Shown piece after piece: positions 1 to 64,000 of a stretch of 64,000 nucleotides of DNA. The notes beneath the pieces were generated by a model. The model had not been told where the DNA came from. It saw only the letters and a program-made list of their open reading frames with translations, and searched no databases. Position 1 is the first letter of the stretch. Every line of letters begins with the position of its first letter. The stretch is from Patiria pectinifera (taxonomy: Eukaryota > Echinodermata > Asteroidea > Valvatida > Asterinidae). The stretch covers positions 26,649,366-26,713,365 of the forward strand of contig CM057135.1 of NCBI GenBank assembly GCA_029964075.1, read 5' to 3'. Made by a program: the position numbers and the translations under genes.

Positions 1-900
1 ACAAAACTTAACGTACAAAACTCCTGGAGTTGTCTAAGAGGCGTGGTTAACTCGCAAACGGCGAGGTCAATTACCAATATCCTATACGTGCCTTTAAAAC
101 GCAAGACCCTCAATCTATCGAGCAACTGTCACCCAACAGTGTCTACCACAAAATGGCCAATAATATACTCAGTAGGCAAACCGAAGTCAAGCAGGGGCGG
201 ATCTATAGCTTTCAAGAAACAGGGGTTGATATAAGGGGGGGGGGGTGAGTCTAAGGCTTGCACGCCCTGCTATTTGAGGGCATGCCCCCGTAAAATTTTG
301 ACTGAAATCAACCATGCTTTCTCCTGCATTCTTATTTACGCTATTCGAGAATATACTGAAAATGTTTCATTGATTATTTTGGCCCATTTTAGTATCACAT
401 AACATTAGTCAGTGGCTGAACGGGGGTGGGGGGGGGGGTACGTGCCCCGCTACTGTCATGAGTAACAATTAACGTCAGTGACTGTATTGTCAAGAGCTGT
501 TGATGAGTTTGCTAGGGGGGAAAGGTCAATTGCGCTGTTCAATGATAATGACACTGTAAAGAATTATAACACGCACTGTCTCGCCATTGTACGTTATGGC
601 GTGACTAACAGAAGTTGCGTGCGGCGGGAAATCCCCGATGTCTCATGATAAAAACACAGCTTGCGCAATACTGTGCATGCATGCTGTTGGGACACAAATT
701 CTGTCGCAATATGCGTATATATGTATAGGCCTTATGTTGGTGCTAATGTACTCGTTAAGGTTTTCCATCATGGCATGATATGCTGGCATTGGAATATTTT
801 GATTCCAACCTCAAGTCTTTAGCTAATATTTCCGAATTGTACAAAATTATAGGGCCGCCTTATCTCCATGTCCGTTCATCCATAGAAATTCCTTGCTCTA
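1..900. other. no gene seen; G-tracts
   Basis: I see no supportable coding region. Two long G runs occur near 231-247 and 425-439; the sequence before the first (around 190-205, ggggcggatct) resembles the ends of G/C-tract repeats found near 48.8 and 53.7 kb, so these are probably decayed transposon copies. Confidence 0.5.
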
Positions 901-1322
901 CGACAATCACTGAATTCCAACATGCTGAATGAAACGCAAGTGTGTATTTTAATTTAAACAAATAACATTTTTTGTTCTTATAATTATTTACATATTTGAG
1001 CTTGATTTAAATATACACAATAGATGAAAGAATGCTGAATAAGTTGTTTACATAAACTATGAAAGGATTGTGAAATAACATGTAAAAGTGCGGTACCTGA
1101 AAAGTATAAGACGAGGTAGCAGCAGCGTTAAACTGCGGAGACGGGGCACGTTCCTACCAGTGGATTTCCGTTCCCCAGTTCCCCTCCCCCCCCCAAAAAA
1201 AAATAGAACAAAAAGTGGAAACTCAGTCTTGAATTGGAAAAAAACTGCACTTTAAAAAGTGAAACGTTTCAGTTGCCCTTGTCCCCTTGATAACTAACGA
1301 TGCACCATAGGGCTTCCACCTC

Positions 1323-1457
1323 TATGTTCCGACACCCCCTATGTTCCGACTGCACATATTCCTATTCCTAATCCCTACCCTTACCCTAAACCTAACCCTA
1401 ACAGGGAGTAACACAATCTTATGTGGGTGTTGTCGGAACATAGGGGTGTCGGAACAT
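1323..1457. mobile_element. foldback element with telomere-like core
   Basis: Ends are inverted copies of TATGTTCCGACACCCC followed by TATGTTCCGAC. The interior (about 1374-1403) is a run of CCCTAA-like hexamers. A second copy in opposite orientation lies at 50938-51098. Copy B of the local duplication lacks the element, so it looks inserted. ORFs across this region are spurious. Confidence 0.75.
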
Positions 1458-2067
1458 GAGCATTCACCACCCCAGGTGCCTCCCAAAAGTTCGACCCTAG
1501 TTCAATACGCCGCTGTATGGAAAAAGAAAGACAGTAGCAAAGTGGTCTTTTATCAGATCTACTCAGAAAATGACTCGGAAACAGAATTTGATCTTCAAAC
1601 TACTTGTACCCCTTTCAAGTTAATAAGAGACCTTACGTTACTAGCAATAAATACTCAAATTAATTGCAACATTTTGGTGCTATCAAGAATACGAGTCCAT
1701 GGAATGATGATGTCGAATCGGACATTCTATTGCAACAATGTACTATCGAGCACCTCTGGTAAATTTGTAAAAAGGTCAATATTCCGGTTAGTTTTCCTAC
1801 ATCAATTTTATGTACAATTTGCAATTTCAATTATATCAAATTTTAAATTTAATGATTTAATTTTAAATAATTCCTTATCTTTTTACTCAAATAGCATTTA
1901 AAACAACGAAGATACGTCCGAGAGGATTTACATGTCACAAATGTTTTAATGTCACCAAATCAACCACGAAGAAAAATCGTTATAATAACATCAGCTATTA
2001 CTAATTGATTTTTAACAATGTGTGTATTGTTCAATCCACCACCCGGATGATAGTATCCAGTGTCACA

Positions 2068-3060
2068 TTATTTTCGCAGGAGCATTATCGATACCGAGCA
2101 GCTGGTCATTGGCTCCACACCAGTTTTGCCGGTAATGCGCCGCACAGAAGCCGAGGCACCCAACGTAGGCATGGCAAGTTGTCCGTGCCATTCAAACAGA
2201 CAATCTCGTACACCTCCCAAGCGAGCGATCCCGCGGAATTCCTCGTGTTGGCTGCCGTAGCGGTTGTCGATGTACAGCACCACAGCGCCGGGTTTCATCT
2301 CTTGAAACACCTGTCGGAGCTGGTTCCCGTGGGTGGAGTCCCGTCTTATGAAGGCAGCCACGGGCGAGAATGACTTGATCATGGTGACGATGTCTGCTGA
2401 TCGGATTGCAGTCAGCCCGGTGGCGCACAGACAGGCGACTTTCGATTTCATGTCGCTCAGTAAGTATGTCATGTTCACTGGGAGTTTATCGGAGTTGGCC
2501 CTCTGTATGATGTCCCATTCGTTTTTCCAGTCCACGTACAGATCGAGTATCGTGCACTGGAAACGGGCAGCAGGAGTAAACAGCTTGCTGTCTTGAAGAA
2601 ACTTCACAACTCCAACCACGTCCGTACCAGGTCCCCCGCCGATGCAGCAGACGTGAAAGTGGCCTTGCCTCCCCCAGTCCTCAATGATGCATCTATGATC
2701 TGCGAGGGATTTCTGTAACCCACAGTAGACCATGTGGGATTGCATCATGAAGAAACGCGCGATGTATGCACGACGGTTGCTGACATTACTCCAATCGGGT
2801 CTCCTGCTTGTGTCCCTAAGACATTTTCGGTATATATCCGATATCGACTTCCAACAAGACCCTATTCCAGCATCGGTGTCGATGCAGCTGAAAAAGCTTT
2901 CGGCGGTGTCGCCAAAATGTTTTGCTGCATGTGCCACGTCAAGGTTTTCTAGTGTAACTTGAAGTAACTGATGCATATAAGACACAGACAGCGAGATTCC
3001 TTTCAGTGTTCGATTCAGTTCCTTGAACGCATCGGTCGAATATCCTTGAACACTGGCCAT
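2068..3060 (-). CDS. SAM-dependent methyltransferase-like protein, soluble form 1
   Basis: Single-exon gene, 330 residues. The open frame reaches 3102 on a TTG codon, but the first ATG is at 3060 and the TATA box at 3106-3113 would put transcription start near 3080, so 3060 is the start. The class I methyltransferase glycine motif CCIGGGPGTDVVG is at residues 138-150, followed by an acidic LDLY (172-175), a KSFSPVAAF segment (229-237) and MKPGAVVLYIDN (255-266). An N-terminal block DWSNVSNRRAY (89-99) is shared by all four paralogues. It ends with CSVSIMLLRK and has no membrane helix. Substrate unknown. Residues from about 95 on are nearly identical to the neighbour at 5781-6758; the first 95 are well diverged. 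Methylation activity is inferred from motif I only. Confidence 0.85.
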   Translation of the reverse strand: MASVQGYSTDAFKELNRTLKGISLSVSYMHQLLQVTLENLDVAHAAKHFGDTAESFFSCIDTDAGIGSCWKSISDIYRKCLRDTSRRPDWSNVSNRRAYIARFFMMQSHMVYCGLQKSLADHRCIIEDWGRQGHFHVCCIGGGPGTDVVGVVKFLQDSKLFTPAARFQCTILDLYVDWKNEWDIIQRANSDKLPVNMTYLLSDMKSKVACLCATGLTAIRSADIVTMIKSFSPVAAFIRRDSTHGNQLRQVFQEMKPGAVVLYIDNRYGSQHEEFRGIARLGGVRDCLFEWHGQLAMPTLGASASVRRITGKTGVEPMTSCSVSIMLLRK

Positions 3061-3105
3061 TTTGAACTCCTTTTCTATCTGCGAGTCATTCCAAGCCTGC
3101 AAACG

Positions 3106-3113
3106 TTTTTATA
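3106..3113 (-). promoter_or_regulatory. TATA box of methyltransferase-like gene 1
   Basis: TATAAAAA on the minus strand, its upstream edge 53 nt before the ATG at 3060. It rules out the in-frame TTG at 3102 as a start. Confidence 0.6.
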
Positions 3114-3164
3114 CTGAGCCCATTCCCTCATATCCCAAACCGCATCGCCGCGTTTCAACTTCTG

Positions 3165-3174
3165 GGGAAATCCC
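3165..3174. promoter_or_regulatory. Rel/NF-kB-like site
   Basis: GGGAAATCCC, a perfect match to the kB consensus GGGRNWYYCC, about 50 bp upstream of the TATA box of gene 1. Similar sites lie upstream of genes 2 and 4. Function is inferred from the motif. Confidence 0.45.
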
Positions 3175-3779
3175 GAGCCTCATTACAGAAATGACAAAAA
3201 ATATGCAATCGCCCACCATTCGCCTTTTGTAAGGCCAATGTCATTGCGTAGTCACTGTGTTTTTCCCTCCACCCATCCATGCAATACATGTACCATTGTT
3301 GTTTTACCTTTGATAGAGATTCCGATAGGATCCAAAGACCGTCTAATTTTATTGAGTTATATGATTGCAGATTTTTCCCCCCATTATTGCGGGTATGAGT
3401 GACCACAAATTCGCTGCCTTGTGGAGACTCACACACAATAGTGAACAAAACATTGTAAAGGTCTCCACAGGGCAATTTCTATAGATGAATAGGTCTCCAC
3501 AAGGTTTTCACGAAATAGATATATGGGTTTTACTCAAAAACTAGGAATTTCCAAGGTGTGTTTATTTGTCGCAAATGGAAGAGTTTTAGAAAAGGGATAT
3601 TAATTCCAAATTTCAGCCCAGGAAACTTATTCTGGTTAAAATAAGAGTATTTTGAAAATTCACTTTCAAAATTGAACACTTTACTACACGGGAACAAAGA
3701 AATGTCTCCACAAGGATACAAATTTTGGAATTGGTGAATATTAATCAAATAAGCCACTCATCACCTTCCCAATCCAATG

Positions 3780-4025
3780 CCGCGAGTGTGAAAAGAGACA
3801 TCCGCCGCGAGCTAGACTTCCTTCGAGGATTTATAGACCGTTTTGACTTGCGCCATGTAACTATTTCTGATGACAGTGTATGGCGGCTGGTGATGTAAGG
3901 CTAGGCGTTTGGGGGTTTCCCAAGCGAGAGCATATATTGAGTCATATCATTATGCATGATGTAAATGCTATGCATAATCAGAACAAACAATTCTCAATGC
4001 AGCTCCGAGAGAGTCGCGATGGATA
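3780..4025 (+). promoter_or_regulatory. relic promoter like that of gene 4
   Basis: Resembles the gene 4 promoter block 11390-11660 in order and orientation: a CTTCCTTCGAGG segment against CTTTCTTCGGGG, then AAGGCTAGGCGTTTGGGGG against AAGGCTATGCGTTTTGGGG, a kB-type GGGGTTTCCC (3912-3921), and TATGCATAATCAG against ATGCATAAATCAG. No methyltransferase-like ORF follows on the plus strand, so this may be the head of a lost paralogue. Confidence 0.4.
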
Positions 4026-4026
4026 A

Positions 4027-4409
4027 GGCCAAAAAAAAAAAGTCTCCGGTTTCTGGTATGGAGCTTGCCCAAAAAGTGGTGCGGCGACGCGGCTTTTTTT
4101 TTTTTTTTTACCTGACTTTTTTGCTTCAAATGTCGGCTGATGACTGCAAATGGTGCCGGACTAAACTTAGTGCAAAATGTACGGGAGTCCAGTGAGTCCA
4201 CACATGGAGGAATAAAGCTTATTCTCGATCATACCCCCATATAAAAACACGTTAAAACTGTGCTGCAGCAGAATTCCAGTCAAACCAGTGAGTTTGGCGG
4301 TTTTGAGACATCATCTTTGATTGAAAAAAAAACTTTTTCATTTTGCCGACGCGCAGGGCTACGGCGACGCGCGCGCATACCAGAAACCGGAGACTTTTTT
4401 TTTTTGGCC
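4027..4409. mobile_element. inverted-repeat element (383 bp)
   Basis: The ends are inverted copies of about 33 bp: GGCC, a run of A, then GTCTCCGGTTTCTGGTATG. Short ORFs around 3965-4200 and 4321-4680 read through it and are not genes. Confidence 0.65.
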
Positions 4410-4680
4410 TAAAGGGAAGTCTAGTAATGTGTGTTTATCCTCTCCACGCATGATTGCAATAACAACGTTGGGCGTCCGCAGGGGTGTCAATGGCAGAGGG
4501 TGGGGTGGGCAAATGTCCCCCGCCATGCACCCTCGAAAAAAAAGATAAATTGAGAACATGCCATAGAGAAAGTACAATGATTTTTGGAAATAATGTGCTT
4601 TGCCCCCCTCTAGAAACATCCTGGCGACGCCCAAGTCTCCATGTCCCAAAATGTGTGCCTGCCAATTTTAGCTATTAACT
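4410..4680. other. no gene seen
   Basis: Short G-rich and A-rich stretches without a supportable gene, between the inverted-repeat element and duplication copy B. Confidence 0.4.
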
Positions 4681-5745
4681 TATCGACACTGACAGCTAAT
4701 AAAACAGGTTGAATACAAGATAATAAGTGTGCATCTAAGTACGAAATAACATTTTATTTAATTCTTCGTAAATTGTATTTACATACAAATTGTACAAATT
4801 GTATTTACAATTTACATACAATATCACTTAATCGATGAGAAAATGCTGAATATGTTTTAGGTTAAAGTAAAAAGAACCTAAAAAAATTGTACCCAGAAGG
4901 CATGTAAGCAGTATCGAAACGAGGGGGACATCCCCCAAGCGGATGTCTGTGCCCCGACCCCCCAAATTGAAATCTTAAATTAAAAAAACATTACATTGCA
5001 CAATTAAAATAAACCGTTTCATTTGCATTTAGTTCCCCCTTGAAAAACTGATGCATCCCATGTGCCTCCCAAAAGTTTGACCTTATGGTTATGCCGCTTC
5101 GTCGAAGTGGAAAGACATTTTTTTTATAATGGTCTTTTATCATTTTCCACTCGGGAATGGATGACTATATTTACAATACGCCGTGATCACAGATTCATTA
5201 TGGGAATAGAATTTGAGATTCGAAATAACTGTGTCAATGTCAAACCGGTAAGAATTAACCTGACTTATAGAAAACTAGCAATACATACTAAAATTATTTG
5301 CAATATTTTTTATAGATACATGTACATGTACTTACGAGGATCCAGGGTCCAATAAACGAAGTAATGTCAAACTAGACAAATAAAATACAAATTCACAAGC
5401 ACCACGGTACTACCGTGTAGTGGCCTTTCTTATCATTTGTAAAAAGGTAAACATCCGGTAAGTTGTCTTACATTAATGTTATGTACAATGTAATTACAAT
5501 TTACGAAAAAATCTTAACTTGCAATTGACAATATACCGAATTTTATATTTGAATTTATTTATGTAATTTGAAATAATTCTCTATATCGCTCTACTTACAA
5601 AGCACCTGAAGCAATGAAAATCACAGTTTCTCCATCCAGTAAAGGTCACCAAAATATCAACCACAAAGTCAAAAGATATATGTGATAATTACGGCAGTTA
5701 TAGATTAGGCCTATAACAAGTTGATTTATCAAGAACAATGTGTCT

Positions 5746-5751
5746 TTTATT
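5746..5751 (-). terminator. polyadenylation signal AATAAA
   Basis: AATAAA on the minus strand, 30 bp beyond the stop codon of gene 2. The matching position in duplication copy A has lost the motif. Confidence 0.5.
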
Positions 5752-5780
5752 GTCAACCACCCAGATGACAGGATCCAGTG

Positions 5781-6758
5781 TCATTTTTGCAGGAGCATTA
5801 TCGATACCGAGCAGCTGGTCATTGGTTCCACACCCGTTCTGCCGGAAATGCCCTTTGTGGCCGAAGCCGACACAACCAAAGTAGGCACGTCAAGTTTTCC
5901 GTGCCATTCAAACAGACAATGTCGTACACCTCCCGAGCGAGCGATCCCGCGGAATTCCTCGTGTTGGCTGCCGTAGCGGTTGTCGATGTACAGCACCACA
6001 GCGCCGGGTTTCATCTCTCGGAACACCTGTCGGAGGTGGTTCCCGTGGGCGGGGTCCCGTCTTATGAAGGCAGCCACGGGCGAGAATGACTTGATCATGG
6101 TAACGATGTCTGCTGATCGGATTGCAGTCAGCCCGGTGGCGCACAGACAGGCGACTTTCGATTTCATGTCGCTCAGTAAGTATGTCATGTTCACTGGGAG
6201 ATCAGCGGAGTTGGCCCTCTGTATGATGTCCCATTCTTTCTTCCAGTCCACGTACAGATCGAGTATCGTGCACTTGAAACGGGCAGCAGGAGTAAACAGC
6301 TTGCTGTCTTGAAGAAACTTCACCACTCCAACCACGTCCGAACCAGGTCCCCCGCCAATGCAGCAGACGTGAAAGTGGCCCGGCTGCCTCCCCCAGTCCT
6401 CAATGATGCATCTATGATCTGCGAGGGAATTCTGTAACCCACAGTACACCATGTGGGAGTGCATCATGAAGAATCGAGCGATGTATGCACGACGGTTGCT
6501 GACAGCATTCCAGTTGGGTCTCGTGTTTGTGTCCCCAAGATGTTTTCCGTACATCACTGTTATCAACTGGACAAAAAGCCCTAGTGATAAATCGATGTCA
6601 ATACGTCTGAAATAGTTTTCGACGATGTCGACAAAATGTACTGCTGCACATTTATTTTTCAGAAATTCCCGCAAAGCATCTATTAAATCTTTATCTTTTT
6701 TAGCCAGTTCAGTCAAAACGGAAAGCGTTTTGACCTGATCACAATTACTGTGAGCCAT
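5781..6758 (-). CDS. SAM-dependent methyltransferase-like protein, soluble form 2
   Basis: Single-exon gene, 325 residues, starting at ATG 6758 (MAHSNCDQVK). It has the GGGPGSD motif (residues 135-141), an LDLY acidic segment and an MKPGAVVLYIDN segment, as in the paralogue at 2068-3060. From about residue 90 the two are nearly identical; before that they share only scattered positions such as HF.D....F..ID and RP.W..VSNRRAYIARFFMM. It ends in CSVSIMLLQK with no membrane segment. TATA box and Rel-like site lie upstream. It is divergent from gene 3, with 1.14 kb between the start codons. A SAM-binding fold is likely; enzyme activity and substrate are unknown. Confidence 0.85.
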   Translation of the reverse strand: MAHSNCDQVKTLSVLTELAKKDKDLIDALREFLKNKCAAVHFVDIVENYFRRIDIDLSLGLFVQLITVMYGKHLGDTNTRPNWNAVSNRRAYIARFFMMHSHMVYCGLQNSLADHRCIIEDWGRQPGHFHVCCIGGGPGSDVVGVVKFLQDSKLFTPAARFKCTILDLYVDWKKEWDIIQRANSADLPVNMTYLLSDMKSKVACLCATGLTAIRSADIVTMIKSFSPVAAFIRRDPAHGNHLRQVFREMKPGAVVLYIDNRYGSQHEEFRGIARSGGVRHCLFEWHGKLDVPTLVVSASATKGISGRTGVEPMTSCSVSIMLLQK

Positions 6759-6819
6759 ATTGTGAGCCCTTCTCAGTGAAAGGATTGCATGAAATGACGA
6801 TTCGTTGTAACTGTGTACA

Positions 6820-6827
6820 TTTTTATA
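6820..6827 (-). promoter_or_regulatory. TATA box of methyltransferase-like gene 2
   Basis: TATAAAAA on the minus strand, upstream edge 69 nt before ATG 6758, a spacing close to that in gene 4. Confidence 0.6.
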
Positions 6828-6908
6828 CGGACTGCATCGCCATCACGCGATGACTAAAACGTTATGTCTACGCGTTGCAGTTACGGAGCCCATTTCGCAA
6901 CATTATCT

Positions 6909-6919
6909 GGGGAAAACCC
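6909..6919. promoter_or_regulatory. Rel/Dorsal-like site
   Basis: GGGGAAAACCC (reverse GGGTTTTCCCC) fits the Dorsal-type GGGWWWWCCM consensus but misses the strict vertebrate kB consensus by one base. It sits in sequence homologous to the kB site of gene 1 (CTGGGGAAA context in both). Confidence 0.35.
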
Positions 6920-7898
6920 ATGTAATACAGATATAACACTATGATTCATCACTCTGTGCTGAGGGATGATGTTCAGATGTCAAGATCATAAATTATGGAC
7001 GTATGATAGTGTGTACATGCACGGGCTAATATATAGGCCTTAATGTGCTCAAGGGAGGCCTACAGCTACTTGAGCAAAAAAAGTCGAGTGAACTATGTCT
7101 ATTAATATGTTATATATTTTTGTCTTGGCGAAGGTATTTGAGGACTGGATTGAATGTGACCGGCTTAACCCTCCTTTTGTTTTATCAGTCACAAACAGTC
7201 AAAAATTCAATCCTGTACCCGTACCTTGCCTTTTACACAGGTAACTCACCAACGGCACTCAGATCATAATTCAAGGGGCGCCGTGACTATCAAAATAGAC
7301 AAAATCAGGCAACTGGTACTATTAGGCACAGCTGGCTTTATCAATCTTAATAAGAAAGGTGCTCCATACATTCGTAGAATAATTCAACAGTGGTGTGTCA
7401 ATATTATGACACCGTAGTCCACTCACCAAATTGAGCGCAGTACTCGATGTTGTCGTAATGAATGTAATGGTATATCAAATCTGGCGGTTGAAAATCATTC
7501 AATCACACACACAAAATGCATATGGTTCAGTTTTACTCTGCATTCTTAACGGAGAAAACTGTACACGTTTTCGTGAAGTAGGCTACACTGATCTTTGAAT
7601 GTTATTATGTGTGATTTCACAAACGCAGTTGGAAGTGGAACGGACAATATTGTTGATTATGTACTTTGTCATGCAATCTGGTAAAGAACATATTAATACA
7701 GTGCCGTTGGATCCAAAGTCCTGAATGTTAATGAACAACTATTAATAATATGAACGTAACTTTGTATCTCTGCACTAACTAGGCCTATGAACTTGATTAT
7801 GAAGCCATTCCGTCAGTGGTGCAAAAACGGAGAGCAAGCTTTTACAATCCCGAGTTTGCTTCTTTGATGACTAAGAATAAGATCGCAGAATCGTTAGA
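6920..7898. other. intergenic region between divergent paralogues
   Basis: Shared upstream region of genes 2 and 3. I found no clear TATA box or Rel-like site serving gene 3. Small ORFs at 7045-7417 lack any recognisable feature. Confidence 0.4.
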
Positions 7899-9242
7899 AT
7901 GGATTCACCTCAGGTCCATCATGCTGCTGACTTTGCCCGTGGTCTTTTGACGAAAGTCCTCGATGACCTTCTATCTCAAGTTGATGGGTCATCAAAGACT
8001 GACCGAATCAAAGAGTCGTTGGGAAGTATCCGGGAAATCTACCAAAAGAGACTCTCTCGTGCCTCGTCCCAGTATCGAACCGACTGGAATGATCCAGCCA
8101 ACCGCTGCGCCTATGTATTCCTGTACTTGCTACAGCACTGCCATCTTGTGTGCACCTCCCTTCAGATCAACTCCGAAGAAATCTTGACTGCTTGGCGGAG
8201 AAAAAGCAACTTGAAGGTGTGCTGCATCGGTGGAGGACCTGGATCGGACCTGGTTGGTCTGACTACCTTCCTCCATGAGAACAACATCTTCCCGTCTGGG
8301 CTGGAGTGTCTGGTCTTGGATCTGTATCCTAGCTGGGAAGACGCGTGGATGTCAATCTCGGAATACATACCATGCCCAGACAGAGTTGGTGTGGCTTACC
8401 TACCATGCGATGTTGTTAACGACACATTGGTTCTAAATGATGTACGGGAGTTCATCAAACAGGCTGACATGCTCACCTTTGTGAAATCTTTTTCAGCGGT
8501 ATCCGCTTTCTTCCGAAAAGACTCAAGGCGCGGCAATCTCCTCCGGTCGCTCCTCCGTGATATAAAGCCAGGGTGTTTTGTGCTGTTCATCGACAACGAA
8601 CACGTAAGCGACGTTCAATTTCAGCGGGAATTTGCATCCCGGGTTGGTCTGGAACTGGTATTTGAACGCCGTGGTGCACAAACTGTGCCAAGAGGTACGT
8701 ATTCACAAACCATAAAAAAGTATTGTCGGCTTCTGGAATGCCAACCAATGCGTACCTGTGATGTGATCATCCAACTGTTTCGCAAGAAGGTACCGGTGGA
8801 AGTTCTCAGAAGCACCACACCCGAAAGACCCTCCTCGTCCACAGCTCAACGCTCCAAGGCCCCACAGCATCCAAGTCACCAACATCGTTCCCAAGAAGTA
8901 GAGGCTGTCAGAAGCACCATACATAACAGACCCTCCTCGTCCACAGCTCGACGCTCCCAGGCCCCACCGCGTCCGAGTCACCAGTATCGTTCCCAAGAAG
9001 TAGAGGCTGTCAGAAGCACCATACATAACAGACCATCCTCGTCCACAGCTCGACGCTCCCAGGCCCCACCGCGTCCGAGTCACCAGTATCGTTCCCAAGA
9101 CTACTCATACAACTACCGTGAACCGGGGATACCGAGAAGCACCTCGCATGATAACGAGGGTTTGTCTTGGACAGAGGCCGGCATTATTCTTGGAGTTGGT
9201 GTTGGAGCTCTTCTCTTGATCAGTTTGTGGCGTAATCGTTGA
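7899..9242 (+). CDS. tail-anchored methyltransferase-like protein 1
   Basis: Single long exon, 447 residues. ATG 7899 has a good context (A at -3, G at +4) and an in-frame stop lies upstream at 7878. Motif I CCIGGGPGSDLVG spans residues 108-120; LVLDLYPSW (138-146), KSFSAVSAFF (196-205) and IKPGCFVLFIDN (222-233) follow the same order as in the minus-strand paralogues. The shared N-terminal block is TDWNDPANRCAY (61-72). After the fold's end (PMRTCDVIIQLFRKK) come three 34-residue Ser/Pro/Arg-rich repeats (300-401), then a hydrophobic helix at about 426-443 and a basic end, RNR. This predicts a C-tail-anchored protein with the domain in the cytosol. A basic tail after a modest helix suits mitochondrial or peroxisomal targeting, but that is inference. 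Confidence 0.88.
   Translation: MDSPQVHHAADFARGLLTKVLDDLLSQVDGSSKTDRIKESLGSIREIYQKRLSRASSQYRTDWNDPANRCAYVFLYLLQHCHLVCTSLQINSEEILTAWRRKSNLKVCCIGGGPGSDLVGLTTFLHENNIFPSGLECLVLDLYPSWEDAWMSISEYIPCPDRVGVAYLPCDVVNDTLVLNDVREFIKQADMLTFVKSFSAVSAFFRKDSRRGNLLRSLLRDIKPGCFVLFIDNEHVSDVQFQREFASRVGLELVFERRGAQTVPRGTYSQTIKKYCRLLECQPMRTCDVIIQLFRKKVPVEVLRSTTPERPSSSTAQRSKAPQHPSHQHRSQEVEAVRSTIHNRPSSSTARRSQAPPRPSHQYRSQEVEAVRSTIHNRPSSSTARRSQAPPRPSHQYRSQDYSYNYREPGIPRSTSHDNEGLSWTEAGIILGVGVGALLLISLWRNR
8796..9101 (+). repeat. three in-frame 102-bp coding repeats
   Basis: Units 8796-8897, 8898-8999 and 9000-9101 encode 34 residues each (core RPSSSTARRSQAP). Units 2 and 3 are almost identical at DNA level; unit 1 is older. 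The reverse strand of this array is also open (8703-9098), a by-product of the repeat. Copy number is probably variable. Confidence 0.9.
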
Positions 9243-10780
9243 TAAGACCTTCCTTTTAGACGTAGTAAGCACCGTGATCATCGCATTTTATTATGCATGT
9301 TGCCGTGTTCTTATTTTGTATGAAACGAATTTAGAAGAGCCTTCGGTTAAAAAGAGAAAAATATGTTGCTTCGGCGTCCGGATTGTGCATGTGAATCGAT
9401 TTTCTGGATTGTAAACACGTTTGTGTCGCTCTCGCTGAAATTTCATGGAGAAAGGCTTTGAGAAAAATCTGCAATCTGCAACCTTTGATACATTTTGACC
9501 TTGTTGCCTCGACCAATCAGAACGCCGCATTTAGCCCATGTGACAACCTCATTAGCATAAAACGAGGAGCCGGCCCCTACCATGTCCAGTATTTTTATAG
9601 GGGTGTTTCAATGTGTGAGGGACGTTAGTATAGATTAAAAATATTCATTTTAATATTTCATGTATCAATTTGTATGTAATCACGTATTTATACATTACAA
9701 TGCGGTATACAATGGAAAAAAAGATTTTGTTTCATTGTAGGATTTGTATGTACATAAACTTATGTTTATATGTAAAGGCCTACAACAATTCTTGGGAATT
9801 GATTTCAATTTAAATAAAATGTATAATAAGGTCATAATAAAGATAATAAGAATTAATGAAGTAATAAGCGATACAAAATATACGATACAAAAAAAGTGTC
9901 GAGAAATGAAAAGTTCCACAACTCATGGATTTCAGATCAACATAATTGATGGAAAATTTCACCTATATCTCAAAATGCCCAAACCTTATTTAAGGTCACC
10001 CTGCAGATTCTGATTCTCCGAGGTCAACAGAACAGGAATCTATCAAAACGTCGGGTGTCTGGAAGAAGGTCGTAAGGCCGAAAAATGAGTCCGACAAAAG
10101 GTCAAATTCGGGTTTTTCGGGTAATCGATTAAGCTTGGAAATGTCTTTCATTTGATATACATATTGCCCTACTTGAGAGGAAATTTAGATTTGGTTAAGA
10201 TATCCCTCACTTGAACTGAACTGTTTGTGATAGAATTTGTGACTTTAGGATGACTCTGGTCACAAAGATATCAATTTTAAATCACTGTAAAAATCATAAT
10301 TCGTATGTGGGACTGCCAATAGTGTTAAAACGTGAACTTGGGTAAAGATTATTCAAAACAGGGAACATAAAATCCTGTTGTTCTTGATTCGTTAAGCATT
10401 GTGCGTAATCAGTATGAAATGCATGAAGTGTATCAGTTATTCATAACACATGAAAAAAAAAATAAGTGGAAACTATCACGATGAACATTGTTGTATGCGA
10501 ATTTAATTGAGAGCAGATCAAAAATGTACAACTGTACTTAATAACATTTTGGTTATATTGTTAATTTTAAACAGTGTGTATGTCTGCAATTATTGAGGTC
10601 CTAAGAGTTGTCAACTAGCGGCCAATTTCCCAACATTGGAACAACCCCACAGATAACATGATCGTACCCTACAGCTGGTTTCCCATGTCTTCAAATGTTT
10701 TGATATTTAAAATAAGGCTTATAATATTGGATGTTGCCCTTCACCGACATATTTTTTTATAAAACACTACATTGTCACGA
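9243..10780. other. no gene seen
   Basis: AT-rich sequence downstream of gene 3. AATAAA near 9813 could serve as its polyadenylation signal but is about 570 bp away. I see no supportable coding region. Confidence 0.4.
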
Positions 10781-10787
10781 GTGATTG

Positions 10788-10998
10788 GGTCGGCTGGCTT
10801 ATTCGGATCCGATACTAACAGCGGGTACAGCTGAATGTATTTTATTGTGAGAAAAAATCACAAACTACTCGGGTTGGACTCGAACCCACGACCTCCTGTC
10901 GCTTACTTGTGCAGATACCACTCGACCACCAAGCTTGACCGGGGTCGGCTGGCTGATTCGGATCTGATATTAACAGCGGGTACCGCTGATTGTATATC
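10788..10998 (-). repeat. tRNA-derived SINE-like sequence between direct repeats
   Basis: On the minus strand about 10941-10866 is tRNA-like, of Ser/Leu type: a TGGTGGTCGAGTGG A-box and GGGTTCGAGTCC B-box. It is bracketed by two direct copies of a 50-bp sequence (GTCGGCTGGCT.ATTCGGATC...AACAGCGGGTAC) at 10788-10840 and 10943-10998. Confidence 0.6.
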
Positions 10999-11389
10999 AT
11001 TTGCATCATGTAATATATCCACGTGGTTGTCGTGGATGATGAATAAGGCCCCTGCAAAGTTGCAAACTGTTCCTTTTTTCCTTTAAAAAATCAGTCCCAC
11101 ATCTATTTTCTTAAGATGCAGTTCTAGACTGGAAAACAAGAAGGAGATTAAGGCTCAAAAAGAACAGTTTTACCCGAATCAAGTCATTTTTAGAGGGCCG
11201 CGAGATTTTTTCTTCATCAAATACACGTGTATTGGGGATTAAAAAAAATTGGAAATTCCCATGAATTATTATAAAATCTGAGAAATGTCGTTCAATAAAA
11301 AAAATCGAGCTGCTTGTATGATGAAAATGTATGCCATTAGGATATACTCACAAGTTAAATACATTTAATATTTGTAACTATCGGCACTC
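10999..11389. other. no gene seen
   Basis: AT-rich sequence between the SINE-like block and the gene 4 promoter block. I see nothing supportable. Confidence 0.4.
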
Positions 11390-11675
11390 CATACCCGGAG
11401 AAACGAGACAGCCAACGCTGGTCTTTCTTCGGGGTTTTGGACCGTGTGTTGACTTTAGCAATCGTACGTTTTTATGGGAGCCTTGATGTTTAACGGCAGG
11501 AGACAAGGCTATGCGTTTTGGGGTTTCCCCGTGCGACAGTGAGCAATAATACTGCTCACCGTCGCACATTATGTTTCATCACAACACGGCGGATGCATAA
11601 ATCAGCACTATATATGTAACGCAGCAGTGAGTAAATCATTAACTGGCCGGCTTTTGTTGGAGGCTCAACTACAGC
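11390..11675 (+). promoter_or_regulatory. promoter region of methyltransferase-like gene 4
   Basis: Contains a perfect kB-type GGGGTTTCCCC at 11520-11530 and TATATAT at 11609-11615, 67 nt before ATG 11676. A hairpin (TGCGACAGTGAGCA...TGCTCACCGTCGCA) follows the kB site. The block resembles 3780-4025. Confidence 0.5.
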
Positions 11676-11692
11676 ATGGATCTGCATTGGAT
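11676..11692 (+). CDS. proposed 17-nt first coding exon of gene 4
   Basis: Encodes MDLHW plus two bases of codon 6, ending at a perfect GTAAGT donor. It is preceded by a TATA box at the same spacing as in gene 2. Gene 3 also begins MD. Confidence 0.55.
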
Positions 11693-14600
11693 GTAAGTGT
11701 AGTATTTTCTTTGCTGATTACATTGTGTAATGCGTGAGTGGTCCAAGTGGTTATTATTAGCAAATCTACAAGCAAACTGATTTAATGTAAAACCATATGT
11801 GAATATCCAACATGGATAAAAGAAACACAATCTCTCCAGTAAATGCGAAATTCATATGCCTACAATATGCTGACAAAACAAGTGTACAATGCCAAACCAG
11901 CACGAGTAGCACTGACGCTTAGCCCGGCTGCGTCTGGCCGTACAGTACTATCGCAAGCTCTGTAGTACGGCCAGACGCTCAATGCTTCCCCACAGACTGA
12001 ATTTTTTTTCACTCTGATGTAGCGATTTTGCTACAGATTTTGATCGAGATTATCTTCTCGTCCAGGACAGAAATATCCAAAGTTAAGGTTCCTAGTCGTA
12101 GAGGAACTCATACCTTTTTGAAAAAACGTTCTTTGGTCCCAATATTTTCATCCATCTGGCCAAAAGACGACTTTCAGTCATCATCTTCCACAAATATCGT
12201 CCTGAAAATGTCCTCCATGCGATTTCAAAATGGCGGCCGCGTTGTAATGTATGCATTATGCGGGCGTGCTTGGGCAAGATAATGAATATGCATCATAGTT
12301 TATGACGTTTGTCGGGCGCGCGGCGCGGCTGGCCATACAAACACGAGGTCATGAACTAAATAATGCATATTCATTATCTTGCCCAAGCGCGCCCGCATAA
12401 TGCATACATTACAACGCGGCCGCCATTTTGAAATCGCATGGAGGACATTTTCGGGACGATATTTGTGGAAGATGATGACTGAAAGTCGTCTTTTGGCCAG
12501 ATGGATGAAAATATTGAGACCAAAGAACGTTTTTTTTTTGAAAAGGTATGAGTGAAAAAAAATTCAGTCTGTGGGGAAGCATTGAGCGTCTGGCCGTACT
12601 ACAGAGCTTGCGATAGTTCTGTACGGCCAGACGCAGTCGGGCTACACTGACACTATGACAGTTCCTTAATTACCGTCCTTTTCATCAGACGTCCAGCCTT
12701 TTCATCATGATGTACCGCGAAGCGTTTAAACAAAATTTTTAAAAGATTCTTTAAATCCCAACGTGCAACCTTTCTTTGAGGCTTGAGCCAATATCAGTGG
12801 TACCCCTATTATTTATTGACTTCATTGTGACTTTAGAGGTAACAATTCCAGCCCAATTTTTTTTTGTAGTTTTGCAATTGACTGAAAATCAGTAAATCTC
12901 AAAATAAGACCCAGTCCGAAACGGGTCTTGTTGTCAGTGGTTAAGGACGCGGCTGGTACAGACATTACGAGGGAGGAGCGTGATGGTCTGTACGTGGTTC
13001 ATGATCATTCGATTAGCCCGGCTGTCGTAGCTAACCCGTCTGCCTTTACCCCAGTCGATCCGGTTGAGCTACTCCAACACACCCAATATGCGTGAGGTCG
13101 GAGGGTAGCTGCACACATAGAGGTTACGACATTGAACTTTCGAGTATTAATAGATGTGAGCATTATCGAACCAGGAAGTCAGAATGACAATTCCCCCTAA
13201 TGATTGCACAGTCCTAAACGGAATACGCTGCTCCGATGGAAAAAATGGGGATGTTTTTCACCTCGAAAATGTAAGTCGTCAACTCAATACGACTTACATT
13301 TACGGCGTGAGCAAAACCCACGAGGTGGAAAAAACCAATACGAGTCGTATTCTGGTTGGTACTTTTTTTTTTAGAATGCTTTGTCGAGTGGAGTGATGCA
13401 GGTTTCTTCCTATCAATTTGCCACACAACTTAAATGTTTTTGTTGCATAAAACTTGCCCGTTGAAAAGGGCACTAGCTGCTGTAAAAAACAGGCTTATAC
13501 AGCTCAACAAACCAAGAACAAAATGTAATGTTTACTTTCTGCAGATGAAATTAGAACCGTGTGCGAATATTTCAAGAGGTTTGATCTTTTTAGGACAATT
13601 ATTCCTTGTCACCATCAAATTTTCTTTGGCAGTCTGGTAAAGGTTTATGATTTGGAGAAACATTATTCGTACTCTCAGTTCCCATTTCCTGACTGGCTAT
13701 GCCTGGTTGTACATGTAACAGTACCGATAGTAATGTATCTCAAAAGAACATAACGTGCACAGTGATTATTAAAATGATAATAATTCTACTTTTTAAAACA
13801 AAGAAAAATCATAACGTACATTCAATAGAGAAAAATGAACAAGGTAAATTAAACCAACAATCACGACGGACAGAACCCATCGAACAAACTAGTATTGTAT
13901 TAAGATTCATTCTCTTAGTCTCTTTCAGTTTGAGAACACCAGACTTGTATTCGAGTCACCAAACATTGAGTCCGAGCCACCTCTCGAGTCTGACTCTCCC
14001 GAGTCCGAGTCACGAGTCACAAAGGTCGAGTCCGAGTCTGAGCCACGAGTTACCTTTAATAGATATCGGAAATACATTTTGAGGTACTGCTAAAACCTCA
14101 CAGCGTAAAAGAATATCCCCCCTTTTGACAGCTTTTCTCTAATTTAATGAACTAGAAATACATCTATATCATGTCAAATCAAGCAAGCCACCAGGTTCTG
14201 GAAAGGATAATCTGGTAGAAACAAATCAAGCAAGCCACCAGTTTCTGGTAGAAACACTATCAAGCTTGTATTTAACGCAATGTCAAGTGTGGGCGCTGGG
14301 ATACATGTATTGATACATTGATTTCCCAAACCGACATATAGGAAACAATTAGCCAGCCGCACTCGATGTGTATGTACAGTACTTAGATGCGTTTCATCTG
14401 CACCGCATGTCACTTGCTCAGGAGATGATCCTTCAAAATAATTGGTAATTTTGGTCGAGTCCCGAGTCACGTAGGTCGAGTTCGAGTCCAAATCCGACAC
14501 CGAAGGGTCGAGTCCGAGTCCGAGTCATTTGTCATCGTGACTGGAGTCCAAGTCGAGTCACTGAAAATGGGACTCGACTTGGAGTCCGAGTCACGAGTCA

Positions 14601-15867
14601 TACAAGTCTGGTGAACACTGACTATATTACCAACCTGGTGTATTTTGTGTCACCCTACAGTGAACGCTTTAAAACGGAAAAACATGAAAGGGCAGGAGAA
14701 TTTTTCCGTAGCGTACTGACAGACGTGTTGGACGACCTCCAAGACCAGGTTCCCAGCTATTTCGGCGCAGCATTCAAAAGTGATGAAGTCAAACAATCAC
14801 TAAGAAGCATTTCTCAGGTGTACAAGAAGGGGCTATCAAGTCCCTACATTCGGTCTGACTGGAATGATGCAGCCAACCGTTGCGCTTATGTGTTTCTGTA
14901 CCTGATGCACCACTGCAACATCGTGTTCTCATCCCTCCAAAGCAGTCTTTCCGAGATCTCAGCAGATTGGCGTTACAAATACAACTTGAAGGTTTGCAGC
15001 ATCGGGGGCGGGCCTGGATCGGACCTACTTGGCCTGACCACCTTCCTTCGTCTGAACCAAATGTTCCCGTCTGTGCTGAGGTGCCTGGTCCTGGATCTGT
15101 ACCCCAACTGGAAAGAAACCTGGGACAGAATCTACAGTTGCATTCCCGGGGACTTCAAGGTGGCCTACCAGAAGTGTGACGTCGTCCGAGACACAACAGT
15201 TTCTACCGAAGTGCGGGACTTCATCCGAGAGGCCGACATGCTTACCCTCGTGAAGTCGTTCTCGGCTATGTCTGCTTTCTTCAGAGCCTCCTACCAAAGT
15301 GGATATTTCCTTCGCAAAATTCTTCGCGAGCTGAAGCCGGGCTGCTACGTGCTGTTCATCGACAACAACTGCAACGGGGACAACCAGTTTCAGCAGGACT
15401 TCGCGTCACGAGTTGGTCTCGAAATAGTGTACGAATCCCGCGGTATCAAAACCGTACCATCCGGTGCGTACTCGCCCACCATCAGAAAGTACTGCCGCCT
15501 TCTTGACTTCAGTCCCATGCGTAGCTGTGACGTCAACATCCAGTTATTCCGCAAAAAGTGCCCGGCGATACCCAGTCTGAATATCAACTACGAGTTTAAC
15601 AGCTATTCTCCACATTCCCAGAAACGTCATGACCCGCCTTTGATATTTTCATCCGCCAAAAGACCTGCAGAATTTCCCCAACGCACGCCAGCTAGATTTC
15701 CCGAAACCACAGGCCTTCCCCAACGAAGAAAAACCATTACACACCCTCGTGTTGCCCCAGAACCGTCAAGGGATCCACGTGGCCCCAGCCCATTTCAGGT
15801 TGTGCTGATAGTAGGCGTTTTAGCTGTACTAGTTATTGGTTCTCTTGTACGGAATTACCTAAAGTAA
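11676..15867 (+). CDS. tail-anchored methyltransferase-like protein 2 (two exons)
   Basis: Proposed exons are 11676-11692 and 14661-15867, giving 407 residues. The long ORF opens only on GTG 14611, inside a transposon end, and has no ATG before the conserved core, so an upstream exon is needed. ATG GAT CTG CAT TGG AT followed by GTAAGT at 11693 supplies one; joined to the acceptor CACCCTACAG at 14660 the phase fits (AT+T). The protein carries GGGPGSD, LVLDLYPNW, KSFSAMSAFF and LKPGCYVLFIDN in family order, a Pro-rich linker, and a C-terminal helix (FQVVLIVGVLAVLVIGSLV) followed by RNYLK. Its closest relative here is 7899-9242. The linker lacks that gene's 34-residue repeats. The main exon is solid; the first exon is inferred. 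Confidence 0.75.
11910..12654. mobile_element. long foldback element with target-site duplication
   Basis: Element 11920-12644 begins TAGCCCGGCTGCGTCTGGCC and ends with its inverse. Arms are about 11920-12293 and 12363-12644; the left arm has about 90 bp more than the right. Flanks CACTGACGCT (11910-11919) and CACTGACACT (12645-12654) form a 10-bp duplication with one mismatch. A smaller hairpin (GGCCGTAC...GTACGGCC type) sits inside each end. It lies in the proposed intron of gene 4. Confidence 0.85.
12655..13932. other. no gene seen (gene 4 intron)
   Basis: AT-rich intronic sequence. A small inverted repeat, AATGTAAGTCGT...ACGACTTACATT, is at about 13267-13302. No coding region is supported. 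Confidence 0.4.
13933..14618. mobile_element. GAGTCC-rich inverted-repeat element, copy 1
   Basis: Both ends carry inverted CACCAGACTTGTAT.CGAGTC and are filled with degenerate GAGTCC/CGAGTC hexamers. The right end overlaps the GTG that opens the gene 4 frame, which shows that GTG is not the start codon. Copy 2 is at 50751-51366. Confidence 0.75.
14661..15867 (+). CDS. main exon of gene 4
   Basis: Starts after CACCCTACAG and runs to TAA at 15865. It contains the whole methyltransferase-like domain, linker and tail anchor. Confidence 0.85.
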
Positions 15868-15995
15868 CATCCGAAACAAAGGCTGCTTTCTTGGTCATGC
15901 CCCCCAAAAAACAATCTTCGAATAATCACCCCATTAGTTTTAAAAAAAGTAAAGAGGACACCTGATGTTGTTTGTCGATGCTGGTCCTTTTCAGA

Positions 15996-16001
15996 AATAA
16001 A
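15996..16001 (+). terminator. polyadenylation signal AATAAA
   Basis: AATAAA 129 bp after the stop codon of gene 4. Confidence 0.5.
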
Positions 16002-16385
16002 GACCTAGGCTATAGTTATAACATAATATTGACATATCAGGCGTCTGGCCTGGGGAAGTCATGAAACAGTAGCCGCTTGGTACGAATGGTTGAAGATTTA
16101 TATTTCACATTCTGGAAACATTTAGAATCAGGCAAACAAAAATTAAGTGCACAAACACAAACATTAATTAAAAGCAATTGATGCCGGACCTTTGTTATGG
16201 AACAAAAGTCCTCAACATATTCGTGATATTTCTACTTCCCAAGAGTTAAAAATGTGCTCTGAAGACCCACCTCTCTAGCAGCATTTCATTAGCTCGTCCA
16301 TTTTGAATTAATTCCCATTTTGCTTTGCTGTTTTATCTTCATGTAATTTTCATTTGTGTGTATCTTAGTGTTCCCTTCCGTTTTT
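16002..16385. other. no gene seen
   Basis: Downstream flank of gene 4, without recognisable features. Confidence 0.4.
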
Positions 16386-16765
16386 ACCCCTCAGCCGAGA
16401 GGCTCGAGGGGTATTGTCATCGCCTAGGGCGTCCGTCCGTCCGTCCGTCCGTCCGTCCGTCCGGGTAGCTTGGTTTCCGGATGATAACTTGAGTTAGAAA
16501 TGTTGTTTGGGGTTGTAACTTCGGTAGGGGGTTGCCCTGGGGAGTAGGCAAGAAGGTCAAAGGTCAAGGTCACCGTGGTGAGTTAAATGTAAATGGTTCC
16601 GAATGATAACTTGAGTTAGAAATGAAATTTTGGTGTCTAATTCGGTAGGGTTTTTTTCCATCGGTACAGGCATGTTTGAACTGGTTCTGGGGTCAAAGTC
16701 ACCATGTTGAGTTAAAGGTTAATGGTTTCCGGATGATAACTTGACTCTGGCTGAGGGGTTTCAAC
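16386..16765. mobile_element. inverted-repeat element with (CCGT)n and AGGTCA repeats
   Basis: Bounded by CCCTCAGCCGAG and CTGGCTGAGGGG in inverse orientation. Contains a CCGT microsatellite (about 16430-16461), a repeated CGGATGATAACTTGAGTTAGAAAT word, and three AGGTCA half-sites at 16554-16572. Confidence 0.6.
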
Positions 16766-17157
16766 AGCAACGCTGTTATTTTTATACCCCTGGGTTTAGC
16801 CAAGAAAGGGGGATCTAGCGATAGTCTATTCTTTCTGCGTATCTGAGTTTGTTTCTGCATTCAATAGGGGACGTTGAACAATAGAGGACAATAGGGTTCC
16901 CAATTCCCGAGAGGTCCCAAATTTGGATTCGTGTGCAAAACATATGGGAGGTCTTCCTAAAACGTTAGAGCACAAACAAAAGAGGGACGATATAGTCGGT
17001 CCCCGATTGCAGGCAAATACACACTTGATTGAGGACTTGACCAATGAGAGCTGTTGCAAAAAAGAGTATAAACAAAGGAAAAGGGAAGAGGAACAATAGA
17101 AAATCCTCGATTTACACCATAAACAAACGTCCATGTACTCCATTTTAGTTTAACTGT

Positions 17158-17445
17158 TTAGTGCTGTCATATGAAAAGTCAGACTTCAATCTCAACCAAA
17201 CCTGTTGACAATAATCTCTGGGTAGGGGGACTTCAGATGTCCAAGCTCATCTAGGGGTCAAAAGAGGTCATTGTTTTTAATTAGGTAAACTGAAAAGTGC
17301 TGTCATATGAAAAGTCAGACTTAAATCTTAACCAAACTTGGTGACAATAATCTTTGGGTAGGGGGACTTAAGATGACTTGAGACATTTGAGGTCAAAGGT
17401 CATCTAGGGGTCAAATGAATCCATTGGTGATTTTGGTTGGGTCCA
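17158..17445. repeat. tandem duplication of about 140 bp
   Basis: Two units, each starting AGTGCTGTCATATGAAAAGT (17159 and 17297). The second contains AGGTCAAAGGTCA (17390-17402), a DR1 arrangement. Confidence 0.75.
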
Positions 17446-17544
17446 CTGAAAAGTGTGCGTACTAACTGATAAATACTGCCAGCATGCCAGGGGGATCGCG
17501 CAAGTTTATTTTGCAGTGTTTTTGTTGTATTAGTTGTTGTTTCT

Positions 17545-17660
17545 CTGCGCCTTGAGCAAAGGTGGATCTGGTGCACTATAAATGTTTCATATTGTTATTA
17601 TTGAAATAATCACTATAAATGTTTTATATAATTATTACTATTATTGTTATGAGCAACTTT
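17545..17660 (+). repeat. SINE/LINE 3'-tail remnant
   Basis: GCGCCTTGAGCAAAGG...GCACTATAAATGT followed by AT-rich triplets resembles the conserved 3' end shared by L2-type LINEs and their SINEs. Confidence 0.4.
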
Positions 17661-19265
17661 AGCATAACCCCACTTGACTTGCGTTTATAAGGAGGCAATG
17701 ATTTAAAATAGGCCTATACTCTCAATTTGTAATGTAAAAAATTGATTTTTTTTTTTAAATGAATTAAGTTTAAAGTAAATTGATGCCTGCTACAAATAAT
17801 GCATTTGAAATTTAACTTGAAAAAAAGGACAAAATGTGTAATTACATAAGTGCATCATAAATTGATCATTTTAAATTGTTTTAATCCAAAAATATGATTG
17901 TTTGGTTATCCTCGTTTAATTGAATGAATATTTTAAAATGTTGTGAACGTAATTGTATGTTTGTCTATATTGTAGAGGCCATTTTAATTTCCCTATGTTG
18001 GAAAATAAGGTTTGTATATGTCTAAAATATCTTCATTCTAATCATGCTTTTATGTTAAATATTAAACGTTTGCTCATTTTATTTGTATGAGATAAAATAA
18101 TCAAGAAATAGTTTTTGATAACAACTATTTTCTGAGTCACACTTTTTGAGCTAAAAGGTTATGTATTTCATTCGGACACATATTCCCCATCCTGTATTTC
18201 CATAAAATAACGGGGAAGTTAAAAACACCTTTTTCGAGATACGGGCACAAAAGGGGGCGCTATTTCGAGGCGGTACACTTTAGGGAAATTAAAAAGATTT
18301 TATCCATTCCCAAAAAGGCGTCCTTTTATTGTGTCCATCATATGTCAAAAAGGCAATTTTCTGAAAATCCGGCTTTCAAAAATAAGTTGCTTAAAACATA
18401 AGAAATAATGTACATGTAGAATCCAGACGTCACTTCTTTGGTTGTGTATAAGTCTATATAGAGACTTGATAGAACATTTTCAAAGTGGGCCTATATTGCC
18501 TACCAAAATTGGAAATGTTTCTCAGTCCCAGATTCATGTCTTTTCAATGTTTTTGCAAAGACTGACCTTCACTGAGATGATATAATGATGAAAAAAGTGG
18601 CGTCAGGATGCAACATTCTTTAATTTAATACCCCCCCCCCCACTCCGCCTCAATCTTCAGTGTATAGAACCACGCCTACCGTATGTCTGCCAGCGCGTAG
18701 TCAGGCACCACTCGACAAGCTGTTTGGATAGAAAGCTTTTTATGCCTGGGAACGTGACCAGCATTACTGGCTGTGGCGCAACGTGTAATGTTCCGGTAAG
18801 TGTTGTTGCAGTTGCGAGCGAAAAACTTCATGCAAATTGCATGTATTACTCCCCATCATTGAACGTTATTGAACACCAACTCCTGCAGTTTTGTAAGAAA
18901 CACTTTTCGATATCCATTTGCGTTTTTTCCTCTTTCATTTTGGAAAGATTCCCATATCTGGCCATCATTTGTCTTGTCATGCTTGTCACTTCTTGTCCAG
19001 TTGTCTGTGCACAAACCCTAGTAGGCCTATGACTCGTAGGCCTAGGCCTAAGTGTTTTCTCAGTAAATACACAAATGTACTTCAATATTTTCCCTGCTAA
19101 ATTTTACTATTTAATCGCCAGATATGGAAATCTTTCCGTATAAATGATGATGGTGTAGTTTAGAACCCCATCCATTTAAATTATAAGAACGAAAAGACAC
19201 TGGGACTTGGAGGTGGACATTTGGCTATGATTGATACGAGCGGGAAAAAGCTAGCTTAATTTTGT
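17661..19265. other. no gene seen
   Basis: AT-rich, gene-poor sequence. ORFs near 18724-19100 have no start context, splice sites or family resemblance. Confidence 0.4.
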
Positions 19266-19269
19266 GGAA

Positions 19270-19765
19270 AGAGGGCAGGGTTTTGATTTATGGGCGATCG
19301 TGTAGTGTAGGGCCCGGTTCCTATGAGGGAACAAAATCCACTTTAAGCTTATTAGACATGTTAGACCGACCAAAGTACTAGGGCCTAGTTGGCGACATTC
19401 TCAATAAACAGGTATGTCATAGATAGAGGGCAGTGTTTTGATTTTTTTTGAGGGAAATTTGGGGGTAAAATGACGATGACAGCGCGGCGACAACAGGCAA
19501 CCCGAAAGTAAAGATGGCGAAACACAGTGCGATGTACCGTGAGCACGCAAGGCGCGCTGAATCGCAAGGCACAAACTGCGCAGGATAATCGTGTTTTCTA
19601 CCCCAAGAAACTGTTCGAAATTGCAAAACGGGTGTCATTAGAATTGAGTAAAGTCTGCTTTTGATTGTAAAGGTGATTTTTGAGCAATAAAAAACAACAT
19701 TTTTGACACTAATTTGATCAAAGTAAAACAAGGGCCCTACACTGCACGATCGCCGATTTATGAAT
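19270..19765. mobile_element. inverted-repeat element
   Basis: Ends share inverted GATTTATGGGCGATCGTGTA followed by GTGTAGGGCCC (19275-19313 and the inverse at 19730-19762). The interior AATT-rich ORFs on the minus strand are not genes. Confidence 0.55.
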
Positions 19766-19985
19766 GGAAATTGTAAACATTTAGAGGTGTCCTAAACTAC
19801 AGAATTATTGGATCAAGACAGGTTTTGATCACAATGATCACATAGTCCTGCTGCAGCTGCAAGGCTGCATGAATTATTTGCAATGTAAATTTTTGTTTGG
19901 GGGGGGGGGCGCATTCTACCGACCAACAACCTTGCAAAAAAAAAATTTCTTCCTCCTAAATTTTCTGCCATTATTTGGTTAACTC

Positions 19986-20345
19986 AGGGTAGTCAGGTTA
20001 GCGCAGTGTTTTTTCCCCCTTGTCTTTCACCTCTATGGTTTCGGTTCGATATCTGTCCTGGAATGCCTGGTCCATATCCCTAGATCTATGGGGCACCGTG
20101 AAGCTTCGCATAGTTGTAGGGGTACCCGGTCCACATGTGGATTGGGTTTTTCATCCCTACCTGATTCCATTGGTTTTCCCCAAAAAATTCTTCCAGGGTT
20201 TTCCTCCCGCGTCAAAGACTGTAATTTCTTCTCATTGTTTTCTCTCGGCAGGCTTCTTCAGGCTTGTGAGCTACAGTTCCTGGGGTGCTTTTGAGGAATC
20301 GTTGGTTTCATTTATACCAAAAACATATAATGATAATAAATGATA
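19986..20345 (+). mobile_element. tRNA-derived SINE in RNF14 upstream region
   Basis: Same family as 33983-34268: a tRNA-like head (GTCAGGTTAGCGCAGTG), a body with CCTACCTGATTCC, GTAATTTCTTCTCATTGT and TTCTTCAGGCTT, and an ATAATA-type tail. The tail ends about 45 bp before the RNF14 start codon. Confidence 0.7.
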
Positions 20346-20390
20346 ATATTTTTTAATAATTGAGAGACATCGGTAAATGCGCACTGTAAG

Positions 20391-20574
20391 ATGAACAGCG
20401 AGGATGCGGAGGCCCAGGCCGACGAGGTGACGGCTCTCGCCAGCATCTACGAGGAGCGGATCTTCGTGGCCGATGACGACAATAACGGAGGGCAGTTCTC
20501 GGTGTATCTGGAGCTGCCCGAGGAGTTCTTCCTCAAGCTCGAGGGTCCGCTGATCCAGCAAGCAAAGAAAACTG
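20391..20574 (+). CDS. RNF14: RNF14 exon 1
   Basis: ATG to a GTAAGC donor. Encodes the RWD start; ends in phase 1. Confidence 0.93.
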
Positions 20575-23500
20575 GTAAGCAGATGATGTTCGCTGAACAT
20601 TTGACGATCCAAAATACTGCTTTAGGACTCGTCTTGGTAGTTAGAACTTTGTAGGAAACCTGCTAGCCCCATAAATGTGGCCAATTTACCGGACTACCTC
20701 TGTAAAGACGGCCACACTGGCACCATCTTAAGTGATGATTAGGATAGACGCTATTTTTTGCAATTTTCACTTTCAGACTTTGCTGCTAGTTTATTTACAT
20801 TTTGTACGTGATCGCACCTTAGTAAATGCTAGCAATGAAAACACATATGCGGTTCCTCAAAAATATACTTTTCATGTAATTCCCAGAGGAAATTTTGAGG
20901 CTCGCTGTTGTGCACGTTTGAGTGTAACTAAATTCCAACACGGCGATGTTAACGGGCAATGCTTGCTGGTAGCATGACCTGCGGGTCATCATGTTAGCTT
21001 TTAGTCACGCGGTGCGCGCCCGGCTCGGCGGCTGTTGCTTGACTTTATAATCCTTAGTGTACTGTGTGCCCTCATGCGCATATGGACCCTCATGCTTACT
21101 ATGCACCGAGGATTACTCAAGCAACAGCCGCCGAGCCGGAGGCGCGTGCTGCGTGACTGACAGCTAACAAAAACAACGTCCTACTCGTCACTTGAGATGG
21201 GGCCGGGACAGCCTTCATTACGGAGGTAGTCAAGTAACTTAGCCACATTTATAGGGCAAGGAACCTACATTCTCCACTTGAGGGAGATTGACAAGGAGGC
21301 TTACAATGTAGTTCTGACCTTATGACCTTTGGTCTGGATCTTTGTATTAAAGGGAAAATACAACATTTGCAAACATCAAAAAATAAAACTACCAAATCAT
21401 TTTGAAACACCTTGCTGGACTGTTAGTGAATAACAGTGTAAAGCATCCTGTAAAATCATGGCACCTGGTATACTGTCATTTTCAAGAAAAGTGGTATTTT
21501 TGTATCAATTTCCAACGCTGATCGGCCGATCAGCGTTGGAAAAAACTGGCTTTTTTTTTCAAATACTGGCCCCAATTGACAATCGCACTTGTTTGCAATC
21601 GATTACAAACCTATGAACGGGTACGAGCCAGCTAGACTGGTTCCCTGACCTTACTATTCCCCAATGTATGTAAACTACTCTGTTTCTTCTTATATGGAGT
21701 CAGGGAACCAGACTACAGGAAAATGATTGTTTTTCTTGGTTTTATAGCATTTTCGAACCTAAAACCTCAAAAAAGTCAGTGTAACTATATTTGCTATATA
21801 TTTCCAACTCCCCAGTTCCATCCATTTCTGAAAATTACAGCAAAAGCAAATGATGTATATTCCCTTTAAACAGGATTTTTCCCTTTTTTCCCCCAGGTCT
21901 TAAATTAGCTGAGGGGGATGATGGCAGTGCACTGCTGCGCGTCAGTCACCTGCCACCCATCGTGCTGAACTTCCAGTACCCCGAGGACTACCCATCCAAG
22001 TCGGCACCCTCCTTCACTCTGTCCTGCAAGTGGCTGAGTGTGGATAAGGTCAGGCAGGACAACTTGAAGTTTCTGTAACTTCTCGTGAATTGTTTAAACT
22101 GTGGCCAATGATAACAGAGTTGTATTAAGTCCATCACAAGCCAAGCACTAGTCAATCGCTAGTCAATCACAAGTCAATCATAAGTCAATCACAAGTCAAT
22201 CACTAGTCCAATTGCAAGTCAATCACAAGTAAATCACAAGTCAATGAAAAGTAAATCACAAGTCAAGCACAAGTAAATCGCAAGTCAATCACAAGTCAGT
22301 CACAATTCAATCACAAATATTCACAAGTCAAAAACAAGTTTGATCACAAGTCCATCACAAGTCCATCACAAGTCCATTACAAGTCCATCACAAGTCAATC
22401 ACAAGTCCATCACAAGGCAATCACAAGTCAATCGCAAGTCAATCGCAAGTCAAGCACAAGTCAATCACAAGTCAATCGCAAGTCAATCACAATTCAAATC
22501 ACCAGTCAAGGACACGTGGCGTGAGACCGGTTGACTTGTGATTGACTGTTGTAATTGACTTGTGAGGATTCGACTACGACTCGGTATGATTCAGGAGGAA
22601 TCACATTCAATTGTGTACTTTGACTCAGAGTGTGTAGGATCTGGCAGTCCAAGTGTGGCTCCGTGCATTTTACAGTTAACAAACTTTTTGACCTATGTTC
22701 AGAGCCGAGTGACAGCATTTCCCTTACAGTGATTGTCTAAATTACCAATTTCCAAGTTGAAGGATACCTACAATGTATAGTGTAACATACATTTAAGATG
22801 TGCACGTTTTGTTAATTATCATGTGAAACTTATGAAGACAGTGGTACGGGAACTGAACGCCTTCAGTCGCCTGTAACTTTCAAACTTTCAAAACTAGAGG
22901 GTGAAGTTGAATACAGACAGCAGTGTTTTCAAACTTTCTGGACAACTGACAAGGACTACATACCATTCAATAAGCATTCACAAAAACTCTTGCATTTTAT
23001 TTGAATATTTTACTCTTTTGACCTTAGTGTAGTGTTTAAAGACACGTGTGAATATTGGAGTTGATATCATATATTCTGCTCCCAAATTTCTCCAGTTGTC
23101 TCAGCTTTGCTCCCATCTGGATCGCATCTGGGATGAGAACCGTGGCGAAGTCATCATCTTTCAGTGGACTCAGTTCCTTACCGACGAAAGCCTTGGCATC
23201 TTGGGCATCCAATCCCCCCTGTCGTTAGACTTCCGGAGGGTCTTGCGTTCGAACTCGGTGGAGGCGGGCGGGTCCTCCAGAGACGAAAGAACGGACCAAG
23301 CTTCAGGAAACGATTCGGAAGACCAGAACAAGAGAACTCCTCTTTCCGATAGCGAGAGAGACCCAAATCTGAGCAATTTAGATCCCCGCGCCGTCCAAGA
23401 CATCGGCAGTGGGAGTTTACTGTTACTGACGCTGATAGAGCACAACAGGGCAGAGCGCCAGAGGGTCTTCGATAACTCGTTGTACAGTTGCCTGGTGTGC

Positions 23501-26500
23501 TTCTGCGAGAAGCTGGGCTCCTACTGCATCAACTTCCAAGGGTGCAACCACGTCTACTGCAAGGACTGCGTCAGGGGATACTTCCAGGTTCAAATCGAAG
23601 AAGGGAATGTGAAGGCTCTAAACTGTCCTGATACGGAGTGCGACTCGCCTGCAATGCCTTCACAGGTATTGCTTTTTTTTTTCTTTGGTCAGACAGTTAT
23701 AACAGAGGATCTAATCCTTTTCAGGCCAGGGTTTCAGATTCCGTAATAGCTTCATTTCCAAGAAGTTGGGTATAGGTTTTGATCACATGATGTCAAAGTG
23801 TCATGTGACTATCCAGTTTACCCATGATTGGCCATCACTGCAGTATAGGCAAGCGTTTGATTAGCAACCACATTGTTTCGCGTTAGCTAGATAGAAGGGC
23901 TTATTTTCATGGAAAATAACTGAAATGATAATTGATAAATAATATTTGATAAAGTAAAATTGTATAATGGTCACTTCCTGTGCTGAGCTTAGGAGACTGA
24001 AGAAACCTTTATAGGAGAGGAGAAATATTCAGATTTAGAAGTAAGAAGACCTTGGAATAATACTCCAGGAAAGAACAAATCAACATCAAGACGGGACTGA
24101 AAAACAACACACTATCATAAACCCAAGGCACCTTAGCCCTCTAGTGGTGACTTTTCTGAAATTTCTAATGTATCCTTTAGGTGCGTGAATTGGTCGGCAA
24201 GGAGTTGTATGCCACCTACGATCGTCTCCTGCTGCAGCGCACCCTGGAAGGCATGGACGACATTGTCTACTGCCCTCGTTTGTCCTGCCAGTGTCCAGTC
24301 ATGCGCGACAAGGAGTGCACCATTGCTGTGTGCTCTGCCTGCGCGTACCCTTTCTGCGTGAAATGCCGGATGGCATACCACGGTGTGTCTCCTTGTAGAC
24401 TAAGGAAAGGTGTGTACGACCCGATACTTGTTAAAGAAATAGTCCATCATTTGTAATTTGTGCATTTTGTTCGTTTGAAGCAACAAAAGTGCTCAAAATC
24501 TAAAGGAGGGTACTGAACAACTAACCTGATGAAGTTTCAGCTCGGTTTCAGCTGTATATTCTGAGAAAAACAGCATTCTAGGATCTCAATTTTAAATCAA
24601 AAGTTGCTGAATCATGTTTTGAATTGGGCCTCAATTCAGCGTCCGAGACACGTTCTCACTGAGCCGATTGCAGCTACGCGATGTCGCGCACTGATCCGAC
24701 GAATTTTAGCAATCGTGCGCGCTGGTGCGCCGTGCCAGTGCTTGCGCGCGCTTCGCCTAATAACAAAATGAGCTACTAATTTAAATTTCCTACGGTGGGT
24801 CTTAAGAAGCACCGTTGGAAGTGCCTTCTTTCGTTGATTTCTTCAAAATGACAGCTTGTCAGAAAGAATAATTTCACAGGGAGTTTAGTCCCCTTACTAT
24901 TTTTCAACCAAGTATGTTTTTCAACAATAATTACACCAGTTACTTTTCGGATAGCTGCACATGATGGACTATAGCTTTAAGTGTTATGGGCTTCCCTCTC
25001 AATGGTAAGAAAGAAATAATAATAATAATAATAATACAGAATATTTATAACGCGCTCTACCAAGATCACAGCGCCTAACAAAAGGGGGGAAAAACACAGA
25101 GGGGTCGGGTCAATAGAACAACAACAAAAACAACATTCAAGGGGGGAGGGATACAGGCATTAAGAGAGATCTGGGAAAAGGAAGGTCTCCGCCTCTCTCA
25201 GATCAACAGGAAGCGTTGGGGGAGGCCATTGGGAGAGACATTCAAAGGCATTGCTGACAATGCCTGACGCTCACGCGAAGACTCAATGGCTTTGTGCGCA
25301 TTCTCAATAAAATAACTTGTGCGAACTTTGCGCTATACACGTGTGAACCAGTATGCCTATATGCAGTGAGCCCCATCCAATAGGCTCTCAAAAGTGGTAC
25401 GAAAGCGCCCTCTCTTGATTGCGCAGGGAGTATAAAGTAAAATCATTTTCGGAGCCCCCAAGTGTAATGAAATATAAGGATGCATAAGTAGGAGTCGATC
25501 TTTTTCGGCTCATGACAACGCTGTGATATTGAAGTTGTACTTGACAACACTGTGATTTTGAAGCTATACCTGGTGTCATAAATAATGAAAGGTTTGCGGA
25601 AACACCATGTGGCAATAATTTCTCTACTAAGAGAATGGTTCTGAAAAGAACCAGAGATACAAACCCGACGTTCCGGTCAGTATGCTCTGACCGTCTTCAG
25701 GAGAGTGCCTAAACTCTAAGAAAGTGAATACTTAAGTAGCAAAAGGCAAAATCAATGAAGTGTGAAGTTGCATCCTGTGTGGATGCCAAGAAGACGGGAT
25801 CCTAGAGCAAGCTTGGTGCCCACTGAAGTGGAACAGTAGGATTGCGGTGTCAGTAGAGGGAGGACCTAGGGTATAGGAGACCCATCAGTCTAAGGTGGTA
25901 GCTGAGGACCTAAAGGTATAGGAGACCCAACAGTCTAAGGTGGTAGCTGAGGACCTAGGGTATAGGAGACCCATCAGTCTGGAGAAGTGGGAGCCAGATG
26001 TCATTGAGGTGAAACCCGATGTCTTGCGGAACTGTGTTGTCAGAGCATACTGACCGGAACGTCGAGTTTATACCTCTGGTTCTTTTCAGAACCATTCTCT
26101 TAGTTGAGAAATTATTCGCACATGGTGTTTCCGCAACCTTTCATTATTTAGTATCTCCACCATGCAAAGCCTCAAATCTTACTGGTGTCATAACATGAAA
26201 ATAACTTTGTCATGACAATAACTTTATACATGCATATGATTGGATATATTGAAAGACCACTAGCAAAAAAGGGGTTACTGGCACTGTTAGTACATATTGA
26301 ACGATGGTATGGTGTTGCAGGAGTAGCAGATGCGAACAACAAACTTTTTTTTTTTTTATTTTCAACAGAAGAGATATTGAAGCTGCGGAAGGAGTATGAA
26401 GAAGGGAGCGTGGAGGCGAGGGCCAAGCTGGAGCAGCATTTTGGCAAGCGTCTCTTCCGAGAGGTCCTGGAAGAGTTTGAGTCCCAGAAATGGAAGGAGG

Positions 26501-28011
26501 AGAACAGTAAAGAGTGTCCCAAGTGCCACACCAATATTGAGGTCAGTAGCCGGTGTTGTAGGCAAGTCCATCACAAGCCCAGTTACAAAACCATCACAAG
26601 CACAGTTACAAGTTCATCACAATCCCATTTACAAGTTCATCACAAGCCCAGTTACAAGTCCATCACAAGCCCAGTTACAAGTCCATCACAAGCCCAGTTA
26701 CAAGACCATCACAAGCCCAGTTACAAACCCATCACAAGCCCAGGTACAAGTCTATCACAAGCCCAGTTACAAGTCCACCACAAGCCCAGTTACTGATGAG
26801 TTACAAGTCTATCACAAACCCAATTACAAGTCCATCACAAGCTGCTGCTTTGGTGGGGGCCTACTTTCTCAATTTTCCATCAAAATTAGAGATACACAAA
26901 CTTTAGGGCACAACATCACATTACATGTCATCAAGTAAACCATAGGGGAAACTGACTACCTGACTAGGTGCATTATAATGATTTTTTAAAAAGGTGAACA
27001 AAGAAATTGACTTGAACGGGATTTGAACCTGCAAGCTTGAGACTGTGGGCCTGATCCCTGGCTACATGGCATATACTGGTTTATGACAAGCACTCTTGAA
27101 CAAAGACATTGCAAATTGGGAACCACCAACATCGGGCTGGATAGCTCAGATGGTAGAGCACCGGTACGGTATTCCAATGGTCGCAGGTTCAAACCCTACT
27201 CCAGTCAGTGTCTTTGTTCAACTTTTAAAGGTATTGTCCAACATTTGTAATTTGTGCATTTTGTTCGTTTGAAGCAACAAAAGTGCTCAAGATCTAAAGA
27301 AGGGCGCTGAACAACTAACCTGATGAAGTTTCAGCTCAGCTTTAGCTGTTTATTTCGTGAAAAACAACATTCTAGGATCTCGATTCAAACCAAAAGTTGC
27401 TGAATCATGTTTTGAATTGCGCCTGAATTCAACATCCGAGACACGTTCTTACTGAGCCGATTGCAGCTACGCGATGTTGTGCACTGATCCGATGAATTAT
27501 AGCAACCGTGCGCGCGTGTGGGTTTGTGCTAATGCTTGCGCACGTTTCGCCGATTAACAAAACGAACTACTAAGTTGAGTTTCCTATGGTGCTTCTTAAG
27601 AAGCACCGTTGGAAAGGCCTTCTTTTGTTGATTTCTTCAAAATGACAGCTTGCCAGAAAGAATAATTTCACAGGGAGTTTAGTCCCCTTGCAATCTTTCA
27701 ACCAAGTATGTTTTTCAACAACAATTACGCCAGTTACTTTTTGGATAGCTGCAAAGGATGGACTCTGGCTTTAAAGCTTACATATTTTATCGGTTACCTG
27801 CATGATTTCATTGCAGAAGATCGACGGTTGCAACAAGATGGCCTGCTCCCAGTGCCGCACCTTCTTCTGCTGGGTCTGTCTCAAGATCTTGTCCCACTCT
27901 GTCCCTTATCAGCACTACAACGACCCAAAGAGTCGGTGCTTCAACCAGCTTTTCAACGTAGGGGGACCCGCAGCTCGCGCTGCCGACGACGATGGATGGT
28001 TGTTCGTATGA
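20391..28011 (+). CDS. RNF14: RBR-type E3 ubiquitin ligase, RNF14-like (six exons)
   Basis: Exons 20391-20574, 21897-22048, 23096-23665, 24181-24409, 26369-26541 and 27817-28011 join in phase to 500 residues; human RNF14 has 474. Domains: RWD (about 10-135, starting DEVTALASIYEE), RING1 from C244 (CLVCFCEKLG), IBR (about 303-378, with YHGVSPC at its end), and RING2 from C428 (CPKC). The catalytic cysteine is C441 in KIDGCNKM, the GC(N/M) position conserved in RBR ligases, which form a thioester with ubiquitin before transfer. A short acidic end, ADDDGW, resembles the RNF14 tail. In vertebrates RNF14 is a cytosolic/nuclear ligase, described as an androgen-receptor cofactor and in clearing stalled translation factors. 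All splice sites are GT-AG; introns are full of repeats. Confidence 0.94.
20651..21268. mobile_element. foldback element in RNF14 intron 1
   Basis: Ends are inverted GTAGG..(A/T)CCT...CCC(T/C)ATAAATGTGGC with GACTACCTC nearby. A second inverted pair, CGGCTCGGCGGCTGTTGCTTGA, surrounds the centre. A piece of the terminal sequence recurs at 55563-55615. Confidence 0.7.
21347..21869. mobile_element. TTAA-flanked MITE, family K, copy 1
   Basis: TTAA at each side, termini AGGGAAAATACAACATTTGC and inverse. Near the left end is a perfect palindrome, CCAACGCTGATCGGCC and its complement (21519-21540). TTAA targets with AGGG termini are typical of Kolobok-type elements. Copy 2 is at 59388-59915. Confidence 0.8.
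21897..22048 (+). CDS. RNF14: RNF14 exon 2
   Basis: Follows a long pyrimidine tract and CCCCCAG. Encodes the RWD core HLPPIVLNFQYPEDYPS. The donor is GTCAGG, weaker than the others. Confidence 0.92.
22133..22565. repeat. 11-bp minisatellite in RNF14 intron 2
   Basis: Degenerate tandem units of CACAAGTCAAT, about 35 copies. The last 35 bp (22529-22565) are in inverse orientation, so the array end can fold on the main array. Confidence 0.85.
23096..23665 (+). CDS. RNF14: RNF14 exon 3
   Basis: From acceptor TTCTCCAG to donor CAG/GTATTG. Encodes the RWD end (LSQLCSHLDRIW), an acidic Ser-rich linker and RING1. Confidence 0.93.
24181..24409 (+). CDS. RNF14: RNF14 exon 4
   Basis: Acceptor TATCCTTTAG, donor GTGTGT. 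Encodes the IBR zinc-binding domain; ends in phase 1. Confidence 0.93.
24431..24980. mobile_element. TTAA-flanked MITE, family M, copy 1 (intron 4)
   Basis: Element 24435-24976 is 542 bp between TTAA sites. It matches 27229-27770 along its whole length in the same orientation. Confidence 0.85.
25015..25037. repeat. (AAT)n microsatellite
   Basis: AATAATAAT run followed by ACAGAATATTTATAACGCGCT, resembling the tail of a SINE. Confidence 0.6.
25578..26150. mobile_element. foldback element in RNF14 intron 4
   Basis: Arms of about 120 bp (25578-25699 and 26030-26150) are inverted copies containing TTGCGGAAACACCATGTG, AGAATGGTTCTGAAAAGAACC and GACGTTCCGGTCAGTATGCT. The middle holds about 2.5 copies of a 48-bp unit (GTATAGGAGACCCA.CAGTCT) at 25861-25982. 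Confidence 0.8.
26369..26541 (+). CDS. RNF14: RNF14 exon 5
   Basis: Acceptor TTTTCAACAG, donor GAG/GTCAGT. Encodes the charged helix between IBR and RING2 and the first RING2 cysteines (C428, C431). Confidence 0.92.
26562..26845. repeat. 23-bp minisatellite in RNF14 intron 5
   Basis: About 12 units of CCATCACAAGCCCAGTTACA + AGT, beginning 20 bp after exon 5. Long ORFs here are read-through of the array. Confidence 0.9.
26992..27223. mobile_element. two inverted tRNA-like arms
   Basis: Right arm 27135-27206 on the plus strand has a 7-bp tRNA acceptor stem (GGCTGGA/TCCAGTC), a D arm (GCTCAGATGGTAGAGC) and a T arm (GGTTCAAACCC). The anticodon stem is broken, so it is not a functional tRNA. The left arm repeats the same T-arm region and flank (GTGAACAAAG..ATTGACT) inverted. 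Confidence 0.7.
27225..27774. mobile_element. TTAA-flanked MITE, family M, copy 2 (intron 5)
   Basis: Element 27229-27770, 542 bp, TTAA on both sides, ends 45 bp before exon 6. Termini AGGTATTGTCCA and TGGACTCTGGCT are weakly inverted. Confidence 0.85.
27817..28011 (+). CDS. RNF14: RNF14 exon 6
   Basis: Acceptor ATTTCATTGCAG. Encodes the rest of RING2 with catalytic C441 and the FFCWVC zinc ligands, ending at TGA 28009. Confidence 0.93.
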   Translation, partial: KIDGCNKMACSQCRTFFCWVCLKILSHSVPYQHYNDPKSRCFNQLFNVGGPAARAADDDGWLFV

Positions 28012-28571
28012 TATTGACTGCAATCAATGACAGAGAAGCTTACGTTTAACGGCTGTACTTGTGGAGTACTTGTTGAGGTCCAAGTTTGTCTTCATAATCT
28101 GATTTTATGGTGTATTAAAGAATGAAGCCCATCCACAAGGGCATTTAAGTCCATTTTTAATGGTCATTAGTGAATTTGAAAGCCCCCCCCCCTCCTTTTG
28201 CGTAAGTGCATTTCTAATTCGATATTTGTCTGTTATTAGGCCTATTTATAAACTATAGTCTTAGTATGCAATGGTCACCAAATGGACCGAAAACAAAAAT
28301 GGAAAATAATGGGGAAAATGGGTTAACTTTAATTGTGAGTTTAACTCTCAAAATCTTGGCATTACCATTTGAGTAGAAAATCACACACAAAAAAGTACTC
28401 AAAATGTGCCTAAGTTCAATACGTACTAAAAATAGTTGTGGTCGAAAGTGTTAAAATAAGTTTAATTTGAATTGTTGAGTGTTTATCTTTCAAAGACCTG
28501 ACAAAACCATTTGATTAGAAATCACACTTCCTAAGTAAGTATTCAAACTGAATTTGTGCCTTAGTTTAATT
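28012..28571. other. RNF14 3' flank
   Basis: Probably contains the 3' UTR; I see no strong AATAAA directly after the stop. A C-run is at 28184-28194. Confidence 0.35.
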
Positions 28572-28805
28572 TAGGTTTTTCCGGCAATTTTAATGGATTT
28601 TTCATTCAAATTCACCAACTCTGTCATTCAATTTCATCCACGAACAATTTCAAACTCTTTTTAACAAAACCAATTTAGTTATTCACCATACAATTTTGAA
28701 ATTTGGTCACCCTGTTTAGTCACCGGGTCAAGAATATTCGTCATTACAGATCAGATTTGTTTAAGCTGTTGCTGAGTGGCAGCAACGAGTAATGAATGCA
28801 TCACA
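28572..28805 (+). mobile_element. GGTTTTCCCGGC MITE, truncated copy
   Basis: Matches the left half of the copy at 60869-61340 (CAAATTCACCAACTCT, AACAAAACCAATTT, TTTGGTCACCCT, GCTGTTGC.GA.TGGCAGCA). Confidence 0.75.
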
Positions 28806-28927
28806 TTCATGCAATGGAAGGAATGGTTTCAATACCATAAATACCAAAGAATGATTTCAAACATTCATTATTTGTGTATTACTGGGTAGCTTACTATAGA
28901 TATAAAGAATTATCAAAGTACAAATAC

Positions 28928-30361
28928 TGTGGCGAAACAGGGGTACAGGTATATGTAGACTTGTGTAGGAGTCTAGGTCATAGGAATAATTTATGCGCGT
29001 GATCTAGGACATCCGGTGCGTGCTTATAATACCGCAGTGCGCGTGGGCCAATCAGCAATAAATTGTGCTGCGTGATCAGGAGATTAATAATTCATGGTGT
29101 ACAGTGACCAATCAGTATCGCGTATTCGGAAGACTGTGCGCGAATTAGCACGCTTTAGCGTGGGGTCTTGAGATCATCTCGTTAGTTCGCAAGATGGCGT
29201 CAATGCAGTAGGAACGCGTTCTGGTGCTGTTGCCAAGTCGCAAGAAGCCAAGCTTCGGGGTTCAGGGACGAGTCAAGTCGCGGTGCCGTTGCTGGGGTCT
29301 TCGTTGCTGTTGCGTACTCCCCGGTCGGGAGTAGGAGCTCATCTCTGACGGTGGACGCTCTGGTGCGGCTGGGTTCGGGAGTTGATGCTCTGGGTTTAGC
29401 TAGCATTAAGCTAAGTGTTGTCTAGTTTATATTGAGTGAAGTTGTAGCTCAAGGTCTGTTATTCAGTGTCGATCACCAATGATAATTGGGGACAAAGATT
29501 AAGATGGAATACTAGTTGTGAAATTAAGGCTGTTTATTGTGTCTTGATTAGTGCTGGAACAAAAGGGCTGGGAGTTATAGAACTTGGTTTGAGAGGCTGG
29601 TGAGACTGTGATTCGGTGGTAGATTGCTTGTCGTGGGTTGGACACCATCCGGTGGGGTTTTACGACTGAGGCGATCATTGCCGATGATCATTGAGCTAGC
29701 TTGCCTGACGATCAGAGATTATATTGTATAAGTTCATTATCATGTGGTGCAGTTGACCACGTGAGGGTTACCTAAGGCTACGTTTACTACAAAGGGTGCA
29801 GTTGACCCTTGTTACAAGCAGTGAGGGTTACTGTCTATATGTGAGATATTCATCGCCTCGTTAATTGCTGTTATTGTGCATTATTGTAGAATATTGTTAA
29901 GCTGCAATTATTTACAATAATCTATTGATGATTAAGATTCTTGAATAAATCCTATCGATAATCGTCTTTGGAATCACTAGTCTCTGTGAGGTTTACTCAG
30001 GTTCACTGTGAGGTTTACTCATGTTCACTGAGGGTTACCTAGGTCTGCCGTGAGGGTTACCCGAGTTCACCTTGAGGCCTATTGTCGCTACTTGTATTGC
30101 TCTAATTACATTCAATTGATTACTCAATCACAAAACGGTGGTATATTTCCACCAAACGAACAGCCCCTAGGCTTAGTCCGCCGTTCGTTAATTGTCCCCC
30201 CTTGCGTATGGGTAGCCGCTCACCCGTTCGTTAGGCTAATAAATATTTTTGTGGTATAATAGGAGTTGGCTAGAGTCCTGGGATAAATAAGACCAGTCCC
30301 CCCTGGGTTCTGCCAATCACCGGTTCCGCCACAAATAGTGTCAGGGGTCGGTTTCGCCACA
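28928..30361. mobile_element. LTR retrotransposon remnant (near-solo LTR)
   Basis: Begins TGTGGCGAAAC and ends GTTTCGCCACA, a perfect 11-bp inverted terminal match, with ATAC flanking each side (28924-28927, 30362-30365). An internal CCGGTTCCGCCACA at 30320-30333 looks like the true 5' LTR end, followed by AATAGTGTCAGGGGTCGG, which resembles a Ty3/gypsy primer-binding region, then only the last bases of the 3' LTR. Confidence 0.7.
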
Positions 30362-30389
30362 ATACTCAAGCTTTGATAAGAACTCAGTT

Positions 30390-30490
30390 TGATCGCTTCA
30401 GGTTGGCGTAGCGGTACTTTTCTCGCCTTCCATCGCTGTGACCCGGGTTCGAATGCCACCCGGGTTCGAATGCCACCCGGGACAATATGT
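30390..30490 (+). mobile_element. truncated tRNA-derived SINE with doubled B-box
   Basis: AGGTTGGCGTAGCGGTACTTT head as at 33983, then two consecutive copies of an 18-bp unit, CCGGGTTCGAATGCCACC. The SINE body after the tRNA part is missing. Confidence 0.7.
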
Positions 30491-31569
30491 GGTAAGGGGA
30501 GGATTTATTTTATTAAGCATGTAATGCGTGAGGGGTTTTTAATTGTAAATTTTTTTGACTTTTTTTAAAGACTTTTTTTCAAGACCCTATTTTCTGAAAA
30601 TTTGTCGGATTTTTTGTGTTTCTTTTGAACATTTCGAAAAAAGCTTTATGTACGGAAGCTCTTGAGGAAAAGAAACGCTTCGGATTTTTTTGTTAGGTTG
30701 AAAGAAGAGATATTTCAGAGAAAATACTGTACAAACATCTGTCTGATCTTTGCTACTTCGCGTCTTTTCAGAATTATTTGTCTTGTTAAGAGAAATAAAT
30801 GAGCAATGCGTGAAACTAACATGTATTGAGCAATTCATTGTAATTTTGATGTTTGCAAATTAATGTTTACAGATCTAATATCTCCCACAACACGCAAAAG
30901 ATGTGGCATGGTAGAATTAGACAAACAAATGGTCAACCCTTTTACCTCCTTGAGTGATTTACTAGGAACATTTATAACTCTTGCAAATTTGCAAAATCCA
31001 ACACCATACGGTAACTCAACACCCAAATCTGTGGGACTGTATGGTGGTAAGCCTTACCCCATATACAGCTTAATCAGTTTACTAGTGCAGTACTCACTCC
31101 AACAGATTCCAACAAAGCAGGCAGTTGGATTTTGAAGGGTTTCAACCGTTTGAGTGGTTGGGGTTGATTCAAAAGGGAAAAATCTCATATACGGACACCA
31201 TTTTTTTTCCCAATAAATTTTTAGGCGCCAAAGAGTTACATCCCATATGGTTCTTTCCTCTATATATTACTTCCTCGACTCTCACCCTCGAGGGGAGAGG
31301 GCGCCCTCCTTTAGTTAATCAGTTACTTACTTCATGGACATCCATGGGAATCGAACATGGGAGGGGAGAAACTTTCATTATCAAACACACCAACCTTACC
31401 TGCTGGACCACGACCATTTGTTTATTTGTCTGTTTTACTTGTCTATTTGTTGTATTTAAGGTATCCATTGAAGTAAGAGTAACGAATGTCTAATGAATTA
31501 AACATCCATGAGAAATAAAATATTCATGAAAAATTAAATATCGAGGTATTGCCGTGTTATTGGCTGGTA
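30491..31569. other. no gene seen
   Basis: AT-rich sequence. ORFs at 30587-31493 show no family features or splice signals. Confidence 0.4.
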
Positions 31570-31735
31570 CGTTGTCACACTGTTATTTCGGTTTTGTACT
31601 TTTTATATGAACCTAGCAACCAGCTGTGAAAAAAAAATTGAACAAGTTGTGTAATATTTTACACAAGTTTACACAACGGGTTGCTAGGTTCATATAGTAC
31701 ACAACCGTCTGATTTTTACACAACCGAAATAACAG
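31570..31735. mobile_element. imperfect foldback element
   Basis: Arms of about 45 bp: CACTGTTATTTCGGTT and ATATGAACCTAGCAACC against their inverses, 31575-31623 and 31677-31735, with an internal ACACAAG.TTACACAA stretch. Confidence 0.7.
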
Positions 31736-33002
31736 TGCATATGCACCACAGACTTCCAGACTCTTCCATAGTGGCTGCCTACACGATCAGTTGTCCGAAC
31801 GATGTGTGCACCGGCCCAAAATGAGCTCTAAAAGCACCTGTTTTTCCTGAAGTTTCAGGTTTGCCAAGCCCATTGGATTTGTCTTCAATGAAATCACAAG
31901 GTGAGGTGAAGTGATGTTGGCGGCATATAGGTGGTGTCCGGGACGCTTGCCTTAAAAGGCAAAGGAGCAACCAAGACACTCATCAATTCAAATTTACGGC
32001 TGAAAAGAGAAACTCTTTGTATCAGATGCTGTTCAGACACCCCCCCCCCCCGTTAAGGCGCCACCAAGAGGCAACAAAGACTATTCGCTGCGCTAGGTAC
32101 ACAACAAAAAAACATAACGTCTTCGGTATCCGTTCTCACAAAGTATTCCTTTTGGAACTAGAGGTTAGAAAAGTTTTTTGTCTTGTTGCGTACGATTTAA
32201 GTTGTATTTTTTTTTATTTAGGCCTATACCGATGGGTTTTGCTCTACGGTTTTACGGTGAGCAATTTGCATTTGGGTTTGTAAGTTTGACGTACACCTTA
32301 ATATGTGCTATGCGTCACAGTGCACGCCAAGCAAGAATAAAAGGTTAAGAAATTACAAAGGGAAACGTAAATATATAGTCCTCATCAATTTGTCGTACTC
32401 CAAACGTGTTGTGAAAGGCCCTCAAATTACCACCGATCGGAACAGCGTGTTGGCAGTTTCATCATCATCATCACCATCATCAAACTCGACGTGAACCCAA
32501 TTAACTCCCTAACGGCGCGAACATGCATGCCCTCAGTCTCCCTAATGCATCCAAATTACAAAATGCGGCAGTACTGGATCCATCGGTCTTGTAATTTAAT
32601 AAAGACTTGCCAAAACAAATATTTGCCCATCGTAGGCCTACTTAACTCACAGAATATCGAGTACTAAGGCTTGCTTTAAGCTGATAGATTCTACGCTTTT
32701 AGTAAACAGAAAAGACTGCCTATGTTTGCTCTGTGTTTTGGAAATCTCGCTTTTTGATTCTGCCGTGCTATTTGGTTGAGTGTTTCACAAGTTCAGCCTG
32801 AAACGGCATAAACGTTCAGGTGTACGATCGATAAAAAAAAACAATTGAAAAACGGGTGTCATCAGTTATTCCAATTTTCTTAGAAATAACGTATTGTTTT
32901 AGATCGCAGAAGTACGCTTGGGGTCGAAGAAGCTTGACAAAAAAATATTCGAAAGCACGCAAGTTTTTCGCCCAAAACATACATGTACATTTGCTTAACA
33001 TT
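31736..33002. other. no gene seen
   Basis: No supportable gene. Contains a C-run at 32040-32052 and an (ATC)n run at 32460-32482. Confidence 0.4.
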
Positions 33003-33722
33003 AGGCCCATCTGACAATGGTGAATCTAGTTAAGATCGGGATAGTAGGGCAGCGTGTACAATATTCATGATAATTAGGCATAATTGAACAGGGTGCGTAA
33101 AAACAGGAGACCCAAATTCGCTTTTTTCACGCTCCACAATAGGCATGCAGAGCCTCGATCTGGCAACTTTACACAATAAAAATAGCCGGTTCAGTGATCT
33201 GAACCCTGACACGGGAATCACTGAACCGGCTATAGTCATTGTGTAAAGTTGCCAGATCTAGGCCCTGCATGCCCATGGCGGAAGCGTGAAAAGAGCGAAT
33301 GGCAGGACTAAGACAATTTTCTTAATAAAGTTCTGTATGTAGCACTTTCAAAATCTAGGATACGAAAGCCCAATTAATTAAAAAAAATTCTCTAATAAAA
33401 ATCATTCAAATCACTCATGTACTTTTTAAGTTGCGGAATTTTAAAGACAACCATCGTTTCAAAATTCTGTCCACTGACAGTATGTGTGTTCTTTCAGCAA
33501 AACGAAAACGTTTCTCACAGGGACATGCATGTGAATCGTTTTCGTTTTGTTGAAAGAACACGTATCTACAGGCAAAACTTCATTTAAAAATTGGTCCTGC
33601 CATTTGGGATGCGTTTTTTTTTACTCATCCTGTAAAACATGACATTATGCCCATCTGACTACGGTGAATCTATAGCTAAAATCATGATAGTAGGACAACC
33701 CGTACAATATTCATGATAATAT
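33003..33722. repeat. direct repeats enclosing two hairpins
   Basis: A 75-bp word (GCCCATCTGAC.A.GGTGAATCTA ... GTACAATATTCATGATAAT) at 33003-33076 recurs at 33648-33722. Between them are a near-perfect inverted repeat (arms 33116-33185 and 33204-33300, containing ATCTGGCAACTTTACACAAT and GCCGGTTCAGTGAT) and a second one (33482-33510 / 33537-33565, TTCAGCAAAACGAAAACG). Confidence 0.75.
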
Positions 33723-33982
33723 TATTATGCTCTCTGACGTGGTAAAATCTATTAAACGGAACTTACGGTCCTTGGAAGGAAAATCGCATATTTATTAGGA
33801 ATATCTAATGTAATTTCGTGGCTTGAGATATTTCGTTACGCCTATGTATTGGCTAAGCATATAATACCGGTAGTGTACACCCCACGTGGCCGTTATGTTA
33901 ATTGGGACTCCGTAACAAAATAATCTGTTAGGCCTACATATCTGAACTAAAGATTTTTAAAAATGTGATTAAGCATGCTTAA
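33723..33982. other. no gene seen
   Basis: Short unique-looking stretch without features. Confidence 0.3.
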
Positions 33983-34270
33983 AGGGGAGTCAGGTTGGCG
34001 TAGCGGTACTTTCCTCGCCTTCCACCGCTGTGATCCGGGTTCGAATCCCGCCCGGGCCAATATGTGGATTGGGTTTTCAGTCCCTACCTGATTCCGTGGG
34101 TTTTCCTCAGAATATTCCTCTGGGCTTTTCCTCCCACCTCTAAAATTGTAATTTCTTCTCATTGTCTTCTCTCTACAGGTTTCTTCAGGCTTCCGGGCTA
34201 CAGTGCCTAAGGCACTTTTGAGGGACCCTTGGTTTCATTACCAGATAGAAATAAAATAAAATAAAATAAG
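33983..34270 (+). mobile_element. full-length tRNA-derived SINE
   Basis: tRNA-like head with A-box TTGGCGTAGCGG and B-box GGGTTCGAATCCC, a body with CCTACCTGATTCC and GTAATTTCTTCTCATTGTC, and an (AATAA)n tail. Best preserved of three copies in the window (also 19986 and 30390). Confidence 0.85.
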
Positions 34271-34329
34271 AGGGAAAAAACAATTGAGAATCACATTTTC
34301 TCCCGTGCTCATCAAAGTACCTTTGAAAT

Positions 34330-35215
34330 TTGTAGGGAGCTGACAAGATTAATCAGCGAAGTCGTTCGTTCATTTACTCAAACCAATAGAAGCCGTGTTA
34401 GTACAGCATTTGTCGACTCCTGACCTTTTCATTAACGGGTTCCGTTCGTGTCGCGTGCTTTGCGTGCGTTATTTGGCGGCAGTAACCTGAGAACTCAATA
34501 AAAAAAAGGCTCTACAGAGATATGGGTTGCACGTTATGGTCATGATTAATATTCACAACCAAACTAAAAAACATGTACGGCGAAGACAATACGTGTCATT
34601 TTAATAAAATTGCATACACGCTATTTCGCCAAGATTGCCAGATGCACGACACACTTGATTGATGCAAATTGAACCATTTTCTCCCATTTTCCCCGACGTT
34701 ACAGTTTGCTCCCATTTTTCAACTTGTCTAAGTAAAAAGGGTGACTTTCTTTTTTGGTTGAGTGTATGAGTGAATAAACACATTAGCAAGAACACTATCC
34801 ACAAGAAAATGTTTATGAAGGCCAAAGTTTCTGGTTCAATTTTTCAGCGCACAGTACCTAAACGATGTATTCACGAGAATTAAACTTCTCTCGTTCTAAG
34901 AAACAAGCTGACACGATTCATCAGCGATGTCGTTTGTTAATTACTAAAACCAATAAAGTCGTGTTAGCGTAATCGTCGACTCCCGGCCCTTTCATTAACG
35001 GGTTCGCGTGTCGCGTTTTCTGTGCATCATGTGACGGCAATAATCTGCGAACTCCAGAAACACATTACAAGGATGGTGTAACTTCATGGTGCCACAAAAT
35101 GTGAAAGATATGGATGTTGAGTATAAGAATGATAACATTCACACATAAAAAACATATACGGCAAAGACAATTTATGTGATATGTAAAGTGGCATACACGC
35201 TATTTCGCCAAGGTT
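34330..35215. repeat. tandem duplication, offset about 570 bp
   Basis: Copies 34330-34640 and 34900-35215 share AGCTGACA.GATT.ATCAGCGA, TTTCATTAACGGGTTC, GGCA.TAA.CTG.GAACTC and GCATACACGCTATTTCGCCAAG. No coding sequence is seen. Confidence 0.8.
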
Positions 35216-35389
35216 GCCGCACCATCGACTTAATTGCAGCAAATTGAAAATGCCGAATCCCTTTAATACCGGCCGAACCGACTGAGAATTAAAAGCAACG
35301 CTTCTCACTCATTTAAAAAGTGGCAAATTGTTTTCTAGAGGCCGATAATTAAATGGGCTTTGACGGACCAGGTCCGGGGATTGCCCAAG

Positions 35390-36120
35390 AGAGGGAGAGA
35401 GAGAGAAGGGGGGGGGGGAGTCAACGACCAGGGAATAATTACAGTAGCTTTACGCTTCTGAGAACGAGCCCGGGGGAAATCAATCATTGCAACAAAGTAT
35501 AGTCCGTAATGCGCATGTAAGACCGTAATGCGCATGTGCCAATTAAAAAAAATCGTCCCTAACAAAAAAATCGTTCCGAGCCGTGAATCAGGAAAACAAA
35601 ATGAATTTTATTTTATCGGCCAGTGAGACTTAATGAAACACAATTTTGTGAATAAAATTCACTTCTAGGGGGAAAAACACGAAAAATGGAAAAAAATCTG
35701 GGACTCAGACCTTCAACCCGCAGCAGTGGCGTAGCCAGCGGGGGTAAAGGGGATATCCCCCCCCCCCCTTTTTTTCTTTTTTTTTTGTAAAAGAATGCTC
35801 TTTTCCATTCAAGTGCCCTTTTTTCGCAAGTGTTTAGCTCCCCTCCCCGACCCCCAATGTTTTTAAAGAGTGCCCTTTAAAAAAAACAAAAAAACAAGAC
35901 CCCTGATTTTGAAACAAGTGCCCTTTTTTCCAAAAAAAAATGAGTGCCTTTGTTTAACTAGCGGCTGTAACAAGTGCCTGTTTGGGAATTTGCGCGCGTG
36001 TGCCTCCCTGAAAAAAAATTATATCGTCCAATAATGTGTATGATCGTCCGCTTTGAACAGCGCCCTCATTGAAAGATGGTACCAGCCCCCCCCCCCCCCT
36101 TCTCCCAATATTTTAGTTTA
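35390..36120. repeat. C/G-run-rich decayed repeat
   Basis: Homopolymer G and C runs with repeated AAGTGCCCTTTTTT words. The same words appear inverted at 51365-51720, so this is a dispersed repeat family. Confidence 0.6.
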
Positions 36121-36221
36121 CGGAGGCATAGTGTCCGGAGAAAACAACCTGCCTACATCTCAGCAGGGATGTGCGAGTGCCCTTTTCAAGAAATGTTTAC
36201 CCCCCCATAAAATTTAACTTG

Positions 36222-36382
36222 CTATCCGGTTCGTAAGTGTGACGTCATCTCAACTTACTGTACATGGTGTAGCATGGCACCAATGGAACCGGAAGTTAAC
36301 GCAACTTGAGTGTTTATCCAATGGGCGCTCGTAATCAGTGGTGCGTGCGCGTGTATGACGAAGTCACTTACGAACCGGATAG
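36222..36382. mobile_element. short MITE
   Basis: Inverted ends CTATCCGGTTCGTAAGTG.GAC around a 110-bp centre. Confidence 0.7.
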
Positions 36383-36525
36383 GCCTACGCCTATGCGCAG
36401 CATTGTGACAAGTGACGTAGCGTAGCAGGCCACAATCCTCAAATAAATAATGTTATTTAAAATGCATAGTTTAACTCAATCACGTGATATGTTTCACGCA
36501 TGCGCAGTAAGGTAAATGACTTGAC

Positions 36526-38188
36526 TACACTGTAAAAAATTGCGTGATTTAACAGTTGTTTTTCTGTTGAAATTTCTGTAAATTTACAGTAGATGTTACT
36601 GTTTTCGGATTTTGTTGTAAATCTACAAATTTGTTACTGCCTACGTACAGTTTTCTCCATTTCGCTGTTTGGTTACGGTATATTCGCTGTTAAACTAAAA
36701 TTTTGTGGACGCACAAGGAACCACCATGTTTTGAACAAGCCCCCGTTCTGACTCTGTTAGAACACAGTCACATCGCTGTCGGTCAACAGAGAATCATCTT
36801 TTTTTGTACAGGGTTCGGCCGTATCGCGTGATTTTTCACTGGTAGGCGGTAGTAGTGCAGCGTTACTGTGGCATAAACGCTGAAGGGTACCAATATGTTG
36901 TCAAGGAAGGCGCGCGCGGGAGTCGGACTATACAGTATTATAACACCTCACCCACAGATTCTGTGTCTTGATTTTGCTTTCTAATTCTGCTATCTTTCTG
37001 TGCACGGCCAAAAGTACTATGCGCATAGCAACCAAAGTACTATACCATTAGCAACCAAAGTACTATTTCCACGGCGCGGTATTTGTGTGCAAATGCATGC
37101 TGGTGTGCGCGTTGCGCGTTGTGCGTAGCGCGTATTATTCCAAAGAGAGCGCGCCGCAGACTTGGGTTCAAACATTTCGTGAAGGGGTAGTTTTTAAGAG
37201 AGAAATACATTTTCCACCAATTTTGTATTGAAATTGAAGTTTATTTCAACTGTGTTCAGATTTAAATATTGTAAAATATTAAAATCAAGCAGAATCTGTG
37301 GGTGAAGTGTTATAAAACAAATATTGAATGCTTTATCTCGTAGTGAAGTAAAACTAGCCTCCCTCGGTGATCCATGGACCATTCTATTTTCCCTCGGCTT
37401 CGCCTCGGGAAAATAGAATGGTCCATGGATCACCTCGGGAGGCTAGTTTTACTACACCACTCGAAGCATTCAATATTTGTATACCATACAACTTCCCGTT
37501 GCGTCCATGCGTATGCATACGGTAGCATCTTGGAGCAAATTTACCTATCCGTTTCTGCTTACATGTTTGTATTTTGTATTGTAAATGACTATTACTCTCA
37601 AGGAGAAGCGCTATAGAGAAGCAGTTTCAGTTTGTAAGCCTGATTGTCAACGACAACACATTTGAAAGTTGCTTGGTTGTCATTGCAGCATGACTCGCCG
37701 TAAGCCAACGTGCAAGTATCTACATTCGCACCTTCATGGGTTTTATCGATAGCACCGCCATTACATGACGTGTAACAAGTATCTGCATGTGAAGGACGTT
37801 CATTATACGAGAATATCTGTGTACTGAGGCTCACACAGTACCTGTCATTTGCAATCCTCGATACAAACATGAACACTTTGTCGTTTATCGGCCCCCATCA
37901 AATAATCACCGTTTCAACAAAAACAACATTTTGTTCAGCAACAGAGAGTTGTTAAGGAACAAAAAAACAGCGAATATGCTGTTAGGTTACAAAACGACAA
38001 CACTTAATCATCTGTCACATAACAGTAGAATCCTCTGTAAATGAACAATATCAAATAAAGTAGAATCTGCTGTTAATGAACAGAGAAAAAAGAAACAGTA
38101 GAATATACTGTGCAAAAACAGTAACTCCTGTAATGCCAATTGACAATAGAATCAACTGTTATTGAACAGACATTTTTTTAACAGTGTA
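36526..38188. mobile_element. TA-flanked transposon-like element, 1.66 kb
   Basis: Left end CACTGTAAAAAATT (36528) and right end CACTGTTAAAAAAATG (inverse, ends 38186), each next to TA. Both subterminal regions are rich in AACAGT words. No transposase ORF is seen, so it is non-autonomous. It carries nested palindromes at 36941-37482. Confidence 0.7.
36941..37482. repeat. nested inverted repeats with an 80-bp-arm hairpin
   Basis: TATAACACCTCACCCACAGA at 36941 pairs with TCTGTGGGTGAAGTGTTATA near 37295-37315. Directly after it, 37317-37393 and 37406-37482 form a hairpin (CTCGGTGATCCATGGACCAT and complement) with a 12-nt loop. Confidence 0.85.
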
Positions 38189-38560
38189 GCTTGCAGAAGA
38201 ATAAACAAGTTGAAGCCCTCGCTACGCATGCGCGCTCATGGAAAATGTGGCCGCGCTCGACGTCATTAAAATAATATATGAATATACCTTTGAGGTTTTT
38301 GTTCAGAGGATAGGCCTATTCTTTGTTATTTTATTGTTTGACACTGAATGCACGAAAGATTCGTTCCTGCATAACGATACCAAACCATTGCTCTCTCTGA
38401 CGTGATGCCCAGGTCAGCTGGCTATATTAGGACTATATTGCGGGTACATGACATCTTTCTACATAACAACGTTGCTAGTAAAGTGCTCGTGTTGGAGAAA
38501 TCCGCGGAGACACTTTAATCAATCATACAAAAGCACAGTGGTCTACTGCCACTTTAAGGG

Positions 38561-38575
38561 TGTTTTGTTTTTGCA
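38561..38575 (+). promoter_or_regulatory. 3' splice site before the GPCR
   Basis: GTTTTGTTTTTGCAG is a strong acceptor 76 bp before the first ATG of the GPCR, suggesting an upstream untranslated exon. Confidence 0.45.
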
Positions 38576-38651
38576 GTACTGTTTGCTGTAAAAAATTGTC
38601 ACCCAAACCTTCGTTGTCCAAATATCAGTAGTGGGAGACTGTTTTGTCGGT

Positions 38652-39698
38652 ATGATCCAGACTTCTACCATGGGAGCATTTGACAACGAGACGGGCGGGA
38701 GGTCATCGGCTCTGGTGGCGGTCCGGTCTTCGTTCATGGCTATCATCATGCTGTCGGCTATACTTGGAAACGCTTTGGTCCTACTAGCCCTGGCAAACTA
38801 CCGGATTCTACGCAGCAAGACCACCGTGTTCATCATCAATTTAGCGGTGGCCGACTTGGCTGTCGGCCTGACGGGCATGCCGCTCGTCCTCGGCTCCAGC
38901 ATCGCCGATCGCTGGATCGCTGGCGAGGCTTACTGCACCGTAAACGGTATTACAAACATGATATTCTGCGTGGCCAGCATGCTGACTCTAGCGGGGATCG
39001 CCCTGGATCGCTACTATGCCATCGTGCACCCGTTCCGCTACCCGGAGTTCATGTCGTCGCGCCGTGTGGCCGTGATTGTTGGCTGGGTCTGGCTGGAGCC
39101 GCTTGCCCTGGGTATGTTGCCTGTGGTCACGTCCTGGTCCAACTACAAGTACTTCCACAACGAGTACATCTGCACTGTTGATTGGGGTTACAGTGCCAGT
39201 TTCTCCTGCACCGTCTTTGCTGTGGGTTTCTTCGTTCCTCTCGCCATCATGTGTTTCTGTTACTTCCACATCCTGATGGTGGCCCGCAAACACTCTCGGA
39301 AGATTATCGCCATGGAGGCTCTGGGTTCCAGCGAGTGGGCCGTGGCGACCCGTCGGGCCAGGCAGCTCAAGCGAGACGCCAAGGCGGCCTTCATGCTTCT
39401 CATCCTCATCGGTAACTTCATGGCCTGCTGGCTGCCTCATTTCGTCGGCATCCTGTGTTTGGTCTTCACCAGGGACGAGTGCCCGTTCTCGGACGCTGTG
39501 TTCACGACGACCACCTGGCTTGCCATGGCCAACTCGGGGCTGAACCCCGTCATCTACGGCTTGTTGGACAGGCGGCTACGACAAGCTGTGGGTCTGATCC
39601 TACGGTGCAAGATGAGCCAAAGGCTGCATAGTCCCACCCATTTGGCGATAACCAGACAATCACAAGCAATGGATACTGGCAGACCTAGGGAACCTTGA
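38652..39698 (+). CDS. orphan class A (rhodopsin-like) GPCR
   Basis: Intronless coding region, 348 residues from ATG 38652. The frame opens on GTG 38631, but the first ATG is 38652, and ATG 38670 (M7) has a perfect ACCATGG context and may be used. Seven membrane helices with class A landmarks: GN40 in TM1, NLAVAD68L in TM2, C95 and DRY 119-121 in TM3, C174 in ECL2, P196 in TM5, C259-W260-L-P262 in TM6, NPVIY 298-302 in TM7, and C319 in helix 8 as a possible palmitoylation site. N12 (NET) is a likely glycosylation site. Position 3.32 is Asn102, not the Asp of amine receptors. The TM5 end (YFHIL.VARKHSRKI) and TM7 (TTTWLAMANS) recall the GPR21/GPR52/GPR161 orphan group. Ligand unknown. Confidence 0.93.
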   Translation: MIQTSTMGAFDNETGGRSSALVAVRSSFMAIIMLSAILGNALVLLALANYRILRSKTTVFIINLAVADLAVGLTGMPLVLGSSIADRWIAGEAYCTVNGITNMIFCVASMLTLAGIALDRYYAIVHPFRYPEFMSSRRVAVIVGWVWLEPLALGMLPVVTSWSNYKYFHNEYICTVDWGYSASFSCTVFAVGFFVPLAIMCFCYFHILMVARKHSRKIIAMEALGSSEWAVATRRARQLKRDAKAAFMLLILIGNFMACWLPHFVGILCLVFTRDECPFSDAVFTTTTWLAMANSGLNPVIYGLLDRRLRQAVGLILRCKMSQRLHSPTHLAITRQSQAMDTGRPREP

Positions 39699-40399
39699 TA
39701 ACGGCCTGGGCCCTATTGACCACATTGTTTTACAATAATTTAAGATGAGAGGAAGGAGAGTATCAAGAAAAAATAGTACAATGATCAACTAAATTTGCTG
39801 AACGATTCTGCGGATTAGGCCGAAACATAAGGCCAATTCTATATGGAGCACACCTTACTTAAAAAATTCTTAGCCCATGAAATACTTGCTTCGCCACTGG
39901 CTTAGAAACAGACCTTTGTCATGCTGCCACCATTTCAGTCATGTTCCCTGTGTCCAATAACATAACTGAATGATAATGTTTTTTGTGCAAAAAGGGGCCA
40001 GACTATTTTTCCTTCCAGCCTCGCTTTGGTTACGTTGATTTGAATGGGTAAAATCAAGATGGCCGCAACATGATAATAGTCTATGACGAGGCCACGCGGC
40101 AATTTTAGCCATTTACATTAGTAAATTGAAATTATTTAAATATTTAAATATCACCTGGGGAGGACTCAACACATTGCAAAGTGTAAGGCAAAATAGTGTA
40201 AGGGAAAAAAGAAAGTAGGGAGCATGAAAGATGAACGAAGAGAAAAATGCATAGCGTGAGAGAAAAAAAAATAGTTGTACAAGTAAACTATTCATTGCAC
40301 AAAAACGGTAATAGTATTCAAATTGTTATTCGTTTAACTATTCACGGCGAGTCAAAAAGAAATTGACCTTAGTCCGGGTGTCAAACCCCACTTTGGAGG
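39699..40399. other. GPCR 3' flank, no gene seen
   Basis: AT-rich sequence; no further gene is supported. Confidence 0.4.
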
Positions 40400-40626
40400 T
40401 GGACCATGAATAAGCCTTTTCGGAGTTCCAACTGCGCATTCGTAACCTGTGACAACGCGCATTATTTGTCTCAAATGGCCTTTGACATCATTGCGCCACT
40501 GACTTTACAAAAAGGCTGTTTGTGCATTGTGGGTACTGTCAAAGGGCATTTGAGACAAATAATGTGCGTTGTCACAGGTTACGAATGCGCGCAGTTGGAA
40601 CTCCGAAAAGACTTATTAGGGTCCGC
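40400..40626. mobile_element. near-perfect foldback element
   Basis: Arms 40400-40494 and 40537-40626 (CTTTTCGGAGTTCCAACTGC, AACCTGTGACAACGC, ATTATTTGTCTCAAATG.CC) around a short loop. Confidence 0.85.
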
Positions 40627-40644
40627 ACAAAATGTTAAATATGC

Positions 40645-41255
40645 AACTTAGCTACCGCTATTATGGTAAAATATAAGTTTTCTATACCTCTTCAGGATTT
40701 CGTCCAAACCTATCAATCGAGGTGCATAGACCATGTTTTGGCGTCAAAAAAATAATTGAAGCTATTTGTTCAATGACTAATTCATGTCTTTTATGCATAA
40801 TTTGCAAATTAGCAACCATAATCTAACATTTAACTTTAATCTTTATCTTTGCAAGAATGTGTCCAGTAGCATCAAACGAGGTATCTAAGCTCATGTTCTT
40901 AGGGTCAACTAATGCATTAAAGCCATTTCTGCACTGATTATGTACATATTTTATGCATATTATGCAAATTAGCACTCACTATTATCAAAAAGGATAATAA
41001 AATCTATATATTTTCTCCGAAGGAATTTGTCCAATTGTGTCCAACGAGGTGTCTAAACCCACATTATTTAGGGTGAACGAATTCATTAAAGTCATTTTTA
41101 CTATAATAATGTGTGCATTTTATGCATAATATGCAAATAAGCATCCGCAATTATCAAAAATTTAACTTATATTTTTTTCTCCTCAGGAGTTTGTCCAATT
41201 GTATAAACGAGGTATCTAAACCCATGTTTTGAGGGTCAACGAATTCTGATTGTCC
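40645..41255 (+). repeat. tandem array of about 180-bp units
   Basis: About 3.5 diverged units, each with TTGTCCAA..GTAT..AACGAGGT.TCTAAACCCATGTT, a GGGTCAACGAATTCATTAAAG segment and a TTTATGCATAATATGCAAAT segment. A related array lies inverted at 45950-46290. Confidence 0.8.
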
Positions 41256-42000
41256 AAACCCCTAAATTCAGAAAGGGGGAAGTCGCCTCTATTTCTAATG
41301 ATAAAATTGTCCGACCCCCTAAAATTCAGAAAATGGGAGTCGGGTATAATTTCTTACGATAAAATTGCCCGACCCCCTAAATTTAGAAAAGGGGGTCGCA
41401 TGAATTTCCTATGATAAAATTGCCCGACCCGCTAAATACAGTAAAGGGGGTCGCGTGTATTTCTTATAAGAAATTGGCCGACCCCCCTAATTCAAAAAAG
41501 GGGGTTCGCGTGTACTTTTAATGATGATTTTGTATGTCCCCCTAAATTCTGAAAAGTGGGGTCGTGAATATTTGTAATGATATTTTCCGGCCCTAAAATA
41601 TTGAAAAGGGGGTCGCGTGTATTCATGTTATAATTCCCAGACCCCTTAATGCTGAAAATGGGGTCCCATGTATTTTTATGAATACTTTTAACCGACCGCC
41701 GAAATTCTGAAAAGCGGGGTCGTGCGTATTTCTAATGATACCTTTTTAAGTCGCGACTGCCTTAATGATACCTTTTTAAGTCGCGACTGCCTTTCTTTAT
41801 TTTCAAAATACTGGGGTTAGGTGTTGTCTAATGATAATTTCCCCGACCTCCTGAACTCTGTAAAGGGGAATATTCGTACTTTCTAATAATGTTTTTTTTC
41901 CCCGACCCCTTAATTCTGAAAGGGGGTTCGCATGTATTTCTAATGATGATTTTCCCCAACCCTACAATCTGTAAGAGGGGTTCACGTGTATTTCTGTTTT
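41255..42000 (+). repeat. tandem array of about 60-bp units with internal dyad
   Basis: About 12 units of the type TGATAAAATTGCCCGACCCC + CTAAATTCAGAAAAGGGGGTC + GCGTGTATTTCTAA. Each unit can form a GACCCCC/GGGGGTC stem. It abuts the 180-bp array. Confidence 0.85.
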
Positions 42001-43440
42001 GTTCGTGGAGTACCGAAGCGCATGAAGTCAATGAACCACTCAATTATGTGGTACCAGCTTGACGGACTAATTCTCATCATTATGGTTTATTTACGAACAT
42101 TATCTAAAAACGTGGGAAAAGTCTGATAGAGCATATAAAACGGTTGCTTAATGTTTTTTTCTAGTCCAGGTTTAACGTGATATTGAAAGTTCTCAGCCTC
42201 TTACTTTTCTAGGCATCAGGCAACTGTTGGGATTTTGAGCTAAAACTGAACGTGGCAGATTTAATACAGATAGAAATTTCATTGCTAAACAGGTAAACAG
42301 TCGTGTACTTATTGCCGATGTTTACGTGACTGTTGTGTGTGTCCCGCGAATGTTGGAAAGTTGCACGAATGACCTGCTTTCCCTCGACGTTTGCGAAGCC
42401 TAGCAGTTTCAAAGAAGGAAGCAGCCTGTCGATTTACAAGTTAACCAAATTATATTATACACTTCTTGGTACCGAGGAAGCGAAGAAGAGTGATAAACTA
42501 TACTCATGTACTACCACAGACTTACCCAGCGGAACTGAACTTCGATGCCGACCGGAAACTCAACAGACACAACCAGGTTAATAATAGCCGAGGCTCGAGA
42601 ATTTCAATTAGGCCTAAGGCCGGCTATTTGTGGTGATTGCAGATTTTCCAATGAATTGGTAGACCATCCTATTTATTTGTAGGTTTTCCCGGCCAATTTC
42701 CGATTTTTTTCTGATCGTTTTCATTATCAACCATTCAATTTCGCGTGATTTTACACATCTGATCAAATTGGGTTTTTTTTTATCACCGTTGGGGCATTCA
42801 ATTCCAATATTTAGGCACCTAAGATTTTGCTCCGAACTTTCGTTTTTGTTTTGGAGCATTCTATTTCGTTTTGGTGCATTCAATAGTTATTAATTTGAAG
42901 CATTCTTAAATTAAGTTGTTGACATCTTTTGACGGTTGATGTATTCAAATTAGCGAACGTCGGTGCGCATACGACGTATTGCCATGCTTTTCTTTTCTTA
43001 TTCGTTTATGGGCAATCATTTGCAGCGTTTGGTCATTCAAATTAGTACGATTTTTGAATTGATATATTTTCCCTTTTCCTTGGAGGTTCGTTTTTTTTTC
43101 TCCAAATCTTTGTGACTGTAACATTTATAATGTAACAAATTAACTGATATGAGGGATAGATGGTGTAACGAATAATGAAATAAAAAGGGAAAAGTATTTT
43201 TTTTTTCCACTGTTGATCTTTTCTACTTGTTTAGAAAAATGTATGAGGCATCTTTATGTCGATATGTTAATTAATCTTTTAACTTTGTTGACTGTTGTTT
43301 TCGTTCTGTTTTTGTAAGGTTTTTTTATGCATCGCTGATTCACCCATCGATCTCTTGACCTGCAAAACATCGGGGCATGTATGTTTGCTTATGGTTGTAC
43401 CGTCGGGATCACTTCACTTGGGTAATTTCTCAAATATTTT
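42001..43440. other. no gene seen
   Basis: AT-rich. 42680-42900 contains CATTCAATTT words and a TTTTCCCGGC start like the MITE at 60869, probably a decayed copy. Confidence 0.4.
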
Positions 43441-43790
43441 ATAATAATAATAATAATTTGGGAGGCTAATCATCCTTACTCGCAGCTGGTATGCTGAATT
43501 GCGAAGGACGCGGCTACAACGTGGTCGGGCCGCTGGCACGTAAAGGCGCCTATGGCTGCCGGCCACATCGACCCATATATGACCACGGAGCACAGCCTGA
43601 GATCGAAAGTGTTTGATTTTTCCGGAGGGAGGAAAACCGGAGGGTCCGGAAAAAACCCTCGTGGCACAGGAGAGAACCAACGCACAACTCTACTCACATG
43701 CGATCCGCGGCCAGGATTCGAACCGTGGTCACCTTGGTGAGAGGCGAACGATTTACGCACAAGCCACCCAAGCCACCCATGCCACCCTAT
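43441..43790 (-). mobile_element. tRNA-derived SINE, second family
   Basis: On the minus strand: A-box-like TGGGTGGCTTGTGCG, B-box GGTTCGAATCC (43713-43723), and an (ATT)n tail at 43441-43457. Body sequence differs from the 33983 family. Confidence 0.65.
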
Positions 43791-43867
43791 CTTGGGCCTC
43801 TTCCATCAGACGAACACATCTCCACTCATTGAGGTTCATTCCTTCTTATGTCTGCCTAAACACTTAT

Positions 43868-44422
43868 TTAAAGGGTCCATGCAAACTGTTTTTAATGCAA
43901 ACATTGAAAATGCCTCTTTCTAGTTTCAAGTTTTTATTTTATCATTTTGAAGGGTGTTTTTGGTGCCTTCTCGGCTTTTACGCTTATGCAAAGTTCTAAA
44001 TTCATGAGCAAAACTGTGATGTTATTCCAGGCACACGGCTATTTCAGCACAAAATGTTGCTAGAATGTTGGACATTCTGCTGTCATAAATTTCTTTCTTT
44101 GGTGATTCGTTTTTGTGTAAGTACATGGCAGTTGGCCAATGCAACCCTTTCTCACAAATGTTTTCAATGATGAGCAAATTTTGGGTTCACAATTTGAACA
44201 GAAAATCCCTAAACTGAACAGTGTCTTCCTGAAATGGCATCACAGCAAAAGCAGCCTCTGTTGTCCAGAAAAGCATGGAAACTTTCAAATGTTTAAAGAT
44301 GTGCACTTTGCAATATGATTATACAAAAAAAAGATGTGAAATATATAGTTTTCACACGTTTAAGAGGAGTGGAAAGTTGCACAATGGGTTTCTAAGAATA
44401 ATTCATCGCACGGACCCTTTAA
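43868..44422. mobile_element. TTAA-flanked MITE, family P, copy 1
   Basis: Element 43872-44418 (547 bp), ends AGGGTCCATG and inverse CGGACCCT, TTAA on both sides. It matches 49348-49895 inverted. Confidence 0.8.
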
Positions 44423-44654
44423 TTAAGAAAGAGAGGTGTGCATCTACGGATTCTGAGATATTTCAGAATTTTATAGAAATACGGACACGCAGAAAGTCTT
44501 TAAAGATGTTTGCCAAAATGTGAAATATGTTTGCCCATTAATGAAAATGAATGCCCGATCAACCCCTCACTGTTGGTTCAGACGAAATTGAATGAACAAC
44601 AAGCTACTTTTAATTGAATGCATCTTTTACATGAACGAGTGAAGCCAAAAGACG

Positions 44655-44716
44655 ATAGTGAAATTGTCGGATAGTGAAATTGTCGGATAGTGAAATTGTC
44701 GGATAGTTAAATTGAA
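44655..44716. repeat. 16-bp tandem repeat
   Basis: Unit TAGTGAAATTGTCGGA, three perfect copies and one degenerate, inside a decayed MITE-like stretch rich in AAATTGAATG. Confidence 0.85.
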
Positions 44717-44719
44717 TGG

Positions 44720-45940
44720 TTCTTTTTGATCGTTGAATGACGATCTGCATGATCTTTCAATTTCAATCTAAATTGAATGAGCCAGAAGTTAAATTGAATA
44801 CAAACTTGGTGAATAGAAAATTAATAGTAAATAGCTTAATAGAAAATCCTAGCCCAATGGTTTTTCCAAACCTCAGTAGGTTTTAGCGGGCCACACTCAA
44901 AAAGCCCATTGTAGAAATCCGTAGTCAATCCGGCCATGAGGCAAACATAATTCCAGTATCGGTAAAATTGTTACATATTTCAAGTTAGGCCTATCAGACT
45001 TCTTTTACAACAGGGCAGATTCAGGCATGCTAAAGCCTGGCCTGTTTTTTATGCGATTTGGGATTTAAAAATAATTAACGACGTTTTGTTCTTGTGTCAG
45101 TATGTCTAAGCCCAGTCGTTCCCTTAATGTTGAGAAATATATCTTCTGGATCTTTTACCAAAAAAAAACCATTTGCTTATGGTTTTGCCGTTCATAGGCG
45201 GATGTGAACCAGCTAGATTTGGCGGTGGAGGGGGATTCCAACGAATTTATAAGGAATTATGGTATATCTTAGTTTCCATAGCTCTAGTATGAAATCATGT
45301 ATGTGCCCTCTGTTTTAATACACAACAGAATCGCGATGACAGCAGGGAACTTAAATAAGTCTCCCGCAAAGGCTGCACAATGAGCAGTTTAATACAGCTG
45401 AAGGACACCATTTATTTTTTTACAATAGAATGCATGTGAATTATCACTTCCGATTAGAGGATTGTATCACACAGTGCATTGTAACCACGCAGGGGAGTTG
45501 TGCTGATTCCCGTCTGGGGTATAATTAGGCATCCACCACGAAAAAATTTCAATTACCACCCTAAATAAACATTTTACCAACATGCATTTTCCCGTCATTG
45601 TGTTTGGACATAATGATGCCTTACATCAAGAATCACTCCTCAAACCCTCTTTAAATCTGAATTGAAGGGGGGGGTGGACTGCTATGCTGAATGCGTGTTA
45701 ATGAAACAGACAAAAATTTATTGAATTTGGCAAAAGAAAACCAAATCTTCAATCTTCCTTTTTTTTAAAGAAAGAAAAAGACGTTATTCTTCTATTAGGT
45801 AGGGGACAATAGGCAAGGGTGAACTTTTTGGGATAGTTGGGGTGTCGCCTTGCGAAAGAAATCCTATACCAAAAACACATCATCAACAACAACAACAACA
45901 AAACAACAACAATACCATTGACTATAAACAGATAAATCTA
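44720..45940. other. no gene seen
   Basis: No supportable gene; an (ACA)n run is at 45883-45912. Confidence 0.4.
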
Positions 45941-45949
45941 GACACTTCG

Positions 45950-46290
45950 GTTGATAAGTTTGGACGATATTCTTCATAGATACATAATATACACGTATAA
46001 TATGCTAATTTGCATATTATGCATACTGATTGTTTACATTATCATTGTAGGAATGGCTTCAATGAATTTGTTGACCCTAAAAACAATAGATAGATGTTAT
46101 AATTATTTCTGATAATGGCGGGTGTTAATGTGCATACATAAATAATCATTGTATAAATGGCTTTAATGAATTTGTTGACTCCAAAATGGTCGAGGCACCT
46201 CGATTGATAAGCTTGGAAGAAACCCTGCAGAGATATTCAGAAAACTTATATTTTACCTCATGGCGGAAGCTAATTTGCATATTAATTGTT
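45950..46290 (-). repeat. inverted copy of the 180-bp tandem family
   Basis: Contains the reverse of the 40645 array: TTTGCATATTATGCATA, GGCTT.AATGAATTTGTTGAC, and CTCGATTGATAAGCTTGGA. About two units. Confidence 0.7.
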
Positions 46291-46729
46291 TTTAGGGGAA
46301 AAAATGCTCTAGGGTGCCAAGGTGGCACCCGTCGGAAAATCGATCTACAAGGTCCAAATGGCAAGAAAATGCAAACACATTTTGTGCGCACCCTAATTCA
46401 CGCTTCCGTGGTCAACCCCCCGGACTGCCTGGATTATTATTTTCTTAAAAAGCAATCAAAAGTGATACACCAATTAAGTATGTCTTAAAAGAGCATGTTC
46501 TTCTTCGCATCTGAAAAAAAAAGGAATTAACAAAATAGATCTATGCTCTCAGTAGTTGTGCATGTTTTACTAAAAGAACCTAGCTGTCCATGGAATGCCA
46601 TTGGAAGCTATTGAGCTGAGTGAGAATTACAGATTACACACACATGCATGAAAATACAAAATGAGATTTTAATCATTTGAGTCGAGACTGAAACATTATT
46701 TTTAATAATCTAAAAAAATCAGGCGGCCT

Positions 46730-47010
46730 GACGTTCCGATCTTAACAAGATCTTCTTCGAGACAAAATGACAAGAAACAAACATGGACTCACAAGCATGT
46801 AGGGTTGGGAGAATAAACACAAAAGAGGTATTAAATATGAAGACAGACCAATGTGGGTGAGGATCAACGAACAAAGGATGGATTAAATAGGGGGCCAGAC
46901 CGAAGGGGATTAATGGGGGGGGGGGAGACACGCCAATGTGGGTACAGATCACAGGGAATGAAGAGGAACGACGAACAAAGGACGTGTTAAATAGGAAAGG
47001 ACAGACCTTG
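46730..47010. repeat. degenerate direct repeats
   Basis: ACGAACAAAGGA.G.(A/G)TTAAATAGG and AGACAGACC/CCAATGTGGGT words recur two or three times. The start GACGTTCCGATCTTAACAAGATC resembles ends of Penelope-type elements. Confidence 0.5.
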
Positions 47011-47491
47011 AGGGATTAAATTATTATTTTACTGTCAGATTTTGTGTTTTGAATATGAGGATAAAGCAAACTCGTTTTTTTTCTGAAATATTGATTCGTG
47101 GAGGTGGGAAAACGTCCATGTTTTATTGTATTTAATGGATATTCATCAGTTCGTAGAACGGTAAATGATCAGTGGTGGACAGCGGATTTTTGTGACACGT
47201 TTATAAAAATCGACATAACTTGGGAAAATTCTCACAGTAACTATGATAGTCAATAGCATGTACTTTGTTCCTATGTTATTTTTATAAATTTACGCGAGCC
47301 ACTTTTTTTTTTTTTGAATAGTTTTTTTCTAATTCGGCCACTTTCTCTTTTACTCGTCCTGTTTACAACCAGCTCCCTATACTGCATGTGAAATTAATAA
47401 ATAAGTTGGAATGCTCTTTTGATGCATTACCGCGTATAATGGTTCCATTACCGTACTATATGGAAGTCAATCTTCGCCGGTTGCAGGTTAA

Positions 47492-49000
47492 TGAATACAC
47501 ATGGGCGGAAATCCCGGGGGACAGGGGGGACACGTCCCCCCCATGAATTTGGTAAGGGGGGACACAATGTCGAATGTCCCCTCCATGTTTTCATGTGTAG
47601 GTATGGGTGGTGACCAACCATGGCAGAGTCTTATGGAAAAGCCTCTTTGATATGTCGCTTTGTGGCTGAGAACCAATTTGGTTTTTTTGTCGGTTCGACC
47701 ACGGCTCTTGTACGCCTAACCTACCCACGTACATGTACTGTACGTGCGTGTTGGTTCATGGGGTATACGTTATACACAATGTTGCCTGCGTACGTCATAT
47801 AATTTGCTACTCCTATACCAAATTCGGCCCCACTCAGGCCCGCCATCGCTATGGTAGACTTGATGACAAGTCGTTAGACTATAGTGGTTTATGTCCGTCA
47901 TCGATCAGCGCCAAGATCCGCATACCACCGCTGTTCATGCAACGTCAGCGCTACAACCATTCATGCAAAAGTCATGTACTAACGCGCGGCATGGTCAGTC
48001 TGTGTCTAACGACTTGACTAAGACGTTTTCAAGCGAATATTCATATATGCAGCCACTGCAATGCATATGCATGATGTTTCCATAGCGAGGGCCAATAGTA
48101 GCCCATCTGGCTTACGAAGAAACACCATTATAAATATGGGGGTAATTATTACACGATCATTTTCAAGTTTCCATTTTATTTGGCAGTCCTGTTTTTAAAA
48201 TTACAGTAAAACAGCGTATAACATTGTAGATAATATTAGTACTTTTGCAACTGTCTTTGAATAAAAGGAGTAATATTTAAGTAATTTTGGAAGTTGAAAC
48301 TGTTACGAATAATTGTAAATCCCCTTCAAAAAATTGAAGTGCACGCCGATTGTAAACGTAAGCTCCTTTTGGCCCATGTGGTTTGTTGTAGTTTAACTAA
48401 TCACCCTGAAAACGAACTCGTTCGCGGTTTGTGCCCATTTTTAAGGTTACAGAACCGCAATGACAAAATGCCCGATGCACACAATGAGGTTTAGAAATAT
48501 ATTGTTGCATTATCAAGGGGGCCATGACCCCCCCCCCCAAAAAAACCCAATTTTTTTTCTGTGACATCGCAATAAAGGTAGGCAATGAGTACACCCCCCC
48601 ATCTTTTTTCCTAAAAAAAAAATTGGTAAAAGTGGTCAGAAATTGCCTCAGATCGCACCAGAAAGCATCTAGAATCCAAATTTTTTTCGGGGCCCTTAAG
48701 CGGGCCCCGAAACCCCGCGCCGTAATTTTTTGGACCCACTTTTTGGGGGGACCAAACTTTTTTGGCCCCCCCCTAAAAAAATTGTGTTCTGGATCCGCCC
48801 TTGCGGCGGACGCGATTAAAACCACTCATTACAGACTTGATTTCAAGTCTGTCGCTATGGCTGCCATACCCCATGGCAATATTACGAGTGGAAAGTTGTC
48901 CGTTCAGCCTGTGACTTTTTGTGAGTAATATAATTTCGGGGAGAAAAAAAAACCTGTCCCCCCCCACGTTCAAGGAGCGATTTCCGCCCTTGTGAATACA
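47492..49000. mobile_element. element with GGGCGGAAATC ends, about 1.5 kb
   Basis: GAATACACATGGGCGGAAATC at 47492 is matched inverted by the sequence ending near 49000 (TATTCACAAGGGCGGAAATC), each followed inward by a GGGGGACA(G) run. A second C-run-rich repeat lies inside at about 48520-48800. Confidence 0.55.
48690..48718. repeat. GC-rich hairpin
   Basis: TTTCGGGGCCC, loop TTAAGC, GGGCCCCGAAA: a perfect 11-bp stem. Confidence 0.8.
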
Positions 49001-49343
49001 ACATGAAGACCACATAGACATAGGGTCGATTTAATTGAAGTGGGTATGTTGTTATCTTTTGTTCACAAAACGACTCATCAATTTTCCCGAATAGGCCTAA
49101 GGCTTAATCCATTAAATGGATTTTTTTCCAGTAAAGCAAAGGTAAACAACGTTTAATGCATTCTATGTTATTTCATAAGAATTTTGTTTTTCATTTTATT
49201 CTATCTTGATATCACGCTCAGCCTTAATTGCATAATTTATGTTTAATTAAATTTTTCTTCTACCTGATGGACGCTCTAATGCGTGACTAATGACAATAAT
49301 GGAGCCGCATATTATGAAGCGTATTATTATTATTTGGCGTTGT

Positions 49344-49899
49344 TTAAAGGGCCCATGACACGAATGTAACTTAGGAACATAATCTGTGATGTTTCTATTC
49401 CTTTTAAAATGTACGAAAACTATTAGACATCTCATTTGTGGTTAATTGTATAGAAAAGTGCACTTCCTTAAACATTAAAAAGTTGTCCATGCTTTTCCTG
49501 ACAATTGGGAGCGCTGTTGCTTGTGATGTCATTTTAGGGAGACAATGTTCAAGTTCAGGGGTTTGGTCAACCCAAAAAAATGTGCCCATTTGGAACCAAA
49601 ATTGTGAGAAAAGTTTGCTTATAGGCTTACTGTCATGCACTGAAACAACAACGAATGGCCAAAGAATGGAAAATGTCGCACATTTTGGCAAATTTTGGTG
49701 CTGAAATAGCTGTAACACTGAGGTTTCTGCCTACAATGATATCAAACTTTTGCTCATGAATATGGAAATTCGCATTGGCATAACACCCAAAAGGCACCAA
49801 AATACCCTTGAAATGGCAAAATCAAAACTGAAAACAAAGTTAAATAGAATACAAACGTGCATTTTCAATGACTGCATTGCATTACACGTCTCCCTTTAA
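49344..49899. mobile_element. TTAA-flanked MITE, family P, copy 2
   Basis: Element 49348-49895 (548 bp), inverse of the copy at 43872-44418; ends AGGGCCCATGACACG and ACGTCTCCCT. Confidence 0.8.
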
Positions 49900-50750
49900 A
49901 AATACTCAAATAAACGGAATGTTACCTAATAAAAAGCATCAGATATGTAGCTTACGTCAGACCGCGTGCATGCAATGTTCTCATGCAGGCGCGCTTCAGT
50001 TGGTCCAAATCCGCTCAACCTTAGAATTTCATTTCGTTTTAAATCGCATTTCGCATTGTATTGCCTGCGTTTTTTCTTTCTTTTGCACGACAATAATAAG
50101 AGTAGTTCCCACTTACATTTTATAATCTGGTCTTATAAAACAATACCCACAGGAATAAACTACACATGATGGGAGGAGTTTGTAAAAGGCTCCCGCGCGC
50201 ATGGTTCCCAAGTATTCATTGGAAGAACCGAAGCATTTTAACCTTGGAATTTAATTGCATTTTAATCGCCTTATTTGTGCACTGATTGCGTCTTTTCTTT
50301 CTTTAGCACTTACCACTCAGTTGCCCTTTCAAATATTTACCCAACGGGACAAATACAAAACGGATGTCCTGAATGTCTAGATCCATTATTACTCAATGTG
50401 CAATTAATTTTTCAATGTAGAATTTTACCAGACACGTGTCTTTTGATTGAAACTTTGGTCGGTTTGGTTTTTACCCGGTTTCATACACAATCTGTCCATT
50501 AATGTAGAAATCCATGCAACAATGATTGCAAAGCTTAGTGAAGTCTCTTCTTTACAACCGTATAATTCCTGTTAGGCCCTATATACCTACTGTACACGTA
50601 AGTCTGCACTATCGTTTGAACATGTAATGGTCAAAGTCCTACCTTTCGGGTTCTTCAGTGGTTTTCTTCAATGGTTTTCTTCAATCTGTTTTCAAGCTTG
50701 CTTCTTTACATACACTGTGAGCTGGGAAACGGAGAAAAGAATACAATTAT
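49900..50750. other. no gene seen
   Basis: AT-rich; ORFs lack recognisable features. TTAGAATTTCATTTCGTTTT (50021) is echoed at 50245, suggesting a decayed duplication. Confidence 0.4.
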
Positions 50751-51366
50751 ATACATGTAGCCTTGTATTCGAGTCACCAAGGCTGAGTCTGAGTCACCTC
50801 TCCCGAGTCCGAGTCCCGAGTCATGCAGACCGAATCCGAGTCCGAGTCATGAGTCACAAAGGTTGAGTCCGAGTCACGAGTCACCTTTAATGTAAACATG
50901 TACTGGAAAATACAGTGTAAATGTTTGGTGACTGCTCTATGTTCAGACACCCCTATGTTCCGACAACCCACACATTAGATTGTGTTACTCCCGGTTAGGG
51001 TTAGAGTTAGGGTTAGGAATAGGAATATGTGCAGTCGGAAAATAGGGGTGTCGGAACATGGGGTGTCGGAACATAATTGTATAGGGTGTCGGAACATAGA
51101 AGTGAAACCGCTCAGGAAAGGATCGTCTACAAAATAATTTGTAACTATATTGTTGAAAAAAATAAGTGATTTGTGTTAATTTTGGTCGAGCCCCGAGTCA
51201 TACAGGTCGAGTCCGAGTCCGCAGGGTCGAGTCCGGGTCGAGTCAAAGTCCCAGTCCGAGTCATTCGTCATCGTGACTCGAGTCCGAGTCCGAGTCACAG
51301 AAAATGGGACTCGAATCGGACTAGAGTCCGAGTCCGAGTAACGAGTCATACAAGTCCGACATGTAG
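50751..51366. mobile_element. GAGTCC-rich inverted-repeat element, copy 2
   Basis: Ends CTACATGT.G.CTTGTAT.CGAGTC and inverse, GAGTCC hexamer arrays on each side as at 13933-14618, with the telomere-like foldback inserted in its centre (50938-51098). Confidence 0.75.
50938..51098. mobile_element. foldback element with telomere-like core, copy 2
   Basis: Inverse of 1323-1457; core GGTTAGGGTTAGAGTTAGGG at about 50993-51017. The right end has an extra copy of GGGTGTCGGAACATA. Confidence 0.75.
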
Positions 51367-51725
51367 TGAGCAAGCCGGGGGGGGGGGGGGGGCGGGAACC
51401 ATCTGTCGGTGGGGGCGCTGTTCAAAACCGACGATTATGCACACTAACGGACTGTATGGTGCTTTTCAGGGCGATACATGCGCGAAATTCAAAACAGGCA
51501 CCCGTAACGGCAGATGGCACAAAAAGGGCACGATTAATAAAAAAAAGGGTACTTGTCCATCAAAAAAGGGGCACTTGTTAACAAAAGAAGGGCACTCTTT
51601 ACAAATATTGGGGGAAGGGGGCGCTAGTGAAAAAAAGGGGTGTTTGAATGGAAAAGGGCAGTCTTGACAAAATATTTGGGGCGGTAAATACCCCCCCCCC
51701 CCCGCCCCATGGTTAATACGCGTAT
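51367..51725. repeat. C/G-run-rich decayed repeat, inverse copy
   Basis: Shares GGCACT, AAAAAGGG and TTTACAAATATTGGGGG words with the inverse of 35760-35990. ORFs are read-through. Confidence 0.55.
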
Positions 51726-51773
51726 GCAGAAGTGCACAATTTGTTTTGAACTGATTTAATTTCAATCAATTTT

Positions 51774-51972
51774 GTTTCACTATACAAAGCGTGTCCTTTT
51801 TTCTCCAGGGCGAGCTGCCCATATTTTGATGACTGTTTTTGTTTACGACCGCGGGGATATTGAACACAATGTTTCACTATACAAAGCGTATCCTTTTTTT
51901 CTCCAGGGGGAGCTGCCCATATTTCCTAATGACTGCTTTTTGTTTAAAGCCGCAGGGATATGGAACACAATC
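51774..51972. repeat. 98-bp tandem duplication
   Basis: Two units starting TTTCACTATACAAAGCGT, each with TTTTTTCTCCAGGG.GAGCTGCCCATATTT and GGGATAT.GAACACAAT. Confidence 0.9.
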
Positions 51973-52117
51973 AGCGCGGGTGATTCAGGGGGAAAGCGGT
52001 TACCGCAATTTTAGCCAAAAGAAAGGATAATAATTATAACAAAATTGAAGTGGGCCCGTCGTAACAAGTCCAGGAACGAGCCGTAATTATTTCAGATCTA
52101 ATTTATATTTCTATAAA

Positions 52118-52640
52118 GAGCGCATTGTTTTGCGTGAGTAATTTCCTCATGTCCCATTATCGAAACGTAGGCCATGCGTAGGCCCTGCATGAAATCTGCT
52201 GACATTGAAATATCCCACAGCCTCAATTCAGACTATTGGCCTTCGATGAATTTTTTTTTTTTTACCGAAATATATTTATTTACTTTTAATCGAAACACGT
52301 TATTCTAGATTTTGAAATGTTGAAAAGGCAACTCCCTGAAACAACCATCAAATCTAATACGCGAATGCATTATCAAGTTGATATCGAGCTCGAAGTTCAC
52401 AACCTGTTTTCCGAGATCTCAGAAACATTGGTGGTCTTAGGGTGCCATATTACCGCACAAGTAGATACAAAGATTGGCTATCCCACAAATATTCCTCGCC
52501 ACTAATTCTCTCAAGCTTGCTAAATTGTGTTGCACGGGTAATTTCCTCATTATCCATGCGTAGGCCCTGCATGTAGTAATTATGATGACATTGAAATATC
52601 ACACAGCAACAATTCAGACTGTTGGCCTTTGATGAATTAC
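52118..52640. repeat. direct repeats about 400 bp apart
   Basis: GTAATTTCCTCAT, ATGCGTAGGCCCTGCATG and TGACATTGAAATATC.CACAGC occur at 52118-52255 and again at 52530-52640. Confidence 0.85.
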
Positions 52641-53027
52641 TTTCCATTACGAGATAAAGTACGAGATAAAGATACAACATTTTTCTGACGGAAACTCAGA
52701 TTTTCAAAAAGCAGGAATTGCGGCTGCTGGCTATAGCCACCTTTGGGACACCGATTGAACGAACTCCATTTGCAATAAGGGCTAAAACATACATGTAAAT
52801 CGCGTCCTCGGGTAGATGAAAATCACTCTAATATGAGATTAAAATGTACTGGGAGAAAAAAAACAATCCAGTGGAAACTCGATCAATTCGATTGAAAAAA
52901 ATATCCATCTAAAACGTCCCTGTTTTCAGTCCTTGGGAGTACAATTTCCCCACGGATAGAGGATCCGTAATTTCACTCGAATAATGGGTACGAGCGGAAG
53001 AAAATAATGTTCATCTCCAGCATGATG
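52641..53027. other. no gene seen
   Basis: No supportable feature. Confidence 0.3.
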
Positions 53028-53441
53028 TTAAAGGTAGAGTTAACCATTTGTTTTTCGTTTGAAGCAACAAAAGTGCTTAAACACTTATTAAAGATGGGTG
53101 CTTAACAACTCTAGCCTGATGAAGTTGTAATTTTTTTCAGCTCTGTAAATGCTGTTTATATTTCGAGAAATTCAAGTTTGAATTGCGCCCTCTCGTGACA
53201 CAATCCCGAAATAAGCATCCGCGACATGATTCTCATTCGGCCCGCTTGCACCCTTTGACAGATTCGCCCAATTACAAACCAACTACAAATGAGAACGCAT
53301 GGGGGCAGCATTCACGGAAATTTCCACAAAAATATGTCACTTGACACATTTTTGGAAAAAAAATCAAGTTGGCCTAAGCTTATTCACAATAATTTGGTGT
53401 GTTACTTTTTGGACAGCTGCCATGGTCTAATCTGCCTTTAA
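53028..53441. mobile_element. TTAA-flanked MITE, family M, copy 3
   Basis: Element 53032-53437 (406 bp), diverged and internally deleted relative to the two RNF14 intron copies; shares TTCGTTTGAAGCAACAAAAGTGCT and GACAGCTGCCATGG..TAAT. Confidence 0.75.
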
Positions 53442-53709
53442 CGGGGGAGGAAAACTCAGACCTGCGTGTAATCAAATTCACTTCCACCGACTAAAACTGA
53501 GGGAATAGATGATATTAAGTTAGATTGAAATTCATTCAATCGAATACAAGGAATCGTCACTCGAGTTTCTTCTGGATTTTCAGGAGCGTCGCTAGGCGAC
53601 TTTGAATGGGGTCATTAACATCAAATTTGCCGACCGGCTGACCTTGCTAAAAGGTAGAAGGACTTTTCCCCGGTAACCGGCCTCAGTAAATTCGAAAGAA
53701 GAAAGGAGG

Positions 53710-53905
53710 CAAGGGCGGATCCCGAACACAAATTTGGTGGGGGGGGAATGTGTTCCTTGAAACAAAATAATGTATTGCTTTTGTTGAGTTTTGTGGGTGG
53801 TGTGCGCAGAGGCTGCCTTTTTTTTTGCGACGTCACTTAAAAAAAACAAATTGTGTTCGGTTTTTGTTGGGGGGGGGGTTCCGTTGCCCCCCCCCCCCCC
53901 CGATC
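53710..53905. mobile_element. G/C-run element with GGATCCGCCC ends
   Basis: GGGCGGATCCCGAACACAA at the left and the inverse-type TTGTGTTCGG further right, G and C runs up to 18. Ends recall TTGTGTTCTGGATCCGCCC at 48781. Confidence 0.5.
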
Positions 53906-54009
53906 CGCTGTTGGAAGGGGAGGCCTGGGTACCATTTTTAGCACGGCACATTTGAAAACGAGGCACAGGATCTTGCCTACAGTATACAGGTAATGAGTGA
54001 TTTTGCCGA

Positions 54010-54158
54010 TAAAACCTATTGATGAGGGTTCAACACCCCCCCCCCACCCCCCACCACCACCCTCTGAGAGAACGACGCCCGTTTGCAGAGTAGTCCAATC
54101 TGGCAGAGAATATCCGATTTGTTAGTGTTTTGAAGATTTGTTTAAGAATTGAAAAGCA
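54010..54158. other. no gene seen; C-run
   Basis: Contains CACCCCCCCCCCACCCCCCA near 54030-54050, otherwise unremarkable. Confidence 0.3.
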
Positions 54159-54495
54159 TGTTACAACTGATAATGTAGTAACTAACTGATAACGTATCAC
54201 TAACCGATAATGTCACACAAATTGACCGATATTGTATCACTAACCGACAATGTAACAAATAATGCCGGATATTGTAGTAAATGTTACTACACTATCAGTC
54301 AATTTTTGTTACGTTATCAGTTAATTGTTGTTAATGTAACAACAATTGACTGATAGTGTAGTACATTTTACTACACCATCGGTCAATTTGTGTTACATTA
54401 TCAGTTAGTGATACAGTATCGGTTAATTTATGTGACATTATCCGTTGGTTACTACATTATCCGTTGGTTACTACATTATCAGTTGTAACAAAGCA
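54159..54495. repeat. palindromic array of TAACTGATAATGT-like units
   Basis: Left half carries units such as TAACTGATAATGTAGTAACT and TAACCGATAATGTCACA; the right half carries the same units inverted (ATTATCAGTTA, ACATTATCCGTTGGTTACT), with the centre near 54325. Confidence 0.85.
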
Positions 54496-55783
54496 CATTG
54501 GAACATGTTTAAAATAAATAAATTATAATTTTAGTATTATCTAAAATCAATTGATTTACACTGTAACGTCTCGTTCCTAGTTTCAATCTAGACTTTGCAA
54601 AATGAGAAATACCTTTCACCGACGATTCTTGTTTTCTGCAATAGTGTGTTACGAATAAGGTTGACCCTTTTTTCAGCTTGCTTAAATACGGGCTGATTGA
54701 ATTTGCTTGATTGGTTCGCTAGGAAGAACTGAGGGCATCAAATCAAGCGCGACTGTGATTCTAATGGAGAGTGTCAGATGAGGTCGCACGTCCGACGTGA
54801 TTTGGGGTGAAATCCACAATGAGAAAAAAATCCACATCATCCGGAGAAAATTGAGGAGCTGCGTAACAGAAAAAGCAAATCTGATATCTCCGATATTGAA
54901 ACAAGGGCTGCGAATTGGTCATCGTCGAATGCCTTGTATTAATTTGCCCGATCAACATGCTCAAGCACAGCGGTGAAAGGATCGGAGTGGCCGGAAAATA
55001 AATAGTGCAAGATATTTACATAGTTCTGTATTGATAATGCTCAAGGCTACTTTGACAGAATTAGAAGAATATAGAGGTAAAACGGTGGTCTGGTATAAGT
55101 GAATTCTGAACACGTTCTTAACTTTGCCACTCGTGCATGCTGTTCCAAAGGATTATTTTAAGCAGCATATTTTCCATTTTGGGAGTGGGGAGCAATAAAA
55201 CTCCGGCTGCTGGCTGGTCTTAAACACTTTTCCGGTGTCACGTGAAATTTGGACTCCTATGAAATCTGGTCCCTTAACCCTTTTATTGATTAAACGTTCA
55301 ATTCAATGTTAAACTAGCCCCATACATTTTCGTGAAATTTTCAGATTCGTTTGCTCTCATTTGCATATCAAAATTTCAACATGAAATTTCACGAAAATTA
55401 GACATCTCACAAAGGCAGCACTTTCTGATTAGCCTATAAAGAGGGTATTTATGCTTCTAAAGCAAAAATAACCTACAAACTAAGCCTAAATGTGAAAATC
55501 AAAATTTGACAAAGTTCGACATGTTTTTGTACAAGGTGGAAGTGTGGCCTTTATTCACAGAGGTAGTCCGGTAAATTTGCCACATTTATGGGGCTAAAGT
55601 TAAACGTACTTGTTTAAAACCGGCCAAGCACATATTTATACCCTTCTTAACATTTTGTTAATAAATAAACCAGAGATCATCCGGCTCTGTATTTTTTTTG
55701 AAATGCCTTGTGCACGACAGGAACGGTATTAGACCTAAGTTGGTTATCGATGAATTAATTCTGAAACTGTTTGAGCTACTTAC
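54496..55783. other. no gene seen; small hairpin
   Basis: TTTTCGTGAAATTTT (55329) and AAATTTCACGAAAATTAG (55383) form a hairpin. 55563-55615 repeats the end of the RNF14 intron 1 foldback element. If the exon at 55784-56024 is real, this is its intron. Confidence 0.45.
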
Positions 55784-56024
55784 TTTGCGAAACGTGTACC
55801 TATAGCTTTCATCAAGGGCCGTGCTCCAATCATGGTATGGTAGTTGAGAGATACAGCCGAGACAAGTGATATGGCGGCAGACCCTTTCGCCCACATCACA
55901 CATCCTGTTACTAGAGCTTTCTTCGAATCGAAAAGATTATTCGCACCGCCGGCGTCTTTGAAACACGTGCTTTTGCTCTGCAGGGATACCTCGATCGAGT
56001 AGAACCTTTGTGCGTTCATTGTTG
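55784..56024 (-). CDS. coding exon of an unidentified minus-strand gene
   Basis: From acceptor TTTTATTTTAATTCAG (ending 56025) through ATG 56019 to a perfect GTAAGT donor (55783-55778), encoding 78 residues plus two bases. It includes a likely membrane helix (ALVTGCVMWAKGSAAISLVS) followed by GARPLMKAIGTRFAK. The pattern of a short, Gly/Ala-rich membrane protein with a basic loop could suit a small mitochondrial inner-membrane protein such as NDUFA11, but I am not confident. No partner exon was found in the window. Confidence 0.45.
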
Positions 56025-56457
56025 CTGAATTAAAATAAAATGCACCTCAAAGCTATGGCTTCTGAATGCAAGAGGTCGGAGTCTGAGCCATAACAAAATG
56101 GTGCAAGGGTTCACCTTGGTTTAATCAAGGAACATCATCCCCAATGGTGTTCAGGCTAATCAACAGTGTATGGACCAGTAAGAGTTTCCCACCATTATTT
56201 TGACGCTCCAAAGCTCGCTTTGGTAGTTCACACAATGCATTCCCCTTTAGTGACGTGTTCAGAGCTATGCGGAACACACGTGTGATGGGCGTTGAGGCAT
56301 GGACGCGTCCCAGTAATGGCTACCAGAGCCGTCACCGTAATTTCAAAATCGGATTGGTGTATTAAAGGCAAACAAATTGTTGCTATGCATCCTTTTCCTG
56401 TTACAAAAAAACATGACGATTGTTCCAAAAAGGGAGTTGCTTGAAAGAAAAATGCTA

Positions 56458-56540
56458 GGGAGGGGTAAGGGAGAGGGTAAGGGAGAGGGTAGGGGAGGGG
56501 GTAGGGGAGAGGGAAGTTGGTAAGGGAAGAGGCGGGGGAC
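56458..56540. repeat. G-rich tandem repeat, G-quadruplex potential
   Basis: GGGTAAGGGAGA-type units, with more than four G-triplets separated by 1-4 bases. Confidence 0.75.
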
Positions 56541-56647
56541 ATTATTGCTCTGTGCTTCGTACAGAATACGGCTGGGATTTTAACATTCTTGTTAGGTTTA
56601 CAATTTATTGATAATGTATGGCTCTGTCAGTTCTTGTTTATAACATG

Positions 56648-57099
56648 TACAGTGGAACGCCGCTATACCGAACACCGCTATATCGAACATTCGGCTATAC
56701 CGAACATCATCCTTGGCTCCCGGTTTTAATGTACAAAATGTACCAAACATTGTTGTTGAAAAAGTCAACAGATTAACAAAAAAATCTACCGGTTGTACAT
56801 GTATTAAACACTATTTGGGCCACTTTTAATTCCCGAACATCAAACGACCTACAGCTACATTGTGGTTGAATGTTGAAGAGCGATAGATGGCTATTTATTT
56901 CTCCAAGGAATAAAAGGGAAAACCACCCGTTGCTGAAGTCCCCTGACGACTCCTCGTGCCGCAGCGGAATGTGAGAAATGCCAGTTCACTATTGGTCAAA
57001 AGAGGGTACCGGCGGTTCAAAATCGCTATACCGAACGATCGTTATTACGAACACTTTCTGTGGATCCCATGAATTTCGTTATAGCGGCGTTCCACTGTA
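56648..57099. mobile_element. pogo/Tigger-type MITE
   Basis: Element 56650-57097 between TA dinucleotides, ends CAGTGGAACGCCGCTATA and inverse. This end type is typical of the pogo/Tigger branch of Tc1-mariner. No transposase. Confidence 0.8.
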
Positions 57100-57840
57100 T
57101 AAAGGAATATATAGTAATGACGGTGTAATTCGAATCACACGTCGTAATGTTCTGTTCATCAGAGTATAATAATGCGATGCAGATGGTTTAATATGCAATT
57201 AATTTGTTCGTGTGTAGGGCCTTCTAAGCATTATCACGGCGTGACCGGTGATCAAGAAAATGCAATTAGGCATACGCAGATTTTCCCACCTCGCACGGAT
57301 CGCCTGTAATGCACTGGAAATTACAATGTGTAATGACGATATCAAAAGAATGTGTCAGGCTGCCCGATGGGATAGGCTTTTTTCAATGATTGAGGGCGCT
57401 ATAACTACGCCATTTGAGGGATATAAATATAATGTATCCGAGTTAATTATATGCGTAAGGTAATTGCTACATTTGAAAAAAAAATCATTTTGATAGTCCT
57501 TTATAGTGTTAAAGTTCAGGTACAGACTTGTAGTATAAAGTACAAAGGATTGCAAGCAATGAACGCAAAGAACAACACTTAAAGAAAAAAACTAATCTTT
57601 ATTGTTAAAGAACTTTGTCCAGCAAATTAATTATAATTCGTTTTTTATTTGTGCATGTTTACTGATTTAAATATATACAAAGCATGAATAAATTCCCGTC
57701 ATCTGATTGGTGGGTAGTTAGTCACGTGACAATGTCATTGAATTGTTTGTCCAAACCCGCGGCCCGGCAGCACCGCAAAAATAGACGTTCCATCGCACGG
57801 TCACACTAAGGTGATGAGGATTTATTTAGGCACTGTACAA
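57100..57840. other. no gene seen
   Basis: The ORF at 57248-57463 has no family features. Nothing else supported. Confidence 0.35.
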
Positions 57841-58010
57841 AATTAATAATGAATTGTTCACATCCGTGCAATATCAATAATAATTTCATTCAGTGATAGA
57901 AGGAATGTTCCATTTTACCAAAATGGAACATTCCATCTGTCACCTCATGGCACTCATAAACTTTTATTATTTGTATAATAACTCGGCGTTACCATTAACA
58001 ACTAATGTGT
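57841..58010. mobile_element. hairpin element
   Basis: GGAATGTTCCATTTTACC and its complement form a tight hairpin at 57901-57943, with weaker pairing outwards (CAATAATAATTTCATT... against ...TTTTATTATTTG). Confidence 0.65.
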
Positions 58011-59154
58011 GTATATAACACATTTCATATCAAGCGAAAAAGCACCCAATTTTATGGCAGTTCCGAACTTTCCAGTCGATTACAACTTAATCTATTTTTT
58101 AAATGTCTGGAAATAGGAAACGGGTCAATCAAAAACATTATTGGAACACTTCTCTTCCAAACATAAACACCAAAAATCCAAAAAGCAGTACAAAAAGATC
58201 AAACGGAGTAACATTTCACAAGAAGTAACGAACACACTTATAATTCCTTTTTTTAAAGAAAATCCATGTTGACAAAAAGATAAGACTTATTAAATAGTAC
58301 ACTCAAACGATAGCATACACTACTCATGATATTTTGGAGCTACAGTGATCAACTACAGAGCGCCCTCAAGTTTACGAAAACCGGAAGGGACGGACGGATC
58401 CTTCACAAAATTAAAGACATATCGCTGCCACAATAATGGAGGGCGCTATTTAGTTTGGGTAAACACCGCTGCACGTACATCATGTCTATATTATGTCTAC
58501 GATAATTACAAAATAGCGTACCTAGATCCAATAGCGCCCTGTTATTGTGGACAACATTATTGCAGAACCACAAACCGTTCGTTGCCGCCACACACAAAAA
58601 CTAGAAAGGCTTTGTCGCCGGCTTGAGCACAGACAACATCAGCTTCATGATTTTAAGTCCCCGACTCGAAAAATGTTGACTTTAATAAACTTGTAAGGTC
58701 TACTCTTTGCTAAAGTTCCGAGTTTTGGTTTGAACATTTCGAGGAGGCAAAGCCGGAGACAAAACCGAGATTTGGTAAACACCATTTGATCAGCCATGTC
58801 GGCAAAGAACGGAATGAAATCAAATCAGATCAACCAAACTTAAATCGAGTTAATATAAAGATCGCAGTATCTAAGTATCCACACATAACCTGCCAGTCAA
58901 AGAAGGCAAAGACACACTGTGCGGTTATGAATGTTCATTCGACTTCATGAGCCATAAACTATTGGCTTTCCTGGGTTTTTTTACATTTTAAAAAAGGCAC
59001 AAAACCGAAAACTTGAATTTCTTGCAAAGTAGTAGCGTGATACAACTGCGTCAGAGAGTACATACACTCATACGCTCACTATCATTACAAAAACACGTGC
59101 AAAGCTTAATTTTCTAAAAGCACAATACTTACTTCGAAAGACTGAGGATGGTCG
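58011..59154. other. no gene seen
   Basis: No supportable gene. GAGCGCCCT/AGGGCGCTA/TAGCGCCCT words at 58352-58540 suggest a decayed inverted-repeat element. Confidence 0.35.
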
Positions 59155-60350
59155 TTTAACTTATCCTTTTGCTTCAATAACAATTATTTACAGCCGATAT
59201 GAAAGCAAAAGCATTTACCTACAATTGATGACACTTGACTATACGTGCAACAGCTGTGCTAGGCTCATTATAAACAGAGACTTAAAAGGCATGAAAAGAA
59301 CGCATTTGACACTAAATCATTTTCCATATAAGGAGTTCACCAAAAATGTAATTCATTACTTGGCACAAATTCCACATTTAAAGGGAATGTACATCATTGG
59401 CTTTTGCTGTAATTTTCAAAAATGAACTATTTGAGGGGTTAGTATAATAATATTAATATAAAATTACTGGACATGTGACATGTTTTGTGTTTTGAAAATG
59501 CTGAAAAAGAAAAAAAAAAAAAAAAACAAAAAGTGTTCGTAGTCCTGTTCCTCCAACTACAGAAAAGATGAAATTATTCAGAGATGCTGAAAAAAATTGT
59601 AAGTGAACCAGTCTAGCTGGCCTCTGGCTGCACAGGAACATGTAACCAAACCAAAACAAATTTCTTTTTTACTGAAAAGAATGGTAAATTTGGAGCAGTA
59701 GTTGAAAAATAGTTGGGTTTTTCCAACGGTGGTCGGCCGACCGCGGTTGGAAATTTATACAAAAATACCATTTTTCTTGAAAATGACTTCACACCAAGTG
59801 CCATAATTTTGCAGGATACTTTAGACTGTCATTAACCAACATCCTAGTAAGGTTTTTCGTGAAAACGTGGTAGTTTTATTTTATGATGCTTGCAAATGTT
59901 GTATATTCCCTTTAACAGGCATGATGGAAGTACTGTTTATTTATGTGGGTGAACATTAGGATCTTTGGCTCTTCAACAGAGGCAATTTAATATACTTTAA
60001 GAGGGTCTTCAGTACACGCCCAACACAACCCTTCTAATCTCTACCCCGATCCCAGTCACCGCCCTATTCCCAGACACCCCCCCCCCCAAATACCCATCGC
60101 CACCCCCAATCCCATTCCTATTTCAACCCCTCCCACCCAATCCTGTGCCATGACACGATGTCGCATGGGACTTAACGTATCCTTTTGCTTCAATAACAAT
60201 TATATACACCGGATATAATAACAAAAACATAACCTACAATAATTCAGGAAACGTGACCTACGTGCAATAGTCGCGTCGAGGTCTTTTTTTTTCTTCTTTT
60301 TCTTTTACAGAGACTTAAAAAGCATAAAAAGAACGAGTTACAGACACTTA
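59155..60350. repeat. direct duplication with MITE in first copy
   Basis: 59155-59325 and 60170-60350 share TATCCTTTTGCTTCAATAAC, ACCTACAAT..AT and CAGAGACTTAAAA.GCAT.AAAAGAACG. The TTAA MITE sits between them. Confidence 0.8.
59388..59915. mobile_element. TTAA-flanked MITE, family K, copy 2
   Basis: Element 59392-59911, inverse of 21351-21865, TTAA on both sides, with palindrome GGTGGTCGGCCGACCGCGG-like at 59730-59752. Confidence 0.8.
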
Positions 60351-60868
60351 ATAAAACAAGGCCAAAAAAGAAAAAAACTTCTGCTTCCGATTCCGTGGCA
60401 TTTGAAAAAAATTGCGTTGATCATAATGTAGGTAGTCAAAGGTAAAAGGTAGTGCATGCAATTGATGGTTCTGGGTTTATTTCTTTTCTTTTTTTCTCCA
60501 AAAGAAATAGGGTAGGGGCTGTCAAAATAGGATAGGTAGGGTAACCGAAAGCAGAACTATTATTTTATTTGGGCCTTATTTGGGCCTTATGCACAAGTTG
60601 GCCATTTTTGTCGTGTTCCCTGAATGTATTTCATAAATTGTGAACTGTTGAATGGGATGGTGCCAGACTCACTATAGCCTCACTTTCATTTTTCTTTAAT
60701 GTGGCTTAAAACATAAGAGTATGTTTAATCACAATTTTAAATTATTCCTCAGAGCAGACTGGTATGAATTTGTAACGTCATTGCTTTCATTTCTCTACAC
60801 AATTTCAAAAAATGAAGATCTTACCTCGCTCTCAATCCAATATGGCCGACTCGTGAATAAGGCCCATA
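60351..60868. other. no gene seen
   Basis: AT-rich, no supportable feature. Confidence 0.3.
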
Positions 60869-61340
60869 GGTTTTCCCGGCTATTTTAAAACATTTTTTTT
60901 TCAAATTCACCAACTCTAACATTCAATGTCGTCCGAGAAACATTTCACACGCTTTTAACAAAACCAATTTTGTCATTTACCATTCAATTTCAAAGTTTGG
61001 TCACCCTCTTCAGTCACAAGGTCGAGAATGTTAGTCATTACAAATCTAATTCGTCTAAGCTGTTGCCGAATGGCAGCATTCAGAGATCGAATTCGTCAGA
61101 TGTGAATCAATTAGACAAATTTGATTTCTGAATAACAAGGTTTGGCGTAGACGTGACGAAATCGAATACTCCGGGATCGGACAAAAACGTGTGCTCATTG
61201 TTTGAGTTTGAACTGAATTTTAAATAGTCAGACAAAAGACAAAATGAAACACTGGAAGTGCGCTAAATAGTTGTTGATGGACGAATTTGAATACTAGAAA
61301 CGGTGAATTGGAACATAAACGTTTTAAAATAGCATTAACC
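60869..61340 (+). mobile_element. GGTTTTCCCGGC MITE, copy 1
   Basis: Left end GGTTTTCCCGGCTATTTTAA; right end decayed (TTTTAAAATAGC). Matches 62272-62745 inverted. Confidence 0.8.
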
Positions 61341-62271
61341 GCTCGGCATTTTTGTTTTGTTTTACTTTTTTTTATTAGAGTCGCCCATCACATGTGCCTA
61401 TTTGGCAGAAACCAACTTTCTGGTAGCCTATATTAAATCTGATTCTTCCCTTTTTCAATATTTACCCCAGTTTCAAATAATATTCCTCTTCACATTTAAG
61501 TATACTGCGCGTCTAGCACTCACATCAGCATGTCACTTGGCCGCCGGGTGTGACGCTGGGTAGAGGCATGGCGGACCTGTAGAGAAGATAAGGGCATTTT
61601 AGTTTCTGTAGTTGTGTTTTGTCTCGAAGCCAAAAGCATTGTGGAAAAAGATAAAATGTGACACAATCATCTTTATGTTACAACATTGGATTGAATCCTC
61701 AAATAAGCATAATTGAAAGGTCAAGCCTAACATGCACTCACAGCCTTACATACACATACCTGTGGGAAAGACCTTTGTTTACCTTTTTTGTTCTCCTTCG
61801 TTTCTATTGAAATCTCAAATAGCGGTTCCCTTATGGGGAAAATAGATTTCTAAAGACTGACTATTGTGTTTACTGCCCCACAAGGAACCATGTGTTACAG
61901 TGTATGTATATTGTGAGCACTTACAGAACCGTATTAAACGAAACTGGACCACTTTTTCTTATCGACTTGGCTTCTTTTGGTTGGGCCAACCAACTAAACT
62001 ACAAAACTGGTAAATTGAAGATTACATTGGAATACTCTATACCAACCTTGACTACGATGAACGCAATTAGTAGACATACGAAGCAGACACTGAGGAGCCC
62101 TACTGCAACGATCAACCCTTTATAGAAAATGAAAATCCAAATGGAAGACGTTAATCCAAACTCTTGGTGGCAGCAGACTTACTTGTCATGCGCATGCTCA
62201 TAATAAAATATAACCTCTATATTGTATGAATTCTGCTAAATTTTTAAAAACTTTTTATCGTTGTTAATATG
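61341..62271. other. no gene seen
   Basis: ORFs at 61357 and 61892 lack supporting features. Confidence 0.3.
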
Positions 62272-62745
62272 GGTTTTCCCGGCTATTTCGAACGTTTATC
62301 ATTCCAATTCACCGATTCTTATTTTCAAATTCGTCCAGCAACATCGGTTTAGTACACTTCCAATGTTTAATTTCGTCTTTTGTCGGACGATTTCAAATTC
62401 AGCTCAAGCAAATTCAAACTGTGCGCACACGTTTTCGTCCTCAAGTATTCGATTTCGTCTCGTCTACGCCAAACCTTGTTATTCAGATATTAAATTCGTC
62501 TAATTGATTTATTTAAGACGAACTTCATCTCTGAATGCTGCCATTCGGCAACAGCTTAGAAGAATTTGATCCGTGATGACGAATATTCTCGACCCAGTGA
62601 CTAAAAGAGGGTGACCAAACTTTAAAATTGAATGGCAAATGACTGAATCGGTTTTGTAAAAGCGTTTGAAATATTTCGTAGACGAAATTGCGTGTTAGAG
62701 TTGGTGAATTTGAATGAAAAATCTTTTAAAATAGCCGGGAAAACT
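62272..62745 (-). mobile_element. GGTTTTCCCGGC MITE, copy 2
   Basis: Both ends intact: GGTTTTCCCGGCTATTT and AAAATAGCCGGGAAAAC. With the copy at 60869 it forms a large inverted pair 0.9 kb apart. Confidence 0.8.
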
Positions 62746-64000
62746 TATATTAAGCTTATTATGGAGCATCTTGACTTTTGAACCAGTTGGTTTACTGTTA
62801 AGCGCCCAACTCGAAAGACAAAATTGTATCAAACTATATCAATCAATAAATACAGTCTTTTCTGTAAAAAAAAAAAGAATAATATCAATAAAAAATATAC
62901 GTACCTGTTTCCCTGGAAGACAATCCTTCGTTGTTTCCTGTCACGAAAAGAATTCAACATGGTATATTCAGAAACTGGCCTTAAAGATAACACTAAAAGT
63001 CCAACACTCTACGTCTTTAGAAACTGCACAGAAACCTTATTTTAAACGCTTGCCATGGTAGTTCGGCATGACGCTGTGTAAAACATTTTGAAATGCCCTG
63101 TGGAGAAATAGTTGTCATTGTTTTGCTCTTCGCAATACATTTAATTAAGTTTCCATTTTGCTTTTTTGTAAACGTATTTAGCGTCACTGGCATACATTCC
63201 ATTGTTTTGGAAGCATTTGAAATATTTAAATATTTTGCTTAACTGAAATGGAAGGTTTATGGAAGGTTTATGGAAGGATTATTGAATATGATCAAACTCA
63301 ACTTACCTTCATAAACCATGCGTGGCTTCAGTGGCTTTGGAACATCTGGCACTGTATTTGACATCACAAAATGAAACAATAATGATCATTGATCAACAAG
63401 ACATGATTGAACAACTAAATTTTGAGTTTATTTGTTTTTTCCTTTAGAGGCTGAGTTGTGTTATTCAGTGTGTGTGTTGAACTTTCTGGAAAGCATAACA
63501 TCCATTTCAGCAATGGAGCAACAAGTTTGACATGACCATCTGAAAGGCTATTAAAAGCTCATTCGCTTTTCGTATTTGTAAATTAAGTTTTGACAGAGTT
63601 GTCATTTAACAATAATTCGACAGTGACAAGTCATATCACAAGTCAAGTCAAATGATTTATGGGATGCGAGAATGACAAAGGAATGCCTTTCTCACAGTCT
63701 TTCCTCACAACTTTAATCAGATGTCCCAAATGCCTTGGACAGGAGCGACTAACGGTGTGGGTTTTTTTTTATAGGTAAATAGAAACATAATTTCATTTTG
63801 ACATTGTGTTCTAATTTGAAGAACAGCAACTGTCAAGAACTAAAAATGCCAATGTAGTAGTCCAGTCCATCACAAATACTTTCATAACAGTAAATCACAC
63901 GTCCTTTCACAAGTCTAGTCACAATTAAAAATAAAGGGGACGAACCTGTGTTCACAGGAACGGAGTGCCCAACTCTCTTTCGAAGCGATTGGGCCAGACT
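62746..64000. other. no gene seen
   Basis: No supportable gene. 63620-63660 and 63865-63925 carry ATCACAAGTC-type words like the RNF14 intron minisatellites. Confidence 0.35.

Follow-up and report, generated by a model that had tools for sequence, protein, structure and literature searches.

Four paralogous genes in the window

The window analysed is a 64-kb stretch of contig C7 (26.65-26.71 Mb), in which an earlier note had placed four paralogues sharing a set of motif blocks in the same order. The open frames of the four genes, A to D, are listed in Table 1. Their relationship was confirmed by pairwise amino-acid identities of 33-79%, and in a four-way alignment the motif blocks were mostly invariant and kept their order. 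In blastp and tblastn comparisons the minus-strand pair, A and B, was 79% identical over 301 amino acids and the plus-strand pair, C and D, 60% identical over 295. Identities across the two pairs were 33-35%, with E values of about 1e-47 to 3e-39, so that chance similarity is excluded. The core of B is very close to that of A, and its N-terminus is divergent. C consists of a helical N-terminus (residues ~1-100), a methyltransferase core (~100-299), a repeat-rich linker and a hydrophobic C-terminal segment. No fifth copy was found in the window by tblastn with A-D; apart from insignificant rows it showed a GAGTCC-rich repeat in common. Such GAGTCC-rich stretches at window 14449-14634 and 51180-51371 are related to each other, and the former, lying just before the D exon, extends the D open frame.

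Table 1. Features of the four-gene locus, in positions of the window
Feature	Position	Strand	Description
Paralogue A	2068..3060	(-)	330 aa; single coding exon without C-terminal tail; ATG at 3060 (open frame)
TATA-box-like TATAAAAA	3106..3113	(-)	46-53 bp upstream of the A ATG; putative, by eye
Paralogue B	5781..6758	(-)	325 aa; single coding exon; ATG at 6758 (open frame)
TATA-box-like TATAAAA	6821..6827	(-)	63-69 bp upstream of the B ATG; putative, by eye
Paralogue C	7899..9242	(+)	447 aa; ATG at 7899 (open frame)
Tandem repeat in the C linker	8806..9100	(+)	102-bp (34-codon) unit, 2.9 copies
Hydrophobic segment TEAGIILGVGVGALLLISL, then WRNR	9171..9227	(+)	Near the C-terminus of C; Kyte-Doolittle mean 1.99 over 19 residues
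Paralogue D	14661..15867	(+)	Coding exon; a predicted 3' splice site lies in front of it
Hydrophobic segment FQVVLIVGVLAVLVIGSLV, then RNYLK	15793..15849	(+)	Near the C-terminus of D; Kyte-Doolittle mean 2.79

A, B and C each carry an ATG in the exon that holds their core. D requires an upstream exon because there is no in-frame ATG ahead of its core. The D exon most likely starts at 14661, behind the pyrimidine-rich acceptor TTTTGTGTCACCCTACAG; the upstream exon, and with it the 5' end of the gene, was not found. Among 22 family members examined by eye, 13 have their ATG at most some 12 bases behind a splice acceptor, for example TTTTGCTTTTGCAG before GACATGG and TTGTTTCACAG before GATGG. Since an acceptor stands just before the ATG, the coding part is a single exon that follows a probable non-coding first exon.

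Several other features lie in the window. Nested inverted repeats at 11920-12644, with arms 12121-12296/12360-12535 (98% complementary) inside arms 11920-12014/12550-12644 (98%), probably represent a mobile element. A tRNA match at 27135-27207 (Rfam, 41.3 bits; none by ARAGORN) is perhaps a tRNA-derived element. A rhodopsin-type receptor is encoded in a single frame at 38592-39692 (PF00001, E 4.8e-61). This receptor, together with the death domains and the METTL17 gene described below, indicates an animal genome; a COX1 search of the assembly, by which the mitochondrial code and so an echinoderm origin would have been tested, gave no match. The open frame at 23033-23743 matches RWD with 22.7 of 22.8 bits and RING-finger with 16.9 of 27.3 bits, both under the cut-off, and we take it to resemble an RNF14-type E3 ligase.

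A gene family of 23 loci and its duplication

In the 613-Mb assembly the core is open at 23 loci, whose common descent was established by computation; L024, L025 and C5:15438717 are three further copies in fragment form. A protein search with A gave 25 genome matches, 24 of them without a stop inside the match, and the main copies were therefore not regarded as pseudogenes. A search with L023, the most divergent member, returned the same 23 genes, L024 and one further fragment, and did not return L025. In the frames read, two members are not complete: L020 stops short at 265 residues, and L013 lacks a start. Four genes of the family do lie in the window, but the cluster to which they belong, cluster 1, comprises seven genes at C7 26.640-26.665 Mb, of which L004, L018 and L003, located upstream of the window at no more than 10 kb from its start, precede A, B, C and D. 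Cluster 2, at C7 40.084-40.154 Mb, holds eight genes and the fragment L024, and the members outside both clusters are on C1, C3, C5, C11 and C14. Within or beside cluster 2 there are also a Mutator-like transposase frame (L030:5370-6785), a homing-endonuclease-like (PF05551) frame (L030:7457-7855) and a fibrinogen-C domain frame (L035:8882-9697).

In the maximum-likelihood tree, A, B and L003 group together (100/100), as do L005, L006, L007, L009 and L010 (100/100), and L023 has the longest branch; among the 20 inner branches eight are well supported and nine open. Searches of viral contigs and prokaryote genomes with the four-gene or the 23-gene profile, and of phage records with C as query, gave nothing useful. 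In the excerpts of open-licence literature, the matches listed for methyltransferase expansion in echinoderms include none on this 23-member family.

Growth of the cluster by duplication, as claimed earlier, agrees with the tandem order of the genes and with the acceptors before their ATGs. The same two observations, an acceptor in 13 of the 22 members and the many members in tandem, led us to reject retroposed copies in favour of DNA duplication. The A-B pair moreover bears the look of gene conversion. Four core blocks of 40 codons each show 90-97% amino-acid identity between the two, against 72% for the C-end and 35% for the N-terminal block. For synonymous divergence, three of these core blocks lie at 0.03-0.04 and the fourth at 0.12, the C-end reaches 0.22 and the N-terminal block 0.40. 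The 120-codon stretch poorest in synonymous differences holds 3 of 40.7, a value reached in none of 5000 permutations. Because synonymous divergence falls in the core relative to both ends, the A-B core is best read as a product of gene conversion (or partial duplication).

Purifying selection was found on the C-D core (dN/dS 0.23) and on the core of several other pairs. The whole-protein dN/dS of A and B is 0.89, so these two could be under relaxed constraint. N-terminal dN exceeded core dN in 14 of 15 chosen pairs, the exception being L009-L010, and of the 12 pairs for which the tail could be assessed, 11 had a higher dN there than in the core, the exception being L007-L010, although the tail values are rough because the tails are poorly aligned. 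High dN/dS values were obtained for the N-terminus of A-B (1.16), for the N-terminus (1.15) and C-end (1.02) of L013-L017, and for the core of L014-L016 (0.78).

Fold, profile matches and the candidate substrate

The predicted models of C, full-length and core, show at low confidence the Rossmann beta/alpha strand order of class I methyltransferases: strand 1 is followed by a glycine-rich loop, and strand 2 ends in an acidic residue. The corresponding set of SAM-site residues (the GGGPG loop, acidic D141 at the end of strand 2 and an Asp after strand 3) is kept in 23/23 members, in agreement with the glycine motif having been assigned to class I SAM-dependent methyltransferases. The structure prediction and Foldseek search proposed in the earlier note were carried out, and methyltransferases head the rows listed; the 50 Foldseek rows have query TM-scores of 0.31-0.48 and rmsd values of 5.5-14.4 A. 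A PDB sequence search with C gave no row, and the four-gene profile gave three rows and the 23-gene profile one, all weak and unrelated. Given the low model confidence and the lack of a meaningful PDB sequence match, some other Rossmann-like fold, its glycine loop having arisen by chance, might be considered, but the strand order, the PF11312 matches described below and the methyltransferases at the top of the structural rows make this hardly credible. Taken together, sequence and models indicate that the family very probably consists of methyltransferases. Seven cysteine columns, at C residues 70, 81, 108, 137, 170, 226 and 287, are kept in 18-23 of the 23 members and possibly have a metal or disulfide role.

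The earlier note did not recognise the family, but it is not entirely unknown. In Pfam, 22 of the 23 members match PF11312 (Methyltransf_34; profile length 304, curated cut-off 26 bits) and no other family at E <= 0.05, but A-D all remain below this cut-off, with 21.3 bits (E 1.8e-4) for A, 21.4 bits (E 1.7e-4) for B, 23.0 bits (E 5.5e-5) for C and 23.7 bits (E 3.4e-5) for D. Removal of the tail gave 24.5 bits for C residues 1-299 and 25.6 bits for D. A also matched COG6_N, at E 0.11, and L023 had no Pfam match at all. The cut-off was reached by two members, L022 (36.6 bits) and L020 (27.9 bits); 20 members, A-D included, scored 18.2-25.9 bits, and the family consensus, at 23.8 bits, was likewise below it. 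Alignment to the profile runs collinearly through positions 17-236 of 304, starting in the helical N-terminal part and reaching about strand 5, with L022 38-157 aligned to 17-137, L020 97-228 to 84-236 and D 101-234 to 85-234.

Much of the PF11312 score stems from the glycine loop. With this loop masked, L022 fell from 36.6 to 15.3 bits (E 0.012), PF11312 still being first; what follows the loop scored 16.4 bits by itself (E 0.0054), and the N-terminal piece alone did not match PF11312. Because the matches are collinear and the scores under the cut-off, we place A-D close to PF11312 as a divergent branch and do not count them among its filed members. A whole-genome search with PF11312 at E <= 0.001 gave no match, and as 14 controls were equally without a match it is uninformative on absence. 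NCBIfam gave two rows only, far under the cut-off. In the text available from PMC5307852, PF11312 appears as DUF3115 and is linked with EC 2.1.1.312, 25S rRNA (uracil2843-N3)-methyltransferase; this was the only paper in the open-licence literature found to name PF11312 or DUF3115, and Methyltransf_34 was named nowhere. An excerpt of PMC7694415 gives BMT6 as the yeast enzyme for U2843.

A second lead came from the core model, for which METTL17 was the best solved structure among the matches listed, in an alignment that spans residues 1-299 and takes in the N-terminal helices; it was not among the 50 rows listed for the full-length model. The family is not METTL17 itself, which is encoded by a separate gene on C13, matched in pieces. 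The structural likeness would nevertheless accommodate catalytically silent, RNA-binding assembly or scaffold factors with a methyltransferase fold, since METTL17/Rsm22 is described in the available part of PMC9892005 as a gatekeeper of mitoribosome assembly acting by steric hindrance. This reading is distinctly unlikely: the SAM-site set common to all members would be surprising if SAM binding were not selected for, a METTL17 gene is present separately, and PF09243 (METTL17/Rsm22) gave no row for six members at E <= 10 with filters on, nor, at E <= 0.05, for any member of the family. Moreover, yeast Rsm22 is reported, in the part of PMC8171064 available, to methylate mitochondrial tRNAs in vitro, so that likeness to METTL17 does not argue for silence. 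As the PF11312/Bmt6 and METTL17 leads both point to RNA, RNA is proposed by analogy as the substrate, at slightly below an even chance.

Tandem gene expansion is typical of specialised metabolism, and the 23 copies, many of them in tandem clusters, would also fit small-molecule methyltransferases making lineage-specific metabolites or methylating lipids or isoprenoids at membranes. The best structural rows listed include xanthosine and histamine methyltransferases, RedM and 4VPMT2, and the membrane tails considered below would suit a hydrophobic substrate. We consider such a role rather unlikely. The identities in these structural alignments are 7-19%, and no Pfam match to small-molecule methyltransferase families was obtained at E <= 0.05 among the 23 members.

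Variable tails, the death-domain insertion and comparison with known systems

The C-terminal tails differ between the copies. A and B lack a tail, and in C and D the hydrophobic segment is trailed by a short stretch with basic residues in it. In the model of C, a helix at residues 426-446 coincides with the hydrophobic C-terminal segment, and L015 also ends in a hydrophobic segment (Kyte-Doolittle mean 2.02). The tail of D has the highest 19-residue mean in the family. With a mean of 2.12, a core segment of L018 is not surpassed by the tails of C and L015, and the tail of D alone stands clear. Judged by its hydrophobicity, the segment of D is likely a tail anchor and that of C possibly one. 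A membrane location would be somewhat favoured for D; for C the chances appear balanced, our estimate having been lowered because the L018 core segment scores as high. L007, L009 and L010 end in CCPQACTIL, which we take to be a CaaX-type box by the usual prenylation rule, with two further cysteines ahead. L005 has a similar box and continues for 21 residues beyond it.

The tail of L006, in cluster 2, follows those of L007 and L010 until about C7:40,096,900 and resumes this likeness at about 40,099,883. Between these points an insert of about 3 kb (L029:6900-9770, C7:40,096,900-40,099,770) carries three death-domain exons (PF00531), the first scoring 27.5 bits and the second 50.0 bits, and the third being 89% identical to the second. 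The donor of the L006 tail and the acceptors and donors of the death-domain exons are, by eye, all of phase 1, and for this reason a methyltransferase-death-domain fusion protein is possible. The first death-domain exon has its own ATG, which makes a separate gene equally possible. In the genome, 150 of 595 PF00531 candidates were scored and all 150 were over the cut-off; since the genome is so rich in death domains, their occurrence next to a family member may be a coincidence. In a further reading, which we regard as quite improbable, a lineage would have turned a Bmt6-type RNA methyltransferase into a fast-diversifying, partly membrane-anchored effector set of innate defence or cell-death signalling, maintained by conversion of the catalytic core and by diversification at both ends; the death-domain exons at L006 would fit it.

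The explanation preferred here, and one in which our confidence as a whole is evenly divided, is that the genes form an animal branch of SAM-dependent class I methyltransferases, distantly related to Bmt6 and in part membrane-linked. SAM would sit in the loop that joins strand 1 to the following helix, its methyl group being passed to a nucleobase of an RNA; this RNA may be held with the help of the helical N-terminal part, which differs more from copy to copy than the core does. Through their variable tails at the C-terminus some copies would be placed on a membrane, by hydrophobic segments in C, D and L015 and by the CaaX-type box in L007, L009 and L010, and copies such as A and B would remain soluble. 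New copies would arise by tandem duplication and be partly homogenised by gene conversion. The interpretation given in the earlier note is partly supported; new here are the anchor-like and CaaX tails, the acceptor before the ATG, the conversion-like A-B core and the death-domain insertion at L006.

If these are RNA methyltransferases, there are 23 animal copies of an enzyme kind whose characterised member modifies one yeast rRNA site, and several of them may have become linked to membranes. According to an excerpt of PMC9240639, the m3U4530 enzyme of mammalian 28S rRNA was, as of 2022, the only unidentified rRNA methylating enzyme. Animal Bmt6-type relatives would be candidates for an m3U4530-type role in the animals having them, their bearing on this depending on their spread in animals.

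Compared with known systems, the family stands apart from the class I small-molecule enzymes, including RedM, the histamine methyltransferases and the group of structural rows that we presume to be SABATH-type. METTL17/Rsm22, a mitoribosome small-subunit assembly factor, bears an Fe4S4 cluster (available part of PMC9892005) and has an OB-fold motif (available part of PMC8171064), whereas the model of C has no OB-like part after residue 299. The likeness to yeast Bmt6, the 25S rRNA U2843 N3-methyltransferase, runs via the PF11312 profile. Unlike the Bmt6 type, the window genes lie, as whole proteins, 2-5 bits below the PF11312 cut-off, and the family has 23 copies in one genome, some with membrane-anchor-like or CaaX tails; against a Bmt6-type reading, a housekeeping rRNA enzyme would not usually have so many copies or tails of such diversity.
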